This document shows, piece after piece, positions 1 through 64,000 of a stretch of 64,000 bases of DNA. The notes under the pieces are model-generated. The model made no database searches. It worked only from the letters and a program-made list of their open reading frames with translations, and had not been told where the DNA came from. Both the position numbers and the translations under genes were made by a program. This stretch comes from Okeania sp. SIO3I5 (GTDB lineage Bacteria > Cyanobacteriota > Cyanobacteriia > Cyanobacteriales > Microcoleaceae): assembly GCF_010672085.1 (NCBI RefSeq), contig NZ_JAAHHT010000017.1, positions 84,965-148,964 of the forward strand, in the 5' to 3' direction. Position 1 is the first letter of the stretch. Every line of letters starts with the position of its first letter.

Positions 1-52
1 GTAATGAGTAATGAGTAATGAGTAAGGAGTAAGGAGTAAGGAGTAAGGAGTA
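1..52. repeat. Short tandem repeat at window edge
   Basis: Direct repeats of a 7-base unit (GTAATGA shifting to GTAAGGA) run from the first base. They may continue outside the window. The same unit recurs in inverse orientation near 46350. No coding potential is seen. Confidence 0.85.
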
Positions 53-151
53 ATATCAAATCCGGTTGAATACAAGAGTGTATTGTTGGGGGAGATGGTC
101 CGATTGTCCGATTTAATAATGAACATATACTATATAACCGGATTCTATATC
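53..151. repeat. MITE-like element, 'ATATCAAATCCGGT' family
   Basis: The ends are inverted copies of ATATCAAATCCGGT and ACCGGATTCTATAT. Related elements lie at 10498-10610, 19031-19164, 50337-50471, 61253-61384 and about 61536-61749. The right arm forms the last codons of the minus-strand ORF that ends at 113, so insertion probably replaced that gene's original 3' end. Confidence 0.7.
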
Positions 152-718
152 AACCCTAACAAAACACCATGACCAGAAAGCATTCATGGCTAGAATAGAA
201 CCAGACCTATAATGAACCTTCTTAGAACCACTCCAATCTCGCACAGGAACAACTCCCAATATCTTCCGAAACCGCCTCAGACTCAAATCCTTGGTTGTAG
301 GCTTTCCAGAAACTTTCCCTGTAGACACAATAATTTCTGGTCGGTAATCGCTACCAAAGAATTTCTCTATAGGATATATCTGAGATAAAATTATCGCTTG
401 CTGGTTCAGACCAAATTGAAAGTCATCTTGCATCACTGATATATACTCAGAGAATTTATCTTTAGTTAAAGCAGGGTAAATAAATGTACCAGGATTAGAA
501 TAATCATTGACCAACAATTGAGCGAAAGTTTCCGCCCATAATCGCCTTGTCACAGTTTTATTCTCAGACAAAAGCTCTTTCAAGGTGTATGCAAAGCTAA
601 TCCCTTTCCTTCGGACGACCAAGTCAGGATATTTAGAGCGTATCGTTTCTATTAAAAGTTCTGGTTTTTGATCTAGAACTTCCGGGGTTTCTACTTCAGG
701 GGTAAAATAAAAATAATT
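113..718 (-). pseudogene. Hypothetical protein, possible ASCH-like domain, both ends altered
   Basis: The frame is open from 718 to the stop at 113. Only a TTG at 622 offers a start, and clear protein-like sequence already lies upstream of it (TPEVETPEVLDQKPEL), so the 5' end is probably lost. The segment KTVTRRLW in the N-terminal third resembles the conserved turn of ASCH (PUA-like) domains, which are often phage-borne and sit beside DNA methyltransferase genes. That link is suggestive only. The last residues, after WCFVRVDI, are encoded by the right arm of a MITE-like repeat, so the natural C-terminus is also gone. It lies downstream of, and in the same direction as, the broken methyltransferase-like gene. 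I do not know its function. Confidence 0.45.
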
Positions 719-749
719 TTATATTACCCATTTGGGATCTATTATTGGG

Positions 750-848
750 AAGTGTGGGAGGTGTGGGAGGTGTGGGAAGTGTGGGAGGTGTGGGAAGTGT
801 GGGAGGTGGGTGTGGGAAGTGTGGGAAGTGTGGGAAGTGTGGGAAGTT
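750..848. repeat. Tandem GTGGGAAGT/GTGGGAGGT repeat
   Basis: About ten copies of a 9-base unit (GTGGGAAGT or GTGGGAGGT). The same unit occurs at 49784-49876 and, inverted, at 46268-46350. It is low-complexity DNA, and ORFs read through it are artefacts. Confidence 0.9.
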
Positions 849-935
849 TGGTCCGTACAGGACTCAAAAAATGTAGGGTTGTAAATATTCTAGCTCAGAC
901 AATGAATGAGTAATGCCTACACAAGCGCTCCCCTA

Positions 936-964
936 CTCCCCTACTCCCCTACTCCCCTACTCCC
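936..964. repeat. Tandem CCCCTACT repeat
   Basis: Four copies of an 8-base pyrimidine-rich unit, directly after the end of the minus-strand gene that stops at 971. Identical units occur at 61799-61831. Confidence 0.85.
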
Positions 965-970
965 TCTTTT

Positions 971-2124
971 CTAGAGATACCAAATGGCTTCTATATTACC
1001 CGCACACGCATCATCCAAGCCATGAGCAGTATAGGAAAACTCTTCATAACTGGTGTCAGAATCTTTCGGATGATGGAGTCTAAATTTGTCTTTCCCATCA
1101 ATAGTTTTTGACAAAGCAGCTACATTGCTCCAATCGCTCTCATCAGTTACATTTATCCTTACTAAACGGGGAGCTATGTCTTCCAACTTCCCAGCATCTA
1201 ATAAATGAGGTTTAATCCTATCGGCAAGTGTTTCAGTACCGTCTGTCTGAGGTTCTGCAAGTGCTTGTTCATCTTGAGGTTTTAAGAGTTCAGTTAGACA
1301 AATTGCGATCAACCGCTCCCGCGTCAAACCACGAAAGAACATTTTGTCCGTATCAAAACTCAATAGTTCACCTTGAGAGTCTTCAAAACTACCTATGCAG
1401 GAAGTTCCGTGGAAAACTTCCATTAAGGTTGAATTTTCCTTATTGAATGAGTATTTTAATTCTAGCGTGGGATTGATGTTCTTAATCCCCTCCGCTATTG
1501 CTTCCACTAATGGTGTAGGAGTAGCTTCTATTAATCCTGGTTGCTCACACCAACCTACTCCCCCCTCCCACAGTCGCTCGGACACCTCAGGTTTTGCAGC
1601 TTCCCAAGGATCGGGGAAATGAGCTTGAAAGACAGAATCAAAATAGGATTTTGTCAATGTTTTTCTGCTAATAGATGTTTCTTACTATCCGAGCCAGGGT
1701 CTAAATCAATTTTCTCCAAGACTCCCAATACAGGAGCAATAACTTCTGGAGGCGTGTACCAACAATCAGAAGATTTAGATGTGGTAGTTTTTTTGGCTAC
1801 AGCGATATCCGTAATTTTTGGAGTCTCATCCGGTACAGGAGTCTCTAGTGTAACCCTCACCTCATCAATATTTTCTGGAGTATCATCGGATTCAATCTCA
1901 ATTCGACGGAAGACATTATTTACCTCTACTGGCTTGAGTCGCTCAATTACCGTTTGCCTGCAATCCTGATTCCTGGAAAAAAAAGCTTCAAGTCGTTTTA
2001 GCAAATCTGAACCTTCCTTGTCATCAGATTTAATTTGCTCCATCTGATTCTCTGCTTGAGCTAATTGAACCTTGAGGATGGAAATTAAATTATCCTGTCG
2101 TTGAATTTTTGATTCTAGTAACAT
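971..2124 (-). pseudogene. Coiled-coil protein with truncated Dam-type methyltransferase start, split by a -1 frameshift
   Basis: Two ORFs overlap by TTGA at 1654-1657, with the second in the -1 frame. Read together they parallel the intact 475-aa gene at 7659-9086. The first part starts MLLESK, has a coiled coil and ends with RLKPVEV; the paralogue starts MLLKSEE and has RLKYKEPE. The last part (PTPLVEAIAEGIKNINPTLE) matches PTPLLELAASEVAKINPTLT of the paralogue. Between them lies WYTPPEVI followed by DLDPGSD, the opening of phage-type Dam N6-adenine methyltransferases. The catalytic (D/N)PPY motif is missing. I chose the ATG at 2124 because both paralogues begin MLL there. It is most likely a decayed fusion gene. 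Translational coupling at TTGA is possible, but no classic slippery heptamer is in frame. Confidence 0.7.
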
Positions 2125-2205
2125 AATTGGTTGAGTAAAATTCAATGGTTATGGTTAAGGTAAAAAAACTTGATTGCTCCGTACTGGAGCGATGCTGTCA
2201 ATCTA

Positions 2206-2598
2206 TTAATCATCTGATGATGATTCCAGTCGCTTTGCTTGCCCTGCATTTATTCGTGCTTCAGACCTTTCAATCAACTTCTCCAAATTAATGCAAGCAA
2301 TATCATCAAGAGAAAAGCCTAATTCGTCAGCCAACGCGGATAAGTAAAATAAGGTGTCTCCCAGTTTCAAAGCTAGCTCTGTTTTAATGTCATCATCTAT
2401 ATCTCCATCAGCAATAAATTTTTTACTTCAAATCTTTTTTTTGATGATATCAGCAGCGTTACCAGCTTCTCTAGGGAGAGCTATAGAGCAATATAATATT
2501 GCATCTTCTTTAGGGTAATGCATCAGCTCCATAGCATGAGTATGGTACTTCATAGCATGGTTTTGATAATAATCCAAATCTGACGTTATGTCCGACAT
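2206..2598 (-). pseudogene. MazG-like NTP pyrophosphohydrolase, in-frame TGA
   Basis: A continuous frame from ATG 2598 to TAA 2206 is broken only by TGA at 2428-2430. Before the stop it reads like MazG (YPKEDAILYCSIALPREAGN). After the stop it continues in the same frame with LGDTLFYLSALADELGFSLD, the second half of the MazG helical fold. MazG-type enzymes hydrolyse NTPs to NMP and PPi using Glu/Asp metal ligands. Two of these look changed: EAGE reads EAGN, and ELGD reads KLGD. So the gene seems inactive even apart from the stop. The second ATG is preferred over the one at 2613 because a GAGGA lies 8 bases before it. It sits in the minus-strand small-gene run, after the gene ending at 2622. 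Confidence 0.75.
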
Positions 2599-2621
2599 AA
2601 TAAAATTCCTCATGGTTTAGG

Positions 2622-2873
2622 TTAGCTAGCCTCTTTGGCCTTATTTTGTTCCTCTGTCCGAACCTGAGCAAATATCTCAGCAGCAATCAAGGAGTATCTA
2701 GCCCTGTGTTCAAGCTCTAGCTTAAGCTCGGCCTCAGTTAAATCAAAAGCTTCCTTGATATACAATTGCGAAGCTAATTCCGTAAACATTGTGCCCTCAA
2801 TGCGCTCATTACTTGGTAGAGTAGCAACAAGACTATCCCGCAAATCCTCAGTGTTAAAGTTTGGTAAATCCAT
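2622..2873 (-). CDS. Hypothetical acidic protein, 83 aa
   Basis: A short acidic, helical protein with no motif I recognise. A consensus ribosome site, AGGAGG, lies five bases before the ATG, which strongly supports this start. It is cotranscribed by position: the upstream gene ends at 2890, 17 bases away, and the MazG-like pseudogene starts 24 bases downstream. Its C-terminus is charged (AQVRTEEQNKAKEAS). It is probably an accessory protein of the mobile element that carried this cluster. Confidence 0.65.
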   Translation of the reverse strand: MDLPNFNTEDLRDSLVATLPSNERIEGTMFTELASQLYIKEAFDLTEAELKLELEHRARYSLIAAEIFAQVRTEEQNKAKEAS

Positions 2874-2889
2874 AATTCCTCCTAGATTA

Positions 2890-3129
2890 TCACTTTGACG
2901 GACGAGTGTTACCGTAATCGCTGAACTTAAAGCGCCGCCTTTCCTGTGAGCTAAATTTAATCCTGAGCTTTTTCTGTTGCTCTGGAATAGTCCAAAGGTA
3001 ATCAGGGAAAGTTCTGTGGCAAACTTCTAAATAATCAGGAGCTTCCACGAAATCACGGTATCTTTCAGCAGCATCGAAACCTTCACTTTGCTTTAAAAAC
3101 TGATACTGATCCTGTTGTCCTGGTGTCAT
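2890..3129 (-). CDS. Hypothetical protein, about 79 aa
   Basis: Starts MTPGQQDQYQFLKQ with GAGGAT just upstream. A longer form from TTG at 3138 is possible. The sequence is rich in aromatic and charged residues (FPDYLWTIPEQQKK) and ends in a basic tail (RRRFKFSDYGNTRPSK). No family is recognised. It follows closely on another small ORF whose stop is at 3135-3137, and the close packing fits an operon of small element-encoded proteins. Confidence 0.6.
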   Translation of the reverse strand: MTPGQQDQYQFLKQSEGFDAAERYRDFVEAPDYLEVCHRTFPDYLWTIPEQQKKLRIKFSSQERRRFKFSDYGNTRPSK

Positions 3130-3134
3130 TATCC

Positions 3135-3314
3135 TCAATCCAATTTGACCAATATTTGGTACAACCTAAAGCCTGCTCCATAATAATAAGCATCATGTTC
3201 CTCCAGGCCTTCAACCTCAATCATATAAAGGGTGTCGCCTGGTTCGAGAGTCAGCTCAAAGATAGCATTGGATACATTGAGGTTGACATCGAAAATTCTA
3301 CTTAGCGCCACCAC
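3135..3314 (-). CDS. Possible small protein, about 59 aa
   Basis: The frame is open between the stop at 3354-3356 and the TGA at 3135-3137 and reads like protein: FDVNLNVSNAIFELTLEPGD, then TLYMIEVEGLEEHDAYYYGA. There is no ATG at the front. GTG at 3314 or 3311 is the likeliest start. It fills the gap between two better supported small genes on the same strand and ends a few bases before the next start. The function is unknown, and an unrecognised start or a 5' truncation are both possible. Confidence 0.4.
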   Translation of the reverse strand: MVALSRIFDVNLNVSNAIFELTLEPGDTLYMIEVEGLEEHDAYYYGAGFRLYQILVKLD

Positions 3315-3353
3315 TGCATCCCCGTCCCTGGAACACTGGTAAAAAGTCGCCTC

Positions 3354-3506
3354 TTATAGCATTGATTTTATTGTCAGATGTTCATCTTTACCTAGCTTAA
3401 TCAGATCGTCAGCTAAAAGTGATACTTTGAGGTATTGTGTAGATTCATTTTCCAATAAATCCAATAATTTCAGCCAAAAGTTAAAACTTACATATTCTGT
3501 CCCCAT
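3354..3506 (-). CDS. Small hypothetical protein, 50 aa
   Basis: ATG GGG ACA at 3506 is preceded by AGAGGAAACC, a good ribosome site, 15 bases after the stop of the upstream gene. The product starts MGTEYVSFNFWLKLLDLLEN, is helical and leucine-rich, and ends KSML. No family is recognised. Strong translation signals and operon spacing are the main evidence. Confidence 0.55.
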   Translation of the reverse strand: MGTEYVSFNFWLKLLDLLENESTQYLKVSLLADDLIKLGKDEHLTIKSML

Positions 3507-3521
3507 GGTTTCCTCTCTGGA

Positions 3522-3713
3522 TTATTTTTGATTCACTAGCCACTCTGTGTACGCGATGGTGTCTGCGGGTTCTTTCCTGGAAGCCTTGTAATTAGGTTGC
3601 TGGGATAATTGATAGCCATCGCAAATTAGCCACTTATTCATGCTAGCGATAAAACTTTCAATGTCAGATTTATCGCCAATTATGCGGACACTCAAAGTTG
3701 GTTTAGCATTCAT
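3522..3713 (-). CDS. Small hypothetical protein, 63 aa
   Basis: I prefer ATG 3713 (MNAKPTLSVRIIGDKSDIES) to the TTG at 3743, because a separate small ORF ends at 3703, overlapping this start by 11 bases in the usual coupled manner. The protein looks like a small alpha/beta fold with beta strand SVRIIG then a helix. The C-terminus is AYTEWLVNQK. No known family is recognised. It belongs to the same minus-strand run. Confidence 0.55.
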   Translation of the reverse strand: MNAKPTLSVRIIGDKSDIESFIASMNKWLICDGYQLSQQPNYKASRKEPADTIAYTEWLVNQK

Positions 3714-3795
3714 TTGATTTATGTTGCTCCCATGCCAGCTCAAAGCATTCGGCTGATTCTATGGCTTTTTTAGCACAACGTAATTTCGCTCTCAA
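3703..3795 (-). CDS. Very small helical protein, 30 aa
   Basis: The TTG start overlaps the TGA of the preceding gene (TTGA), and the 3' end overlaps the next ATG (AATGAATGCTAA). This double overlap argues for real, coupled translation. The product contains CAKKAIESAECFELAWEQHK, an amphipathic helix with two cysteines. Its function is unknown. The call rests on arrangement and composition only. Confidence 0.45.
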   Translation of the reverse strand: MRAKLRCAKKAIESAECFELAWEQHKSNEC

Positions 3796-3977
3796 GATTG
3801 GATAAAGCGCTCACAGTTATCCACCGCATCTAATAGGCAACCGCCTGCTTTGGATACAAAGTTGAATAATCCTTTCAGGAGTTTTGCTACTTTGTTTGTC
3901 TCTTGAACTCTTGCCAATAAGTTACGGCAGTTATCTAGTTCGCTCAAAAAGTTTTCTATTTTGTCACTAAGTTTCAC
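3792..3977 (-). CDS. Small hypothetical protein, 61 aa
   Basis: I chose GTG 3977 because GGAG lies seven bases before it. The frame extends upstream to a TTG at 4064, but that part looks non-coding and lacks a ribosome site. The product (VKLSDKIENFLSELDNCRNL) is an alpha-helical protein with three spaced cysteines and a hydrophobic middle (LLKGLFNFVSKAGGCLLDAV). It is the first gene of the minus-strand small-gene run, so the promoter should lie in 3978-4209, a divergent intergenic stretch. Confidence 0.55.
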   Translation of the reverse strand: MKLSDKIENFLSELDNCRNLLARVQETNKVAKLLKGLFNFVSKAGGCLLDAVDNCERFIQS

Positions 3978-4209
3978 TGTTAATCTCCACAAATTCCAAT
4001 GGGCAATGCCAGACTTACATTTTGGAGAGAAAATTTTGAAAACATTCTCATTTATTACGTTCAACCTTAACGACTTTTTTAACCTGGATTATAAATTTGC
4101 ATTTATACCTCCATTTAAAAAATAACAAGCCATATGACAAGTTAGAAGTAAAGCACTGTAGCAGTTATCTAGGGTGGCAACTTAAGCAGGATTAACGAGG
4201 AAGTCAGTT

Positions 4210-4302
4210 ATGGAAGATTTACTATTCAACTTGTTCTTATTATTAGTCTTTTTAGTAGGAGCAATACTAGGCTTCCTAATAAATAATGAGGATGAAGATT
4301 AA
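4210..4302 (+). CDS. Single-pass membrane micropeptide, 30 aa
   Basis: ATG at 4210 follows CGAGGAAG with good spacing. The product begins MEDLLFNLFLLLVFLVGAIL and ends INNEDED: one hydrophobic helix of about 20 residues with an acidic tail. It is transcribed divergently from the minus-strand small-gene run. Small single-helix proteins of this kind occur as holin-like, toxin-like or accessory membrane peptides. Nothing here decides between them. Confidence 0.55.
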   Translation: MEDLLFNLFLLLVFLVGAILGFLINNEDED

Positions 4303-4347
4303 GCGCTCGCCTCCCATCAAAGTAATTTAATTATTGGATAAAACAAG

Positions 4348-4812
4348 ATGCTTACCACATTACAACAGCCAGAAATAACAGTCAAAAAATTTAGTGAATT
4401 AATATTTTGGCACGAAGAAATTGCCGATTTGATGCACCACGACTCTCAAGCAGGAACGTGTCCTAAAACCATCCAATGATTTGATGATTGGATCACATTT
4501 AAGCCCACCTTCTATAGTGTACATTTAGTAAAAATTGACAAGGGAAAAATACAATTCTATGTATTCATCTGCGCCAATAAAATTGTCGGTATAAAAAACA
4601 AACTAATGGCTATAGAACCTCCTGGCTTTAAATTAACTGAACACATTAAATACTTAGCAGAAATACCCTTGGTTAACTTCATAGGACAGGCGATAGATAA
4701 AGTTGTAAATAAGCAAGATAAGTTCTCTCAATCAGCCGTAAGATTGTTTTTCCTATTTTTACTGCAAAGCATGCATAAAAAATTCCAGACTAACATCCCA
4801 CAAGCAATATGA
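4348..4812 (+). pseudogene. Hypothetical protein with one in-frame TGA
   Basis: One frame runs from ATG 4348 to TGA 4810-4812, interrupted only by TGA at 4477-4479. The flanks read TCPKTIQ-stop-FDDWITFKPTFY, so a single CGA to TGA change (QRFDDW) would explain it. The C-terminal half is well formed (GFKLTEHIKYLAEIPLVNFI) and ends KFQTNIPQAI. No family is recognised. It lies 45 bases after the micropeptide gene and may be in the same transcript. It is either a recent nonsense pseudogene or a sequencing error. Confidence 0.55.
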
Positions 4813-4819
4813 TTTATTT

Positions 4820-5662
4820 GAATTTGTTTCAGACGACATTGACAGGAACATAGACCTGTTAGTTGCTTAATTTCCCTGTGAAATTCTTCAATTTTTCATC
4901 TGGTTTGAGATTCAAATTCTACATCATCTTTGCTGCATTGGTTCAAGTCATGATATGGCAATATATTCTGTTCTGTTGGTCGAAACAGTTGCCCAGAAAA
5001 GCTTGACTTTTTTATCCCTCGGAAAACCTTTGACTTTAATTATTTTCCCCGTTCTTTTTTCTGATTCATTCCAGCTTAATTCAGCAATATTTTTATATTT
5101 TTCTACACCACCAGTATCATCTACGTGCGCGATTTACTTTTAAGGGACAATAATAAATTTTTCCTAAATTATCTATCAATGCCATTAATCTTTGTGTTGC
5201 ATACCAGCTATCCATTAATACAATTTTAAATGGTAATTTCTTGTTACTTATCACATTTAATATTATTTATTCAACATGATCTATTTTAGTTTTGTTGTCA
5301 ACTTCTGGATCATAAATACGGTAATCTATTATCCAAAAATGTTCGTTTTGTGGATTAAAATAGATACAATTAACTATTCCTATACCCCGAATTACTTGAT
5401 GTTCATTACCACTATATTGTCGTCGCACAAGTGCCTCTTTCAGAGGAGCTACGCTATCAATTTTTTAGCATATTTTTTTTTATTGATTACTGTATCATCA
5501 AAAATTAGATACCCCTCTGTACATTGAACAATTTCCTCTTTCACATTTCGCCATAAGTCTTGTGTTTGCGCAGAATTCCGCAGGAAACTTAAAGACTCTA
5601 TTTTCAAATAACGATTAATCGTATCATGGCTGATGTTTTTTAAGTGATTTGCGCTTATTAGT
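4820..5662 (-). pseudogene. Decayed IS701/IS4-type transposase
   Basis: Minus-strand translation across several frames gives a clear DDE transposase: ISHDTINRYLKIESL, then GYLIFDDTVINKKKYA (first Asp), RRQYSGNEHQVIRGIG, FWIIDYRIYDPEVDNKTKID, KIVLMDSWYATQRLMALI (second Asp), YYCPLK and SWNESEK. A weaker tail corresponds to the Glu region. At least four frameshifts or stops interrupt it, so it is inactive. It separates the small-gene run from the next accessory genes and shows past insertion here. Confidence 0.82.
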
Positions 5663-6014
5663 TATAGTATAATTTGTAGAAGAACTTAGCAAATATTGAT
5701 ATGGGATCAATATAGTTAAAATTCATATCGTTAGCGGAGCTTTGCGTCAGCAATCACTCTATACAACATTTATAGATAATTATATTATAAGCACGAGTAT
5801 TTTGATGAAATTTATGAACATGGAGCAACCCTTATCAAACTTAGAGCAGTACACTATATATAGTGTCTTGGCCTAAGTCCTGATAATGATACTTGCCTTG
5901 AGGCGCTCGCTTAAAAGATTATAGCGATCGCTTTACTTACTATACACTATATTGGGAATCCGCAATTTCTTGATATATAAAAAACGTCAAATTAAACAGA
6001 AAAATATATTATAA
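5663..6014. other. Intergenic stretch between two transposase remnants
   Basis: AT-rich, with no credible ORF. It holds a short palindrome TACACTATATATAGTG near 5850, related to TATACACTATATT near 5943. These could be remains of IS ends, but no target-site duplication could be matched by eye. Confidence 0.5.
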
Positions 6015-6449
6015 ACCTGGTACATTATTAGTAATTTATCTTCGTCGGAAAAAATTCATAAAGTATATAGTCAAAGAATGGGAATTGAGGCCATGTTTAA
6101 AGATTGTAAAAGTGGAGGTTATAATCTTGAAGAAGTAAAAGCAAATGAAATTAGATGAAATAATTTGATTTTACTAATAGCTATTTCTTACACAATTAGT
6201 TCATTTCAAGGACAAAAAATCAAAAATCAAGGGATTCAAAAATATATATCAAGAACGAATGAAAAAGATAGAATAGAGAGAAGAAATAGTAACTTTTGGA
6301 TTGGATTATCTGGTGTTTCATGGACATTATATTATAATTTCATTCAAGAATGGGTTGAAAATTTAATGATGCTAAATTCTCATAAATTACCCTATTATCG
6401 AAAAGGAATTAAAGCTATGTCAAAGATTAATACGCTGTACAATAGTTGA
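6015..6449 (+). pseudogene. C-terminal fragment of an IS4-type transposase
   Basis: Plus-strand translation reads TWYIISNLSSSEKIHKVYSQ, RMGIEAMFKDCKSGGYNLEE, then an in-frame TGA and LILLIAISYTISSFQGQKIK. This is the conserved C-terminal third of IS4-group DDE transposases, with the Glu in RMGIEAMFKDCK. The N-terminal two thirds are absent. It is a different element from, and opposite in strand to, the one at 4820-5662. Confidence 0.78.
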
Positions 6450-6914
6450 TTTTTGATGATTAATTAAAATTAATAAGAGTTACCTTTTTTACAATATTGT
6501 TTGCTTTTTAATTTGAACTATTATTCAACCTAGATGGGGGGTGTAGGCGAGCGCTCTGCGCTCGCACTACACCCCTTCCATTCTCAATAAGCTTGACATT
6601 TAACTTGAACTATTATTCAGCTTAATCTATAAATTCCTTGATATATCTATCTTCCAGCTTGCTTGTCACCCCGTGAGGCTGCTGATTTATGTTTTTTGGG
6701 AAATAACTTGAAAAACGAGTCAGTAATCGTCCCTATCGTTTTTGCTTGGAGTTGAAATATTGCGGAGAAAATCATGATGAAAAATTGACAAAAGAAAAAC
6801 AGTTTTATTAGTAGAGAAAGAATGATAGTTAGCGATCGCGTTCCTCAAGAAAAACTATCTTCTGCCCATTTTAATAGTTTTTGCTTTTGATGCGCTGCAA
6901 TAAATATATTTGTC
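6450..6914. other. Intergenic stretch with a hairpin and short repeats
   Basis: No gene is seen. At 6537-6574 lies an inverted repeat, GGTGTAGGCGAGCGC with GCGCTCGCACTACACC, the kind of palindrome scattered in cyanobacterial intergenic DNA. TTGAACTATTATTCA occurs twice, near 6515 and 6607. Confidence 0.6.
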
Positions 6915-6950
6915 GTTATAAATCCTCCCAACTTTGGGAGGCTTTATAAC
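6915..6950. terminator. Strong inverted repeat after the gene ending at 6961
   Basis: A nearly perfect palindrome with arms GTTATAAATCCTCCCA and TGGGAGGCTTTATAAC, placed ten bases past the stop of the minus-strand gene. It probably ends that transcription unit. There is no long T-run, so the mechanism is uncertain. Confidence 0.55.
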
Positions 6951-6960
6951 AGGAACCAGT

Positions 6961-7563
6961 CTAAAAATTAGGCTCTAATAAGTGCTGACTTGCTGATATA
7001 ATTTTTTGTACTTCGGGTGCAGATAAACCATCTAAACATTGCATTTTTGAAGTGCTATTAATATCAATTAACCTATCAGAAAATTTTAAGCAATCTGATA
7101 ATTTCTCTATTGAATCATCATCCTCAGTACGTTCGCGCCAGTGCCATTCTAAGCTGTAGTAATTAGCTGTAGATCCATCAGACAGTCCCTTAGAATGTTT
7201 GATGTACTTCGGGCAAAATACACCAATAGCCGGGTTAACTCCCTTTGACTGCAACTGAACAATTAAGCGGTTAAAGTCGTCAAGGGAGCGCGTTTTAATG
7301 TAGCTCACCATTACACAATTATCAGGAATTTATTCCGAACTTCCTGGTTCCGCAACCAGAAATAGTTGCCCCCAAAGCTTGTTACTGGTGCTACCCAGGT
7401 CGCCGTGGAACTTGCTAAATTTAAGAATACTGCAATGTAGTTTGTTTCCCACTGGTGTTTCTCCAAGTGTCCAGCACCCACTTTGACAGTTATTGCGAAT
7501 TCCTATTGCCAAGTCCGGTACTAATATAGAGTTTGTTGCTGGTAAACCGAATACTGCATCCAT
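6961..7563 (-). pseudogene. Hypothetical accessory protein, about 200 aa, one in-frame TAA
   Basis: One frame from ATG 7563 to the stop at 6961 is interrupted only by TAA at 7330-7332. The junction reads LVAEPGSSE-stop-IPDNCVMVSYIKTRSL, and the frame is kept, so one AAA to TAA change is the simplest explanation. The first half (DLAIGIRNNCQSGCWTLGET, HGDLGSTSNKLWGQLFLVAE) and second half (SLDDFNRLIVQLQSKGVNPA) look like one small beta-rich element-encoded protein. A 7-base tandem duplication near the start may also have changed the N-terminus. It lies downstream of the 475-aa gene on the same strand. Two short proteins reinitiated from ATG 7311 cannot be excluded. Confidence 0.55.
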
Positions 7564-7658
7564 TATCCATTATTGTTGCTGACATAATATAATTATAGTC
7601 GCGCCAATGTTTGATGTAACAGTATTTCTGAGTGTTTTTAGCTACCCGACATTGGATG

Positions 7659-9086
7659 TTATGCTTTTGGGATATCAAGGTCACTAATTGCATCTATTTG
7701 TCCTTCACTAAACCCGTGGTACTTTAATTTTTGTGCGTTGCCAGGCCACAAGTCATTGTTGATATCTTCCCACCGGCAAATATAGGATGTGCCGTCTAAA
7801 ACCTCCATAACCATCTCTTTACCCCTCTTCTCAAATTTCAAGGTTAGGGTAGGATTGATTTTTGCCACCTCACTGGCAGCTAACTCTAGTAATGGTGTCG
7901 GAACTACTTCTACTTCTTTAGGCTCCGGTGTAGGTTCAGTTTCAGAACTGAAACTGAGTTCCATTTGCTGTACCTCTACGCTTGGCTTTGATGGCTCGGA
8001 GTTTGGTTTGTTTCCATTCGGTGTACCAGTCTGGGGCTTTGGGGCGGGTGCTACTCCTGTGAAAGTATTGGCTGCTATTTCCGGTTCTGAGATGATTTTC
8101 TCTAACTGCTCTCGTTCCTCTGGGGATAATGGTTGATGCTTTGCTGGCCTTAAATCAGATTTGTCGCAAATTATCGCTTCTCCTTCTACTAAGATTGCCC
8201 GTTTGTCTTCCCCTTGAATCAGTTCGCCGTGTAGGTAATATCCTAGATAAGTTGCCTTGCGCTTAATTTTGGTACCAGGTTCAGTATACTGGAATCGGTG
8301 GCCTAATGTTGCTGGTGCTTTTTTTAAGTTGCTTGCTACTCCTAGACACTGGAGATAATTGCGTTCCGGGATAGTGCAAAGCTCCCATAATTCTTTGGTT
8401 TTTGCCTCTCCGATTTCTGCCTTGAATGATTCTAGTTCGGTGCGGGTTCGCTTGGAGACTAACTCGGAATGTAAGACCAATAGTTCCTCTGTTGAGTCTG
8501 TAGCAGGTTCTGGGTTTTGAGGAGTATTAGTTTCTAAAGCTTGGCTAGGTTTGGTTAAATTTTCTGATTTTGACTCTGAGCTAGTGGTCATTTTTTCTGT
8601 GAATTTTTGTTGATTTCTTTCTAATATTTTATTAAATTCTTCATTCAGCTTGGCTATTTCTGCTGCCTCACTAGAGCATGGCGATTCAATTTTTTCTTCA
8701 GTTTGGGAGGTGGGTTGAGGTGGTGTTTCGCCATGCAATGAATCGTAGGCTTCGAGTTCCTCTGGACTATAGTTGGATTGTGCCTCTGTTTGTTGCTGTT
8801 TGAGATTTTCCTGCTCTTCCATCTCAGCGATCGCCTCTTCTCCCATAATTTCAATTTTCACGGGAGCCGGTTTTGGTTCTGGTTCTTTGTACTTGAGGCG
8901 ATCGCTTACGACTGATTGATAGTCTGGGTGTTGTTCCAATAAAGTCTCAAGTTCTAATATTGTTGTCTGAAATTTTGAATCAATTTTTTTTAGGTCAGTT
9001 AGCCGGGACGTTGCTTGTTCTAACTGATTTTTCAAAATCGAAACTAATTGTTCCTGGTTGTGGATTTCTTCGGATTTTAGTAACAT
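7659..9086 (-). CDS. Large accessory protein with N-terminal coiled coil and C-terminal conserved domain, 475 aa
   Basis: Residues 1-75 form a coiled coil (EEIHNQEQLVSILKNQLEQA). Residues about 80-210 are Glu/Gln/Pro-rich and likely disordered. Residues about 215-300 form a compact region (ATLGHRFQYTEPGTKIKRKA, GYYLHGELIQGEDKRAILVE). A second low-complexity linker leads to a C-terminal domain at about 395-470 (LKFEKRGKEMVMEVLDGTSY) shared with the broken gene at 971-2124. The N-terminus is also shared, so the two are paralogues with different middles. No enzymatic motif is visible. It is transcribed away from the small regulator-like gene at 9300 across a region with an inverted repeat. It may be a structural or DNA-associated protein of the element. 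Confidence 0.7.
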   Translation of the reverse strand: MLLKSEEIHNQEQLVSILKNQLEQATSRLTDLKKIDSKFQTTILELETLLEQHPDYQSVVSDRLKYKEPEPKPAPVKIEIMGEEAIAEMEEQENLKQQQTEAQSNYSPEELEAYDSLHGETPPQPTSQTEEKIESPCSSEAAEIAKLNEEFNKILERNQQKFTEKMTTSSESKSENLTKPSQALETNTPQNPEPATDSTEELLVLHSELVSKRTRTELESFKAEIGEAKTKELWELCTIPERNYLQCLGVASNLKKAPATLGHRFQYTEPGTKIKRKATYLGYYLHGELIQGEDKRAILVEGEAIICDKSDLRPAKHQPLSPEEREQLEKIISEPEIAANTFTGVAPAPKPQTGTPNGNKPNSEPSKPSVEVQQMELSFSSETEPTPEPKEVEVVPTPLLELAASEVAKINPTLTLKFEKRGKEMVMEVLDGTSYICRWEDINNDLWPGNAQKLKYHGFSEGQIDAISDLDIPKA

Positions 9087-9212
9087 TAGATTTGCCTTGG
9101 TTAATTAAATTGTTGGTTAACTGGGAACTTTGGGACATCATCTGGGCTTTCTCAGGGCGTGATGATGTCCTTTTTTGTTGTCTCAAGCTTTAAGCTTATG
9201 TAGATAATAGCG

Positions 9213-9262
9213 AGTTAACTTCAAATCGTAAAGGGTAAAACATGGGAATTTTGAAGTTAACT
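9213..9262. promoter_or_regulatory. Operator-like inverted repeat in a divergent promoter region
   Basis: Arms AGTTAACTTCAAA (9213-9225) and TTTGAAGTTAACT (9250-9262) are perfect inverted copies with a 24-base spacer, each containing the palindrome GTTAAC. They lie between the divergent genes starting at 9086 and 9300. A protein made from one of these genes could bind here. It could also be part of a replication or transfer site. Confidence 0.5.
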
Positions 9263-9299
9263 TGTTATAGTAAAGGTGGACATCTGTTGGTCAACTAGC

Positions 9300-9578
9300 A
9301 TGGCTAAATCAAAAACCAAAAACAAAAAATATCCAACGCCAGGCAATCCTGGACTAAATAAATATTATTTTCAAGCTAAAAATCCGGAAAAGGCTAAAAA
9401 TAAATTACTTGCTGTGAAAGTTGATGAGGATACGTTAGGCAATATCAAAAATCTTCCCAATTGGCAGGACAAAGTAAGAGCAAAATTGGATGAACTTTTG
9501 CAGGAGGAAAGGGCGATCGCTCTCACAGAAACATATTCTATAGGTGTTGGGGTGGGTGGTTCTGCTAGTGGCGAGTAA
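9300..9578 (+). CDS. Small basic protein, possibly a ribbon-helix-helix regulator
   Basis: Starts at ATG 9300 (MAKSKTKNKKYPTPGNPGLN). The longer frame from 9276 lacks support. The N-terminal 30 residues are strongly basic. The middle KLLAVKVDEDTLGNIKNLP followed by a helix (WQDKVRAKLDELLQEE) resembles the strand-helix-helix order of CopG/RHH proteins, but the match is weak. It stands alone on the plus strand, divergent from the 475-aa gene, with a perfect inverted repeat just upstream, which suits an autoregulating DNA-binding protein. The Gly/Ser-rich tail (VGVGGSASGE) looks unstructured. Confidence 0.55.
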   Translation: MAKSKTKNKKYPTPGNPGLNKYYFQAKNPEKAKNKLLAVKVDEDTLGNIKNLPNWQDKVRAKLDELLQEERAIALTETYSIGVGVGGSASGE

Positions 9579-10200
9579 ATGTGATTCTAGAGTTTAACTT
9601 TCCTGGCGGGAAGTCCCGCGCTCTCCATCCCCCCTAACCCCCCTTTGGAAGCTATGCTTTATAAACATCTTTCTTAACATAAAACTTGACAACATAGACA
9701 AGTTATGTTTAAGTCTTGAATCGGCTTTTTCAGGAGAAAAATGTATTGAATTAGACACGCTTGAGTGAAGACTGTAGAAAGAATTCTTCCTCCCCCTCCT
9801 CCCCATCCTCCCCATCCTCCCCACCCTCCCACAAGGGTTTCAAGAGTTCCTTATAAGGGATAGCTTTGGAAGGGGGGAGGGGAGCGTCGGGATGAAAGCC
9901 AGGGCCAGGATTTGGATACCTTCATAAGCTAAACGTTTATATGCCCTTGACACTTTTAGGAGCATTTTGTTATTATCAATATCAATACAGGGGGAGGACA
10001 TCACCTCTGTCATGCGCAGCGGTCAGGGTTTCCCAGACTGAAGAATCCCGCGTTGTCCCGTAAGGGCAACGTCGGGAGTATGTCAACGCAGAGGGTTGAC
10101 ATTTTTGCCTATAATTGCTAGGTTCAAATTACAACTCAACAGGCTTTTTACAAGCGGGTCGGGTCGGTATTCGCAATACCTCCCCTCCCCTGGCCTCTAA
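9579..10200. other. Intergenic region with low-complexity repeat and an IS605 tail
   Basis: A CCTCCCCAT tandem repeat lies at 9787-9833. From about 10005 a short tnpB-like C-terminus and structured tail follow (annotated separately). I see nothing else that codes. ORFs reading through the repeat (near 9594-9824) are artefacts. Confidence 0.6.
10005..10085 (+). ncRNA. IS605-type tnpB tail with omega-RNA-like hairpin (remnant)
   Basis: The plus strand reads GEDITSVMRSGQGFPD then TGA (10039-10041), the usual ending of cyanobacterial TnpB. It is followed at once by AAGAATCCCG and a hairpin, CCCGCGTTG paired with CAACGTCGGG, then GAGTATGTCAA. This order matches the right end of IS200/IS605 elements, where the omega-RNA scaffold is encoded. 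No tnpB body lies upstream, so this is a solo 3' remnant. A related copy is near 16680. Confidence 0.55.
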
Positions 10201-10518
10201 GTTGGATGTGCAACTCACAGGTTAATAGATCTGGTATATCAGACCAATGTAACGCGTCAAGAGCGACGTGCCGCATTTCATCGCTTAAACATACCCCAGG
10301 ATTATCCCCAACCACGATTCAATATAGGAGATTTGGTTCACACCGACGACGGAGATGATAGAGAGATTGTCGGTATGATTCTGTACAGAAACAAAACTAA
10401 GGCTTGGTGACAATATAAGCTCGATCTGTTCATGGATTCTCCCAACTTCTGGAATAAGCAGGGGAAGTTATTGAATTCTGAGTGGGTTTACGAAGTGATA
10501 TCATGTCCGGTTGAATAA
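10201..10518 (+). pseudogene. Small hypothetical protein, one in-frame TGA, 3' end in a MITE
   Basis: The open frame reads RQERRAAFHRLNIPQDYPQP, FNIGDLVHTDDGDDREIVGM, ILYRNKTKAW-stop-QYKLDLF, then FWNKQGKLLNSEWVYE. The single TGA is at 10408-10410. The sequence is clearly protein-like on both sides. No good start codon is visible, so the 5' end may be lost. The last codons (ISCPVE) belong to the left arm of a MITE-like element at 10498-10610. No family is recognised. Confidence 0.55.
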
Positions 10519-10610
10519 TTATAAATAAGGAGGGAGGAGTCAGGAGTCAGGAGGGTTTCTTCCAGTTGTCACTTAACTCTATACACAAACGATGCTACCG
10601 GACATGATAT
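10498..10610. repeat. MITE-like element with ATATCATGTCCGGT ends
   Basis: The terminal inverted repeats are ATATCATGTCCGGT and ACCGGACATGATAT, an exact 14-base match. It overlaps the 3' end of the broken small gene before it, so it probably inserted into or next to that gene. It includes GGAGTCAGGAGTCAGGAG direct repeats. Confidence 0.8.
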
Positions 10611-10665
10611 GAGTCCTTCCTCGGATTCCTATAAAGAGTATCAACTGACTGAGCTTTGACTTTAT

Positions 10666-10691
10666 AGTTAGGGAGAAGTTTCTCCCTAACT
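10666..10691. terminator. Hairpin AGTTAGGGAG/CTCCCTAACT, copy 1
   Basis: A perfect 10-bp stem followed by ATTTTGTTG. About 70 bases including the flanks recur near 11600-11680, and the bare hairpin recurs at 11829-11853. It may act as a terminator, but the repetition suggests a mobile palindrome. Confidence 0.55.
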
Positions 10692-10800
10692 ATTTTGTTG
10701 AATTTTATGGGGAGTAGGGGAGCGTCTTTGCGTAAGTCCTAAAATATTAAAAACTTTGATAGTGAATTGGCATAGCATCAATACGTTGAGGAATAGCTTC

Positions 10801-11342
10801 TCAACCTAATTTTTGCTGTACTTCTCTTACCTTTAACCCAGGAGCTTGCAGTCTTTCATAAGTTCCACAAGGCAGAATATCCATTTCTTCCAATCGAAGA
10901 CTCATTGCTTGCACGGATACGCCATAGTAATGAGCCAAAGTGAATAAATCAGTTGGTGTAAACTTTTCGTCTTGGTTGTTACGATAAATATTGTTAAACT
11001 GCTTTAGTAAACTACTTGTTGGCACCAAAAAATACTTAGGAAAAGCTTGAGCTAATTTGGTTGTTATTGTACCGAGTTAGTTGATTGCAGCTTGTCTTGG
11101 TACTCGAATAAAATGCAAATACCCAGAAGCCATAGACCAACGTCTTTTTTCTTCAGGATGATTTGCATTAACTGCCATACAACTACCAAGGTTTTTTTCG
11201 TAAATGTACATTTGGTTAATATTTGATGGCATCTTCAAGTAGAAAATATGCACTCCGACATTTTGCCCTAAAACATCTCTAAGTATAGGAATAGGTTTAT
11301 CTCCAAGCTTTAGTCGCTCACGTTCTTTGTATTTAGTTGGCC
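10801..11342 (-). pseudogene. ImmA/IrrE-type metallopeptidase, degraded
   Basis: Two minus-strand pieces read as one family. The N-terminal piece (YKERERLKLGDKPIPILRDV, IFYLKMPSNINQMYIYEKNL, VNANHPEEKRRWSMASGYLH) ends at a stop near 11078. The C-terminal piece (FPKYFLVPTSSLLKQFNN, TPTDLFTLAHYYGVSVQAMS, LEEMDILPCGTYERL) follows. In working ImmA/IrrE proteins the segment after RRW is LAHEYGH, the zinc site. Here it reads MASGYLH, so the active site is lost. ImmA-type proteases relieve repressors of integrated elements, which fits the setting. The 5' end stops at an inverted repeat near 11341, and no HTH part is seen. Confidence 0.75.
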
Positions 11343-11380
11343 GACGCTACAACACTTTGGCGAGTAAAGTGGTGTCGGCT
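11341..11380. repeat. Imperfect palindrome at the 5' edge of the ImmA-like pseudogene
   Basis: Arms GCCGACGCTACAACACTTT and AAAGTGGTGTCGGC flank a short loop. It marks where recognisable ImmA-like coding stops, so it may be part of an inserted element. Confidence 0.5.
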
Positions 11381-11943
11381 TTTGTCATTTCTAGCGAACT
11401 GCTTCCAACATTTCGCTAGATACTTCTTAATTATATAAGATATTTCTTAATTGCTTGCGCCACAGAATCAAGGAAAAATCAGACATTGTATATTGACTAT
11501 GCAACAAGATTTGATTCTAGCTTGACATCTAAAAGCCAAAATCATCAAGATTACGAGGATTTAGAGGCCGAACAGCATTTACAAGACTAGATAGGATTCG
11601 TTCATCGACCGAGTTTTGATTTTATAGTTAGGGAGCTAATCTCCCTAACTATTTTGTTGGATTTTATAGGGAGTAGGGGGGGGTTGGTTGGAGAGCAAGA
11701 GAGCAGAAGGGGTAAAAGCTTACCAGAAATTCCCAACAAATGTTTAACCGGTTCTTGATAGGAAAACCTAGAAAAACCTAGGAAAACCCAGGAAAACCTA
11801 GGCTAGTTCCTCTAGTAGAAAATCTCGTAGTTAGGGAGCTAATCTCCCTAACTTTTCAATAGAAATTTAATTACGATTTAGCCATGCAATCAATCAGAAA
11901 GGCTAGAATCTCGAAAGAACTAGCTTAAGCGGAAGTAGCGCCA
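11381..11943. other. Intergenic region with repeat hairpins
   Basis: Contains copies 2 and 3 of the AGTTAGGGAG hairpin (11626-11650 and 11829-11853) and a short tandem array, GGAAAACCTA, at 11758-11800. Copy 2 shares about 70 bases of flank with copy 1, ending GGGAGTAGGGG. I see no gene. Confidence 0.6.
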
Positions 11944-12231
11944 ATGATGGGGATGGATGTTCCTTACTATTTCAGGTTCGAGAATGATTGGTATATTTAC
12001 GACCAAGCGACATTAAACAGGGTCAAGAAAATACTCGGTGTTGAAGTTAAACTGATAGAAATCACTCAGCATCAGTATTTCAAATCTTTTTCTGACTACG
12101 ACTTCAGCCAGAAATTGTACTTTTTCAAAGTTGAAGGAATTAAAAAATCTTCAGATTATTTTGACTCGTGGATTGTCATGCAAAATTATATTGAAGGTGT
12201 GATTGATGGGCTGATTGGCACCTTGTTCTGA
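11944..12231 (+). CDS. Hypothetical protein, 95 aa
   Basis: Starts at one of three close ATG codons. The longest form is MMGMDVPYYFRFENDWYIYD. The protein is rich in Tyr/Phe and has alternating strands (NRVKKILGVEVKLIEI) and a hydrophobic C-terminal helix (VIDGLIGTLF). No family is recognised. It stands alone, upstream of the large palindromic repeat array, and lacks a strong ribosome site. Confidence 0.45.
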   Translation: MMGMDVPYYFRFENDWYIYDQATLNRVKKILGVEVKLIEITQHQYFKSFSDYDFSQKLYFFKVEGIKKSSDYFDSWIVMQNYIEGVIDGLIGTLF

Positions 12232-12261
12232 GCGGGGAGAAATTGTTACAGTCAAATTAGG

Positions 12262-13345
12262 GAACGAATTAATTATTTGACATCATCCGTGCATCCGTGG
12301 CAAAATTCGTGTCTAGCTCTTTTTAATTTTAGGGAAACTCCAGAAATTTTGCCGTCACGCACCTTATTGAAGTCAGAAGTTTGAAGTCAGAAGAGTAAAG
12401 TTAAATTCTTGTTGTGACTAATCTTTTGGATGGTGAGTAATTTATATCGAACGCTCGATATATTTTATTCGACTCTAGGAGAAAAACGTAAAACTGAGTG
12501 TGGCGATCGCGCTGTGAGATAATCATGATCATTTTCCATCATCGTTGCTAGACACAGATTCGGGCACGGATCAACGGATTAATGATTTGGCAGCATCCGT
12601 GCATCCGTGGCAAAATCCTTGTCGAGCAACATCAAGGGGTTCGGGTTTGGAGACCAAATCCCTACGGTTTCTAATTGTTTAGGGGCGATCGCTTTGTGAG
12701 ATAATCATGATCATTTTCCATCATCATTGCTAGACACAGATTCGGGCACGGATCAACGGATTAATGATTTGGCATCATTCCTGCATCCGTGGCAAAATTC
12801 GTGTCGAGCAACATCAAGGGGTTCGGGTTTGGAGACCAAACCCCTACGCTTTCTAATTGTTTAGGGACGGGGCGATCGCTCTGTGAGATAATCATGATCA
12901 TTTTCCATCATCGTTGCTAGACACAGATTCGGGCACGGATCAACGGATTAATGATTTGACATCATCCGTGCATCCGTGGCAAAATCCTTGTCGAGCAACA
13001 TCAAGGGGTTCGGGTTTGGAGACCAAACCCCTACGGTTTCTGCTGGTTTAGGGGCGATCGCTCTGTGAGATAATCATGATCATTTTCCATCATCCCTGCT
13101 AGACACAGATTCGGGCACGGATCAACGGATTAATTATTTGCCATCATCCGTGCATCCGTGGCAAAATTCGTGTCTAGCTCTTTTTCAGTTATCAGTTATC
13201 AGTTATCAGTTATCAGTTATTCAGTTATTCAGTTATCATCGTCCGTACTAGACACAGATTCGGGCACGGATCAACGGATTAATTATTTGACATCATCCGT
13301 GCATCCGTGGCAAAATCCGTGTCTAGCTCTTTTCAATTTTCGGGA
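12262..13345. repeat. Tandem array of ~183-bp palindromic units
   Basis: The unit begins CTAGACACAGATTCGGGCAC and repeats at 12547, 12729, 12915 and 13098, spacings of 182, 186 and 183 bases, with a shorter copy at 13246 and a partial one at the left edge. Within each unit, CTAGACACAGATT with CACGGATCAACGGAT is mirrored by ATCCGTGCATCCGTGGC and AATCCGTGTCTAG, so each can form a long hairpin. The rest holds GGTTTGGAGACCAAACCCCT, GCGATCGC and AATCATGATCATTT. The same half-unit has expanded inside recJ (51497-51880). ATCAGTT microrepeats sit at 13185-13235. Confidence 0.9.
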
Positions 13346-13552
13346 AACTCTAGAAATTTTGCCGTCACGCACCTTTTTTTGAGATGGTAGATAATTTGAC
13401 GGTGCGTTACGGCGCCATGTAATCTTTGAGAGTTCAACCATAATTTGTGGTAAGCGCCTAACGCACCCTACTAAACCTACTCTGGGATTGCTTCGTTCCA
13501 CTCCGTTCCACTCGCAATGACTTGACGGTAATTAAGCTGAAACCCTTAGATG

Positions 13553-15991
13553 TTAAACTCTACAAGTCTCTACGCGAGAGAAGAGAACCTCCATAAAACC
13601 AAATACTTTTCTTTTCTCCAGTATTAACGGGAGATGCCCCACAAAATGCGTACTTATGTCCCATTCTATGTCATCATGCCATTTCCCCTCTTTGCACCAT
13701 CCTATTTCCTTTCCAAACCTTTCCCATATTTCGGCATTATACTCTTTTGTACCACCCAAACCCTGATAAATTTGCTTCTGAACAGAAAAGCCAAACTTAC
13801 CATTACTATATCTTACCCACAGTTGGTCTATTTTACGGAGGTCTTCACAAGGAAAATTTTCTAGTTCTGTAAAGGTAAGATATTCACGCTCTTCCTTTCC
13901 CGCAGTTTGTAACATTACTCGCCAAGTTTCCCGATCAGCTTCTTGCCACTGTTGATTTTTTAAATAATTTTCGAGTTGCCTAAAGCGCACATTCCTAATA
14001 TCAGAACTTACCTTTTTAAATACTCGCAAGGTTTCCCGATCAGCTTCTTGCCACTGTTGATTTTTTAAATAATTTTCGAGTTGCCTCAAACGCACATCCT
14101 GAACATAAGAACTTAGCTGTTTCACTTCTGCTTCAAAGTCTGGATCAACTTGCCGAGGATATTCTCTCCAGCAGTTATAGGCAAGATCCGCTGCTTTTTG
14201 ACTGCCATCCTGCAATAACTCATAAACAAACCGACTAAAATGAATAGGTTTTAGTTGTGCTGTACAAAGAATAATAGTTTCCCGCCACCAAGACTTATCC
14301 CAGTTTTCTATCAACAAATCTTCCTGCTGTTTTTCCTTAATTTCAACTGCAGCTAAATATCCCTGAAAACTCAAATGAGCAAATTCATAATCCCAGTCGC
14401 GCTTAACCAATAATTCGCTCACTTCCTCAACTTGCTGCAAAAAATTTTTCGGAGCGATCGCCTCACCTAAATTACCAATATAAGTCTTCAATTGTGACAA
14501 AAGCTCTTTCTTATTAATTTGAGACTGATTAGATTGAACCATATACAGAGCTAATTCTTGTAAAACCTTTTTGCCATCCTCACGGTTTAGCAACATCTCA
14601 ATTTTTTTCACCAGAGGGCGATCGCCAAGCTGCATCCGGCATATTTCTGCATACAAATCTATTCTACGTTTAGGAAGTTCTTCACCAGAATAAGAACTGT
14701 GCAATTTAACAATAATGTTCAGCAATAGAGGATTTTTCGATAGATCGCTCAATTCCGAACTTTCTTGTAACTGAGCCACTAAATTATTTGCTTGGCGATC
14801 GGCTTCCTGCTTGACTGATGGGTTATTCGGTTCCACGCTCCGATGACGTTCTAGACTCACATACCAACTCTGAATAAATCTTTCTTGTTGTGACTCACTC
14901 AGAGGTTTAACAAATAGAGAATTAAGTTTGCTATCTCTTGCATAACTACGATATCCACTAGGGCGAGAAGTAACAATAAAAAAACATGAGTAATAATCTT
15001 TTATAGCTTTTTTTATCCACTCCATCACCGCATCTCGCCACTCCTCCTTCACCTCATCAAGTCCATCCAGCATCACCAGCATCTTACCAGTCTGGAGTTG
15101 ATTTTTCACCCACTTCGGCGGTAACTTCAGAGTTTTTCGTTTTGGCAAATTAGGGATGTGAAACTCTTCAATTAAAGTAAGTAAATCTATTTGTTTACCA
15201 TCAGCAGTCGAAATAATTTGGTTTTGGCAACGTCGCAAATAAAGTAAAACAGGAATTAGATCGGGTGCATTCCGAATATTTCTAGTTTTGCTTGCGTAAC
15301 TATAGGCAATGTGCCGTAGTAGAGTTGTTTTTCCATAACCTCCCCATGCTTGAATTACTAAATGACGGTATCCAGGGTTTCTCTTCCCGTTGCCAAGGAC
15401 ATCCCAAATTTTTAAGCCTTCATCTTTTAGGAGCCTTTTAATAATCTCCTTATCCCATTTGAACCCAGGAAGTCCCGGTAAATCTTCACCATCAGCCCCT
15501 CGAAAAAAATCACCGCTCAAACCTAACGGTACAAACACATCTTTCAGTAACGGTTTGAAAGTTTTAGCCACACCTTCAGTCGTATAATGGAGGCAGTCAT
15601 TTTTCTGATATTCCAAATATTTATTTTTTGTCCCTGCTAGCTGCCAACGCATAGTTTCATCCAGCTTGTTCAGGAACGTCATTAGAGAGTTAGCATCATT
15701 TTTGCCTCGTTCCTGATAAACTGCTCCAAGTTGTGTGAGAAAGCCTTCATTATATCTTGCCCAAACAACAGTGACGATAGTAACAGGAAAAGTAATTAAA
15801 GCATTCACCCATTCTTGGTTGAGCAAAAAAGAGAACAACAAACCACCACTACCCCCCAATGGCATCCACTGGATAAAAGCCTGGGTTGTACCAGATACAA
15901 ATTTTTGAGCAATTTTCCGTTCAGCTTCTACAGAAGGGGTTTGTGGTTGAGAAGGTTCCTGAGTCTCGTTTTGTTTTTCGTTGTCAGACAT
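13553..15991 (-). CDS. NACHT ATPase with C-terminal GUN4 domain (NLR-like), 812 aa
   Basis: Residues about 35-78 hold two hydrophobic segments (likely membrane helices). The NACHT core follows, with Walker A GGYGKTTLLR (217-226), Walker B MLVMLDGLDEV (304-314) and a sensor IVTSRP (339-344). A helical stretch ends near 640. The C-terminal part is a GUN4 domain: QWQEADRETWRVM, FPCEDLRKIDQLWVRYSNGK, FGFSVQKQIY and a late GHLP. GUN4 binds porphyrins and stimulates Mg-chelatase in chlorophyll synthesis. NACHT proteins are signal-transducing ATPases, many of them anti-phage. The segment RQLENYLKNQQWQEADRET occurs twice, so the start of GUN4 is duplicated. ATG 15991 is clear. It stands alone between repeat-rich regions. 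A tetrapyrrole-sensing or phage-sensing role is inference. Confidence 0.88.
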   Translation of the reverse strand: MSDNEKQNETQEPSQPQTPSVEAERKIAQKFVSGTTQAFIQWMPLGGSGGLLFSFLLNQEWVNALITFPVTIVTVVWARYNEGFLTQLGAVYQERGKNDANSLMTFLNKLDETMRWQLAGTKNKYLEYQKNDCLHYTTEGVAKTFKPLLKDVFVPLGLSGDFFRGADGEDLPGLPGFKWDKEIIKRLLKDEGLKIWDVLGNGKRNPGYRHLVIQAWGGYGKTTLLRHIAYSYASKTRNIRNAPDLIPVLLYLRRCQNQIISTADGKQIDLLTLIEEFHIPNLPKRKTLKLPPKWVKNQLQTGKMLVMLDGLDEVKEEWRDAVMEWIKKAIKDYYSCFFIVTSRPSGYRSYARDSKLNSLFVKPLSESQQERFIQSWYVSLERHRSVEPNNPSVKQEADRQANNLVAQLQESSELSDLSKNPLLLNIIVKLHSSYSGEELPKRRIDLYAEICRMQLGDRPLVKKIEMLLNREDGKKVLQELALYMVQSNQSQINKKELLSQLKTYIGNLGEAIAPKNFLQQVEEVSELLVKRDWDYEFAHLSFQGYLAAVEIKEKQQEDLLIENWDKSWWRETIILCTAQLKPIHFSRFVYELLQDGSQKAADLAYNCWREYPRQVDPDFEAEVKQLSSYVQDVRLRQLENYLKNQQWQEADRETLRVFKKVSSDIRNVRFRQLENYLKNQQWQEADRETWRVMLQTAGKEEREYLTFTELENFPCEDLRKIDQLWVRYSNGKFGFSVQKQIYQGLGGTKEYNAEIWERFGKEIGWCKEGKWHDDIEWDISTHFVGHLPLILEKRKVFGFMEVLFSRVETCRV

Positions 15992-16088
15992 CCTGATTTT
16001 TATTCCTTTATCTTTTTTATCTACAACTTCACAATAGATTATCCATTTTCCTGAACCGGATGGAAATGTCTACCTTTTTCTAAAAAAC

Positions 16089-16199
16089 AGGACTTACGCA
16101 AAATATTAATTCATACACCATATGTAGGGGCGATTCGCTTGCTCGCCCCTACAGTTCGCTCTTTGCCCCTACGAGATATGGCGCTTCTGCGTAAGTCCT
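16089..16199. repeat. MITE-like element, AGGACTTACGCA family
   Basis: Perfect 12-base terminal inverted repeats, AGGACTTACGCA and TGCGTAAGTCCT, around GTAGGGGCGATTCGC sequence. Other copies are at 16237-16326, 26444-26547, 30904-31003 and 36510-36609, with a lone end near 10730. Confidence 0.9.
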
Positions 16200-16236
16200 A
16201 AAAAAGCTAATACTTTCCCAAAATACTTATCTAATC

Positions 16237-16326
16237 AGGACTTACGCAAATTCTTAGGTAAAACGCTATCTGTAGAGGGCGAATGGCATTCGCCCCTACT
16301 AAATATGGTGGTTTTGCGTAAGTCCT
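16237..16326. repeat. MITE-like element, AGGACTTACGCA family
   Basis: A second copy, 38 bases after the first, 90 bases long with identical 12-base ends. The inner sequence is a GGGCGAATGGCATTCGCCC palindrome. Confidence 0.9.
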
Positions 16327-16335
16327 GCTAATATT

Positions 16336-16717
16336 AAAATATAACAACTTTTTCTGGCTGTCAAGGAGCGATCGCTTATCACAACTGCCGTCATAGTTTC
16401 TCAAGCTGAAGAATATTGATAATTAATCAATTTGGTTGAAAGCCTCTCTTTACCAATAGCAGTTCTTTAACATAAGAGGTACAGTTTTAGATCCCCCCCT
16501 GCCCCCCTTAGAAAGGAGGAATTTTCAAAGTCCCCCTTTCTAAGGGGGATTTAGGGGGATTTTCAATGTACTTCATAACTATGAGAATTGCTATATCTAA
16601 TCTGAAAATATAACAACTTTTTCTGGCTGTCAAGGAGCGATCGCTTATTAAAACTGCCGTCATGGTTTTCCAAGCTGAAGAATCCCGCGTTGTCACCTAA
16701 GTGCAACAACGTCGGAA
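16336..16717. repeat. Direct repeat with IS605-tail-like hairpin
   Basis: About 80 bases (from AAAATATAACAACTTTTTCT to CAAGCTGAAGAAT) occur at 16336-16415 and again at 16604-16684. The second copy continues into CCCGCGTTGTCACC and CAACAACGTCGG, the same hairpin type as at 10047-10076. Its plus frame ends GFPS-stop, like TnpB tails. Probably two remnants of IS200/IS605-type right ends, separated by an ATATAGC element. Confidence 0.6.
16455..16596. repeat. MITE-like element, ATATAGC...GCTATAT family
   Basis: Ends ATAGCAGTTCTT and GAGAATTGCTATAT flank a hairpin of GATCCCCCCTGCCCCCCTTA and CCCCCTTTCTAAGGGGGATT. A close relative is at 50468-50610. Confidence 0.7.
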
Positions 16718-16830
16718 GTATAGCCATAAGAAATGATTTGTGAGAAAAAAACTGTACGCGTTTGGTCTCCAAATCCCTTTACGTTTGGATTTGGAGACCA
16801 AACCCCTACGATAAAATCTTACAACCTATT

Positions 16831-16935
16831 TACAGCGCTTTTCAGATTGATGAACCACATCGTCACAAGCAAAACCCCGTAGGGACCTTCCATGGAACGT
16901 CCCTACTGTGGTCTACCGGAATGAAAACTGCTGTA
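16831..16935. repeat. MITE-like element, TACAGCGCTTTTCA family
   Basis: Ends TACAGCGCTTTTCA and TGAAAACTGCTGTA. The inner palindrome is GGGACCTTCCATGGAACGTCCC. It is almost identical to 57010-57112, and a diverged relative lies near 31012-31100. Confidence 0.85.
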
Positions 16936-16948
16936 GGATTCCTATATC

Positions 16949-17629
16949 TCAAGCATTCAAACAATATTCAATCCGAACTTGTTCAATCGTCTTTTCACCC
17001 GCTTCAGATAAAAATAAATCGCGCCGAACTTCTTCTAATCCTAACTCAATAAACTGGGCAAGTTCCTGATCAGATAAAGGCCAAGGAGGGCCATCAGGTA
17101 TAGAATCATCTTCCCGTATGCGAGTCATCACCAAAAGTTTACCCTTACTTGCCACTAAAGGAGCAATACAGTTAATAACTTGCGATCGCATCTCTACTGG
17201 CAAAGCTTGAATAGTCCGCGATTCTATCACCAAATCAAATTTACCATGCCATTCAGAATCTAACGCCAACAGATCGGCAACCAAATAGTTAACTGAAGAA
17301 TCAGGAAATCTTTCTTTGCACCAAGCGATCGCATTAGTCGAAATATCAAAAGCTGTCACTTGAAAACCCAACTTTGCCAAAGCTTCTGCATCATCACCCA
17401 AACCACATCCGATCACCAAAGCAGTACCTCCTTCTCCTTGTGGTTGAGAAAAATCTAACCACTCTTGTAGATAAGGATGTGTCGTTAAACGCGCCCAAGG
17501 TATTTGTCCAGCATCACCCTCAGCTTCAGAATATAAAATATCAAACCATGCAGTGGGATCTGCTTTTTGTGATTCAGTTGCCAACTTCTTGATTTTTTGT
17601 TGAATAGCTTCTGGTTTTTCTTCCAACAT
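16949..17629 (-). CDS. Class I SAM-dependent methyltransferase, TPMT-like
   Basis: A 226-aa soluble protein with a Rossmann-type SAM site: ALVIGCGLGDDAEALAKLGF (motif I), then VTAFDIS with the acidic residue that holds the ribose, YLVADLLALDSEW, and DLVIESRTIQALP in place of the usual post-motif. The start region WFDILYSEAEGDAGQIPWAR resembles the thiopurine/thioether methyltransferase group, which acts on small sulphur, selenium or halide substrates. Substrate cannot be told from sequence. Start MLEEKPEAIQ at 17629 is followed by an intact frame to the stop. It is transcribed alone, ending 14 bases from a MITE. Confidence 0.8.
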   Translation of the reverse strand: MLEEKPEAIQQKIKKLATESQKADPTAWFDILYSEAEGDAGQIPWARLTTHPYLQEWLDFSQPQGEGGTALVIGCGLGDDAEALAKLGFQVTAFDISTNAIAWCKERFPDSSVNYLVADLLALDSEWHGKFDLVIESRTIQALPVEMRSQVINCIAPLVASKGKLLVMTRIREDDSIPDGPPWPLSDQELAQFIELGLEEVRRDLFLSEAGEKTIEQVRIEYCLNA

Positions 17630-18009
17630 TTTGTTTGATTTCCTAATTGTTCAGTATTAATTTTATCGTAATACAAAAAACATAGCTTTTTCAGGCAGAT
17701 AGATATCCCCTATTACCCAAAAAATGAAGGTATAAAGCCTCTCAATTCATGGAGAAAAAAGAAAAAAATTCCTTTTAGCCAATCCTTCTATTACAGAAGA
17801 GGTAATTATTAATTATTAATTATTAATTATTAATTATTTCCTCCTACTCCATCTTTATTATGAAATAATACCTGCCGTGACCTAGATCACAAAAATTCAC
17901 CTTTTCATTTCACTTTACTTTAGTAATTATAATCACTTTACCAAAACTTTATGAATTATTCTTCTCAATAATGTAGAATATAAAAACTATAGAGTTCAAG
18001 GTTTATTTT
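17630..18009. other. Intergenic region with TAAAGCCTC repeat and AATTATT microrepeats
   Basis: A copy of the GGTATAAAGCCTCTC...AGAAGAGGTAATTATT element lies at about 17727-17810, followed by TTAATTATTAATTATT runs. The same family splits the DUF4351 gene near 31900-32130. The promoter of the 67-aa gene at 18010 should lie at the right end. Confidence 0.6.
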
Positions 18010-18213
18010 ATGCTTCAAGTTAACTTACTCCCTGGCGCTATCAACGAAATTATGGTTTCTGTAGCTGATAATTCTTATCTTACCAAATCAGATTGTTATG
18101 GCCTTATGGCCGCCATATTAGATGAATCAATCACACAAGAAGAACGTCGTTCTGTGGACAGGTTGTTACGTTCTGTCGTCCGAGGAAAAGTACAAATGGT
18201 ATCTCAAATGTAA
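18010..18213 (+). CDS. Small conserved-type cyanobacterial protein, 67 aa
   Basis: MLQVNLLPGAINEIMVSVAD then YLTKSDCYGLMAAILDESIT and RRSVDRLLRSVVRGKVQMVS. It is a compact helical protein. The pattern (T-K-x-D-x-Y-G-L-M-A-A-I-L-D-E) is one I associate with small uncharacterised proteins widespread in cyanobacteria. That is recollection, not a search. AAGG lies before the ATG. It converges with the DoxX-like gene at 18225, leaving only 11 bases between the two stops. Confidence 0.7.
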   Translation: MLQVNLLPGAINEIMVSVADNSYLTKSDCYGLMAAILDESITQEERRSVDRLLRSVVRGKVQMVSQM

Positions 18214-18224
18214 AAATATTAACT

Positions 18225-18635
18225 TCATTTTAAATAATATTGAAATGTAAGTAGTTGGTCTTCATCTCGTAATAAAAATAAGCCAATCATGGCTGCCAAT
18301 GTAGGTACAGCAGCCCAAAATAATTGATTTCCTGGTGCATAAGGATTAAATAATTGTTGGTATGTAGAAAGTACAGAAACTAGGTGCATTCCCAACATAG
18401 CTCCATAAGAAAAGGTTTTAAATAATCCCATCAGGAAAATTACAACAATTAAGGTTTGAATAATTCCTATTCCTAGTGCTATAGAATTGGAAATGCTTAA
18501 AAAATAAAACTTCTGAAATATTTTTTGAGCTGCTTCAGGAGCAATAATTTTTTCAATTGACCAAACTAAAAAGAATGCAGCAGTGCTAATTCTAATTAAT
18601 GCTAAACTAATTTGTAACTTTCGTTGATTTGTCAT
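18225..18635 (-). CDS. DoxX-like four-helix membrane protein
   Basis: 136 residues with four hydrophobic helices at about 12-28, 48-70, 76-92 and 104-122. The first part (ALIRISTAAFFLVWSIEKII) and the overall pattern match the DoxX/DoxD-like family of small inner-membrane proteins, some linked to thiol or oxidative-stress reactions. The function in cyanobacteria is not known. Start MTNQRKLQIS at 18635 is preceded by a spaced A/T-rich region without a strong ribosome site. Confidence 0.65.
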   Translation of the reverse strand: MTNQRKLQISLALIRISTAAFFLVWSIEKIIAPEAAQKIFQKFYFLSISNSIALGIGIIQTLIVVIFLMGLFKTFSYGAMLGMHLVSVLSTYQQLFNPYAPGNQLFWAAVPTLAAMIGLFLLRDEDQLLTFQYYLK

Positions 18636-19532
18636 AATTTATAGCAATTGTAATTTGAACAGGGAACATTTGAAATACTCTCCTAAGAGAGTAATAAAAG
18701 TTGGATAATTTCAAGTAATTATTACTTATTTTAAATTTCTCGAATTGAGAGAAATTTGTCAACCTTTTATTGCTGTAGGTTACTGAAAAATCAAGGTATA
18801 AAGCCTCTCCATTAACTAAGCTCTGGAAAATTTAGAAGAAGCTATTACAGCAGTTTCACGCCCGCGCGTGAGGTACAAATTTTTTTTTTGTTAAAAGCTG
18901 GAAACCTATTAGTAATGAGAGGTAACACAACCTTCCAAGTTGTTACAGCCGGCTGTGTTACTAAGGATATAGATTAACCTTTAAGTGTACCTCACCATCC
19001 TCATGGATTGCTGTAATTTAGAACCAGGGGTTATATCAAATTCGCATAATTACTATAGCTTACGTCATTGCGACTTACACTCCGTGGAAAGAAGCAACCT
19101 CATAGTTTGAGGAGATTGCTTCCTATCGTCGCAATGACAACTATTCAACCAGATTTTATATTAGGGGTGGGTTAACTTCTGTACGGGCGAATGGCCATTC
19201 GCCCCTACTGACTTCTGACTTCTGACTTCGTTAAAGATATCTTTCTGGAAAGCGATCGCATACTCAAAATTAGCGATCGCTCTTTTCTTATACCCATATC
19301 AAATAATTGTCAACCTTTTTTGTCCCCAATTAACATAAATTAACCCAAAAATTAAGAATACTTAAATAAAACAAAATTTTATTACTTTACTGACAAACTA
19401 AGTTCTAGTTGATGGGATAACCTGAAAAAATATTGTTTAAAAATTTTCATTCTAATAAATTAAAGACATCAAAATCTGAGACAATCAAACTAATAAATCC
19501 ATAATTGTTAACTAAAAAACGGAGAACATTAG
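18636..19532. other. Gene-free region upstream of chlB
   Basis: Holds two overlapping palindromes at 18922-18961 (GTAACACAACCTTCC... and GTTACAGCCGGCTGTGTTAC), a diverged ATATCAAAT element at 19031-19164, TTCTGACTTC direct repeats near 19202-19225 and two GCGATCGC sites. The last 200 bases are AT-rich and should hold the chlB promoter and leader. No exact promoter could be assigned. Confidence 0.6.
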
Positions 19533-21059
19533 ATGAAATTAGCTTACTGGATGTATGCAGGTCCCGCTCACATTGGTACATTGCGCGTTGCCAGTTCCTT
19601 CAAAAACGTTCACGCTATTATGCACGCTCCTCTTGGTGACGACTACTTTAATGTCATGCGCTCCATGTTGGAAAGAGAACGGAATTATACACCTGTGACT
19701 GCCAGTGTAGTCGATCGGAATGTATTGGCGCGGGGTTCCCAAGAAAAAGTAGTAGATAACATTGTCCGCAAAGACAAGGAAGAAACCCCAGATTTAATTG
19801 TTCTTACTCCCACTTGCACTTCTAGCATTTTGCAAGAAGACTTGGAGAATTTTGTCGAACGCGCTCAAATAGATGCTAAAGGTGACGTCATGTTGGCAGA
19901 TGTTAATCATTATCGCGTTAATGAACTACAAGCAGCAGATCGTACTTTGGAGCAAATTGTTAAATATTATATTGAGAAGGCGAAAAAGAAAGGGGAACTT
20001 CCAGAAGGAAAAACTGAGAAACCTTCTGTAAATATTATTGGTGTTTCTACCTTGGGTTTCCACAACCAACATGACTGCACCGAATTAAAACGCTTGATGA
20101 CAGACTTAGGCATCGAAATTAACGAAGTCATTCCCGAAGGTGCGTCAGTTCACAATTTAAAAAATCTGCCTCGCGCTTGGTTTAACCTCACACCTTATCG
20201 GGAACTAGGGGTAATGGCAGCTAAATATTTAGAATCGGAGTTTGGTACGCCTTATATTGATATTACGCCTATGGGTGTTGTAGAAACTGCTCGTTGTATT
20301 CGGAAAATTCAGCAGGTGGTAAATGCTCAAGGTGCTAATGTTGACTATGAGGAATTTATTGATAATCAAACTTTGCACGTTTCTCAAGCAGCGTGGTTTT
20401 CTCGTTCCATTGACTGTCAAAATTTAACTGGTAAAAAAGCGGTGGTGTTTGGGGATAATACTCATGCTGCTGCCATGACAAAAATTTTGGCGCGGGAGAT
20501 GGGTATTCATGTGGTTTGGGCAGGTACTTATTGTAAATATGATGCTGACTGGTTCCGGGAACAGGTGAGTGAATATTGTGATGAGGTTTTAATTAGTGAG
20601 GATAATGGGGAGATTGGGGATGCGATCGCTCGTGTGGAACCTTCGGCAATTTTTGGCACGCAAATGGAGCGTCATGTTGGTAAGCGTTTAGATATTCCGT
20701 GTGGTGTTATTGCGGCGCCTATTCATATTCAGAATTTCCCGATTGGTTATAAACCGTTTATGGGTTATGAAGGAACTAATCAAATTGCGGATTTGGTTTA
20801 TAATTCTTTTACTTTGGGAATGGAAGATCATCTGTTAGAAATATTTGGCGGACACGATACTAAGGAGGTTATTACTAAGGGAATTTCTGCTGATTCTGAT
20901 TTGAATTGGACGAAAGATGCAAAGGCAGAATTGAATAAGGTGCCTGGTTTTGTCCGGGGTAAAGTGAAGCGAAATACGGAAAAGTTTGCGAGGGAGCGTG
21001 GTATTGGTGAGATTTCTTTAGAAGTTATGTATGCTGCAAAAGAAGCTGTAGGTGCTTAG
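19533..21059 (+). CDS. chlB: Light-independent protochlorophyllide reductase subunit B
   Basis: 508 aa, the normal length for cyanobacterial ChlB. With ChlN and the ATPase ChlL it reduces the D-ring of protochlorophyllide to chlorophyllide a in the dark. The nitrogenase-like start [20 protein letters not shown] is diagnostic. Asp36 (in PLGDDYF), a known ligand of the shared 4Fe-4S cluster in this family, and Cys95 (TPTCTSS) are present. The C-terminal domain ends [22 protein letters not shown] ribosome site lies just before the ATG. chlL and chlN are not in this window, so the gene is separate from its partners or they lie elsewhere. A hairpin with a T-run follows at 21167. Confidence 0.97.
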
Positions 21060-21166
21060 TTGAAGTCAGAAGTTAGAAGTCAGAAGTCAGAAGTTAAATT
21101 TTGGCGATGACTAAGTTTGAGAATATTCTAGTAGTAATGGCGACTGCTATAATTGTTGTTAATTTT

Positions 21167-21192
21167 AGGGTGGGTTTTCCCCACCTTTTTTT
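21167..21192 (+). terminator. Rho-independent terminator after chlB
   Basis: GGGTGGG pairs with CCCCACC over a TTTT loop, followed by seven T residues. It lies about 110 bases after the chlB stop. Confidence 0.85.
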
Positions 21193-21290
21193 ATGGGAAT
21201 TTTTGATAATAATTTTATATCATTGAATTTGGTTTGACGTAATAAAGTCTGATTTCTAGAGAAACTAAAATTTTTAATATAGATAAGATT

Positions 21291-22571
21291 ATGATTGCTC
21301 AACTGCAAGATATTATCCCTGCACTAACTGGCTTTTTTTTCGGATTAATAGTTTTAGTGTATTTTGTGTTTAAGAAAAATTCCTTGGGTATGGTAATTTC
21401 CAGTATATCTTGTATATTGTTAATGTTTATTTTTCAAATCATATCAGTAAATATTGATAAGCTAAACAGCTTTCTTGAAACATATCAGGATATATTGAAG
21501 TTTCCATTAACTGTTTTAGTAACGGCAGCAAGTATCTTTCTAGGTAATACTTTGATTAGGTATTTCACTGATAGAAAAGAAAAAAGGGAATTTGCTATAT
21601 TATTTATTAATGCTATAGAGTCTCATATCAATATTTTAGAAATAGTTTTTTCCCAAATCAATTTGGGTTGTTTAGGAGAAGATTTAATCATAGACGATAG
21701 AGAATATATTGAAGTTTATAAATCAAGTTTGATAGAGAATAAAGGGTATGATATTGCTTTTAACAAAATAGGTATTTTTAATGAAAATGAAATTAATTTA
21801 GTTTCTAGATACGATAAAAACCTAAAAGAATCTGTATTTCATATAAATATTTTCTGTTGTACTATGAGTGGAGATACTGAAACATACCACGAAAAGATAA
21901 AGGAAATAAGTTTCAAATTAAAATTTCTTACAAACACAGAAAAACACTACCTTATAATGTCTTTTAATGGTGTTAAAATAATTATACCTATTACAATAAT
22001 TTTAGGATATTTGTGTATCTATCAGTTATCTTTGAACTATTTACGACGAAATCTTGCTAAAGATAGAGGAAATTTCTTAGAAAATTTTGACTCTAAATGG
22101 GAAGCACTATGGCGAGTGTTTTGGAGTCAATTTACTAGCTATAAATCTAATAATATAACGTTTCATGTTTTAAAGAGAAGACTATCTGATAATTTAATTG
22201 ATGAATTAAAGTATATAAGAGAAAGCTACAGAAAAATTGACAAAGCTAAAAACACTAAAAACCGTGAACCAATTTACCTATTTAGAATCTTAATTAATAA
22301 TTATATTGATTTGACGGGAACGCCAAAAAATGGTGATAAGCACACTCGAATTAAAATTCTCTCAAATCAAGAAGATTTTATAGGCTTAACATCGGAAATA
22401 CCTACTATTACTTTAATCGATCATGCCAAACCATTTTTAAAACGTTACATAAAAGAAAGTTGTAAAACAGAAAAAATCTTAGAGGAAGATATTGATAAAT
22501 TCATCGAAAACTGCAAATATGAATCATACATTATTTCACCTTGGGGAGAAGAAATAGAACAAGCATTATAA
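21291..22571 (+). CDS. Unknown membrane protein with large cytoplasmic domain, 426 aa
   Basis: Three hydrophobic helices open the protein: LTGFFFGLIVLVYFVF, MVISSISCILLMFIFQIISV and FPLTVLVTAASIFLGNTL. A basic stretch (RYFTDRKEKREF) follows, then a mostly soluble region with a possible fourth helix (VKIIIPITIILGYLCIYQLS) near residue 230. The C-terminal 170 residues are charged and end WGEEIEQAL. No family is recognised. Its codons are more AT-rich than those of chlB before it, and it sits directly before a toxin-antitoxin pair, both typical of acquired genes. Spacing to the next gene is 55 bases, so cotranscription is possible. Confidence 0.65.
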   Translation: MIAQLQDIIPALTGFFFGLIVLVYFVFKKNSLGMVISSISCILLMFIFQIISVNIDKLNSFLETYQDILKFPLTVLVTAASIFLGNTLIRYFTDRKEKREFAILFINAIESHINILEIVFSQINLGCLGEDLIIDDREYIEVYKSSLIENKGYDIAFNKIGIFNENEINLVSRYDKNLKESVFHINIFCCTMSGDTETYHEKIKEISFKLKFLTNTEKHYLIMSFNGVKIIIPITIILGYLCIYQLSLNYLRRNLAKDRGNFLENFDSKWEALWRVFWSQFTSYKSNNITFHVLKRRLSDNLIDELKYIRESYRKIDKAKNTKNREPIYLFRILINNYIDLTGTPKNGDKHTRIKILSNQEDFIGLTSEIPTITLIDHAKPFLKRYIKESCKTEKILEEDIDKFIENCKYESYIISPWGEEIEQAL

Positions 22572-22626
22572 ATATTAATTCGGTTAAAATTAAATTTAGT
22601 CAAATTTGAAAGATAATTGAGAAATT

Positions 22627-22851
22627 ATGGAAAGTATCAAGATAAAAACACATATTGGCGAAGATGGAATTTTATCTCTTCGTTTACCAATTACTAATCA
22701 AGAAATTGAAGCTATGGTTTTGTATCAACCCATTATCAAACAAAACCATCAAGATTCAAAATTAAAATTTGAACGTTTATTGCAACAATATAAAGGTCAG
22801 ACTTTTACTAATAGTGGTGAATTATTACGAGAGGATCGCCTAAGTGAGTAA
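22627..22851 (+). CDS. Probable antitoxin of a vapBC-type pair
   Basis: 74 aa, starting MESIKIKTHIGEDGILSLRL, a beta-rich N-terminus suited to DNA binding, then a helical C-terminus (SKLKFERLLQQYKGQT) suited to covering the toxin. The stop overlaps the PIN-domain gene by eight bases, the usual antitoxin-toxin arrangement. It would neutralise the toxin and repress its own operon. Assignment to a specific antitoxin fold is uncertain. Confidence 0.7.
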   Translation: MESIKIKTHIGEDGILSLRLPITNQEIEAMVLYQPIIKQNHQDSKLKFERLLQQYKGQTFTNSGELLREDRLSE

Positions 22852-23206
22852 GTTTGTTGTTGATGCCAATGTAGCAATTAAATGGGTTATTCCAGAAATT
22901 CAAACTGAGCTTGTTTTGTCATTATTAAACAATCAAGATAACTTGCTATTAGTCCCTGATTTTTTCTTTCCAGAAATTGGTAATATTCTTTGGAAGCGGG
23001 TTCGTCGTGGAGAAATGAATATTACTCAAGCTCAATTAAGTTTAGATACTTTAAAGTCTGTGGATATTAAAGTTTTTCCTTCTGAACCTCTAATTAAAAG
23101 TGCTTTAGATATTGCTTATAGAATTAATCAAGCTGTTTATGATTGTGTGTATTTGAGTTTAGCAATTAATCATCAATGTTTAATGGTAAAATCAATTCAA
23201 AATTAA
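22844..23206 (+). CDS. PIN-domain toxin (VapC-like), C-terminus shortened
   Basis: 120 aa. PIN proteins are Mg-dependent RNases with three to four acidic residues. Asp7 (VVDANVAIKW), Glu44 (FPEIGNILW) and Asp100 (YDCVYLSLA) are present. The family normally goes on to a strand with T-A-D and about 15 more residues. Here the protein stops as CLMVKSIQN, so the fourth acidic residue and last helix are missing. The sequence after the stop is AT-rich and repeat-like, so the 3' end may have been replaced. Toxicity is doubtful. It overlaps its antitoxin by eight bases. Confidence 0.8.
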   Translation: MSKFVVDANVAIKWVIPEIQTELVLSLLNNQDNLLLVPDFFFPEIGNILWKRVRRGEMNITQAQLSLDTLKSVDIKVFPSEPLIKSALDIAYRINQAVYDCVYLSLAINHQCLMVKSIQN

Positions 23207-23401
23207 TAATTTTTAATTCAAAATTATAACCTCTGACTGTTTGCACAGCATTCCGCAGGAAAGTCAGAGGCTTGAAATAACGAAAAGATTTTTAATTTTT
23301 TCGTTCTGAAGAACGAGGCTTGAATCCTTAATTAAACAATTATTTAAATTAAGTTAGAACCAAAATTTTTGAACTTTGAATTTTGAATTCAAAAAATAGT
23401 C
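23207..23401. other. Short intergenic stretch after the PIN gene
   Basis: AT-rich, with repeated ATTTTTAATTC and TTGAATTTTGAATTC runs and the phrases CCGCAGGAAAGTCAGAGGC and GAAGAACGAGGCTTGAA. No gene is seen. Confidence 0.5.
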
Positions 23402-23563
23402 AGCCTATCAAAAATTTAGGGCAAAAATAGAACAAGAAGGAATTACTTTTGATGATAATACTTTTAACAACTTACGGGATAAGTCACCAGGAAGAGAGGT
23501 TGATTTATGACTTTAAAGTATTTGCTAGACACTAATATAATTTCTGAATTTATCCGTCAACAA
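23402..23563 (+). pseudogene. Remnant of a second vapBC-type pair
   Basis: The first frame gives an antitoxin C-terminus, AYQKFRAKIEQEGITFDDNT, then NNLRDKSPGREVDL, with its TGA overlapping an ATG at 23507. The second frame starts MTLKYLLDTNIISEFIRQ, the hallmark N-terminus of VapC PIN toxins. After about 18 residues it runs into TTCTGACTTC direct repeats and is lost. So both genes are truncated, the toxin right where a repeat begins. Confidence 0.75.
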
Positions 23564-23940
23564 CTTCTGACTTCTGACTTCTGACTTCTAACTTCGTTAA
23601 CCCCTTGTGCATTTAGAGTATTTACCAATTTCAACGGCAAAAATATTCTCACTCCTCCTTTGTCGTTGTCGAATTTGACAATACCTTTTTTGAATTTTCT
23701 CGCATTAATCTAGCAACGCCACTTTATTTTCTAGCAAAACTTGATTGATTTTTACGATATTAGTCAGTTATAGACAATGACCTAAATTTTCTATAATTTG
23801 TAATAATCAAAGTAATATAAGTACACCAAACCAAAATTAGGAATAATTTTATACTAATTACTATGCAATTTCAATAAAAATAACAAAACTAGGGATTTTA
23901 TTTACAATGTAAAATATAGTATTTTAAAGGGACAAGTAAA
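23564..23940. other. Intergenic region before the RND adaptor gene
   Basis: Starts with ACTTCTGACTTCTGACTTC repeats and then is plain AT-rich DNA. The adaptor promoter should lie in the last 150 bases. No exact promoter was identified and no gene is seen. Confidence 0.5.
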
Positions 23941-25902
23941 TTGAAAGAAGTAACAATACCAGAGAATATACCCTCAAAACAACATAGCGATTATATAGAT
24001 GGTTATACTCAGGGCCAGACTGACAATATAGATGGCCTGACACTTGATTCTGAAGCACAAGAAAATGAAAATAAAATTAATAACACCAAAGAATTTCCAG
24101 CTCAAAAAAAGAGAGGAGGATGGCAAGGATTAACTTTTGGTATTGGCATTGGTGTAGTTGCTAGTATGGTGAGTATGCAATTAGTTTCTCAATCAGAAAA
24201 AAAGACAGAAGCTAATACCAATTCTACACAAACTATTACAAATCCAGTCGAGACTAATGTTAGTCCCGCTCTCAGCGTAACAGTAGCTAACGTAGAATTA
24301 GCAACAGTAGAACGTACCCTTGATGCAACAGGTAGCGTTGTTGCCTTCGATCTATTACCAGTGTTACCGCAGGCGAATGGGTTACAAATTCAACAAGTCT
24401 TAGTCGATGAAGGAGAAAAAGTTACTCAAGGTCAGGTAATGGCAATTTTAGATGACTCCGTTTTGAAATCGCAAATTAACCAAGCTAAATCTCAAGTAGC
24501 ATCAGCTCGAAGTCAAGTAGAGCAAAGAAGAGCTGCTCACAGTAAGACTGAGGTAGAGGTAAAACAAGCAATTGCTGCTTGGGAACAAGCAATTGCAGAT
24601 CGGGATGGTGTAAAAGCTAATATTGCTCAAGCTAAAGCAGGAAGAGATGAAGCGATCGCTGCTCTCCAACAAACTCAAGCAAGTCGGGATGATGCTATTG
24701 CTGCCCTCAAACAAACCCAAGCAAGTCGCAATGATGCTATTGCTGCTCTCCAACAAACTCAAGCAAGTCGCAATGATGCTCTGGCGTCTGTAGCTCAAAC
24801 TGAAGCTAGGTTAGCAGAAGCTAAGGCGAACCAAGAACAAGCTATGAGAGATTTTGAACGATATCAAACCCTGAGAGCAGAGGGTGTTATTAGTTCTCAA
24901 GAATTAGAAACCCGTAGCACTACGGTGAAAACATCAAGGGAAGGGGTACGAGTTGCTGAAGCTAATATTAATAGTGCTAAAGCTAAAGTTGATATTGCTG
25001 ATGCTAATATTAGTAGCGCTAAAGCGAAGGTTGATATTGCTGATGCTAATATTGATAGTGCGAAAGCTAAAGTTGATATTGCTGGCTCAAATGTTAGGAG
25101 TGCAGAAGCTAGAGTGGAGAGTGCAGAAGCAAGTCTCAGTAGTTCAATGGCTCAACTACGGAGTGCGGAAGCCAAAGTTAATAGCGCTCAAGCTAATGTA
25201 AGTAGCGCTAGAGCAGAAGTTGAAAGTGCATTATCAAATATTGACAGCGCTATGGCAAATGTTAGTAGTGAGGAAGCTCGCAAAGAAGAGAAACAAACTG
25301 AGCTAGCATATACTTTAGTGAAAGCACCTGCAAACGGCATAATAGCTGAACGGATAGCTCGTGTTGGTGATGTAACTTCTAGTAGTAAAATGTTGTTTTC
25401 AATTATTAAAAACAATCAATTAGAACTAGAATTAGAAGTACCAGAAACTCAGTTACCCCAAGTTAAAATTGGCACAAAAGTTAGAATTAGTTCTGATGCT
25501 GATAGTCGGATAAAAATGTCAGGAAGAGTGAGAGAAATAGCACCATTAGTTAATGAAGAAACTCGCGAAGCAACTGTTAAAATCGACCTACCTAATAGTA
25601 ATTTATTACGACCAGGAATGTTTTTGCGGGCAACAATTACAACTGCTACAAATCAAGGATTCAAAATTCCAGCCAAAGCAGTATTACCTCAAGCAGATGG
25701 GCAGTCTATTGCTTATGTTTTGCAAAGCAATAATCAAGTTAAAGCAGTACCTGTAGAAGTAGGAGAAATCTTGAGTAAAAATAGCGATTTAGCTAATGCT
25801 GAAATTGAAATCAAAGAAGGTTTAAAATTAGGCGATCGTATAGTAGTCTCAGGTGCGGGTTACCTCAAAGATGGGGATATAGTTAAAGTTATTGATAAGT
25901 AG
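23941..25902 (+). CDS. RND efflux periplasmic adaptor (HlyD/MFP family)
   Basis: 653 aa, started at TTG with AAGGGAC before it. Residues about 60-85 hold a single membrane anchor (GLTFGIGIGVVASMVSMQLV). A lipoyl/barrel half (VLVDEGEKVTQGQVMAILDD) precedes a very long coiled-coil hairpin, residues about 170-450, built of near-identical units such as QTQASRNDAIAALQ and SAKAKVDIADANI. The second lipoyl half (AYTLVKAPANGIIAERIARV) and the membrane-proximal domain follow. The hairpin is about twice the usual length through internal duplication. It links an inner-membrane RND pump to an outer-membrane channel. The matching pump starts at 27697. No TolC-type gene is in this window. Confidence 0.9.
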   Translation: MKEVTIPENIPSKQHSDYIDGYTQGQTDNIDGLTLDSEAQENENKINNTKEFPAQKKRGGWQGLTFGIGIGVVASMVSMQLVSQSEKKTEANTNSTQTITNPVETNVSPALSVTVANVELATVERTLDATGSVVAFDLLPVLPQANGLQIQQVLVDEGEKVTQGQVMAILDDSVLKSQINQAKSQVASARSQVEQRRAAHSKTEVEVKQAIAAWEQAIADRDGVKANIAQAKAGRDEAIAALQQTQASRDDAIAALKQTQASRNDAIAALQQTQASRNDALASVAQTEARLAEAKANQEQAMRDFERYQTLRAEGVISSQELETRSTTVKTSREGVRVAEANINSAKAKVDIADANISSAKAKVDIADANIDSAKAKVDIAGSNVRSAEARVESAEASLSSSMAQLRSAEAKVNSAQANVSSARAEVESALSNIDSAMANVSSEEARKEEKQTELAYTLVKAPANGIIAERIARVGDVTSSSKMLFSIIKNNQLELELEVPETQLPQVKIGTKVRISSDADSRIKMSGRVREIAPLVNEETREATVKIDLPNSNLLRPGMFLRATITTATNQGFKIPAKAVLPQADGQSIAYVLQSNNQVKAVPVEVGEILSKNSDLANAEIEIKEGLKLGDRIVVSGAGYLKDGDIVKVIDK

Positions 25903-26749
25903 GGACGTTCCATGGAACGTTCGTACAGAGTAGCCTTTTTCGGCATTTTTTTCTGTTAGTTTTTACCAAATATAAAAAAGTAACATCGGCATTTTTTCTG
26001 TTAAATTTTTTCCCAAAATATTTGCAGTAACATCGGCATTTTTTCTGTGAGTTTTTCCTAGATATAAAAAAGTAGCATAGGCATCTTGCCTGTTAATTTA
26101 GAAAATAATGTAGGGGTTTGGTCTCCAAACCCAAGTTTAAAGGGATTTGGAAAGCAAACCCCTACGATAAAATTTTACAACTAATTTAGGATTGCTGTAG
26201 CCGAATACTATTGTTAATTAACCAAATTGTATCTAATGTAAATCTCAATTTAAACAAAAAAATATACTCCAATTAATTTTTCTCTTTTTTCAATATGTTC
26301 TTATACCAAGCGTGAAAAAATCATGTTACAAAACCTATTTATCTATAGAGAATAGGCAATAGGTAACAGAAATTAGTAGATGGTTAAAAGGAGTTAATTT
26401 ATTATGGTTAATTAATCACACTTTGTCTAAGGAATATTAAATCAGGACTTACGCAACATAAAAAAATATACACCATTTGTATTGTAGGGGCGAATGCCAT
26501 TCGCCCCCCTACGAATAGCGTTTCATCTAACAATTTGCGTAAGTCCTGTAAATCAAAAAAGCCTAGAAACCGGGTTTATATGAAATCCTTTTATAAATCA
26601 GATATATCTCTCATAAACCCCGTTTCTTAGTTGGAATAACTATCGCCTATAAAAAGGTTTTTTAGTAGTTCTGTAGATGTAGTGATATTTATAACTAAAG
26701 CTCTTTCACTTTCAGGAGCATTACTACAAAAATCACTACTTGTACACCA
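25903..26749. other. Gene-free region with several palindromes
   Basis: GGGACGTTCCATGGAACGTTC at 25903, three copies of CATCGGCATTTTTTCTGTTA near 25940-26060, the GTAGGGGTTTGG...CAAACCCCTAC pair at 26110-26166, an AGGACTTACGCA element at 26444-26547, and an AAACCGGGTTTAT...AAACCCCGTTTCTTA hairpin at 26567-26631. No gene is seen. Confidence 0.7.
26444..26547. repeat. MITE-like element, AGGACTTACGCA family
   Basis: Exact 12-base ends, 104 bases long, with GGGCGAATGCCATTCGCCC as the inner palindrome, nearly the same core as the copy at 16237. Confidence 0.9.
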
Positions 26750-27154
26750 TTACCCACAAGTTAACCTCTGTCGCAAAACTCCATTTTCAGATACAGTTGT
26801 TCCTTTCCTAAAACCATATTTAGTTTCACTACCATTTATTGATTTATACAAATCATTGCCACCCCATGTATGCTTTCCATTTCTAGATTTAGCGTAAAAA
26901 TAGAAAGTACGACTTGTAGCAGTAACAAGGGTTGATCTACTATTGCTTCCTACACTAAACCAACTTCTTGTTATGCGGTCACCATCTATATCTTTGTAGT
27001 TTATAGCGACCCTAACAGTATTGTAACATTTGTTATGAAATTGAATGGTATATGTACTTTGTTGCGCATTTAGTGATTGTGGAGCGGATGAAAATAAAAA
27101 TAATAAGCTCCCAGAAGAGATAATTAGATTGAAAAAAGAAGAAAGCTTGGCCAT
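26750..27154 (-). CDS. Exported small protein, DUF1036-like
   Basis: About 134 aa from ATG 27154 (MAKLSSFFNLIISSGSLLFL), with a cleavable signal peptide ending near SLNAQQ. The mature part, YTIQFHNKCYNTVRVAINYK then GDRITRSWFSVGSNSRSTLV and TFYFYAKSRNGKHTW, resembles DUF1036-type beta domains that begin with a Cys-containing strand and a V-A-I-x-Y-K-D core. It has two Cys (in NKCYN and RLTCG) that could pair. It lies between, and opposite to, the RND adaptor and pump genes, so it is likely independent of them. Function unknown. Confidence 0.6.
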   Translation of the reverse strand: MAKLSSFFNLIISSGSLLFLFSSAPQSLNAQQSTYTIQFHNKCYNTVRVAINYKDIDGDRITRSWFSVGSNSRSTLVTATSRTFYFYAKSRNGKHTWGGNDLYKSINGSETKYGFRKGTTVSENGVLRQRLTCG

Positions 27155-27163
27155 ACTGATCAA

Positions 27164-27696
27164 CCCTTTTAAAATTGACAGTAATAGTATAGCTGAAAAT
27201 GAACTTTTAACTACACTTAAGGAAAATTTACAGAACTTATTATGTTATTAAATAACTACTTTTCTGGGCTTTGCTAACTTGTTTATTGTATACTTGAAAA
27301 TAGTATATAAACAGGGCTTACACTTTCCGAACTAAGAAACCGGGTTTATTGTCGGGATATTGTTGTTAAAACCAGGAAATTTCCGTAATAAACCCGGTTT
27401 CTGCATATAAAAAAGTAACATCGGCAAAATCCCTATTAATTATTAATACCAAGTTGCATGAATTAAACACCAATATCCATTAGAAATAGAGCCATCTTTA
27501 GATGATTGAAAGAGGTAATTATCAATTATCCATTAGAAATAGAGCCATTTTTAGATGATTGAAAGAGGTAATTATCAATTATCAATTATCCATTATCAAT
27601 TAGAAATAGAGCCGTCTTTAGATGATTGAAAGAGGTAATTATCAATTATCAATTATCCATTATCCATTATCAATTATCCATTATCCATTAATAAAA
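27164..27696. repeat. Repeat-rich leader before the RND pump gene
   Basis: From 27478 a unit of about 60 bases, ATTAGAAATAGAGCCATCTT plus AGATGATTGAAAGAGGTAAT, occurs three times, followed by TATCCATTATCAAT microrepeats up to the ATG. A longer frame from 27622 runs through these repeats and is not believed. An AAACCGGGTTTATTG...AAACCCGGTTTC hairpin is at 27338-27402. Confidence 0.75.
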
Positions 27697-30600
27697 ATGT
27701 CATTTCAATTATCAGCTTGGTCAATTAAAAAACCAGTTCCTACTCTGGTCATGTTTCTAGTCTTAACAGTAGTAGGATTAATGTCTTTTTTGCAATTAGG
27801 GATAGACAATCTACCTAATGTTGATATTCCTCTAGTATCAGTAACAGTAAGACAACAAGGAGCAGGTCCGACAGAATTAGAAACTCAAGTGACAAAAAAA
27901 GTTGAAGATGCTGTAGCAGGTTTGGGAAATATCGAAAAACTAACTTCAGAAGTAGATGATGGAGTGTCTACAACTAGAATTGAGTTTGACTTAGCAGTAG
28001 ATATCGATCGCGCCACCAATGATGTGCGTAATGCCGTTGCTGAAATTCGCCAAGACTTACCCCGAGACGTTGATGATCCCATCGTTAAAAGAATAGAGTT
28101 TGCTGGAGGCGGACCAATAATGACCTACGCCGTCACCTCCGACAAACGTTCTGTAGAAGAATTAAGCGAATTAGTAGACAAAGAAATTAGTCGTGCTATC
28201 CTCAATGTTACAGGTGTTTCTCAAATCTATCGTATTGGTGGAGTTGACCGAGAAATACTTATCAAGCTGAGTCCTGAAAGATTAGAGAGTCTGGGTATTA
28301 CTGCTACTCAAGTTAACGATCAAATTCGTGCCTTGAATGCGAACATACCAGGAGGACGTTCTCAAATAGGAGGTACAGAAAAAAGTATTCGGACTTTAGG
28401 TAGTGCTGACACAGTAGAAGCATTGAAAGAATATCAAATCATTCTACCCTCTGGTGGTGCAGTCCCCCTTTCCAGTGTAGCTCAAGTTATTGATGGTCAT
28501 GGAGAAACTAGACAAGCAGCTTGGTTATTAGAAAAAAATAGTTTCAACCAAGACTCAGGAACAAATAATATTGGTAAACCTATTGTTGCTTTTGAGGTAC
28601 TCCGCAGCACGGGAAGTACCCTTGTCACTGTAGAAAGAAAGGTGCGGGAAACAGTTACTGAACTAGAAAAAACATTGCCAGCAGATGTAGACTTGCAACT
28701 AATTTTCACCAAGGCAACAGATATTAAGGAATCATATCAAGCATCTATAGATGCCTTAATTATTGGTTCCATACTCACTGTCATAATTGTTGGTATATTT
28801 TTACGAGACTGGCGCCCAACTCTTGTGACAGCAGTAGCATTACCATTATCAATACTACCTACTTTTTTGGTAATGAGAATCCTCAATTACACTCTAAATC
28901 AGATGAGTCTATTAGCACTAGCATTGGCAATGGGGAACTTAGTAGATGATGCTATTTGTATGATAGAGAATATTGACCAACATATTAAGAAGGGGAAAAA
29001 ACCATTCCAAGCCGCTTTAGATGGGTCAGCAGAAATTGGTTTTGCGGTGGTTGCAACAACTGCAACTATTGTAGCAGTCTTTTTACCCGTAGCATTTATG
29101 GGTGGGATACCGGGTCAATTTTTTAAACCATTCGGCATTACCGTAGCAGTTGCAACCATGTTTTCTACATTGGTTGCTTGTACAATGACACCAATGTTAG
29201 GGGCACGGTTATTGAAACATAGACGACTAAGAACATCTCCTTCTTTTCCAGAACAAAATCAAAAACAAAGAAAAATTCGCCCCTACAGTCAGTTATTAAC
29301 TTGGGCATTACGGCATAAAATTATTACTTTAGCTACGGCGATCGCCTTCTTTATTGGTAGCTTGCAACTGGTGCCACTGCTGCCGAAAGGATTAACGGAT
29401 GCTGGTAATGGGGGTGTAAGTATAGTTAATCTAGCATTACCTCCTGGTTCGACAATAGCAGAAACTGAACAAGCTACACAACAAACAATGCAACTGTTAC
29501 AGGAAAATCCACTTGTCACCAGTGTATTTGCTGATGTGGGTAGTGGACTTCTGAACAAAAGTAAATTATACGTTACGATCTTACCCAGGCAAGAGCGAAA
29601 TATTTCTCAAAAAGAATTTGAACAAGAGGTACGACCCTTGTTTCAGAAGATTCCAGGAGCGCGAATTAATTTTGTTAGCACGGGTCCAGGTGGTGGTGGT
29701 AAAGATTTAAAAATTGTTCTGAACAGCGACAATGCAGTTGCTTTACAACAGGCATCAGATGCTTTAGAACGACAAATGCGAGAAGTTCCAGGGTTGGTAG
29801 ACGTGAGTTCCACTGCTAGTTTGGTGAAACCAGAGATTTTGATTAAACCATTACCTGCAAGAGCAGGAGATTTGGGAGTTTCAGTACAGGCGATCGCTCG
29901 TACCGCGTCATTAGCTACTATAGGAGATATTGAGAGTAATTTAGCTAAATTCGATCTGGTAGATCGGCAAATTCCTATTCGGGTACAGTTAGCAGAAGAA
30001 TTTAGAAATGACTTAGATGTAATTAAAAATTTACGCATTCCCAGTCAAAATGGTGGGTTAGTACCATTGTCAGCGGTGGCTGAAATTACAATAGGTAGCG
30101 GACCTTCAGAAATACACCGTTTTAACCGTCTTCGCGAGGTTTCCTTTGAGGCAAATTTACAGGGCATTTCTCTGGGAGATGCACTAACAGCAGTGAAAGC
30201 ATTACCAGCAATGAATCCACTGCCTCCTGATGTCACAGAACAGTCTGACGGTGATGCCAAAATTATGATGGATATCTTTAATGGATTTTTGGGTGCGTTA
30301 GGTTTGGCAATATTGTGTATTTATGCAATTTTAGTGTTGCTATATAATAACTTCCTTTACCCAATGGTGATTTTGGTGGCATTACCTTTATCTATTGGTG
30401 GTGCATTGTTAGGGTTGATAATCTTCCAGAAGGAGTTAGGTATGTTTGCTTTAATTGGAATTGTACTACTGATGGGTTTGGTGACCAAAAATGCGATTTT
30501 GTTAGTAGACTCTTCCTTAGCAAATGAAAAAGAAGGAATGTCTCAGTTTCATGCAGTCCGCGAAGCTGGTATTTCCCGGTTACGACCAATTTTGATGACC

Positions 30601-30876
30601 ACATTTTCAACTATTGGCGGAATGTTGCCTATTGCTCTCGAATTAGGAGCAGGAGGAGCAGAAAGAAGTCCGATGGCGATCGCTGTTATTGGTGGGTTAA
30701 CTACTTCCACATTGTTAACATTAGTGGTGGTCCCTGTGTGGTTTACTTACATTGATAATTTTATCCACTGGTTGAATAAATTATTCGGTGGTAAGGAGAG
30801 TCGTCCGCATTTGGATGTATCTGTTAATGGTGATGGTATGAATGTATTGAAAAAAGATTCTGTTACTAGAGTCTAG
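27697..30876 (+). CDS. RND efflux pump inner-membrane subunit (HAE1/AcrB family)
   Basis: 1059 aa from MSFQLSAWSIKKPVPTLVMF. The first helix is followed by a large periplasmic loop (VDIPLVSVTVRQQGAGPTEL), then a second block of helices with the proton-relay region NLVDDAICMIENI (paired Asp) and GIPGQFFKPFGITVAVAT. The second periplasmic loop and last helices (GLVTKNAILLVDSSLA) follow. It is a proton-driven multidrug or metabolite exporter that works as a trimer with an adaptor (23941) and an outer-membrane channel. Adaptor and pump are 1.8 kb apart, separated by repeats and an opposite gene, so an original operon may have been pulled apart. Confidence 0.93.
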   Translation: MSFQLSAWSIKKPVPTLVMFLVLTVVGLMSFLQLGIDNLPNVDIPLVSVTVRQQGAGPTELETQVTKKVEDAVAGLGNIEKLTSEVDDGVSTTRIEFDLAVDIDRATNDVRNAVAEIRQDLPRDVDDPIVKRIEFAGGGPIMTYAVTSDKRSVEELSELVDKEISRAILNVTGVSQIYRIGGVDREILIKLSPERLESLGITATQVNDQIRALNANIPGGRSQIGGTEKSIRTLGSADTVEALKEYQIILPSGGAVPLSSVAQVIDGHGETRQAAWLLEKNSFNQDSGTNNIGKPIVAFEVLRSTGSTLVTVERKVRETVTELEKTLPADVDLQLIFTKATDIKESYQASIDALIIGSILTVIIVGIFLRDWRPTLVTAVALPLSILPTFLVMRILNYTLNQMSLLALALAMGNLVDDAICMIENIDQHIKKGKKPFQAALDGSAEIGFAVVATTATIVAVFLPVAFMGGIPGQFFKPFGITVAVATMFSTLVACTMTPMLGARLLKHRRLRTSPSFPEQNQKQRKIRPYSQLLTWALRHKIITLATAIAFFIGSLQLVPLLPKGLTDAGNGGVSIVNLALPPGSTIAETEQATQQTMQLLQENPLVTSVFADVGSGLLNKSKLYVTILPRQERNISQKEFEQEVRPLFQKIPGARINFVSTGPGGGGKDLKIVLNSDNAVALQQASDALERQMREVPGLVDVSSTASLVKPEILIKPLPARAGDLGVSVQAIARTASLATIGDIESNLAKFDLVDRQIPIRVQLAEEFRNDLDVIKNLRIPSQNGGLVPLSAVAEITIGSGPSEIHRFNRLREVSFEANLQGISLGDALTAVKALPAMNPLPPDVTEQSDGDAKIMMDIFNGFLGALGLAILCIYAILVLLYNNFLYPMVILVALPLSIGGALLGLIIFQKELGMFALIGIVLLMGLVTKNAILLVDSSLANEKEGMSQFHAVREAGISRLRPILMTTFSTIGGMLPIALELGAGGAERSPMAIAVIGGLTTSTLLTLVVVPVWFTYIDNFIHWLNKLFGGKESRPHLDVSVNGDGMNVLKKDSVTRV

Positions 30877-31300
30877 TTTTGTGTTTGTTTAGCTAACTTA
30901 TACAGGACTTACACAGGCAAACCCAGAAACCCGGTTTCTCTTAGAAGTTTACTGTTCAAAACAACGATTTATCGTAGAAACCGGGTTTCTTTGCCTAAGT
31001 CCTATTATAGCAGTTTTCATTTTTTTCCATTAAAGTAGGGACGTTCTATGAAACGTCCCTACAAGGTTTTAGAAAAAGAATATTTATAGCGCTTTTCATT
31101 AACATAAAATACAGAGATTTTGGCTTAAAGGCAGAAGGCAGAAGTTTTGTAGTCTACCTTTGTTAAAACCGCTATAAACTTCAAAAATACTTATATTTTG
31201 TCTGTAGTCTACCTTTGTGAAAACCGCTATAAAATGCAAAATTTTATTTTTTTATCCCCCTAAAAAAGGAGACATAAAACCTTATTGTTTTTGTCAGTAA
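30877..31300. other. Gene-free region with repeats
   Basis: Contains the AGGACTTAC element at 30904-31003, a diverged TATAGCAGTTTTCA...TAGCGCTTTTCA element at 31012-31100 with GGGACGTTCTATGAAACGTCCC inside, and the phrase GTAGTCTACCTTTGT twice (31150 and 31205). No gene is seen. Confidence 0.65.
30904..31003. repeat. MITE-like element, AGGACTTAC family with AAACCCGG core
   Basis: Ends AGGACTTACACA and TTGCCTAAGTCCT. The core is AGAAACCCGGTTTCT and AGAAACCGGGTTTCT, an inverted pair. The copy at 36510-36609 has the same core. Confidence 0.85.
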
Positions 31301-32335
31301 CTACTCGCTAAATCTCTCCAACAATTCTTCCCTCGAAGCATTTAATAACAAAGAAGTCAACTCCTCTGGAGACAACTGGGACATTGGCTCAATAATGGCC
31401 AATAGTTCTGGATCTAGGGAACCAAACCTGACATTGAGGAAATTTTCAATCATTTGCCTTATCTTCTGTTGGCCTTCCTGAAGACCTTCTTGGCGACCTT
31501 CTTGGCGACCTTGTTCCAAGGTATCCTCACGCCAACGTAAATAAACAGGTGATAGTCTCATAATTAACTCCTGGTCATCTTCATCTATATTTTCTCTGAA
31601 TTGAATTGTGACGTGCCAGTTGGCCAGAAGCTCTGTCAGATTTTCCCGAAGTGGGTTACCTCTGGGTAGAGCTTCTAATTCTAAAATAGCTTGGTCTTGT
31701 GTTTGTCCTTTTCCCAATACTCGTAACCAAAGAGTATCCTGCTTAACGGGCAGTTGATTAATTGCTACTATTGCTGTGCCTTGAAATTCTGGCAAAAAAT
31801 AAATACCTGTAGGCCATTGACCACTTGGATCTAGTTTAGCGCCAAAAGCATCAATTATTCTGGGTGAACAAGAGGGAGTTCAATAATTAATAATTAATAA
31901 TTAATAATTAATAATTAGTTATTACCGAAAAATTTTGGTTTAAAGCCTCCCCTTTTAAGGGGATAATAAATAAAAATTTTCCTTCGAGTCAATCCTCTTC
32001 TTTTCAAGGAGAGGTAATTATTCATTATTCATTATTCATTGTTGAACTCTTCTTTTCAAGGAGAGGATTGACTAATCATGAAAATTTTTTCTTGTTTCTC
32101 TTTTAAAGGAGAGGCTTTAAACCTTAATTATTCCGTAAATAGAAGCGGTTGCTGCCATTTGGCCTAATAACCCTAAAATTTTGGGGTCGTTTGGCGGTGG
32201 AATGACGGGGATAAAATATACGTCTATTTCCCGGACTTCGCTGGCAACATCGCGACTGGTTTCTACTTGACCTAATAAAGTTAGTAATTCTTCTAAATAT
32301 TGTTTGGCAAATTGGTCGTGGGGAGTTCTTGTCAT
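31301..32335 (-). pseudogene. DUF4351/Rpn-type protein split by a repeat element
   Basis: The N-terminal piece (32117-32335) reads MTRTPHDQFAKQYLEELLTL, ASEVREIDVYFIPV, GLLGQMAATASIYG. The C-terminal piece (31301 to about 31860) reads RIIDAFGAKLDPSGQWPTGI, LPEFQGTAIVAINQLP and ends in a DUF4351-like region (NFLNVRFGSLDPELLAIIE) with EGRQEGRQEGLQEG repeats before it. Both belong to the same family of PD-(D/E)XK-related Rpn/transposase-like cyanobacterial proteins. Between them 31880-32130 is a palindromic repeat and the linking 50-60 residues are missing, so the gene is broken. The C-terminal ORF alone could only start inside the old frame. Confidence 0.75.
31880..32130. repeat. Palindromic element inside the DUF4351 gene
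   Basis: Inverted ends GGTTTAAAGCCTCCCC and GGAGAGGCTTTAAACC, with TCAAGGAGAGG repeats and AATTATT/CATTATT runs between. Relatives lie at about 17727-17810 and 18792. It replaces the middle of the interrupted gene. Confidence 0.75.
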
Positions 32336-32559
32336 TGAGATTTTCTATTAGTCTCAGGGTACTATACCATGACCGATTAATGTTATAAATATGGGAATAT
32401 AAAATGATTCGTGAAAAAAACTGTAGGGGTTTGGTCTCCAAACCCGATTAGATAAAATATTACAACCTATTTTATGGGTAATTAAGAGTATAGTTTAAGA
32501 TATAAAATTATTTGTAATTAATCGGAAAATTCTGATTGAGGAAATCAGGAATAGGTAAA
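32336..32559. other. Intergenic region with GGTTTGGTCTCCAAACC palindrome
   Basis: The divergent region between the split DUF4351 gene and the next gene. A GTAGGGGTTTGGTCTCCAAACC palindrome lies near 32424. AGGAATAGG before 32560 is the ribosome site of the next gene. Confidence 0.5.
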
Positions 32560-33165
32560 ATGTCATATAGTGATTTTGATTTAAAAAAAGTCAAAGCTGA
32601 GTTTAATTTGAAAATTATAGAAACAGAAGATTTATTTTCTGAAGTTGAACCTGTAGAAATTAGTAATCTTTTGGCTGAGATGTTAAAGCAAAATGTACCT
32701 ATTGCCTTAGCGATCGCTACTGAAAAAGCTAGTTCTGAGCTAATAATTATTAATATTTTGCTGGAGATTAAGAGACAACTTCAAATCAGTTTTTTTTCGG
32801 GTATAGATTTCTCAGTTGATAAAGATAAGGGGTTGAATGGATTTTGTGATTTTATTATTAGTCAATCTCCCGAACAATTATATTTAGATACTCCTGTAGT
32901 TGTTCTTGTAGAAGCTAAAAATGAAAAGATAGTTAGTGGTTTAGGAGAATGTATTGCAGAAATGGTTGCGGCTGAAATATATAATCAAAAAGATGGTAAA
33001 GATGTTCCTTTTATTTATGGTGTGGTTACGACAGGTTATGCCTGGAAATTTTTGAAATTGGAAAAGAATTTAGTGTTTATTGATGTAGAGAATTACTATA
33101 TTAAAGATTCGAGAAAGATAATAGGAATTTTGGTGGAAATGATTAGTTCGATTAAATGTTTGTGA
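32560..33165 (+). CDS. PD-(D/E)XK-like protein of unknown role, 201 aa
   Basis: Starts MSYSDFDLKKVKAEFNLKII at ATG 32560, which has a ribosome site. The frame from 32536 does not. Glu60 (ASSELII), Asp97 (GLNGFCDFII) and Glu118-Ala-Lys120 (VVVLVEAKNE) fit the E...D...ExK order of PD-(D/E)XK nucleases. The helix after it (GLGECIAEMVAAEIYNQ) and a strand pair (YGVVTTGYAWKFLKLEKN) complete the fold. Many such single-domain proteins occur in cyanobacteria as solitary genes of unknown role. Nuclease activity is inferred only from the motif order. Confidence 0.65.
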   Translation: MSYSDFDLKKVKAEFNLKIIETEDLFSEVEPVEISNLLAEMLKQNVPIALAIATEKASSELIIINILLEIKRQLQISFFSGIDFSVDKDKGLNGFCDFIISQSPEQLYLDTPVVVLVEAKNEKIVSGLGECIAEMVAAEIYNQKDGKDVPFIYGVVTTGYAWKFLKLEKNLVFIDVENYYIKDSRKIIGILVEMISSIKCL

Positions 33166-33538
33166 GGATGGCGATCGCTTTTGGGATAAAATTAATAGTT
33201 AGGGTTTGCTGAAAAAGTATTTTTGCTGTTTCTAGTAGTCAGTAGTCAGTAGTCAGTAGTCAGGAGAAATAGGAATTTTAGAGGAGATAGTCGGAAAAAT
33301 TGAGGGACAATTTTTCTGTCATAATCATCCCAAAATACTAGCTTTTTGGCGCTCAAAGCTCAAAAAGCTGGTACTTTTTAAGGACTCAAAAATGCTATAA
33401 CCTTTACCTGTCAATCCTTTTATATTTAATCAGCAAGCCCTAGTTAAGCAGCTTTCGAGCAACTAATAATATGACTGATATACTTTAGAGTTGTTGGGAA
33501 ATAAGGTAAAATGATTCAAGCAGAAATTGGCCAGAAAA
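33166..33538. other. Intergenic region
   Basis: Contains a GTAGTCAGTAGTCAGTAGTCAG direct repeat (six units near 33236-33262, 7 bases each), and CTTTTTGGCGCTCAAAGCTCAAAAAGC (an inverted pair). No gene is seen. Confidence 0.5.
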
Positions 33539-33690
33539 ATGCTAAATATTGAACGAGTCTTAAAACAAGATAGGTTACTCAGAACATTAACAGGATTAAA
33601 CCGTAAAGCATTTGAATCTTTGTTGGAGTTCTTTAATCAAATGTATGAGCAAACATTGCTGGACAAACCTCGTAAACGCTATAAATTAGC
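33539..33690 (+). pseudogene. 5' fragment of an IS5-type transposase gene
   Basis: MLNIERVLKQDRLLRTLTGL then NRKAFESLLEFFNQMYEQTL and DKPRKR is the typical N-terminal domain of IS5-group transposases. After about 48 residues it meets the end of the minus-strand gene at 33679 and loses similarity. The frame running on to 34003 is the antisense of that gene and not transposase. So only the 5' end of an IS remains. Confidence 0.75.
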
Positions 33691-34221
33691 TTCATCGGCC
33701 CTGGTTGCAACGTTTTTTAGTTTTTGCCCAGTGAATTCCAACTCCTTTTGTATCTGTTCGAGGCAACTCTCCACTGCCTTTTTCTTTTTGCTATCCCGTA
33801 GATTTAAGAAGATCGGGTATGCGATCGCTGCAACAAATGCTGTCCCCAGTATTTGCCTCAAAATGGCTTCTCTTAACCATGTTAGAATCAAGATTAGAGC
33901 GAGCGCCCAAGCAATTACTATGACTTCAGAAAGACGGAATCTAGGCAAGCTAAAATTAAAAGCTATGTTGTTACTTAAGCGCAGTTCTTCAAGTGCAGCT
34001 TGAAATTCTTCACCTAACGATGGATGTTTCCGCTTCAAGTTTCCTAACCATGCACCATTATAGTGAGTGCCGATTGACCAGTTATTTACTTGCGAATGAA
34101 TGATAGAGTTAATAAGTTCTGAATCTAACTTTTTATTTCTATCTATTTCTCGACGAATGCACGTCTCCACAACATCTAAAAATATTTTCCACTGAGATTC
34201 AAATTCTGATTCCCAACTCAT
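33679..34221 (-). CDS. Membrane protein with two helices, last gene of the dynamin cluster
   Basis: 180 aa. A soluble N-terminal half (WESEFESQWKIFLDVVETCI, VNNWSIGTHYNGAWLGNLKR) is followed by two close membrane helices (SEVIVIAWALALILILTWL and ILGTAFVAAIAYPIFL) and a helical tail (AVESCLEQIQKELEFTGQ). The ending ADEANL lies in sequence that joins an IS5-type fragment, so the last residues may not be original. Start MSWESEFE at 34221 follows AAAAAGGAGGTTATCAA, a strong ribosome site. It lies 96 bases after the canonical dynamin gene on the same strand. It could anchor or regulate the dynamins, though no family is recognised. Confidence 0.65.
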   Translation of the reverse strand: MSWESEFESQWKIFLDVVETCIRREIDRNKKLDSELINSIIHSQVNNWSIGTHYNGAWLGNLKRKHPSLGEEFQAALEELRLSNNIAFNFSLPRFRLSEVIVIAWALALILILTWLREAILRQILGTAFVAAIAYPIFLNLRDSKKKKAVESCLEQIQKELEFTGQKLKNVATRADEANL

Positions 34222-34317
34222 TTGATAACCTCCTTTTTAAGATTGTAGATCGCCTTTTGAAATTCCTGACACCAGTAAAATAAGTTACTATAGTCGATCT
34301 GGTACTTGATTTCTACG

Positions 34318-36444
34318 CTAGTCCTTAGCAGTTAATCCTTTCATCAAAAGGTTATTAAATTCATTCATTTCTTGAGGAGTGGCTTCTTTTCCAAAAACAT
34401 CGACATTAACGCGGTTATACAATTCAATCAACTTGTTACCAATCTTGTCTAGACGCTCTTTCTCTTTCTCTGCTGAAAAAGTGGCATCCTGTTTTCGGCG
34501 AATTATCTTTTCTTGTTGGGTGCAAGTCTCATCAATTTGTTGTTGAAGTATTTTAGTAGTGCGTTGAGCGAGTTGCTTGAATTGAGAGCTAACCTGTTGA
34601 CGAATTTCCTCTTCCTTATCAGATATGATTTGAGGAAGCTTTTCCTGCACCTTATTACCGATAGCTTCCCGGAGGCGCTTTTGAAATAAGTTCCCTTCCC
34701 ATCCGATATGCATTATATCTGCAACGATCATGAAAATCAGACTACCGAGCGGACCACCAAATAAGAATCCACCGACAATAGAAAGAATTTGAAACCCAAT
34801 ATGTCTTAGGAGACCCTGCCAATTTCCTGCACCTATCAGACCAGTAACCAAACCACTAGGATCGAAGGTTGCTACCCCTAAGGCTAATTGAGCAATTTTA
34901 ATGGCATTAGTTTTCTCGACGTCTAATTTTTCACCTGTAATTTTCACTCCTGAGAACATACTTTTGAGCAGAGCTAATTCTAGCTGAAAATCTCCAATGT
35001 CTTCCTCAATATTCTTTTTCATTGTTTCGATATCGTCCTCAAGAATCGTCGGTAACTTCTCTGCCCATTCAGTAAATTTTGCTTGCAGATATTTTTGAGT
35101 TTCACGCTGAACTAAATTTTTGATTTTCTCTCGATGTTGTTTACTTGGAATAGCTTTGAGAATTTCACCTATCGATAATTCCTCAAAATTTAAAGAATCT
35201 TGTAAATCTTTTTTTCTTTGGGCAAGCTCGTTAGTGTAGCGCAGCAAATTATTATATACTTTGCCACTAATAATTTCTCCCTGTTGACTTATACTTCTTT
35301 CGATCTTATCTTTTTGCTTTTCTAATTTGCTTAATTGTGTCTCTACTTCGCGCCGATTTTTTTCCAGTTTGTCTAACCCTAAATTCAGGGTAGCTTTCTG
35401 GTTAAAAATTTCTGGACAAACCTTACGAATGACCTGTTGTAATCCCTGAACATCAGGATCAAAAGCTGCCACGAACTTTTCATCACTGGTTAAAAATCGC
35501 TCTAGTTCCTCCTCTAAAGCCAAAACGCCGGATTCTTCGAGCATTGCCGTATTGGGAGAGTCTTGTGTCCGAGCATCTAAAGCTCCCTTAGCATTAACGA
35601 AAAAAACCCTGCGGTTGTAGAAATTCTCATCAAACTGACCATTATCGTTCAGAAAATAATTCTTGAGTTTCCCTAGATACCAAGCTTTGATGTCATCGAC
35701 CTCATCTTGATCAACTTGATTGATACGATTAATAACAAAGAATACGTTCTTCAACTGCTGCCCTTGTTCTCCAAAATCGGCTATAATTTTGTTCTCAGTT
35801 TCACTCAAAGGCTGAATCGCATTTAAAACGAAGATAATAGCCTGGCAGCGTTTGAGCCAATTAAAAGTCAAGTCCGTGCGGACTTGACTCTCTTCTAGTC
35901 CGGGAGAGTCAATGAGCTTGACTCCTTTGGCACAAATAGGATGCTGGCACTCTAACTGAGCATAATTAATCTTTGCAAATCTGTTAACAGATCCCGTCTG
36001 CTTAATAGTCTCTACATCTTTCTCATTCAGTCTAAATTCTTCTTTGAAAGACTCCCAACTAACGAAGCGAGGATGCTCGCGATCTTTTTCGTAAATGGCC
36101 ACATCCTGTCTCTCACCGTACACCAGAACAGTAATGATAGCAGTAGTAGGAATTGCCTTTGCTGGAAGGGTTTTACTTCCCAAAAGAGCGTTGATCAAGG
36201 TACTTTTACCGTTCTTAAACTCACCAAACACTAGCAGATTAAAAATCCCTTTTTGAATATCCTCGCTTCGTTTTTGTAAGATATCAGCTTCAGTTTCCAG
36301 ACCTAAACCCGGCTCAATTGTGCCTCCCGTCTCTAACTTCACCGGATTCTGTTCGTGCTTGCCAATAAGCGTTGAGACATCTTGCAAAATAGAAGATACC
36401 CTGGTGGTTTTTTGCTTGGCTGAAGCAAATCCATAAATGTTCAT
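34318..36444 (-). CDS. Bacterial dynamin-like GTPase with intact P-loop, 708 aa
   Basis: The GTPase domain has G1 GEFKNGKS (74-81), G2 Thr in PTTAII (99-104), G3 DSPGLEE (179-185) and G4 NRIN (239-242), where the usual last Asp is Asn. Long helical coiled coils (LDKLEKNRREVETQL, QQQIDETCTQQEKIIRRKQD) form the stalk. A hydrophobic segment near 560-590 (ILSIVGGFLFGGPLGSLIFM) is the expected membrane-insertion paddle. Bacterial dynamins remodel membranes and are used in cell division, stress repair and phage defence. ATG 36444 has GGAGGGA before it. It is the second dynamin of a co-directional pair, separated from the first by a 100-base MITE. Confidence 0.9.
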   Translation of the reverse strand: MNIYGFASAKQKTTRVSSILQDVSTLIGKHEQNPVKLETGGTIEPGLGLETEADILQKRSEDIQKGIFNLLVFGEFKNGKSTLINALLGSKTLPAKAIPTTAIITVLVYGERQDVAIYEKDREHPRFVSWESFKEEFRLNEKDVETIKQTGSVNRFAKINYAQLECQHPICAKGVKLIDSPGLEESQVRTDLTFNWLKRCQAIIFVLNAIQPLSETENKIIADFGEQGQQLKNVFFVINRINQVDQDEVDDIKAWYLGKLKNYFLNDNGQFDENFYNRRVFFVNAKGALDARTQDSPNTAMLEESGVLALEEELERFLTSDEKFVAAFDPDVQGLQQVIRKVCPEIFNQKATLNLGLDKLEKNRREVETQLSKLEKQKDKIERSISQQGEIISGKVYNNLLRYTNELAQRKKDLQDSLNFEELSIGEILKAIPSKQHREKIKNLVQRETQKYLQAKFTEWAEKLPTILEDDIETMKKNIEEDIGDFQLELALLKSMFSGVKITGEKLDVEKTNAIKIAQLALGVATFDPSGLVTGLIGAGNWQGLLRHIGFQILSIVGGFLFGGPLGSLIFMIVADIMHIGWEGNLFQKRLREAIGNKVQEKLPQIISDKEEEIRQQVSSQFKQLAQRTTKILQQQIDETCTQQEKIIRRKQDATFSAEKEKERLDKIGNKLIELYNRVNVDVFGKEATPQEMNEFNNLLMKGLTAKD

Positions 36445-36509
36445 AAATCTCCCTCCTGTAAACTTAGTAATTTTGTTATTTCTTGGTGAGAAGTTGAAAT
36501 TTCTGTAAC

Positions 36510-36609
36510 AGGACTTACGCAGGAGAACCCAGAAACCCGGTTTCTCGTAGACTTCTATTGCTCAAAACAACGATTTATCGTAGAAACCGGGTTTCTTTGC
36601 GTAAGTCCT
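36510..36609. repeat. MITE-like element between the two dynamin genes
   Basis: AGGACTTACGCA and TGCGTAAGTCCT ends, core AGAAACCCGGTTTCTCG and AGAAACCGGGTTTCT, 100 bases. It occupies most of the 186-base gap between the dynamin genes and could form a hairpin in the transcript. Confidence 0.9.
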
Positions 36610-36630
36610 ATGTAAGAGATACTCTCTCTG

Positions 36631-38397
36631 TTAACCTAATTTACCCAAAAGCCTTCTTAATTCAGGAATAGTTTCGCCAATCAATTCCTCGATCTCACCT
36701 TTTCTAGCAACCAACTCTTGATGAGATTCCACTGCCTTAGTCAGAACTTGATTAATCTTATTGACTTCCTCTGTATACAAATCATCAATTGCTTGCTTCA
36801 GTTCTTTGGTGAGTTCAGCGAACTGACTCTCAACTTGTTGCTGAATTGATTTCTCTAACTTCGGAAACTCCTTAATCGCTGACTCTAAGATGGCTTGTTT
36901 ATCACTTTGCCCGATCGCTGTCTTACCGAACTGACTAAACAATCCTCCAACCATACCAATAGCCTTGTCTATGAATGGAACACTAGCGATGGGTACAATT
37001 AATTTGCTAAATTTTGCGAATAACTGAACCCCTAATCCGCCTGCTAGAACACTGTAACCAACTACACTGGTGCTTTTTTGGGGCATCCAATATTTTCCTA
37101 GGTTAGTAGCAGTCGGATCGAATTCACCTACAAGGTTCTGGAAGTGAGTCACTTTATCCCCCAGCAATTCTTTGAGATCATCCTCGAACATCTCGCCAAT
37201 CAGCTTGATTTCATCACTCAGCTTGCTTCTTATTTCTTCCAATTCAAGGTTGAAGAAATCAGCCCAGATTCTCTCAAGATAGCCAGGAAGATACCGCCTA
37301 ACTTGAGTCACATCTTTAATTGGCATTACTTCACTGGGAAGTTGTTGCTCAAGGGCAAGGCTAAATCCTTCAATTTTCACGAAAAATTCCTCCTTGATTA
37401 GGGTATTAATGAAGCTTTCTGTTTGTTTCTGCGCCCTTTGAATGCGGCTTTTAAGCCATTGACTTTGTAAGTCACTTTTGTCTCGTAGTTCCTCAAGTTC
37501 AGTTTCTTTTGTCACAATCAGAGCGTTCTGACGAGTTGCTCTTTCCTCAACCTCAGTCAGACAAATTTCTGCTGCCTGAAAAATAGCTATTGACTTCAGG
37601 AAACTGTGTTGCTCAACTAAGTCAATTTTCACTAGCTGACTCAATACAGCATATCCACTATCTGTAGATGTATTACCAGAGCTAATTTCGTTGCTAGCCT
37701 GAAGTGCAGAAAATTCTATTAATACTGGCTGGCTCTCAAAAGGTCCAAGAAATGCCCGAACCAGTTCAGAAATTGATGAACGTTCCTCTTCTGAGACGCG
37801 ATCAATCTGATTCAGCAGAATAGCAACCCTTTCTAGTCCTAAATTAGGTTTCAGGATATCCCTGATAAATTTCTTTTCCTGTTCGGACAAAATAGCAGTT
37901 GCATTGAGAACCAAAACCGCATACTCGGTTCCAGCCAAAAGTTCTTTCCACTGAGCTTCAGACTTTTTATTGTCAAGACTCTCGATTCTGAGAGCGCAGG
38001 TTTTCAGTAGGTTACAGTTTGTCTTTACCTCAATTCCCAGGTACTCCCTTGCTTCTATGTCAGGACTGGTTAGAAAAGTTTTCAAGTTTTCTACAGGAAT
38101 TACTGTTCTGATACCGTTTTGGGCAAAAACTTCGACAGGACTCGGTTCTCCATAGCTAACACTCAAGCTAATAGGTGCTTTAGGTATAGATGATGTTGGT
38201 AGCAGATTTGGCTGTTCTAAGAGAACATTGGCAACTGAGAACCGTCCTGAAACAGTTGCTCCAACTATTAAGAGTCGCAATTTAGATGCATGGGACTGAT
38301 TTTTGACGGCTTCGATCAATTCAATCACATCTGGCTCTCTAAGTACAGTCACCGCCTCTTTGACTCGATCTAGAAATGATTGGACTGTTTCTGACAT
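36631..38397 (-). CDS. Dynamin-like protein with degenerate nucleotide site
   Basis: I chose ATG 38397 (MSETVQSFLDRVKEAVTVLR) since GAGG lies six bases before it. The frame reaches a GTG at 38436. The layout equals its neighbour: GTPase fold, long stalk helices, and a hydrophobic paddle (VGYSVLAGGLGVQLFAKFSK, PIASVPFIDKAIGMVGGLF). The P-loop reads GATVSGRFS where GxxxxGK(S/T) is needed, so the Lys is Arg and the Ser/Thr is Phe. The G3 DxPG motif is absent (IESLDNKKS in its place). G4 NQID (NQIDRVSEEE) is kept. It is probably unable to hydrolyse GTP and may act as a partner of the intact dynamin, as in bacterial two-dynamin assemblies. Confidence 0.85.
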   Translation of the reverse strand: MSETVQSFLDRVKEAVTVLREPDVIELIEAVKNQSHASKLRLLIVGATVSGRFSVANVLLEQPNLLPTSSIPKAPISLSVSYGEPSPVEVFAQNGIRTVIPVENLKTFLTSPDIEAREYLGIEVKTNCNLLKTCALRIESLDNKKSEAQWKELLAGTEYAVLVLNATAILSEQEKKFIRDILKPNLGLERVAILLNQIDRVSEEERSSISELVRAFLGPFESQPVLIEFSALQASNEISSGNTSTDSGYAVLSQLVKIDLVEQHSFLKSIAIFQAAEICLTEVEERATRQNALIVTKETELEELRDKSDLQSQWLKSRIQRAQKQTESFINTLIKEEFFVKIEGFSLALEQQLPSEVMPIKDVTQVRRYLPGYLERIWADFFNLELEEIRSKLSDEIKLIGEMFEDDLKELLGDKVTHFQNLVGEFDPTATNLGKYWMPQKSTSVVGYSVLAGGLGVQLFAKFSKLIVPIASVPFIDKAIGMVGGLFSQFGKTAIGQSDKQAILESAIKEFPKLEKSIQQQVESQFAELTKELKQAIDDLYTEEVNKINQVLTKAVESHQELVARKGEIEELIGETIPELRRLLGKLG

Positions 38398-38438
38398 GAT
38401 GACCTCGATTGCAATAGTTAAAGGTTTCTTCTCCACGA

Positions 38439-39344
38439 CTAGAGCTGAATAAGCTGGTTAACTTGGCGATCTAATTCCTCTCGACTCAGCAGATTTTGAC
38501 CATGTGGTTCTGGTAGATTGATTAACTTATAGTAAAGTTCAGAATTAGCAAAAAGCCTAAGTGCTTTAATTCGCTTTGGTATTGAAAGTTGGCTTTTAAC
38601 AATACTATTCAATTTGGCTGGATAGAGATACTCTTCCATTGCTTCAGACTGACTGAGATAGCGATCGATGTCAATCTGCTTAATATCTGCCATACCTGTT
38701 GCAATTTTCAGTAAAGCGGTTTCAGCGATATTAATGTCACTACAGCATATCAGTCCAGCGCGATCGGCCGTTAGTTCTGAACGCCGAGACCAAGCCATTA
38801 AGGCGACACCGGCAACCTTCAGCAAGGTGTCTACAGGGAGACCGAATGGCTGGATATCTTCATAAACACCTGTCAGGAATGATACCAGAGTGCGGTAAAG
38901 TATTTGGCCTGTGGCAATGTGTCCGCATTCGCACCCGATAACAAAATTTGCCTCTGGGGTGGAGAATGATTGGAGCAAGTCAGGCGAAACATAGATGAAT
39001 ACATAACTATCTGTTCCTGCTGAATATGTAATATTTATGTCTTGTTTGAGAACTGTATGAGGGATCGGGATCGCTAAAGTCTTTGCACAGTGATGTAAGA
39101 TTTGAAAGAGTTCGGGGTATGATTTGGAGTTAATAGGAACCATGCTAATAAGATCGGCTCCAAACTTAACGCTGACTAAAAAGTCTATAGCCTTTTCTAT
39201 CAGTGGTTTAGCTATATTGGAATTCAAGGTACGAATTATCCACTCGTCCATCGGATGACCATAAGGTATTATTTTTCCCCTTTCAGTATCCTGAATGTAT
39301 TCCTGAAAGCTTATGAACTTATGGTCAGAGTATTTGATAGCCAT
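38439..39344 (-). CDS. M48-type metallopeptidase homologue with CECGH in place of HExxH
   Basis: 301 aa. A cytoplasmic or membrane-associated M48/HtpX-like fold: SPDLLQSFSTPEANFVIGCE then CGHIATGQILYRTL, and AWSRRSELTADRAGLICC. In M48 enzymes the zinc site is HExxH with a distant Glu in SELxADRxG. Here Glu139, His142 and Glu190 are kept but the first His is Cys138. It may be inactive, or use Cys as a ligand. It begins the dynamin cluster, 41 bases before the first dynamin gene. No clear signal peptide. ATG 39344 starts MAIKYSDHKFISFQ. Confidence 0.8.
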   Translation of the reverse strand: MAIKYSDHKFISFQEYIQDTERGKIIPYGHPMDEWIIRTLNSNIAKPLIEKAIDFLVSVKFGADLISMVPINSKSYPELFQILHHCAKTLAIPIPHTVLKQDINITYSAGTDSYVFIYVSPDLLQSFSTPEANFVIGCECGHIATGQILYRTLVSFLTGVYEDIQPFGLPVDTLLKVAGVALMAWSRRSELTADRAGLICCSDINIAETALLKIATGMADIKQIDIDRYLSQSEAMEEYLYPAKLNSIVKSQLSIPKRIKALRLFANSELYYKLINLPEPHGQNLLSREELDRQVNQLIQL

Positions 39345-39499
39345 CTTCTTTTTACTTTACTTTAATTAAGCGACAAGTTTAATAGACATCTCCGAAAATT
39401 AAAAATATAATCAATTCTTATCCAGAAATTCTCAATTACTTCTCACTATTGCCTGTTATATGTTCCCTGTTCCCTCTTTTCTGGAGATGTGTAATAGAT

Positions 39500-39533
39500 T
39501 GGGTGGGTAAATCTCACAATATTTACCCACCCC
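39500..39533 (-). terminator. Hairpin after the large kinase gene
   Basis: GGGTGGGTAAAT pairs perfectly with ATTTACCCACCC across an 8-base loop, just after the kinase stop. The T-run is weak. It suggests that the kinase and the protease-dynamin genes are separate transcripts. Confidence 0.6.
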
Positions 39534-39539
39534 ACTATT

Positions 39540-42500
39540 TTAGGAATACAATCTAGCTACAGAAACAGTAAGTTCTCCCTCATTATCATCAGGATAACTA
39601 TCAAAGAAAAGGGCACAAAGAGTAACCGTTTCCAGAACTTCCAATGTTAATGTTTCATTATATCCATTCAAAGTTGACCAAGTTTGCTCGACTGGAATCT
39701 TCGTCTTTTTATTCTTCATTTTTCCACCGTAAATCCAAAGTAATACAAATGGCTCGCCAGATGGAGAAACATTAGAACCATAGCCAAATGTACCACTCTT
39801 AATCCGCACAATATAAATTCCTGGTTCAAGAGTTTTAGATACACCAGTTTCCTGCAACTGCCTCATCTGTTCATCATTTAGTAAATAGCAATTGTTACGA
39901 CTATGAACAGTCAGATGTTGAATTTCACAGTTACCAGGGGTAATCTTACTTGTTTCTGTCGTTGTTTCCTCTTTGCTTTCCGAGCGTTGAGAAATTGCAC
40001 CCGCACCAATAGCAGTTACACCAGGAAGAATTGTTTCTGCTGCGTCAAGATGATCAATTTGAGTCGAAACAGCTATTCGTAGAGGATTAGAACGAGCAAT
40101 ACTCAACCACTGCAAATTATCAGTTACATAACCAATTTCTGCTAAATAATCAACATACCCAAGAGAACTCACATTGATTGGTATTTCTTGTTTCTGGCTA
40201 GATTCATCACAATTGTACTCTTGTACATTTTGAACATTCTGTGAGTCTATGTCAATGTCTGTAACATCGAAAATCCGCAATTGGTATTGCTGTCCACCTT
40301 GTTGTTTGGCTGCATCTTTAGCAGTTTGAGAAACTCCCCAATGAACATAAGCATTCTGACTACCACGAGGAACTATAGTAATCCAACATGATTTTAATGC
40401 TGACTCTGGAATCACTGCTGTAGTGGGAGTTACATCTGGCTCTGTAGTTTTGATATCATCAATTTCGATGGCGGATATGCGGATACGATTAGAACGAGCT
40501 AACTTCAACCATTCCCCATCATCAGTAACATAACCTATTTCCGCTTGATATTCGCGATCGCTGGCAAAAACAGGTACTTGCATTTCCTGAGTTGATTCTT
40601 GACAATCATAAGCTTGTACATTGTAGGCCGGTTTTGTCTCTAGATCAATATCTGTCACATCATAAACTCGCAACTGATATTGCTCTCCCCCCTGTTCTTT
40701 TAAAGCATTGTGTGCTGCTTCGGGAACTTCCCAAGCTACCATCATGTTTTCTGCATCATCAGGAGTAATAGTAATTTTACAAGGAGGTAATGCCCATTTT
40801 ACTCCTCCTACCTTCACTAAATCTGGTTCTTTTGCTACCACGAACTCTGTATTGTTCTCATCTTCTAGCATTCTAACCCGGTTAGAACGAGACAATGGTA
40901 ACCATCGCTCGTCATCGGTAACATAGCCAATTTCCGCTTGATATTCGCGATCGAACAGTAAGTTTCCTATTTGCCACTGCTGATTCGACTCTTCAGAATC
41001 ATAATATTTGACACTATGAGCAGGTTGTGAGTCTAGGTCTATATCTGTCACATCATAAACCCGCAGTTGATATTGTTTACCTCCATGCAATTTAGCTGCT
41101 TCTTTATCAGCTTCTGGTACTGACCAAGTTGCTGATGCTGTTTGAGCTACCCCAGAGGTAAGAGTTATTCTACTATTTTTGGCAAGGTTTGCCCATGCTG
41201 CTAATAATCCTGCTACTCCTGCTACTCCTACTAATCCTGCCATACCTATACCAGGAGTCCTCTGTTCTGGTTCTACTTCTTTCGTTGGAATTTCTATCTG
41301 TGTTTCTGGAGTTACTACTGCTACTTCTGGCGCTTTGATTTTTACTTGGTTAGAACGAGCTAACTTTAACCATTCGCCATCATGCGTCACATAACCTATT
41401 TGGGCACTATAATCGCGCTCACTCTCCAGATTTTCTATGAGCTTTTCTGTAGTTGATTCATCACAATCATACTCTTGTATACTTTGCTCCGGTTCTGCAT
41501 CAGGATCAATATCTGTTACATCATAAACCCGCAGTTGATATTGCTCACCTCCATGAGATTTGGCTGCTTCTTTGTCAACTTCTGGTACTAACCAAGTTGC
41601 TGATGCTGTTTGAGCTACCCCAGAGGTAAGAGTTATTCGACTATTTTTTTCAGTGTTTGCCCATGCTGCTAATAATCCTGCTACTCCTGCTAATCCTGCT
41701 ATTCCTGCTATTGGTGCTATACCTATACCAGGAGTCCTCTGTTCTGACTCTATTTCTGTAATTGGAACTTCTAGAGTTGTTTCTGGAGTTACTACTGCTA
41801 CTTCTGGCGCTTTGATTTTGATCTGGTTTGAGAGAGCTAATTTCAACCATTCACCATCATTCGTCACATAACCTATTTCCGCAGTATAGTCGCGCTCACT
41901 CTCCAGATTTTCTATAAGCTTTTCTGTAGTTGATTCATCACAATCATACTCTTGTATACTTTGATCCGGTTCTGAATCTGGCTCAATATCTGTTACATCA
42001 TAAACCCGCAGTTGATATTGCTCACCTCCATGGGATTTAGCTGCTTCTTTGTCAGCTTCTGGTACTAACCAAGTTGCTAATGCTGTTTGATTTTCCCCTG
42101 AACTTAGACTTATTCGACTATTTTTTTCTTGAGTTGCCCACGCTGCTAATAATCCTGCTACTCCTGCTAATCCTGCTATTCCTGCTACTCCTGCTCCTAT
42201 ACCAGGAGTCCTCTGTTCTGACTCTATTTCTGTAATTGGAACTTCTAGAGTTGTTTCTGGAGTTACTACTGCTACTTCTGGTGCTTTAATTTTGATTTGG
42301 TTTGAGAGAGCTAATTTTAACCATTCACCATCATGCGTCACATAACCTATTTCCGCACTATAGTCTCGCTCACTCTCCAGATTTTCGATCACCCTTTCTG
42401 TAGTTGATTCCTCACAATCATACTCTTGTACACTTTGAGCCGGTTCTGCACCTAGCTCAATATCTGTTACATCATAAACCCGCAGTTGATATTTCTCACC

Positions 42501-45500
42501 TCCATGAGATTTGGCTGCTTCTTTGTCCGCTTCTGGTACTAACCAAGTTGCTGATGCTGTTTGATTTTCCCCAGGAGTTAGACTTATTTGACTATTTTTT
42601 TCAGTATTTGCCCAACCTGCTAATAATCCCGCGAATCCTACTAATCCTGCTACCCCTGCTAAACCTATACCCGAACTGCTTTGTTCTGGTTCTACTTCTG
42701 TAATTGGAGTTTCTATCTCTGTTTCTGTAGTTGGGGTTTCTATACTTGTTTCTGGAGTTACTTCTGGCGCTTTAATTCTGAGTGGGTTTGAACGAGCTAA
42801 TTTCAACCATTCGCCACCCCTTGTTACATAACCTATTTCCGCAGTATAGTCGCGCTCACTCTCTAGATTTTCTATCACCCTTTCTGTGGTTGATTCATCA
42901 CAATCATACTCTTGTACACTTTGAGTTAGTTCCGCATCTGGATCAAGCTCTGTGACATCATAAACCCGCAGTTGATATTTCTCACCTCCATGAGATTTGG
43001 CTGCTTCTTTGTCCGCTTCTGGTACTAACCAAGTTGCTGATGCTGTTTGATTTTCCCCAGGACTTAGACTTATTTGACTATTTTTAGTTTGGTTCGCCCA
43101 CGCTGCTAATAATCCCGCGAATCCTACTAATCCTGCTATTGGTGCTATATTTCCCAAACTGGTTTGTTCCGACTCTACTGCTTTTGTAGTTGGAGTTTCT
43201 ATCTCTACTTCTGTAGTTGGGGTTTCTATATCTAGTTCTGTCGTTGGAATTTCTATCTGTGTTTCTGGAGTTACTACTGCTACTTCTGGCGCTTTAATTC
43301 TGATAGAGTTTGAACGAGCTAACTTTAACCATTCGCCACCCCTTGTTACATAACCTATTTCCGCAGTATAGTCGCGCTCACTCTCTAGATTTTCTATCAC
43401 CCTTTCTGTGGTTGATTCATCACAATCATACTCTTGTACACTTTGAGTTAGTTCCGCATCTGGATCAAGCTCTGTGACATCATAAACCCGCAGTTGATAT
43501 TGCTCTCCTCCATGAGATTTAGCTGCTTCTTTGTCCGCTTCTGGTACTAACCAAGTTGCTGATGCTGTTTGATTTTCCCCAACACTTAGACTTATTTGAC
43601 TATTTTTTTCAGTATTTGCCCAACCTGCTAATAATCCCGCGAATCCTACTAATCCTGCTACCCCTGCTACACCTATACCCGAACTGCTTTGTTCTGGTTC
43701 TACTTCTTTCGTTGGAATTTCTATCTGTGTTTCTGAAGTTACTGCTGCTAGTTCTGGCGCTTTAATTCTGATAGAGTTTGAACGAGCTAACTTTAACCAT
43801 TCGCCACCCCTTGTTACATAACCTATTTCCGCAGTATAGTCGCGCTCACTCTCCAGATTTTCTATCACCCTTTCTGTGGTTGATTCATCACAATCATACT
43901 CTTGTATACTTTGAGTTAGTTCTGCATCTGGTTTAAGCTCTGTCACATCATAAACCCGCAGTTGATATTGCTCACCTCCGTGTGATTTCGCTGCTTCTTT
44001 GTCCGCTTCTGGTACTAACCAAGTTGCTGATGCTGTTTGATTTTCCCCAGGACTTAGACTTATTTGACTATTTTTTTCAGTATTTGCCCAACCTGCTAAT
44101 AATCCCGCGAATCCTACTAATCCTGCTAATGTTTCCACTCCCAGACAAAAACCACCAACACCACCTAACAAAAAGAAAAAACCTATACTCGCAAAAAACT
44201 CTAATAAATTAGGTTGACTTTGACTCACCACAATAAACTCTAAAAATAACTTGGGAAATATATTTAATTGCTCCAAACTAACAAAAACTATCGCAGTCAA
44301 ACCAGCAACCCACAAAGCATAAATCGAACCATGCTTTCTTAAACCCAAACCCAAAGTCATTACACCAGTCGCCACCCCCACAGACAACTTACCCATAATT
44401 TCCAGAATAATTAAATCCTCCGATGTCGTGTAGAAATTCGTAGCAACTTGGGAAAATTGCCAACATAATCCACCTAAAATATAACCAATCGTTCCCATAA
44501 ATGCAGTCCGAAAATAACGACGACGCTGACCCAAACCCCCCACATCAGTTAAACCGACTCCCGTTCCCAAACCTGCTAAAGCAAAAACAATTATCTCCGG
44601 ACCGATAGTCAAACGAACACCCGACATCATCAACAAAAGGTTAGTAAAAAAACTCAAACTAGCAAAGCGATCGCCTACTACTGACCAATAAGCAAAAATT
44701 AATCCGAATATCGCTCCAATACTTCCCCCGACTCCTCCCAGTATCATTTCCCAAGTTGTATCGACACAACCTGCAACTGTTTGATTAACTATTTGAGATG
44801 CAAAATGAGACAGTCTACTAATATTCTCAGCAAAATTCCTCAATTGAGTTGCCAAGAAATTTTTTATCCTTGTGCGAAAAGCAGATATTCCCAGAGACCT
44901 CTTTTGCAGTCGATAAATTTTAGCTAAACGGACTTGTACTTCTGCTGCTGTAGCTGGTCGTTGAGCTGCATCTAAATTAACCATATCATCCAATAACTTA
45001 GCCAAACTTGGATTAATAGGTTTCAACTGTCGCCACCTCAATTTACCAGTAGAGGGGTCTTCCAAGTCTGCCGGATATTGACCAGTTAGTAAATGAATGC
45101 AAGTCCGACCTAAAGCATAAAAATCTGTAAAAGGACCTATTTCACCTCCAGCAATTTGTTCTGGGGGAGTATATCCAGGGGAAACTAACCGAGTTGTACT
45201 GCGTTTTGCCACAGTTTCTTTAGGTTTGATTCTATAATTATTCATTTGTTTCACTCCCCCAAAGTCAATAATTACCAGTTGACCTCTCTTTTTTCTTTGA
45301 TGATGAGAAAAACTGCGGGAGAATTTTGTCAGGGAGGAAACTTCCACTCCTCGCAACATTAAATTAGATGGTTTAATGTCCCTGTGAATAATTTTTCGGC
45401 GGTGCAGTTCCAATAAAATTTCTATTGCTTGAGAAAGCCAGTTGATGACATAAATATCGGGACATCCTTGGGGATGTTGCTCAACAATTTCCTCCAGGGT

Positions 45501-45917
45501 ACAACCATCAATTTTTTCCATGACCAAACATGGCAAAAACCATTGGCTCGAATGGCCAACTTCTGACTGACTAATTCGCTTGCGGAGGTGAAAATAGTCT
45601 TCTGGTTCGACTTGGGGAATACCAGAATGACGTAAATTGGCTAAGACCAAAGCTTCCTGGTCAAATAGTTCGAGAGCTTTAGGGGATGTTTCAAGTAATA
45701 CTTTGAGAATACGTTCGGTTTGAGTTTTTTGGTCCCAAACAATGTAGATTTTTGCAAATCCACCTGTACTTATTCTTCGCAGGGGAATGTAGCGATCGTT
45801 GAGTAGGAGTGGGGTGCCACAACTTTGACAAAATTTATTGCCCCATGGCTGGATTGGATTTGGACAATGGGGGTTTATACAATGGATTTTCGGTAATCGG
45901 GACTGATTTACAGTCAT
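39540..45917 (-). CDS. Giant membrane Ser/Thr protein kinase with DUF4912-like repeats, 2125 aa
   Basis: A zinc-ribbon (C13, C18, C30, C33) precedes a Hanks-type kinase at about 40-335 with a glycine loop ISTGGFAKIY, Lys72, HRDIKPSN (178-185) and DFGG (218-221). Residues about 385-660 hold seven or eight membrane helices, many Gly-rich. The rest is some nine copies of a roughly 110-residue domain with HGGEQYQLRVYDVTDI, a YDCDEST turn and ERDYTAEIGYVT, matching DUF4912. Hydrophobic runs (GLVGFAGLLAGWAN) and Thr/Glu/Pro linkers join the first seven. A final unique domain (residues about 1990-2125, with YIVRIKSGTFGYGS) closes it. Catalytic residues are intact, so it is likely an active kinase whose repeats sense or bind a ligand. 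It lies upstream of, and in the same direction as, the protease-dynamin genes. Confidence 0.88.
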   Translation of the reverse strand: MTVNQSRLPKIHCINPHCPNPIQPWGNKFCQSCGTPLLLNDRYIPLRRISTGGFAKIYIVWDQKTQTERILKVLLETSPKALELFDQEALVLANLRHSGIPQVEPEDYFHLRKRISQSEVGHSSQWFLPCLVMEKIDGCTLEEIVEQHPQGCPDIYVINWLSQAIEILLELHRRKIIHRDIKPSNLMLRGVEVSSLTKFSRSFSHHQRKKRGQLVIIDFGGVKQMNNYRIKPKETVAKRSTTRLVSPGYTPPEQIAGGEIGPFTDFYALGRTCIHLLTGQYPADLEDPSTGKLRWRQLKPINPSLAKLLDDMVNLDAAQRPATAAEVQVRLAKIYRLQKRSLGISAFRTRIKNFLATQLRNFAENISRLSHFASQIVNQTVAGCVDTTWEMILGGVGGSIGAIFGLIFAYWSVVGDRFASLSFFTNLLLMMSGVRLTIGPEIIVFALAGLGTGVGLTDVGGLGQRRRYFRTAFMGTIGYILGGLCWQFSQVATNFYTTSEDLIILEIMGKLSVGVATGVMTLGLGLRKHGSIYALWVAGLTAIVFVSLEQLNIFPKLFLEFIVVSQSQPNLLEFFASIGFFFLLGGVGGFCLGVETLAGLVGFAGLLAGWANTEKNSQISLSPGENQTASATWLVPEADKEAAKSHGGEQYQLRVYDVTELKPDAELTQSIQEYDCDESTTERVIENLESERDYTAEIGYVTRGGEWLKLARSNSIRIKAPELAAVTSETQIEIPTKEVEPEQSSSGIGVAGVAGLVGFAGLLAGWANTEKNSQISLSVGENQTASATWLVPEADKEAAKSHGGEQYQLRVYDVTELDPDAELTQSVQEYDCDESTTERVIENLESERDYTAEIGYVTRGGEWLKLARSNSIRIKAPEVAVVTPETQIEIPTTELDIETPTTEVEIETPTTKAVESEQTSLGNIAPIAGLVGFAGLLAAWANQTKNSQISLSPGENQTASATWLVPEADKEAAKSHGGEKYQLRVYDVTELDPDAELTQSVQEYDCDESTTERVIENLESERDYTAEIGYVTRGGEWLKLARSNPLRIKAPEVTPETSIETPTTETEIETPITEVEPEQSSSGIGLAGVAGLVGFAGLLAGWANTEKNSQISLTPGENQTASATWLVPEADKEAAKSHGGEKYQLRVYDVTDIELGAEPAQSVQEYDCEESTTERVIENLESERDYSAEIGYVTHDGEWLKLALSNQIKIKAPEVAVVTPETTLEVPITEIESEQRTPGIGAGVAGIAGLAGVAGLLAAWATQEKNSRISLSSGENQTALATWLVPEADKEAAKSHGGEQYQLRVYDVTDIEPDSEPDQSIQEYDCDESTTEKLIENLESERDYTAEIGYVTNDGEWLKLALSNQIKIKAPEVAVVTPETTLEVPITEIESEQRTPGIGIAPIAGIAGLAGVAGLLAAWANTEKNSRITLTSGVAQTASATWLVPEVDKEAAKSHGGEQYQLRVYDVTDIDPDAEPEQSIQEYDCDESTTEKLIENLESERDYSAQIGYVTHDGEWLKLARSNQVKIKAPEVAVVTPETQIEIPTKEVEPEQRTPGIGMAGLVGVAGVAGLLAAWANLAKNSRITLTSGVAQTASATWSVPEADKEAAKLHGGKQYQLRVYDVTDIDLDSQPAHSVKYYDSEESNQQWQIGNLLFDREYQAEIGYVTDDERWLPLSRSNRVRMLEDENNTEFVVAKEPDLVKVGGVKWALPPCKITITPDDAENMMVAWEVPEAAHNALKEQGGEQYQLRVYDVTDIDLETKPAYNVQAYDCQESTQEMQVPVFASDREYQAEIGYVTDDGEWLKLARSNRIRISAIEIDDIKTTEPDVTPTTAVIPESALKSCWITIVPRGSQNAYVHWGVSQTAKDAAKQQGGQQYQLRIFDVTDIDIDSQNVQNVQEYNCDESSQKQEIPINVSSLGYVDYLAEIGYVTDNLQWLSIARSNPLRIAVSTQIDHLDAAETILPGVTAIGAGAISQRSESKEETTTETSKITPGNCEIQHLTVHSRNNCYLLNDEQMRQLQETGVSKTLEPGIYIVRIKSGTFGYGSNVSPSGEPFVLLWIYGGKMKNKKTKIPVEQTWSTLNGYNETLTLEVLETVTLCALFFDSYPDDNEGELTVSVARLYS
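41050..44110. repeat. Tandem coding repeats inside the kinase gene
   Basis: Seven units of about 470-515 bases, marked by CTGCTAATAATCC at 44095, 43624, 43109, 42619, 42148, 41668 and 41197, are close to identical at DNA level over hundreds of bases. The last two DUF4912-like copies (40060-40850) are much more diverged. Linker lengths differ by multiples of three. Confidence 0.9.
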
Positions 45918-47036
45918 CGGCAGAATTCAGAATTTAGAATTTAGAATTTAGAATTTGTAACGGGGATTTTGAATAACCCTCCAAAAACATTTCGCAAATC
46001 AAGGTGTAGTTTTATACCCAGTTTTTGAGATTGAACTTATAGCGCGTAGCGCTAGGGAATAGGGAATAGGGAATAGGGAATAGTAAACTGTCAAAGGGTT
46101 TTCCTACGGAATGCTGCGCAAACAGGATTTAGAAATGTCCTAATTTTTCCTTCGACTGCTATAGTTGTACAAAACTAATATAGCGTTTCATTAGAGAATA
46201 TAACGAGTATTTAATACCAAATCCGGTTATCAAAAGGTACTCTTTCAAAATCCTCTCTAACTTTCTCCACATCTCCCCACACTTCCCACACCTCCCACAC
46301 CTCCCACACTCCCCACACCTCCCACACTCCCCACACCTCCCACACTCCTTACTCATTACTCATTACTCATTACTCATTACTCCACACTTTCCCCATCTAA
46401 TTTGCTTACTGCCAGTCAAATTATTGAGCCAGAATTGAACCTGACTACAAAAGTGAGGTCTTATTGCTGATAACTAATAGTTGAATGCTTACGTTATTTG
46501 TATTTTTGTCGTCAAAAAATGCAAATTAAATGTAGGATAATTTAGTATTTTCAGAGGATAGTTATTAATAGATAGATGTTAAATAATTAGCCCTCTATGA
46601 AAATTAATTTACCGATTTTTTGCTGTACTAGCTGGTAATTTTTTCTAGAAAAAAACAACTATTTTCTTTAATCTTTAAGCATACTTGTTACAGAACATCA
46701 GAGTAAAATTGCTTAGATTAGTTAATCGTAAAAGTCTTAGCTTCTCCTAAGTATGTGATTTTTTTTAACGATCCCCTATAGTTTACTGAACATTTTATCC
46801 TTCAATCAGAAGTTGTTTTTATTCTGCATATCTATGTTTTTTTGTCAATAAGTAATTATGCACTTGATTTATTTCCAACCATTATAAAAATAAAATTAAT
46901 AAATGTAACGAAAGGATTAATAAAAGTTATTAATAAATAAATAATCTTTTAAGTAGAAAAGTTCTAATTCTTGATATTATCTAAAATAGTCTGTGAAATA
47001 TACAGAAACAGTAAAGAGATTCTTAGGAAATAAGAT
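45918..47036. other. Region between the kinase gene and rbcL
   Basis: Holds AGAATTTAGAATTTAG repeats (45930-45955), GGGAATA repeats (46055-46082), the inverse GTGGGAGGT array (46268-46350) and ATTACTC repeats (46349-46381). From 46400 on, the DNA is AT-rich without genes and should hold the rbcL promoter and leader. A LysR-type TNA-N7-TNA candidate, TTAGATTAGTTAA, is at 46713-46725. AGGAAATAAGAT before 47037 is the rbcL ribosome site. Confidence 0.6.
46268..46350. repeat. Tandem CCTCCCACA/CTCCCCACA repeat
   Basis: About nine units of 9 bases, the inverse of the arrays at 750 and 49784. The apparent minus-strand frame full of CGECGRC repeats here is an artefact. Confidence 0.9.
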
Positions 47037-48467
47037 ATGAGTTACGCTAAAACACAAACTCAGTCTAAGTCTGGGTATCAGGCCGGAGTAAAAGACTATA
47101 AACTGACTTATTACACCCCTGATTACATACCAAAAGATACAGATATTTTGGCAGCTTTCCGTATGACTCCTCAGCCTGGAGTTCCTCCAGAAGAAGCTGG
47201 CGCAGCGGTAGCAGCTGAATCTTCTACTGGTACTTGGACAACAGTATGGACTGACTTATTGACAGACCTCGATCGCTACAAAGGTCGTTGTTATGATATT
47301 GAATCTGTTCCTGGTGAAGATAATCAATATATTTGCTATGTAGCTTATCCTCTAGATTTGTTTGAGGAAGGTTCTGTAACTAATATGTTAACCTCCATTG
47401 TAGGTAACGTATTTGGTTTCAAAGCACTACGGGCACTACGTCTGGAAGATATGCGGATTCCAGTAGCTTATTTGAAGACTTTTGAAGGTCCTCCTCACGG
47501 TATTACTGTTGAGCGTGACAAATTAAATAAGTATGGTCGTCCTTTATTAGGTTGTACTATTAAGCCTAAGTTGGGTCTATCTGCTAAGAACTACGGTAGA
47601 GCAGTTTATGAGTGCTTACGTGGAGGCTTAGACTTCACCAAAGATGACGAAAATATTAACTCTCAACCTTTCATGCGCTGGCGCGATCGCTTCCTCTTCG
47701 TTCAAGAAGCTATTGAAAAGGCCCAAGCTGAAACTGGTGAAATTAAAGGCCACTACCTCAACGTAACGGCCCCCACAGTTGAACAAATGATGGAGCGTGC
47801 TGAGTTTGCTAAGGAAATTGGCACTCCAATCATCATGCACGACTACCTAACTGGTGGTTTTACAGCTAACACAACTTTGGCCAAATGGTGTCGTCGTAAT
47901 GGTGTGTTATTACACATCCACCGCGCAATGCACGCTGTGATTGACCGTCAGAAAATCCACGGTATTCACTTCCGCGTTCTAGCTAAGTGCTTAAGAATGT
48001 CTGGTGGTGACCACCTCCACTCTGGTACTGTGGTTGGTAAGCTCGAAGGTGAAAAAGGTATCACAATGGGCTTTGTGGACCTCATGCGTGAAGACCATGT
48101 TGAGCAAGACCGCGAGCGTGGTATCTACTTTACTCAAGATTGGGCTTCCATGCCTGGTGTAATGCCAGTTGCTTCTGGTGGTATTCACGTTTGGCACATG
48201 CCAGCTCTAGTAGAAATCTTCGGTGATGATTCCTGCTTACAATTCGGTGGTGGTACTTTAGGCCACCCTTGGGGTAATGCTCCTGGTGCAACAGCTAACC
48301 GTGTAGCTTTAGAAGCTTGTATTCAAGCTCGTAACGAAGGTCGCAACTTGTTCCGTGAAGGTGGCGATGTAATTCGTGAAGCTGCTAAGTGGTCTCCTGA
48401 CTTGGCCGTTGCTTGCGAACTCTGGAAAGAAATCAAGTTCGAGTTCGAGGCTATTGATACCGTTTGA
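47037..48467 (+). CDS. rbcL: RuBisCO large subunit, form IB
   Basis: 476 aa, full length. It carboxylates ribulose-1,5-bisphosphate in the carboxysome. Active-site motifs are all present: [10 protein letters not shown] with the catalytic Lys, [13 protein letters not shown] with the Lys that is carbamylated and the metal-binding [33 protein letters not shown], and the loop-6 GTVVGKLEG. The start [20 protein letters not shown] is typical of cyanobacterial form IB. It is first in the operon with rbcX and rbcS. The 309-base gap to rbcX holds repeats. Confidence 0.99.
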
Positions 48468-48776
48468 TCTATCTGAACATGGAAGATTTTAGATTTTAGA
48501 TGGCAAGAGATAAATAGATATGTCACACTTGACTGCTAAGGATTTAAAAAGCGTTCAGCGTTCAGCGTTTAGCATTCAGCTTTTTATAAGGGGATTTTAA
48601 CCCCTCCTAAAATTAAACGACAAGCTAGAAGTTGGGGATTTAAACCCAAGCTAGAGCGTGTCTTTATTTATGTGGACTATCCACGCTGACTGCTAGTAGC
48701 TGATAGCTAATAGCTAATTAATCAATCCTTAATCTAAAATCTAAAGTCTAACCATAGATTCAGGCTAGGGTCAAAA
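48468..48776 (+). other. rbcL-rbcX intergenic region
   Basis: Contains AGCGTTCAGCGTTCAGCG and TAGCTGATAGCTAATAGC direct repeats and a hairpin, CTAGAAGTTGGGGATTTAAACCCAAGCTAG. It should be transcribed, so these could affect RNA stability between rbcL and the distal genes. Confidence 0.6.
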
Positions 48777-49157
48777 ATGGATATAAAAAAAGTTGCTAAA
48801 GATACTGCAAAGGTACTGACGAGCTACCTAACCTATCAAGCTGTGCGGACTGTAACGAATCAGTTACGAGAGACGAACCCGCCCTTAGCGATTTGGTTAA
48901 GTGGTTTTTCCTCAACAGGCAAAATTCAAGATGGAGAAGCTTACCTACAAGAGCTACTTCAGGAAAATCAAGAATTAGCATTTAGAGTGATGACTGTTCG
49001 AGGACATTTGGCAGAGGAAGTAGCTGATTATTTACCAGAAATGCTTCGTACTGGCATTCAAAAAGCTAATATGGAACATCGCCGTGGGTATCTCGAGAAG
49101 ATAACGCAACTAGAAATAGCTGACCCTAGTCTAGATCCTGAGCAACGAACTGACTAG
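48777..49157 (+). CDS. rbcX: RuBisCO assembly chaperone RbcX
   Basis: 126 aa. A small dimeric all-helical chaperone that binds the C-terminal peptide of RbcL and helps form the L8 core before small subunits add on. MDIKKVAKDTAKVLTSYLTY then QAVRTVTNQLRETNPPLAIW is the diagnostic first half. LQENQELAFRVMTVRGHLAE and the helix that follows complete it. The position between rbcL and rbcS is the usual cyanobacterial arrangement. Confidence 0.97.
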   Translation: MDIKKVAKDTAKVLTSYLTYQAVRTVTNQLRETNPPLAIWLSGFSSTGKIQDGEAYLQELLQENQELAFRVMTVRGHLAEEVADYLPEMLRTGIQKANMEHRRGYLEKITQLEIADPSLDPEQRTD

Positions 49158-49272
49158 CTACGAAAATTTCCAATACATTTTTCTCTACGGGTAAATCCGG
49201 AGATGAGTTTCCAAAGTCTTTTTGCTAAAAGCTTTGGGAAAAGTTGTACATTGATTAGACAGTAAAAAAAAC

Positions 49273-49608
49273 ATGAGAACATTACCAAAAGAGCGTCGTT
49301 ACGAGACCCTTTCCTATTTACCTCCTCTGAGTGATCTTCAAATTCGCAAACAACTTGGGTATATTTTGGAGCAAGGTTTCATTGCTGGTGTAGAATTCAG
49401 TGAATCTTCTGCACCAGAAATGCACTACTGGACTTTGTGGAAGTTACCTCTGTTTCATGCCAAAACAGTTGATGAAGTTTTAGTAGAAATTGATGCTTGT
49501 CGTAGTGAAAATCCTGATTGCTTTATTCGGGTGATGGGTTTTGATAACGTGAAGCAATGTCAAGTATTGAGCTTTATCGTACACAAACCTAGTCAAAGAA
49601 GATACTAA
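49273..49608 (+). CDS. rbcS: RuBisCO small subunit
   Basis: 111 aa, normal for cyanobacteria. It caps the L8 core to give the active L8S8 enzyme. [48 protein letters not shown], and the C-terminal [15 protein letters not shown] are characteristic. It is last in the rbcLXS operon, 115 bases after rbcX, with a terminator directly after. Confidence 0.98.
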
Positions 49609-49622
49609 TTTAGTAATATAGA

Positions 49623-49662
49623 AAACAGTGGGATAGGCAATAGTCTGTCCCACTGTTTTTTT
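49623..49662 (+). terminator. Rho-independent terminator of the rbcLXS operon
   Basis: AACAGTGGGATAG pairs with TGTCCCACTGTT, followed by TTTTTTT. It lies about 15 bases after the rbcS stop. Confidence 0.88.
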
Positions 49663-49783
49663 GTATCATGTTTGTTGACATCATCTCCGGCCTGTTAGCG
49701 AAGTTCCTGTTTTTTATCTACTTTCCTTTGAGAATAAGAGCTGTCACAAGTAAAGAAGGTGGTGGTGCTGAGGAATGGTAGAG

Positions 49784-49876
49784 AGAGTGTGGGAGGTGTG
49801 GGAGGTGTGGGAAGTGTGGGAAGTGTGGGAAGTGTGGGAAGTGTGGGAAGTGTGGGAAGTGTGGGAAGTGTGGGAA
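49784..49876. repeat. Tandem GTGGGAAGT repeat
   Basis: Ten units of 9 bases. ORFs on either strand that read as poly (FPH) or (VGS) are artefacts of it. Confidence 0.92.
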
Positions 49877-49979
49877 GTGTGGGAAAAAATTACAAAACTT
49901 ATGTATCTTCGCCATTCCTCAGCAGGACTACCGTAAAGAAATCAAAAAAAGATAAAGAGGATAGCTAAGGTGTACAGTA

Positions 49980-50084
49980 GCTCCTGGTTTTGATTTTAAT
50001 GATTTTGAGTTGGGCAAGGGAGAGGAATTAACTAAGTTTTATCCCCAATATCAGTCTTTGATTGAGAAAATGACACGAATTTAA
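49980..50084 (+). pseudogene. 3' remnant of a cupin-family gene
   Basis: [20 protein letters not shown] then [14 protein letters not shown]-stop matches the C-terminal end of small cupin (DUF985-type) proteins, in which a PGF-x-F-x-DFE strand is followed by a helix. The rest of the cupin barrel is not found upstream, where a tandem repeat lies. So only about 34 codons survive. Confidence 0.5.
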
Positions 50085-50336
50085 CAGAATTTAGGCAACG
50101 GCAAGCGATCGCTCCACTCTGAAACTAGATTTTCTACTTTTCTCGTCTTCTAAATTAGAGCGATCGCGACAGGTATCAATTACGGCAAAATGTTATAGCA
50201 ATCGAAGCAAAAGTTAGGACATTTATAAATCCGAAAACCCTTTGAAAGCTTACTATTCCTTATTCCCTAGCGCGTAGCGCTATAAAATTTATTTGTACTA
50301 TAAATTTCTCAATTTCAAATTGAAATGATATCAAAT

Positions 50337-50471
50337 CCGTTTAATTGGACATAAAAAAAATCTCCTATCTTCATAACTACACTTATCTTTATAATTCTTT
50401 CTCCTCCTGACTCCTGACTCCTGACTCCTTCTGAGTTAAGCAATCTATAACTGTTTAACCGGATTTGATAT
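50337..50471. repeat. MITE-like element, GATATCAAATCCG family
   Basis: Ends GATATCAAATCCGTTTAA and GTTTAACCGGATTTGATATA, with CTCCTGACTCCTGACTCC direct repeats inside. It abuts or slightly overlaps the next element. Confidence 0.85.
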
Positions 50472-50610
50472 AGCGTTTCTCAAATTGGTGAGATACAGTT
50501 TTAGATCCCCCCTGCCCCCCTTAAAAAGGGGGGAGTCTTCAAAGTCCCCCTTTTCAAGGGGGATTTAGGGGGATCGTAACTGTACCTCATCTTTATGAGA
50601 AATGCTATAT
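50468..50610. repeat. MITE-like element, ATATAGCGTTTCTCA family
   Basis: Ends ATATAGCGTTTCTCA and TGAGAAATGCTATAT, with TACAGTTTTAGATCCCCCC and GGGGGATCGTAACTGTACC next inside. It is a relative of 16455-16596. It seems inserted at the end of the previous element. Confidence 0.85.
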
Positions 50611-50695
50611 GATACCACAAAAAGTTAAAATTAGCAACCAAAATATCTCTTACAGACTTTTGAGCGCAAACCATAATTATGGTTTGCTAAATTCC

Positions 50696-53119
50696 CTATT
50701 CCCTTAGCTTCAAAGCATTCATAGCTGCCTTAATTAAATTAAAAAAACGAGGTTGAGAAACATCGACTTCTCGAGCATTATTCCGACTTTTGCCTAATAA
50801 ACCAATTCTTTTTCCCTGTTGAATTGCTAAGACTTCGCCACGGGAATTTCTGATTCTTAATTCTGGTTTATCTCCTATTTGATAAAGACTGCAAGTATAG
50901 AGGCGATCGCTGTAATAAAATTCTGCTTTTTGAGGCAAGTTTGAAGAGTTTTGATTAGCAGAAACTTTTGTAGGTAAACGTACACCAACTAATTCTAATT
51001 CAATCGAAGTTTGACCATTAAAAGTATTTTCGCGCAATTTATAAGCAATATCAACTAATTGAGGTAGAGGAAAATAATCTCCCCAACGCCAAGCGATCGC
51101 CTTGATTATTTCTGATTTAATTAAAGTTAATTTTATATGTCCTGCACCAACAATTCTCTGTTCAGCAACTCGTACATTGGGAGTCCAAAAAATAGGAGAT
51201 TTATTTTCAATTCCACAGGGATGAAGTAAATCTATTTGATGATAAAGGTCAAAATTTAGTTCCTTAAAATCTGCTTCAGCATCAATAGTAACTAAAGGTT
51301 TTAAGTGATGAATTTCTAAACATTGATGAGCAAATTCACTCAAACGGGAGCGAAATTTATCTAAATTTTCTCCAAGCAAAGAAAAACCCCCTGCTGCTTT
51401 ATGACCACCATATTTTCCTAATAGGTTGTCACAAAATTGTAGCGCCTCAAAAACATGAAATTCTGGAATGCCACGAGCAGAACCGCGAATTGTGGAAGCT
51501 AACATCATCCGTGTATCCGTGGCCAAATCCGTGTGTGCCGTGGCCAAATCCGTGTGTGCCGTGGCCAAATCTGTGTCTTGCTCTTGCTCTTCCCGAATAG
51601 TAGAGGTTGGAGTTGTGGATGTAGGGTGTGCAGGCGTCATCCCTGCATCCATCCCTGCATCCATCCGTGCATCCGTGGCCAAATCCGTGTGTGCCGTGGC
51701 CAAATCTGTGTCTTGCTCTTGCTCTTCCCGAATAGTAGAGGTTGGAGTTGTGGATGCAGAGTGTGGAAACATCATCCGTGCATCCATCCCTGCATCCATC
51801 CGTGTATCCGTGGCCAAATCCGTGTGTGCCGTGGCCAAATCCGTGTGTGCCGTGGCCAAATCTGTGTCTTGCTCTTGCTCTTCTTCATAACTACCGATAA
51901 AAACAGGCACCCCATAACGTTCCACCAACCGGGAAGCAACAATACCAATAACCCCATGATGCCATCCTGGTTGCACAACTACTAACACTCTTTCCTCCTG
52001 TAAATTTATCTGACTTTCCTCGCACCAAGCGATCGCCTCTTGTTCAATTTCTGCACACAATTCCTGCCGTGTTTGATTAATTTCTTGACACTGTTTTGCC
52101 CTTGCTTCCGCCACTTCTTTGTCATCTGTCGTTAAAAGTTCAATGACAATTTGTGGATCGGCAATACGTCCGACAGCATTAATGCGCGGACCTAGACGAA
52201 ACCCGATATCATCTGGTTTCAGAGATTTTTGATTATTGGTTTGTTTCAAGTTTCCCTGTTCTTGTGCTTTGACATTAGATACTTGAATTAATGCTCGTAC
52301 TCCCGCTAACTGGGAGCGAGGTAAAAGTTGCAACCCTCGTTTAACCCAGCGACGGTTGACTCCAGTTAAGGGTGCTAAGTCAGCGATCGTACCCAGGGTG
52401 AATAATTCTAACAGTGGGTTGCTTAAACCTGGAAGTTTGTCGAGACGTTTTGCCAGACATAATGCCAAAATATAGGCAACTCCCACACCTGCAACACTTC
52501 GATAAGGAGAAGTTTCAGAAATTAGTTTGGGGTTGAGAATAGCGTTAGCGGGTGGAAGGTTTGGTGGAATATCGTGGTGATCGGTAATAATAACGTTTAA
52601 ACCTAGTTCCCGCGCTTTGGCAATAGGTTGATAAGCAGCGATACCATTGTCTACAGTAAGAATGAGACTCACTCCTTCTTGATGAAATTCTTCGACAATG
52701 CGTTCGTTGATACCATAACCTTCTTGCATCCGACTGGGGATAGCGTAGTCAACTTTTGCTCCCAGGTGTTTGCAGGTGCGCAATAATAAGGCAGTGCTAG
52801 TCATACCATCTGCATCGTAGTCGCCACAGATAGCAATTTTTTGGTTTTGGGAAATTGTGGTTTGTAATAAGTTGAGAGCGATCTCTAAGTCGGGAAATTC
52901 TTGTATTGGAGAGGGTAGTTTGATTGACTCAGGATCTAAAAATGCTTGCGCTTGTTCGATAGTAGATAGATCGCGGTTAATGAGACTTTGAGCTATTAAA
53001 GGTGATATTTCTAGGGTTTTGGCTAATTTTTTAGTAATTTCTGGTTGTTCTGGATGTATCAACCACCTTTGGTTAGGTAGTTTTTGTTGTTGGGTTTGGG
53101 AGTGAGATTTATTTTGCAT
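50696..53119 (-). CDS. recJ: Single-stranded-DNA-specific exonuclease RecJ with repeat-derived insert
   Basis: 807 aa against the roughly 580-700 usual. RecJ degrades ssDNA 5'-3' in recombination and mismatch repair. DHH motifs: CGDYDADGMTSTALLL (98-113), LTVDNGI (154-160), ITDHHDIP (178-185) and the GxxPRINAVGRIAD region (310-321). The DHHA1 domain has HHGVIGIVASRLVERYGVPV (387-406) and later GKYGGHKAAGGFSL. Between VFIGSYEE (406-413) and STIRGSARGIPEFHVFEAL, normally almost joined, lie about 126 extra residues (TDLATAHTDLAT, RMDAGMDA, STTPTSTIREEQEQD repeats). All motifs are intact on both sides and the frame is kept, so the protein may work with a flexible loop. Confidence 0.93.
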   Translation of the reverse strand: MQNKSHSQTQQQKLPNQRWLIHPEQPEITKKLAKTLEISPLIAQSLINRDLSTIEQAQAFLDPESIKLPSPIQEFPDLEIALNLLQTTISQNQKIAICGDYDADGMTSTALLLRTCKHLGAKVDYAIPSRMQEGYGINERIVEEFHQEGVSLILTVDNGIAAYQPIAKARELGLNVIITDHHDIPPNLPPANAILNPKLISETSPYRSVAGVGVAYILALCLAKRLDKLPGLSNPLLELFTLGTIADLAPLTGVNRRWVKRGLQLLPRSQLAGVRALIQVSNVKAQEQGNLKQTNNQKSLKPDDIGFRLGPRINAVGRIADPQIVIELLTTDDKEVAEARAKQCQEINQTRQELCAEIEQEAIAWCEESQINLQEERVLVVVQPGWHHGVIGIVASRLVERYGVPVFIGSYEEEQEQDTDLATAHTDLATAHTDLATDTRMDAGMDARMMFPHSASTTPTSTIREEQEQDTDLATAHTDLATDARMDAGMDAGMTPAHPTSTTPTSTIREEQEQDTDLATAHTDLATAHTDLATDTRMMLASTIRGSARGIPEFHVFEALQFCDNLLGKYGGHKAAGGFSLLGENLDKFRSRLSEFAHQCLEIHHLKPLVTIDAEADFKELNFDLYHQIDLLHPCGIENKSPIFWTPNVRVAEQRIVGAGHIKLTLIKSEIIKAIAWRWGDYFPLPQLVDIAYKLRENTFNGQTSIELELVGVRLPTKVSANQNSSNLPQKAEFYYSDRLYTCSLYQIGDKPELRIRNSRGEVLAIQQGKRIGLLGKSRNNAREVDVSQPRFFNLIKAAMNALKLRE
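51497..51880. repeat. In-frame repeat expansion inside recJ
   Basis: Three larger units of about 130-150 bases (marked by CTTGCTCTTGCTCTTCCCGA and GTGGATGTAGG/GTGGATGCAGA), each containing copies of CCGTGGCCAAATCCGTGTGTG and CATCCGTGCATCC. The sequence is the same as the half-unit ATCCGTGCATCCGTGGCAAAATCCGTGTC of the intergenic array at 12262-13345. Lengths keep the recJ frame. Confidence 0.9.
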
Positions 53120-53436
53120 TATTAATTAATTTACTACTTATATTATTAATGATTAAGTATATGGCATTTCTAAGATGTAAACCAAGAAACAAGAAATTGA
53201 GTTTATTGCCCTGATTATTTTTAAATCACCAGGTTTCCCCAATAAACCCGGTTTCTGCTGGACTCCCTCCCCACACTTCTCACTCCCTACTCCCTTACTC
53301 TCCCATTTCTTACTTATTAATTAAATATCTTAGTTAAAATTATCCCCTTTTAAGGGAAAAAATAATATTTCTTTATATCCATTTCGTTAAGGTTTTAACC
53401 AGAGTTAATTATCAATTATCCATTATCAATTATCTA
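53120..53436. other. Intergenic region upstream of recJ
   Basis: Contains an AAACCAAGAAACAAGAAATTG...AATAAACCCGGTTTCTG hairpin-like pair, CTCCCTACTCCCTTACTC runs and ATTATCCATTATCAATTATC microrepeats next to the kinase gene stop. No gene is seen. The recJ promoter should be near 53120-53160. Confidence 0.5.
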
Positions 53437-55533
53437 TTATCCATTATTGAATGCCTCTTTTCTATAAACAACAGGCAATTCAATCACAAATTCTGTACTG
53501 TCCCCTACTACAGAATTACAATAAAAATTTCCCCCATGCTTTTCAACTATAATTTGATAACTCAGGGATAACCCTAAACCAGTCCCTTTTCCCACAGGTT
53601 TAGTTGTATAAAAGGGGTCAAATATTCTATTTTTTACTTCTTCTGGTATTCCTATTCCATTATCAATAATATAGATAGATATATAGTCTTTATTTATAAC
53701 TTTTGTCTGAATTTTGATCTGGGGTTTAATAGAACAAAATTTAGATTTTAATCTTTCCCATGACATTTCTAAAGCATCAATAGCATTAGCCAAAATATTC
53801 ATAAAAACTTGATTAACTTGACTAGCTAAACATTCGACTAATGGCAAATTACCATACTCTTTAATTATCTTAATTTCTGGATATCCAGGTTTGGGTTTAA
53901 GGCGACTTTGCAAAATTACCAGGGTACTATCTATACCTTCGTGAATATTAACTTGTTTTTGGCTAGATTCATCAAGTCGAGAAAAGTTGCGTAAGGATAA
54001 AACTATTTCTTGAATTCTTCTACTACCTTCTTCCATAGAATTCAGCAAACTAGGAAAATCTGCTTTAATAAAATCTAGGTCTATTATGTCTTGTCTATCT
54101 TGGATTTCATCTACCGGTTCTAGATAATATTGCTGATAAAGGTTGAGTAAATCTAATAAATCTTCTGCATAATCTCTGGCAGGTTTAATGTTGCCATAAA
54201 TAAAGCTAACAGGGTTGTTAATTTCATGGGCAACCCCGGCAACTAACTGACCTAAACCTACCATTTTTTCATTCTGAATTAATTGAGCTTGAGTTTGTTT
54301 TAACTTCTGAAGTGTTTGTTCTAAATCTGTATTTTTTTCTTTTAATTCTTGGGTTCTTTCATCAACTTTTACTTCGAGAATATGATTGTAATTAGATAGT
54401 TCCTGATATGAGCAGTTTAACTGTTGAATCATTTGATTGAAACTTTGGGCCAGGAAACCAATTTCGTTTTTAGTTAATACTGGTACTTTTTGAGTTAGAT
54501 CGCCTTGACTTACTAATTTAGCTGTCTGAGCGATCGCTAAAATTGGTCCTACAATTTGACGGCCTAATAACAACATAGCTACTGCCATTACTAATGCTAA
54601 TATTAAGCCAATTAGCAAAATTGAACTAGCAAGATGACGAGCCGGTGCAAATGCTTCTGTTTGCTCTATTTCTGCTAATAATGCTAAGTCTTGATATTCC
54701 AACCACCGATAAACACCAATGACTGGTACTCCTCTATAATTTTTATACAACCCTTTGCCATTCTTGCCATTAATAGCACTATTAATACCTTGACTTTTAA
54801 TCCCATTAGGAAATTCATCTGAACCAAATTTTGTGCCTGAAACAAATACATTTTTCCTTGACAAGCTACTACCGATATTACCTACTAAATAAGTTTCGGA
54901 TGTTTCTCCTAAACCCCCTTTTTTTCTAATTATAGAATCAATTCTTTCTAGGTTAAGGTGAGCAGCTAACATTCCTAATTTATTACCATTTTCATTGAGA
55001 ATAGGAATAGCAAAGGTAATCATGGGTTGACCTGTTTGAGCAGATCGGTAAAAGTTTGATATTAATTTATCTGTGGGAGACTTTGTTACTTCACTATACT
55101 GTACTAGAGGTTTATATTTGCCTACTTTATTAGAATCACTGGAAACTAAAGTTCTACTACTTCTGCTTAAAATAAAAATTTCTTGTAAGCTGCTAATATT
55201 AGTAGGAAAAGATGTTAAAGAGGTCTGTAGTGAAGCTTGAGCTGATTTATATTCTGGTGTAGAATTTTTGCTTGTTAATATAATTTTTGCTTGGTTATTA
55301 ATTTCTGGTAGCTCGGCGATCGCTAAGATATTTTGACGTTGATCTAATACCCAATTATTCAGTTCATTTTCTTTGAGTTTAACAGCAAAGTTCAAGCGAT
55401 CAAATACTGATTCTTTCAAAGATGTTCGTGCTTGACTAAAAGTCGTATATCCGACAATTGATATTGTCACCAACGACAAGATTAAAAAAGAACCTACAAT
55501 CTGAATTAGGAGGCTTTTTTTCCAAAAGTACAT
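53437..55533 (-). CDS. Membrane sensor histidine kinase with Cache-type sensor domain
   Basis: 698 aa. Two helices (8-30 and 302-324) enclose a 270-residue periplasmic region that looks like a double Cache fold (FILSRSSRTLVSSD, ITFAIPILNENGNKLGMLAA, YRGVPVIGVYRWLEYQDLAL). A HAMP linker follows (RQIVGPILAIAQTAKLVSQG), then a coiled coil, the phospho-acceptor His436 in VAGVAHEINNPVSFI, and an ATPase domain with N box (NQVFMNILANAIDAL), G1 DNGIGIP and G2 GKGTGLGLSLS. It lies 32 bases after a solute-binding lipoprotein gene and probably reads its ligand state. The response regulator is not in the window. Confidence 0.92.
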   Translation of the reverse strand: MYFWKKSLLIQIVGSFLILSLVTISIVGYTTFSQARTSLKESVFDRLNFAVKLKENELNNWVLDQRQNILAIAELPEINNQAKIILTSKNSTPEYKSAQASLQTSLTSFPTNISSLQEIFILSRSSRTLVSSDSNKVGKYKPLVQYSEVTKSPTDKLISNFYRSAQTGQPMITFAIPILNENGNKLGMLAAHLNLERIDSIIRKKGGLGETSETYLVGNIGSSLSRKNVFVSGTKFGSDEFPNGIKSQGINSAINGKNGKGLYKNYRGVPVIGVYRWLEYQDLALLAEIEQTEAFAPARHLASSILLIGLILALVMAVAMLLLGRQIVGPILAIAQTAKLVSQGDLTQKVPVLTKNEIGFLAQSFNQMIQQLNCSYQELSNYNHILEVKVDERTQELKEKNTDLEQTLQKLKQTQAQLIQNEKMVGLGQLVAGVAHEINNPVSFIYGNIKPARDYAEDLLDLLNLYQQYYLEPVDEIQDRQDIIDLDFIKADFPSLLNSMEEGSRRIQEIVLSLRNFSRLDESSQKQVNIHEGIDSTLVILQSRLKPKPGYPEIKIIKEYGNLPLVECLASQVNQVFMNILANAIDALEMSWERLKSKFCSIKPQIKIQTKVINKDYISIYIIDNGIGIPEEVKNRIFDPFYTTKPVGKGTGLGLSLSYQIIVEKHGGNFYCNSVVGDSTEFVIELPVVYRKEAFNNG

Positions 55534-55565
55534 GATTCAATATCCTTATTTTTTACTTTCTAAAA

Positions 55566-56957
55566 TCATCTTTTAATCTGAGTTTTCCACTGAGAAAATA
55601 TTTCTTTAATCCTGTTAATAGCTAAATCTGTTGCTTCAGTTGGCGATTTACCTTCAATTAAAATTTGTTGCATCGCTTTTCCCCAAATATTTTCTGAATC
55701 TATCTGAGAATAAGCAGGGTTAATTGAATTATTAAATAAACGAATCTGATCTTTAGTAAATTGTTGAGATGCCACAGAAATATGGGGGTCTTTTGTATTC
55801 TTCCAAAAGGGGTCTTCCCATAATTGAGGCATAATCGGAAAATAGCGACCTTTTGCACCTTTAATATAAGCTCCTAAATTCTCTGGTTGTACTAAGTATG
55901 ATAAAAATTCTTTTGCCAATTTGGGATGAGCAGAAGATGTAAAAACTACAAGTTGTTTGACAGATACTAAATATTTAGACTTTGTTCCATTAGGATTATG
56001 GGGAAACTCTATAGTTCTCATTTTATTCAAGTAAATTTCTTCATCTTCTTGTTGAGAACCAGGAATTGACATAGTTGGATTAATTGTCATTAAAGTCTTG
56101 CGGTTGAGGAAATTAGTATTATTATCTGAATTGATCCAATTAACTGCATTAGGTGGTACATAGCCATTTTTATAAAAGCTTGTATACCAGTCTAAAACTT
56201 CAATAATTTTTTGTCTAACTCCTGGTTTATCTATTTGTAATTTGCCCCGTTCATCTACTATTTGTAAATTATTAGCTTCCAATATTTGTTCAAATATAAA
56301 GTAAGTATCTGAACCATAAATAGACATAGGCAAACCCAAGGCATAAATATCATCTTGACCTTGTTGACGCAGAACTTTTTGTGCCTTTTGCCAAAACTGC
56401 CAAAACTCATCCCACTTTTGAGGTATTTCCTCTCCTAAACCAGCTTGACGAATTAAATCATACCAGTAGTGAACATGAATACCTCGTTGCATTATTGGTA
56501 CAGCATAATTAGAAAATTTTGACTCAACATTGTTGTACCAATAAACAGACTTCAGCGCAGTATTATTGTATAAATTCTTTACAGGTGCAATTACATCTGA
56601 AACATCTAGTAATTTACCCTGCCAAACCCATTGGGGAATTAAAGTATATTCTGCTCTATAAGAAAAAAATATATCAGGTGGTTTACCTGTCGCTAAAGCA
56701 TCAATAACTACTTGTAAAATGTCATCTGGACTAAAAAATAAAAGTTCAACTTTGTTGTCAGTTTTTTCTTGCCATTCAGTAACAACTTTTTCTAGAGACT
56801 GATCTTCTTCTAGATAGTATCCCCGATTCCACCAAATTGTTAGTACTTTCTCTGATTGAGGTTCTTGGAAGGAATTTTGAGTTTGATTTGAGCTACAAGT
56901 AAGTAATACTAAACTGAGTATAAATAACGAAATTAAACTAAATAATTTACGTCTCAT
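55566..56957 (-). CDS. ABC-type sugar-like solute-binding lipoprotein (family 1), copy 1
   Basis: 463 aa. An N-terminal lipobox, LVLLTC, with Cys21 sets membrane anchoring. Lobe motifs: VLTIWWNRGYYLEEDQSLEK, KPPDIFFSYRAEYTLIPQWV, WDEFWQFWQKAQKVL, PTMSIPGSQQ and the late NPAYSQIDSENIWGKAMQQI. It is close in sequence to the upstream paralogue (57307-58686), with many shared blocks, and so probably arose by duplication. No permease or ATPase gene is near. Position directly before a sensor kinase gene suggests a sensing rather than an uptake role. Confidence 0.88.
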   Translation of the reverse strand: MRRKLFSLISLFILSLVLLTCSSNQTQNSFQEPQSEKVLTIWWNRGYYLEEDQSLEKVVTEWQEKTDNKVELLFFSPDDILQVVIDALATGKPPDIFFSYRAEYTLIPQWVWQGKLLDVSDVIAPVKNLYNNTALKSVYWYNNVESKFSNYAVPIMQRGIHVHYWYDLIRQAGLGEEIPQKWDEFWQFWQKAQKVLRQQGQDDIYALGLPMSIYGSDTYFIFEQILEANNLQIVDERGKLQIDKPGVRQKIIEVLDWYTSFYKNGYVPPNAVNWINSDNNTNFLNRKTLMTINPTMSIPGSQQEDEEIYLNKMRTIEFPHNPNGTKSKYLVSVKQLVVFTSSAHPKLAKEFLSYLVQPENLGAYIKGAKGRYFPIMPQLWEDPFWKNTKDPHISVASQQFTKDQIRLFNNSINPAYSQIDSENIWGKAMQQILIEGKSPTEATDLAINRIKEIFSQWKTQIKR

Positions 56958-57306
56958 ATAAATTGATATTTGAACAACAGTAATTAGGGAAATAAACTTG
57001 GTTTCTCCATACAGCGCTTTTCAGATTGATGACCTCACGTCACAAGCAAAACCCCGTAGGGACGTTCCATGGAACGTCCCTACTGTGGTCTACCGGAATG
57101 AAAACTGCTGTAAATCTGAAAAATTATGTTTGCGCAGTATTAAGCAAGAAATGAAATTGATCATTACCAATGGATAATTGATAATGAAAGAATAATACAA
57201 TTTTTTTCGTATAGACATAAAGCTTTTACCTTCTAGTATAGGTTGTCATTAATAAATTATTATCCATTAATTAAATTATCCATTAATTAAATTAGCTGAT
57301 AGTTTA
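56958..57306. other. Region between the two binding-protein genes
   Basis: Mostly the TACAGC element (57010-57112), plus ATTATTATCCATTAATTAAATT microrepeats near 57250-57295. No gene and no clear terminator. Confidence 0.6.
57010..57112. repeat. MITE-like element, TACAGCGCTTTTCA family
   Basis: It is 103 bases, almost the same as 16831-16935, with GGGACGTTCCATGGAACGTCCC at its centre. It lies inside the sensor cassette. Confidence 0.88.
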
Positions 57307-58686
57307 CTACCATTGAGCAAATATTTCTTGTATTTTAGCAATTGCTTCATCAGTAGCATCTGCTGTTGATAATCCATCAATAATTACCCTTTCAATTGCT
57401 TTGCCCCAAACATTTTCTGATAATACTTGAGAGTAAGCAGGATTAACTACATAATTAAATGGTCTAGTTGCACTTTCTTGATATTGTTTAACTGCCACAG
57501 AAATATGAGGTTCAGTTTGATCTTGCCAAAATTCATCTAATAATAATTGTGGCATTACTGGGAAATATCTTCCTCCTGAAAGTTTCAGATATTTACCGAT
57601 GTTTTCTGGGCGAATAAAAAAGGATAAAAAATTCTTAGCTTGCTCCAAATTAGAGGATGATTTAAAAGTAAGTATGTGTTTAACAGATACTAGATATTTT
57701 GTTGGTTCTCCATCCGGTTCATCAGGAAATTCAATTGTTTTAATTTGATTCTGATAAATTTCTGTTTCTTGTCGTTGAGAAGCAGGAATTGATAAGGTAG
57801 GATTAACTACCATTAACAAATTTTGATTCAGAAAACTAACATTATTATCTACTGCTGCCCATTGAACTGAATCTGGGGGTATATATCCATTTTTATAAAG
57901 ATTAGTAATCCAATTTAAGACTGTAATTATTCCTTGGCGGACTTTGGGTTTATCTACTAGCAGTTTTCCATTTTTATCTAATAAATTAACATCATAGACT
58001 TCTAACATTTGTTCAAATTCATAAAAGTTATCTTCAGAAGCAGCAGACATAGTTAAACCAATGCCATAAATTTCTGATTGATCTTTTTGACGAATTGTCT
58101 TTTGAGCATTTTGCCAAAATTGCCAAAACTTATTCCATTCATTAGGTATATCTGAGTTTTTTAAATTAATTTTTTCGAGCAAATCTTGCCAATAATGAAT
58201 ATGTACAGTTTGTTGCTGAATTGGCACTGCATAATAACTACGTTTTTTAGCTACATTATTGTTTAGATAAACAGATGCAAGAGCCGTTTGAGTGTAAAGA
58301 GATTTAACAGGTTCAATCACATCAGAAACATCTGCTAATTTGTCTTCCCATGCTAGGCGAGGAGTTATGGCATATTCTATCCTGGGATTATAAACAATAT
58401 CTGGAGGTTTTCCCATTTTCGTCGCCTCCAAAGTGATGTCTAAATTTTTATCATCGTTTAATAAAAGAAGTTGAGCTGGATAACCACTTTTTTTCTCCCA
58501 CTGAGCAACTATTTGTTTAATGGCTTCATCTTCTTCAGGATAGAAACCTTTTACCCACCAAATTGTTAATGGAGTTGTTTCTAGTAAAGATGTTTTTTGA
58601 GAGTCTAATTTAGCAGATTGATTGGCGCAGGTTACTATAAATAAGCTAACTAAAAAAAAGAGCAATACAAACAATTTTTTGTTCAT
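57307..58686 (-). CDS. ABC-type sugar-like solute-binding lipoprotein (family 1), copy 2
   Basis: 459 aa, with a lipobox FIVTC at Cys20. It shares with the downstream copy TIWWVKGFYPEEDEAIKQIV, ADVSDVIEPVKSLYTQTALA, NPTLSIPASQRQE, FPVMPQLLLDEFW, HISVAVKQYQ and NPAYSQVLSENVWGKAIERV. The two are about half identical by eye, so the ligands may differ. It is first in the cassette (this gene, copy 1, histidine kinase), all on the minus strand. Confidence 0.88.
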   Translation of the reverse strand: MNKKLFVLLFFLVSLFIVTCANQSAKLDSQKTSLLETTPLTIWWVKGFYPEEDEAIKQIVAQWEKKSGYPAQLLLLNDDKNLDITLEATKMGKPPDIVYNPRIEYAITPRLAWEDKLADVSDVIEPVKSLYTQTALASVYLNNNVAKKRSYYAVPIQQQTVHIHYWQDLLEKINLKNSDIPNEWNKFWQFWQNAQKTIRQKDQSEIYGIGLTMSAASEDNFYEFEQMLEVYDVNLLDKNGKLLVDKPKVRQGIITVLNWITNLYKNGYIPPDSVQWAAVDNNVSFLNQNLLMVVNPTLSIPASQRQETEIYQNQIKTIEFPDEPDGEPTKYLVSVKHILTFKSSSNLEQAKNFLSFFIRPENIGKYLKLSGGRYFPVMPQLLLDEFWQDQTEPHISVAVKQYQESATRPFNYVVNPAYSQVLSENVWGKAIERVIIDGLSTADATDEAIAKIQEIFAQW

Positions 58687-59507
58687 TTTTTTTGATGAAT
58701 TATTAGGCTTTTGGTAGAATTTGGCAACAGATAATATGTAAAAAATTAGCCGTCAGCATTCAGCTATTAGCTATGAATTATTAACTTATTTCCGCTCCAC
58801 CTAATTGTATAGGTTCACAACTAAAGTGAGTCTTTCTTGTGCTCCAATACTCTGGTTAAAAATGTAGTAGAAGTTAAAATAAAGCTGGCTTCATTCATTC
58901 AAAAACTGAGAGCTGACTGCTAATAGCTGAATGCTTACGAGAATATACCCCTAAGCAGAAGGCAAAAGGGAAAAGTTGATGACAATAACTTTTTATTTTG
59001 TACAAATTTCATAACATATAGTAATCCTATTTCAGTTGTAATATTTTGGTGGTAGGGGCGAACGGCCGTTCGCCCGTACAGGAGTCAGGAGTCAGAATTT
59101 TCTAGGTTTTTAGCTCAAATTAAGTATCATAAAAATTCTCACAAATCATTCCGGATTGCTATATTTGTATAGTCTGATAAAGAATAGGGAACAGAAAAGA
59201 AAAGTTTGTGAGACAGGAAGGAAAAAATATTTATAGAAGTTTTCACATCGATAAACTACACAGTAAAAAATACAACTTTTTTTGTGGAAGTTCTATGGCA
59301 TTTCCCTACTATTTTCGTAAGCATTCAGCATATCGCGTATCAGCTATATTACCTTTAAGGAATAAAAAAGCAATTGAGAAATTTCCAAGAATGAGCATGA
59401 AAATTTAGTAGAAGTTAAATGAATAAAGCAAGCATTCATTTTTATTGCTGAGAGCTAACCGCTAATAGCTGAATCCTTACCTGTTTTCTAGTATGAAGTA
59501 GATGATT
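58687..59507. other. Gene-free region with AGCATTCAGC inverted elements
   Basis: GTCAGCATTCAGCTATTAGCTA (58752) pairs with CTGCTAATAGCTGAATGCTTACG (58917-58940), and GTAAGCATTCAGCATATCGC (59319) pairs with CCGCTAATAGCTGAATCCTTACC (59459-59481). A GGGGCGAACGGCCGTTCGCCC palindrome lies near 59056. A 66-codon frame at 59208-59408 runs through one of these elements and is not accepted as a gene. Confidence 0.65.
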
Positions 59508-61121
59508 TTATTTTAACCATAAAGTTATTTTTGTTAATCCTCCTCCTACAACTAATAGTGGTGTTAACCAATCACCTAATTTTACATATAAAGTCTGAGT
59601 ATTTCGCCGATAAATTGTGGTTTTATAAGTTTCATAAGTATTAATTTCCGAGCGCCAAATTGTTCTACCGTGGGGGTCTACAATTCCAGAATAACCTGTA
59701 TTAGTTGCTCGTACTGTCCATCTATCATTTTCTATTGCCCGCATTACATCTTGAGCATGGTGTTGAGCTGGCATTATAGAACTATAATGAGCGTTATTTG
59801 CAGCAGTTAAAATAAATTCTCCTCCTGCTAATGTTTGTCTTTGAAATACTTCGGAAAAGGCTGAGTCATAACAAATTCCAACTATGGCTTTGCCAAAGGG
59901 TGTATCAAATATTTGGTGTGTTTTTCCTGGTACTAAATGAGCATCTAAAGGTGAGAGTCTATCTATTAGTTTTCCTAGCACTTCATTAAAGGGAATATAT
60001 TCTCCTAAAGGTACTAATTTTATTTTGTCGTAACGACTGAAAATTTCTCCGGTCTTGTCAATAGTAAATAGACTATTTGTCAAATTATTTTCTTGTTTGC
60101 CATAACCACCTACCCAAGCTACTACTCCTTTCTCTAAAATTGCTTTGTAAAAGGAAAGAAATCTACGATTATTTTGATTTGTCCACAAAAAAGGTAAAGC
60201 TGTTTCTGGAGTTAATATAGCATCAACATTTTCCTCTGCTAATTTTTTATATCCTTGAGTATAACCTTCTAAAGCAAGATACCAACCTTGGGAGTTTAAC
60301 TTAATTTCATTAGGAATATTTCCTTGAATAATTCCAACTTTTAAAGCTGCTTCTGCTTCTGAATTTAAAGGAGTATTATATAGACTAAACCCTATGATGT
60401 GGAAAAATATTAAAGTTATGATTGCCAGAAAGAATAAGTAAGAAGAAAAAAGTGAGAAAGTAAATTTCACCAATAAATTTAATTGCTCTGAATTATTTGG
60501 TTTCTGACAAAATCTAATTTGTTGAAAATTTCCTGGATTTTGCTGTAATTTTGCTTTAATAAAAGCTTCCCCAAATAAAGCATTTACTGTGACAATAGCT
60601 GCTGTAATTGTAATTGGTCCTGATAATTGACCAAGGTGTAAAATTGCTAAATTATTAGGACTCTGAGTAAAAGCTAGAGACGTCCACCAAAGATTTCCTA
60701 AACTCCAGATTTTTTCCAAGCAACACCATAAAGTTATGCCTAATAAAATTCTGGCAAATGAGGATATTTTATCTGAGAAAGATAGAGGAGTTAAAAATCC
60801 AAATAAATAAGCCCAAATAGCAACTAAAATTGCTCCCCAAAGGGTGATGAAAATCCAACAAAATAGAGCGATCGCTACACTAGCTAACCAAGGAATTCCT
60901 AACCAAGTCATCGGATGAATTCCGGTTATCCAAAACAAAGCTAAACCGTGATAACCTATCCCCCAAGTTAAACCCAATAAAAATTTATCAAAGGATTTTT
61001 TCTGTTGAATTACTAATATCCAGAGAGGAGCTAAAGCTACCCATCCAAGAAATGATGCACCTATTGGTGCTGTTGTCATTCCCATTAAAATGCCACTAAT
61101 AAATGTTATAAATAAGCTCAT
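59508..61121 (-). CDS. lnt: Apolipoprotein N-acyltransferase
   Basis: 537 aa. Lnt transfers the third acyl chain to the N-terminal Cys of lipoproteins in the inner membrane. Six or more helices open the protein (SLFITFISGILMGMTTAPIG, FLGWVALAPLWILVI, LGLTWGIGYHGLALFWITGI). The nitrilase-type domain at about 265-500 has the catalytic triad: Glu in LTPETALPF, Lys in YDKIKLVPLGEYIPF and Cys in VGICYDSAFSEVF. The final helix is at the C-terminus. In most Lnt the residue group after the Cys strand reads NDAWF; here it is NNAHY. Substrates would include the two lipoproteins of the neighbouring cassette. ATG 61121 is the clear start. Confidence 0.92.
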   Translation of the reverse strand: MSLFITFISGILMGMTTAPIGASFLGWVALAPLWILVIQQKKSFDKFLLGLTWGIGYHGLALFWITGIHPMTWLGIPWLASVAIALFCWIFITLWGAILVAIWAYLFGFLTPLSFSDKISSFARILLGITLWCCLEKIWSLGNLWWTSLAFTQSPNNLAILHLGQLSGPITITAAIVTVNALFGEAFIKAKLQQNPGNFQQIRFCQKPNNSEQLNLLVKFTFSLFSSYLFFLAIITLIFFHIIGFSLYNTPLNSEAEAALKVGIIQGNIPNEIKLNSQGWYLALEGYTQGYKKLAEENVDAILTPETALPFLWTNQNNRRFLSFYKAILEKGVVAWVGGYGKQENNLTNSLFTIDKTGEIFSRYDKIKLVPLGEYIPFNEVLGKLIDRLSPLDAHLVPGKTHQIFDTPFGKAIVGICYDSAFSEVFQRQTLAGGEFILTAANNAHYSSIMPAQHHAQDVMRAIENDRWTVRATNTGYSGIVDPHGRTIWRSEINTYETYKTTIYRRNTQTLYVKLGDWLTPLLVVGGGLTKITLWLK

Positions 61122-62259
61122 TTCAGTTATCAGTTATCAGTTATTCGTTAACAGTATTTTCTACTTCAGTACGCTGCTTTAAATAGTGATTTTTCTTGGA
61201 AATAGGAAGTAGAATTGAAAGATTGATCAAAAATTTGAAGTTATTCCGATATTATATCAAGTCCGGTAGCATCGGTATAAATAAAGCAGAGAAACCGGGT
61301 TTATATAAATGCCCATTATATTGACATCTATACCCCCATAAACCCGGTTTCTTATAACACTTTCATTGCCAACGGATTTGATATTAGCTATTCTAAATTG
61401 GTTGTAAAATTTTATTGTAGGGGTTTGGTTTCCAAAACCCTTTATTATTTAGGGTTTGCTGATTAATTCTCGCGCTTATTGATATATGAAGACTTTAATC
61501 TTTTTTTAGTCGAAAAAATTACCAGGTAAAGAATCTAATATAGAATCCGGGTAATTAGTTATCGTATTACTGAGGAGTAAGAAGGTAGGGACGTATCGCT
61601 GCGCGACATGTAACGCATTTTTGTTATGCAACGTCCCTACGGAGTAAGAAAGGATTTGAATAGCATAAATTTTTAAATTCCTACTCATGCTTAACATTTG
61701 TAAGTTGAGGCAGTAATTTTGCGATTACTGTATAACCGGATTTTATATAAAACGCTCAAAAAGTTAGTATTTTTGACAAACAAAGGCAAAAAAATTACTC
61801 CCCTACTCCCCTACTCCCCTACTCCCCCACTCCTTAAAAAAGACTTTTTCAGCAAACCTAAATAAGGTTTGGAGACCAAACCCCTACATTTTTTTCACAT
61901 ATAAGTCTACTTTTTTTAAATTAATCTTCTTCCTTATTTTGTTGATATTTACATTGTTTTTTTGCAAATTTTGTAAGTCTTGTAAGCATTGATAAATTTC
62001 TGTAGCACTTAATATTTTTGTCTTGTGAATATTAATTTATTGCACTAAGAATAAGGAAGAATAAATAAGGAAAGAGGATGAATAAAACTCCATAAATCAT
62101 ACTTATACGAAATCCAGTTATTATCGGGTAGTTACTTCAATGTTTAAATCTTTAATCAGGCAAGGGTATTAATCCAGCAAAAGACTAATGTCAAGCTAGT
62201 AGTTGTGCCTTAGCACAAAAGATGTATCTGAGCGCTAAAACACAACTACAAACAAATAT
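61122..62259. other. Gene-free region between lnt and gyrA with stacked repeats
   Basis: ATCAGTT microrepeats (61128-61145), a TATCAAGTCCGG...CGGATTTGATA element with an AAACCGGGTTTA core (61257-61384), GGGTTTGG palindrome parts (61420 and 61868), a CCGGGTAATTAG...ATAACCGGATTTTATAT element at about 61540-61750 enclosing GGGACGTATCGC...GCAACGTCCC, and a CCCCTACT tandem repeat (61799-61831). No gene is seen. Confidence 0.65.
62199..62249 (-). terminator. Hairpin downstream of gyrA
   Basis: GTAGTTGTG pairs with CACAACTAC, with an inner GTGC/GCAC pair, ten bases past the gyrA stop. It lacks a T-run on the minus strand, so it is only a probable end signal. Confidence 0.45.
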
Positions 62260-64000
62260 TTATTCTTCTTCCATACCTTCTTCTGTTTCTGCTACTTCTT
62301 CTTCCATCTCTTCCTCTGTATCTACTACTTCTTCTTCTGTTATTTCTTCTTCTTCTATTTCTATTGTCTCTTCATTTTCCGTTGCCGGAACTAAAGCAAC
62401 TTCTGCTATAGCATCTGCATCATCAAGTCTTTGTACCCTGACCCCTGTAGCACTACGAGATTGAATAGAAATAGCATCAATTGCTTGACGAATAATAATT
62501 CCTTTTGCAGTAATTATCATCAATTCTTCTGCCTCATTTACTACTCGTAAAGCAGCTACTTGGTCTTGTTTCTTTTTCTTCTGTTTAAACTTAGTAGCAA
62601 TGCGACCTTTTCCACCTCGGTTTTGTAGAGTAAATTGAGAAACTGGTACTCGTTTTCCATAACCATTTATAGTAATTACTAATACCCAAGGTCCAATATC
62701 GTTAGTGGTAGAAGTTTCATCAGTTTCTCCCTCTTCTATTTCCTCAGTTTCTATTTCTAACTCTTCCTCTTCTAGTTCTAAATTTTCTTCATCTATATCA
62801 GCAATTTTTTCCACTATTGAACTGGGTAAAATATCCATACTAATTAACTCGTCGTCTTTGATAAGTTTCATAGATTTTACTCCTCTAGTGTTTCGACCTA
62901 AAGGACGCAATTGTTTATCATCTGTTCTAAAGTGAATTGCCATACCAGAACTAGAACCAATAATCACACTATCGTCAACTCTAGCTCTCCTTACCCATCT
63001 TAAACTATCGCCTTCGGCAAGAGAAATAGCAATTAATCCATTAGAGCGAATATTAGAAAATGCGGATAAAGCTGTTTTTTTGATATATCCACCCTTAGTC
63101 AACATGACTAAATATTCGTCATCGGTAAATTCGGAAACAGGTACAATAGAAGTAACTTTTTCATCTCTAGGAATTGGTAACATTTGTACTATTGGTACTC
63201 CCCGCGCGACGCGAGAACCAATAGGAATTTGATAAGCATTTAGACAGTAAACAACACCCCTTTGACTAAAGAACAAAATACTATCATGGTCATAACAACT
63301 GAGAAAATGTTCGACTACATCATCTTCTTTCATTTTAGTGCCAGATTTACCACGAGTTGCCCGACTTTGAGCCTCAAAAGAATTAATTGGCATCCGTTTA
63401 ATATAGCCTTGTTCTGTTAATAAAATAATTGCTTTTTCATTGGCAATTAAATCTGTATCATCTAGCTCTCCTTCTGCTAATTCAATCACAGTTCGTCTGG
63501 GAGTTGCATGACGTTCTTTAATTTCTAAAGCTTCAGTTTCGATGATTTCTAAAATCCGTTCCCGTTTAGCTAATATATCTTGCAAGTCAGCAATTCTTAG
63601 CAGTAATTCTTCATGTTCTTTTTCAATTTTTTGCGCTTCTAATGCCGTTAATCTTCTCAACTGCATTTGTAAAATTGCATCGGATTGAACTTCAGATAAA
63701 CCATAATTTTCCATTAACTCTTGTTTAGCAGTAGGAGTATCAGCAGCACTTCTAATTAATTGAATAATTTCATCTAAGTTATCTAAAGCAATTAGTAAAC
63801 CCTGTAATAAATGGTCTCTTTCTTCTGCCTTTCGCAGCTCATATTCGGTTCTCCTGGTAATAGTTTCTACCCGAAATTCTAGGAAAACTTCCAGATATTT
63901 TTTCAGAGTTAATAACTGGGGTTCCGAATTTACCAATCCTAAAATATTAGCTCCGAAATTTGCTTGTAGGGGAGTTTGTTTGTAGAGATTATTCAGTACA
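62260..64000 (-). CDS. gyrA: DNA gyrase subunit A, 3' part (runs off window)
   Basis: The frame is open to the window edge, with VLNNLYKQTPLQANFGANIL at the start, so the N-terminal catalytic Tyr region lies outside. The part seen holds the coiled-coil arm (MQLRRLTALEAQKIEKEHEE) and the C-terminal beta-pinwheel that wraps DNA (GYIKRMPINSFEAQSRATRG, GGYIKKTALSAFSNIRSNGL, SSSGMAIHFRTDDKQLRPLG). The gyrase-specific box appears as QNRGGKG, where Q(R/K)RGGKG is usual. A 35-residue acidic insert (IDEENLELEEEELEIETEE) sits between blades, and a second very acidic tail (about 40 residues) ends the protein. Confidence 0.93.
   Translation of the reverse strand, partial: VLNNLYKQTPLQANFGANILGLVNSEPQLLTLKKYLEVFLEFRVETITRRTEYELRKAEERDHLLQGLLIALDNLDEIIQLIRSAADTPTAKQELMENYGLSEVQSDAILQMQLRRLTALEAQKIEKEHEELLLRIADLQDILAKRERILEIIETEALEIKERHATPRRTVIELAEGELDDTDLIANEKAIILLTEQGYIKRMPINSFEAQSRATRGKSGTKMKEDDVVEHFLSCYDHDSILFFSQRGVVYCLNAYQIPIGSRVARGVPIVQMLPIPRDEKVTSIVPVSEFTDDEYLVMLTKGGYIKKTALSAFSNIRSNGLIAISLAEGDSLRWVRRARVDDSVIIGSSSGMAIHFRTDDKQLRPLGRNTRGVKSMKLIKDDELISMDILPSSIVEKIADIDEENLELEEEELEIETEEIEEGETDETSTTNDIGPWVLVITINGYGKRVPVSQFTLQNRGGKGRIATKFKQKKKKQDQVAALRVVNEAEELMIITAKGIIIRQAIDAISIQSRSATGVRVQRLDDADAIAEVALVPATENEETIEIEEEEITEEEVVDTEEEMEEEVAETEEGMEEE

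Follow-up and report, generated by a model that had tools for sequence, protein, structure and literature searches.

Background

Most bacterial dynamins act as pairs, as in Campylobacter, where Cj-DLP1/2 are an operonic dynamin pair whose hetero-tetramer tethers membranes and in which both partners are GTPases activated by assembly (PMC6104087). In Bacillus subtilis, the two units that act together are fused in one membrane dynamin, DynA, which delays phage lysis and possibly gives late protection to the membrane (PMC8844932). Cyanobacteria carry tandem dynamin genes, including BDLP1 and its tandem partner BDLP2, and in the tandem pair LeoA/LeoBC one partner comes in pieces, LeoBC being split inside its G domain with the P-loop kept (PMC4159319). 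Tandem dynamins, and LeoA/LeoBC as defence candidates (PADLOC), are already known, and in mitochondria the M48-family protein OMA1 is linked to a fusion-type dynamin, OPA1.

Here, we describe four adjacent genes in a window of 64,000 nucleotides from Okeania sp. SIO3I5 (contig NZ_JAAHHT010000017.1), which encode an M48 peptidase homologue, a dynamin relative with a broken P-loop (hereafter pseudo-dynamin), an active-type dynamin and a small membrane protein. An initial annotation had proposed that these genes might form a membrane surveillance or phage-defence unit. In the literature searched, no system was found to combine an M48 homologue and a detached membrane module with a pseudo-GTPase partner that is conserved.

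Layout of the locus

The four genes are minus-strand open reading frames (ORFs) spanning positions 33679-39344. The initial annotation had described one-strand genes with gaps of 41, about 190 and about 100 bases, and the ORFs agree, giving 41 bases between the M48 homologue and the pseudo-dynamin, 186 between the pseudo-dynamin and the dynamin, and 96 between the dynamin and the small gene, with good ribosome sites upstream of the latter two genes. The first gap is counted from an ATG at 38397. The pseudo-dynamin ORF stays open to a GTG at 38436 (36631-38436, 601 aa), and the internal ATG is most likely the start, since three orthologues start there and the GTG is without a visible ribosome site.

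Between the stop of an upstream kinase gene and the start of the M48 gene lies a 12-pair hairpin (39501..39532) with no T run on the kinase strand, which may separate the kinase transcript from the module. A weak promoter-like site upstream of the M48 gene (39407..39435, minus strand, 9 of 12 match) is no evidence of function, as shuffled sequence has more promoter-like matches than the region does. At the other end, a transposase-like N-terminal fragment (33539..33690, plus strand), identified by eye and with no Pfam match, ends at the 3' end of the small gene. A dispersed repeat of about 250 bases, possibly a miniature mobile element, also adjoins the module (33196-33446) and has some 40 or more copies in the genome at 71-94% identity.

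The neighbours of the locus are rbcL, which the module adjoins, recJ, an RND transporter and the kinase, that is, ordinary chromosome with no defence island. The Ser/Thr kinase (39540-45917, minus strand, 2125 aa) has a 4-Cys prefix and nine DUF4912 repeats; its homologue is only about 607 aa long in six congeners, which suggests that this genome has added the repeats. The kinase was considered as a fifth member of the module and rejected, being absent from the corresponding locus of Nostoc foliaceum FACHB-393 (hereafter Nostoc), kept in congeners without the module, and divided from the module by the hairpin. Further away, the RecJ-like gene (50696-53119, minus strand) is extended in frame by a low-complexity insert in which DLATAHT / EEQEQDTDLAT units recur.

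The four proteins

The M48 homologue (38439..39344, minus strand, 301 aa) was rightly named in the initial annotation, as Peptidase_M48 (PF01435) matches it at 3.8e-11, over the curated Pfam cut-off; hydropathy gives no transmembrane segment. On motif inspection, the HExxH zinc motif reads CECGH, with the first His lost, and the third-ligand region (SRRSE-TADRAG) is kept. The zinc motif is RECGH in Nostoc and an intact HECGH in two other relatives, G451 and Phorm 6. With the first zinc His replaced by Cys here and by Arg in Nostoc, catalytic activity is doubtful in these two proteins, whereas it is possible in G451, where the His is present. Profile scores mark the module M48 as a distinct subfamily: across 149 relatives, the protein described here scores 619 bits, the pieces on two contigs of G320 (Phorm 6) score 341 and 146, and the next protein scores 74, and the subfamily was not found apart from the module among these relatives. 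The Phorm 6 gene is cut: both contigs end within it, and the inverted repeat at their ends, GACCTCTTGCAAAA, is what an insertion sequence would be expected to show. M48 matches on plasmids of Thermus, Tsukamurella, Rhodococcus and Bernardetia were set aside; their neighbours include no annotated dynamin, and a single large neighbour protein that was tested had no Pfam match.

The pseudo-dynamin (36631..38397, minus strand, 588 aa) has no significant match in Pfam and no significant sequence match in the PDB. By profile comparison it aligns to dynamins over 486 columns (hhalign 98.9%, E 1.6e-17), and in its G1 motif, GATVSGRFS (GxxxxGRFS), Arg stands in place of the P-loop Lys, in line with the broken P-loop of the initial annotation. 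DxPG is absent and NQxD is kept as NQID, so that by its G motifs the protein is a pseudo-GTPase relative of dynamins. The change from Lys to Arg is present in all six known pseudo-dynamins (GRFS in four, GRAS in G451 and GRSS in G497), and DxPG is missing and NQxD kept in the four that were scored for these motifs. Four sequences gave a poor AlphaFold2 model (pLDDT 49), which was left out of account.

The dynamin (34318..36444, minus strand, 708 aa) matches Dynamin_N (2.8e-25) and Dynamin-like_hel_bact (1.4e-21) in Pfam, and its motifs are intact, with G1 as GEFKNGKST (GxxxxGKST) followed by DSPG, so the good P-loop that had been noted is borne out. A hydrophobic, paddle-like segment lies at about residues 553-580. 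The closest solved relative in a PDB search is BDLP1 of Nostoc punctiforme (2J68, E 1.8e-49, residues 12-675), and the PADLOC models LeoA and LeoBC match at 1.4e-25 and 1.1e-15. With a G domain carrying P-loop and DxPG and with a bacterial helical domain, the protein is of the BDLP1/LeoA type, the LeoA-type dynamin of the PADLOC Leo dynamins. The whole genome (10.5 Mb) has a rich dynamin set of 15 Dynamin_N matches, some of which are pieces of one gene. Elsewhere, contig C220 of genome G302 (L057 7550-20000 and L058) has four clustered dynamin genes together with a Xer-like recombinase, and a similar three-dynamin set occurs in G380 (L060).

The small membrane protein (33679..34221, minus strand, 180 aa) has nothing significant in Pfam. 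It had been described as having two membrane helices; by hydropathy, residues 94-121 are clearly transmembrane and another segment is so more weakly, which leaves the second helix plausible, not certain. Together with a predicted model (pLDDT 79), which had no convincing PDB match, hydropathy gives a layout of a helical domain, a transmembrane helix and a long C-terminal helix. A profile built from seven relatives finds this small module in 4 of 292 genomes across the phylum, exactly those with this dynamin type (Fisher p 3.4e-9, phylogeny ignored). A second dynamin in G109 and in G197 carries this module as its C-terminus. G119, a member of the genus of G109, encodes the module in a gene of its own, immediately downstream of that dynamin. 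By this fusion and separation, the small protein is best described as a detachable, here stand-alone, C-terminal membrane module of a partner dynamin. The Nostoc gene for the small protein continues into tandemly repeated GKNTSASPIP units, which extend to the end of the contig (L065 14360-14766).

All four genes are under purifying selection, with dN/dS (NG86) of about 0.2-0.4 for the one sequence pair compared, window against Nostoc, at dS 0.6-1.1: 0.21 for the M48 homologue, 0.24 for the pseudo-dynamin, 0.27 for the dynamin and 0.38 for the small protein. The shared P-loop lesion, together with the value for the pseudo-dynamin, argues that the dead partner is a conserved state and not random decay.

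Distribution and genomic context

Nostoc, which belongs to another cyanobacterial family, has the same four genes in the same order, with identities to the window of 64% (M48), 68% (pseudo-dynamin), 58% (dynamin) and 59% (small protein). The initial annotation had proposed gene order as the test of a functional unit and had taken an order unique to this genome as counting against one. The identical order in Nostoc answers that objection, and the unit is further supported by an M48 subfamily that is found only with the module and a small module that is found only with this dynamin type. By these comparisons, the four genes are a real unit shared between distant strains.

All four genes stand in order in two genomes only, the window and Nostoc, and M48 adjoins pseudo-dynamin or dynamin in four. 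In Phorm 6, M48 and pseudo-dynamin are followed by two joined dynamin units and the contig end, and in G451 M48 and pseudo-dynamin lie at a contig end. In the metagenome-assembled genome PMM_0086, pseudo-dynamin and dynamin are accompanied by a further, third dynamin and a NACHT-HEAT protein, and the place of M48 next to the pseudo-dynamin is taken by a weakly HD-like fragment at the contig edge. In G497 the locus is decayed, the pseudo-dynamin following only the last 40 residues of M48 with no adjoining dynamin. The partial break-up in G497 and the missing M48 in PMM_0086 indicate that the unit erodes and varies. Dynamin and small module also occur without the other two genes, decaying at one locus shared by four relatives (G302, G308, G311 and G313), and a small-gene fragment survives at this locus elsewhere in the genome studied here.

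Among 291 other genomes sampled across the phylum, the pseudo-dynamin has no orthologue, and the matches there are weak ones to dynamins in general. Six congeners are also without the module. They retain the kinase and, as far as their contigs reach, rbcL; beyond the kinase their flank is not collinear, and no clean empty site was found. As the scans relied on strict peptide patterns, on one query or on a small profile, all these counts are lower bounds. The module is rare and is read as accessory and horizontally moving.

Some relatives of the module lie with defence genes or with DNA resembling mobile elements, unlike the copy in the window. In G197, a cassette consisting of a DUF4145-like domain fused to a dynamin, followed by a dynamin with the membrane module, sits directly between BrxC, PglX, SduA, BrxH, PglZ and BrxA on one side and DruF, DruL and DruE on the other, that is, inside a BREX-Shedu-Druantia island. 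This cassette is without M48 and pseudo-dynamin and has the DUF4145-like domain instead, so labelled for its RxxGNxxxH motif and a weak Pfam match; the N-terminal domain also matches a type I restriction enzyme model and, at 4e-23, the PADLOC candidate family PDC-M16A. The Nostoc copy adjoins a VapE-like (primase) protein, ParA and an integrase, and the G451 copy adjoins ParA, an integrase and a NACHT protein, while the contexts in G109, G119 and G497 are ordinary, with no defence island. NACHT-HEAT (STAND) proteins stand beside two pseudo-dynamin loci (L067 5945-9358 and L113 540-3401), one of them with HTH and NCC-H and the other with NNH2. NACHT genes are common in filamentous cyanobacteria, so this adjacency is weak evidence.

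Interpretation and alternatives

The module is probably an anti-phage membrane-surveillance dynamin system, the link to phage coming from the context of its relatives, namely the defence island, the contigs with integrase and ParA, the NACHT neighbours and the patchy presence. In its full form, to which we give about an even chance, this reading is of one mobile module in which a dynamin polymer, a non-hydrolysing partner, an anchor and an M48 subunit act together, most likely against membrane damage by phage. The active BDLP1-type dynamin would form GTP-driven polymers on the inside of the cell membrane, and the degenerate dynamin would be the non-hydrolysing partner that sets their assembly or disassembly. 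The small protein, fused C-terminally in other dynamins of the group, would be a membrane anchor or receptor, and the M48 homologue would serve as a soluble binding subunit, in some strains probably proteolytic, through which a signal or target is coupled to the polymer. The module would most likely serve to respond to membrane damage in phage attack, after which the membrane may be stabilised and lysis delayed, as with DynA of B. subtilis, or an effector may be triggered. The initial annotation had inferred that the protease homologue or the membrane protein senses damage; the M48 copy of the window is without a zinc ligand, and the small protein is more readily understood as a membrane module detached from a partner dynamin than as a damage sensor.

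It is conceivable, if rather unlikely, that the module maintains the envelope or thylakoid and has no link to phage: when light, cold or chemicals stress the cell, the dynamins would reshape or mend internal membranes, and the M48 homologue would remove or hold damaged membrane proteins. Such a role would suit the ordinary chromosomal context of the window, the suggested function of BDLP1, the closest solved relative, in photosynthetic membrane fusion, and the membrane quality control in which M48/HtpX relatives act. It fits poorly with a gene set so rare and patchy, the pseudo-dynamin having no orthologue in the sampled genomes or the six congeners, with copies beside integrase and ParA, and with a second locus at which dynamin and small gene are decaying in four relatives and have left a fragment in this genome. 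Control of the kind exerted in mitochondria, where the M48 enzyme OMA1 cuts the dynamin OPA1, would make the M48 homologue an active zinc protease that cuts the dynamin or the anchor after stress and so switches the polymer. The position of M48 beside pseudo-dynamin or dynamin in four genomes and the intact HECGH of G451 and Phorm 6 speak for this; we consider it improbable, given that the first zinc His is lost here and in Nostoc, yet the gene is under purifying selection, that the Phorm 6 gene is interrupted at insertion-sequence-like ends, and that the pairing need not share ancestry with OMA1-OPA1.

ParA and integrase beside the Nostoc and G451 copies, together with the VapE-like primase in Nostoc, would also suit a function for a plasmid or mobile element, for instance keeping out competing elements or stabilising the carrier, in which case the copy in this chromosome would be a relic of integration. 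We regard this as quite improbable, as no copy of the pseudo-dynamin or module was found in viral contigs or 72,556 plasmid records and the relative in a defence island argues for a host-protective role. That unrelated genes are adjacent by chance is scarcely credible: all four stand in order in only two genomes and G497 is partly broken up, but the same order with similar divergence recurs in another family, the fusion and fission of the small module and its co-occurrence with the dynamin contradict chance for these two genes, and the pair of M48 and pseudo-dynamin in four genomes contradicts it for the others.

To turn to the described systems, the active dynamin is homologous to N. punctiforme BDLP1 (2J68/2J69) over its full length, at the E-value given above; the sequence comparison was with BDLP1 alone, and for BDLP1/BDLP2 no M48, conserved dead partner or separate membrane module appears in the literature searched. 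LeoA/LeoBC also has a partner in pieces, but there it is split in the G domain into LeoC and LeoB with the P-loop kept, whereas the partner here is a single ORF with a broken P-loop, the detached piece is the C-terminal membrane module, and an M48 homologue is added. DynA, with both units in one protein, has no M48 or separate anchor, and the Campylobacter pair has no M48 or dead partner. From OMA1-OPA1 the module differs in that the M48 homologues of the window and Nostoc lack one zinc ligand. In the DO-GTPase conflict systems a DO-GTPase has a GAP1 partner (PMC7159879), and the GTPase of the module belongs by Pfam to the dynamin family, which would speak against a system of that kind.

More tentatively, and at less than even chances, the module and its relatives may represent a modular cyanobacterial defence family, that is, a dynamin/pseudo-dynamin immune or membrane-guard system with exchangeable front ends (the M48 homologue, the DUF4145-like domain or another), a detachable anchor and a dead GTPase as regulatory partner. 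A pair that is conserved with the GTPase motifs of one partner lost would permit a direct test of the role of the second partner in dynamin pairs. Further, the dynamin tool-kit gains an M48 homologue and a detachable membrane anchor, and BDLP1-type cyanobacterial dynamins become linked to defence islands.
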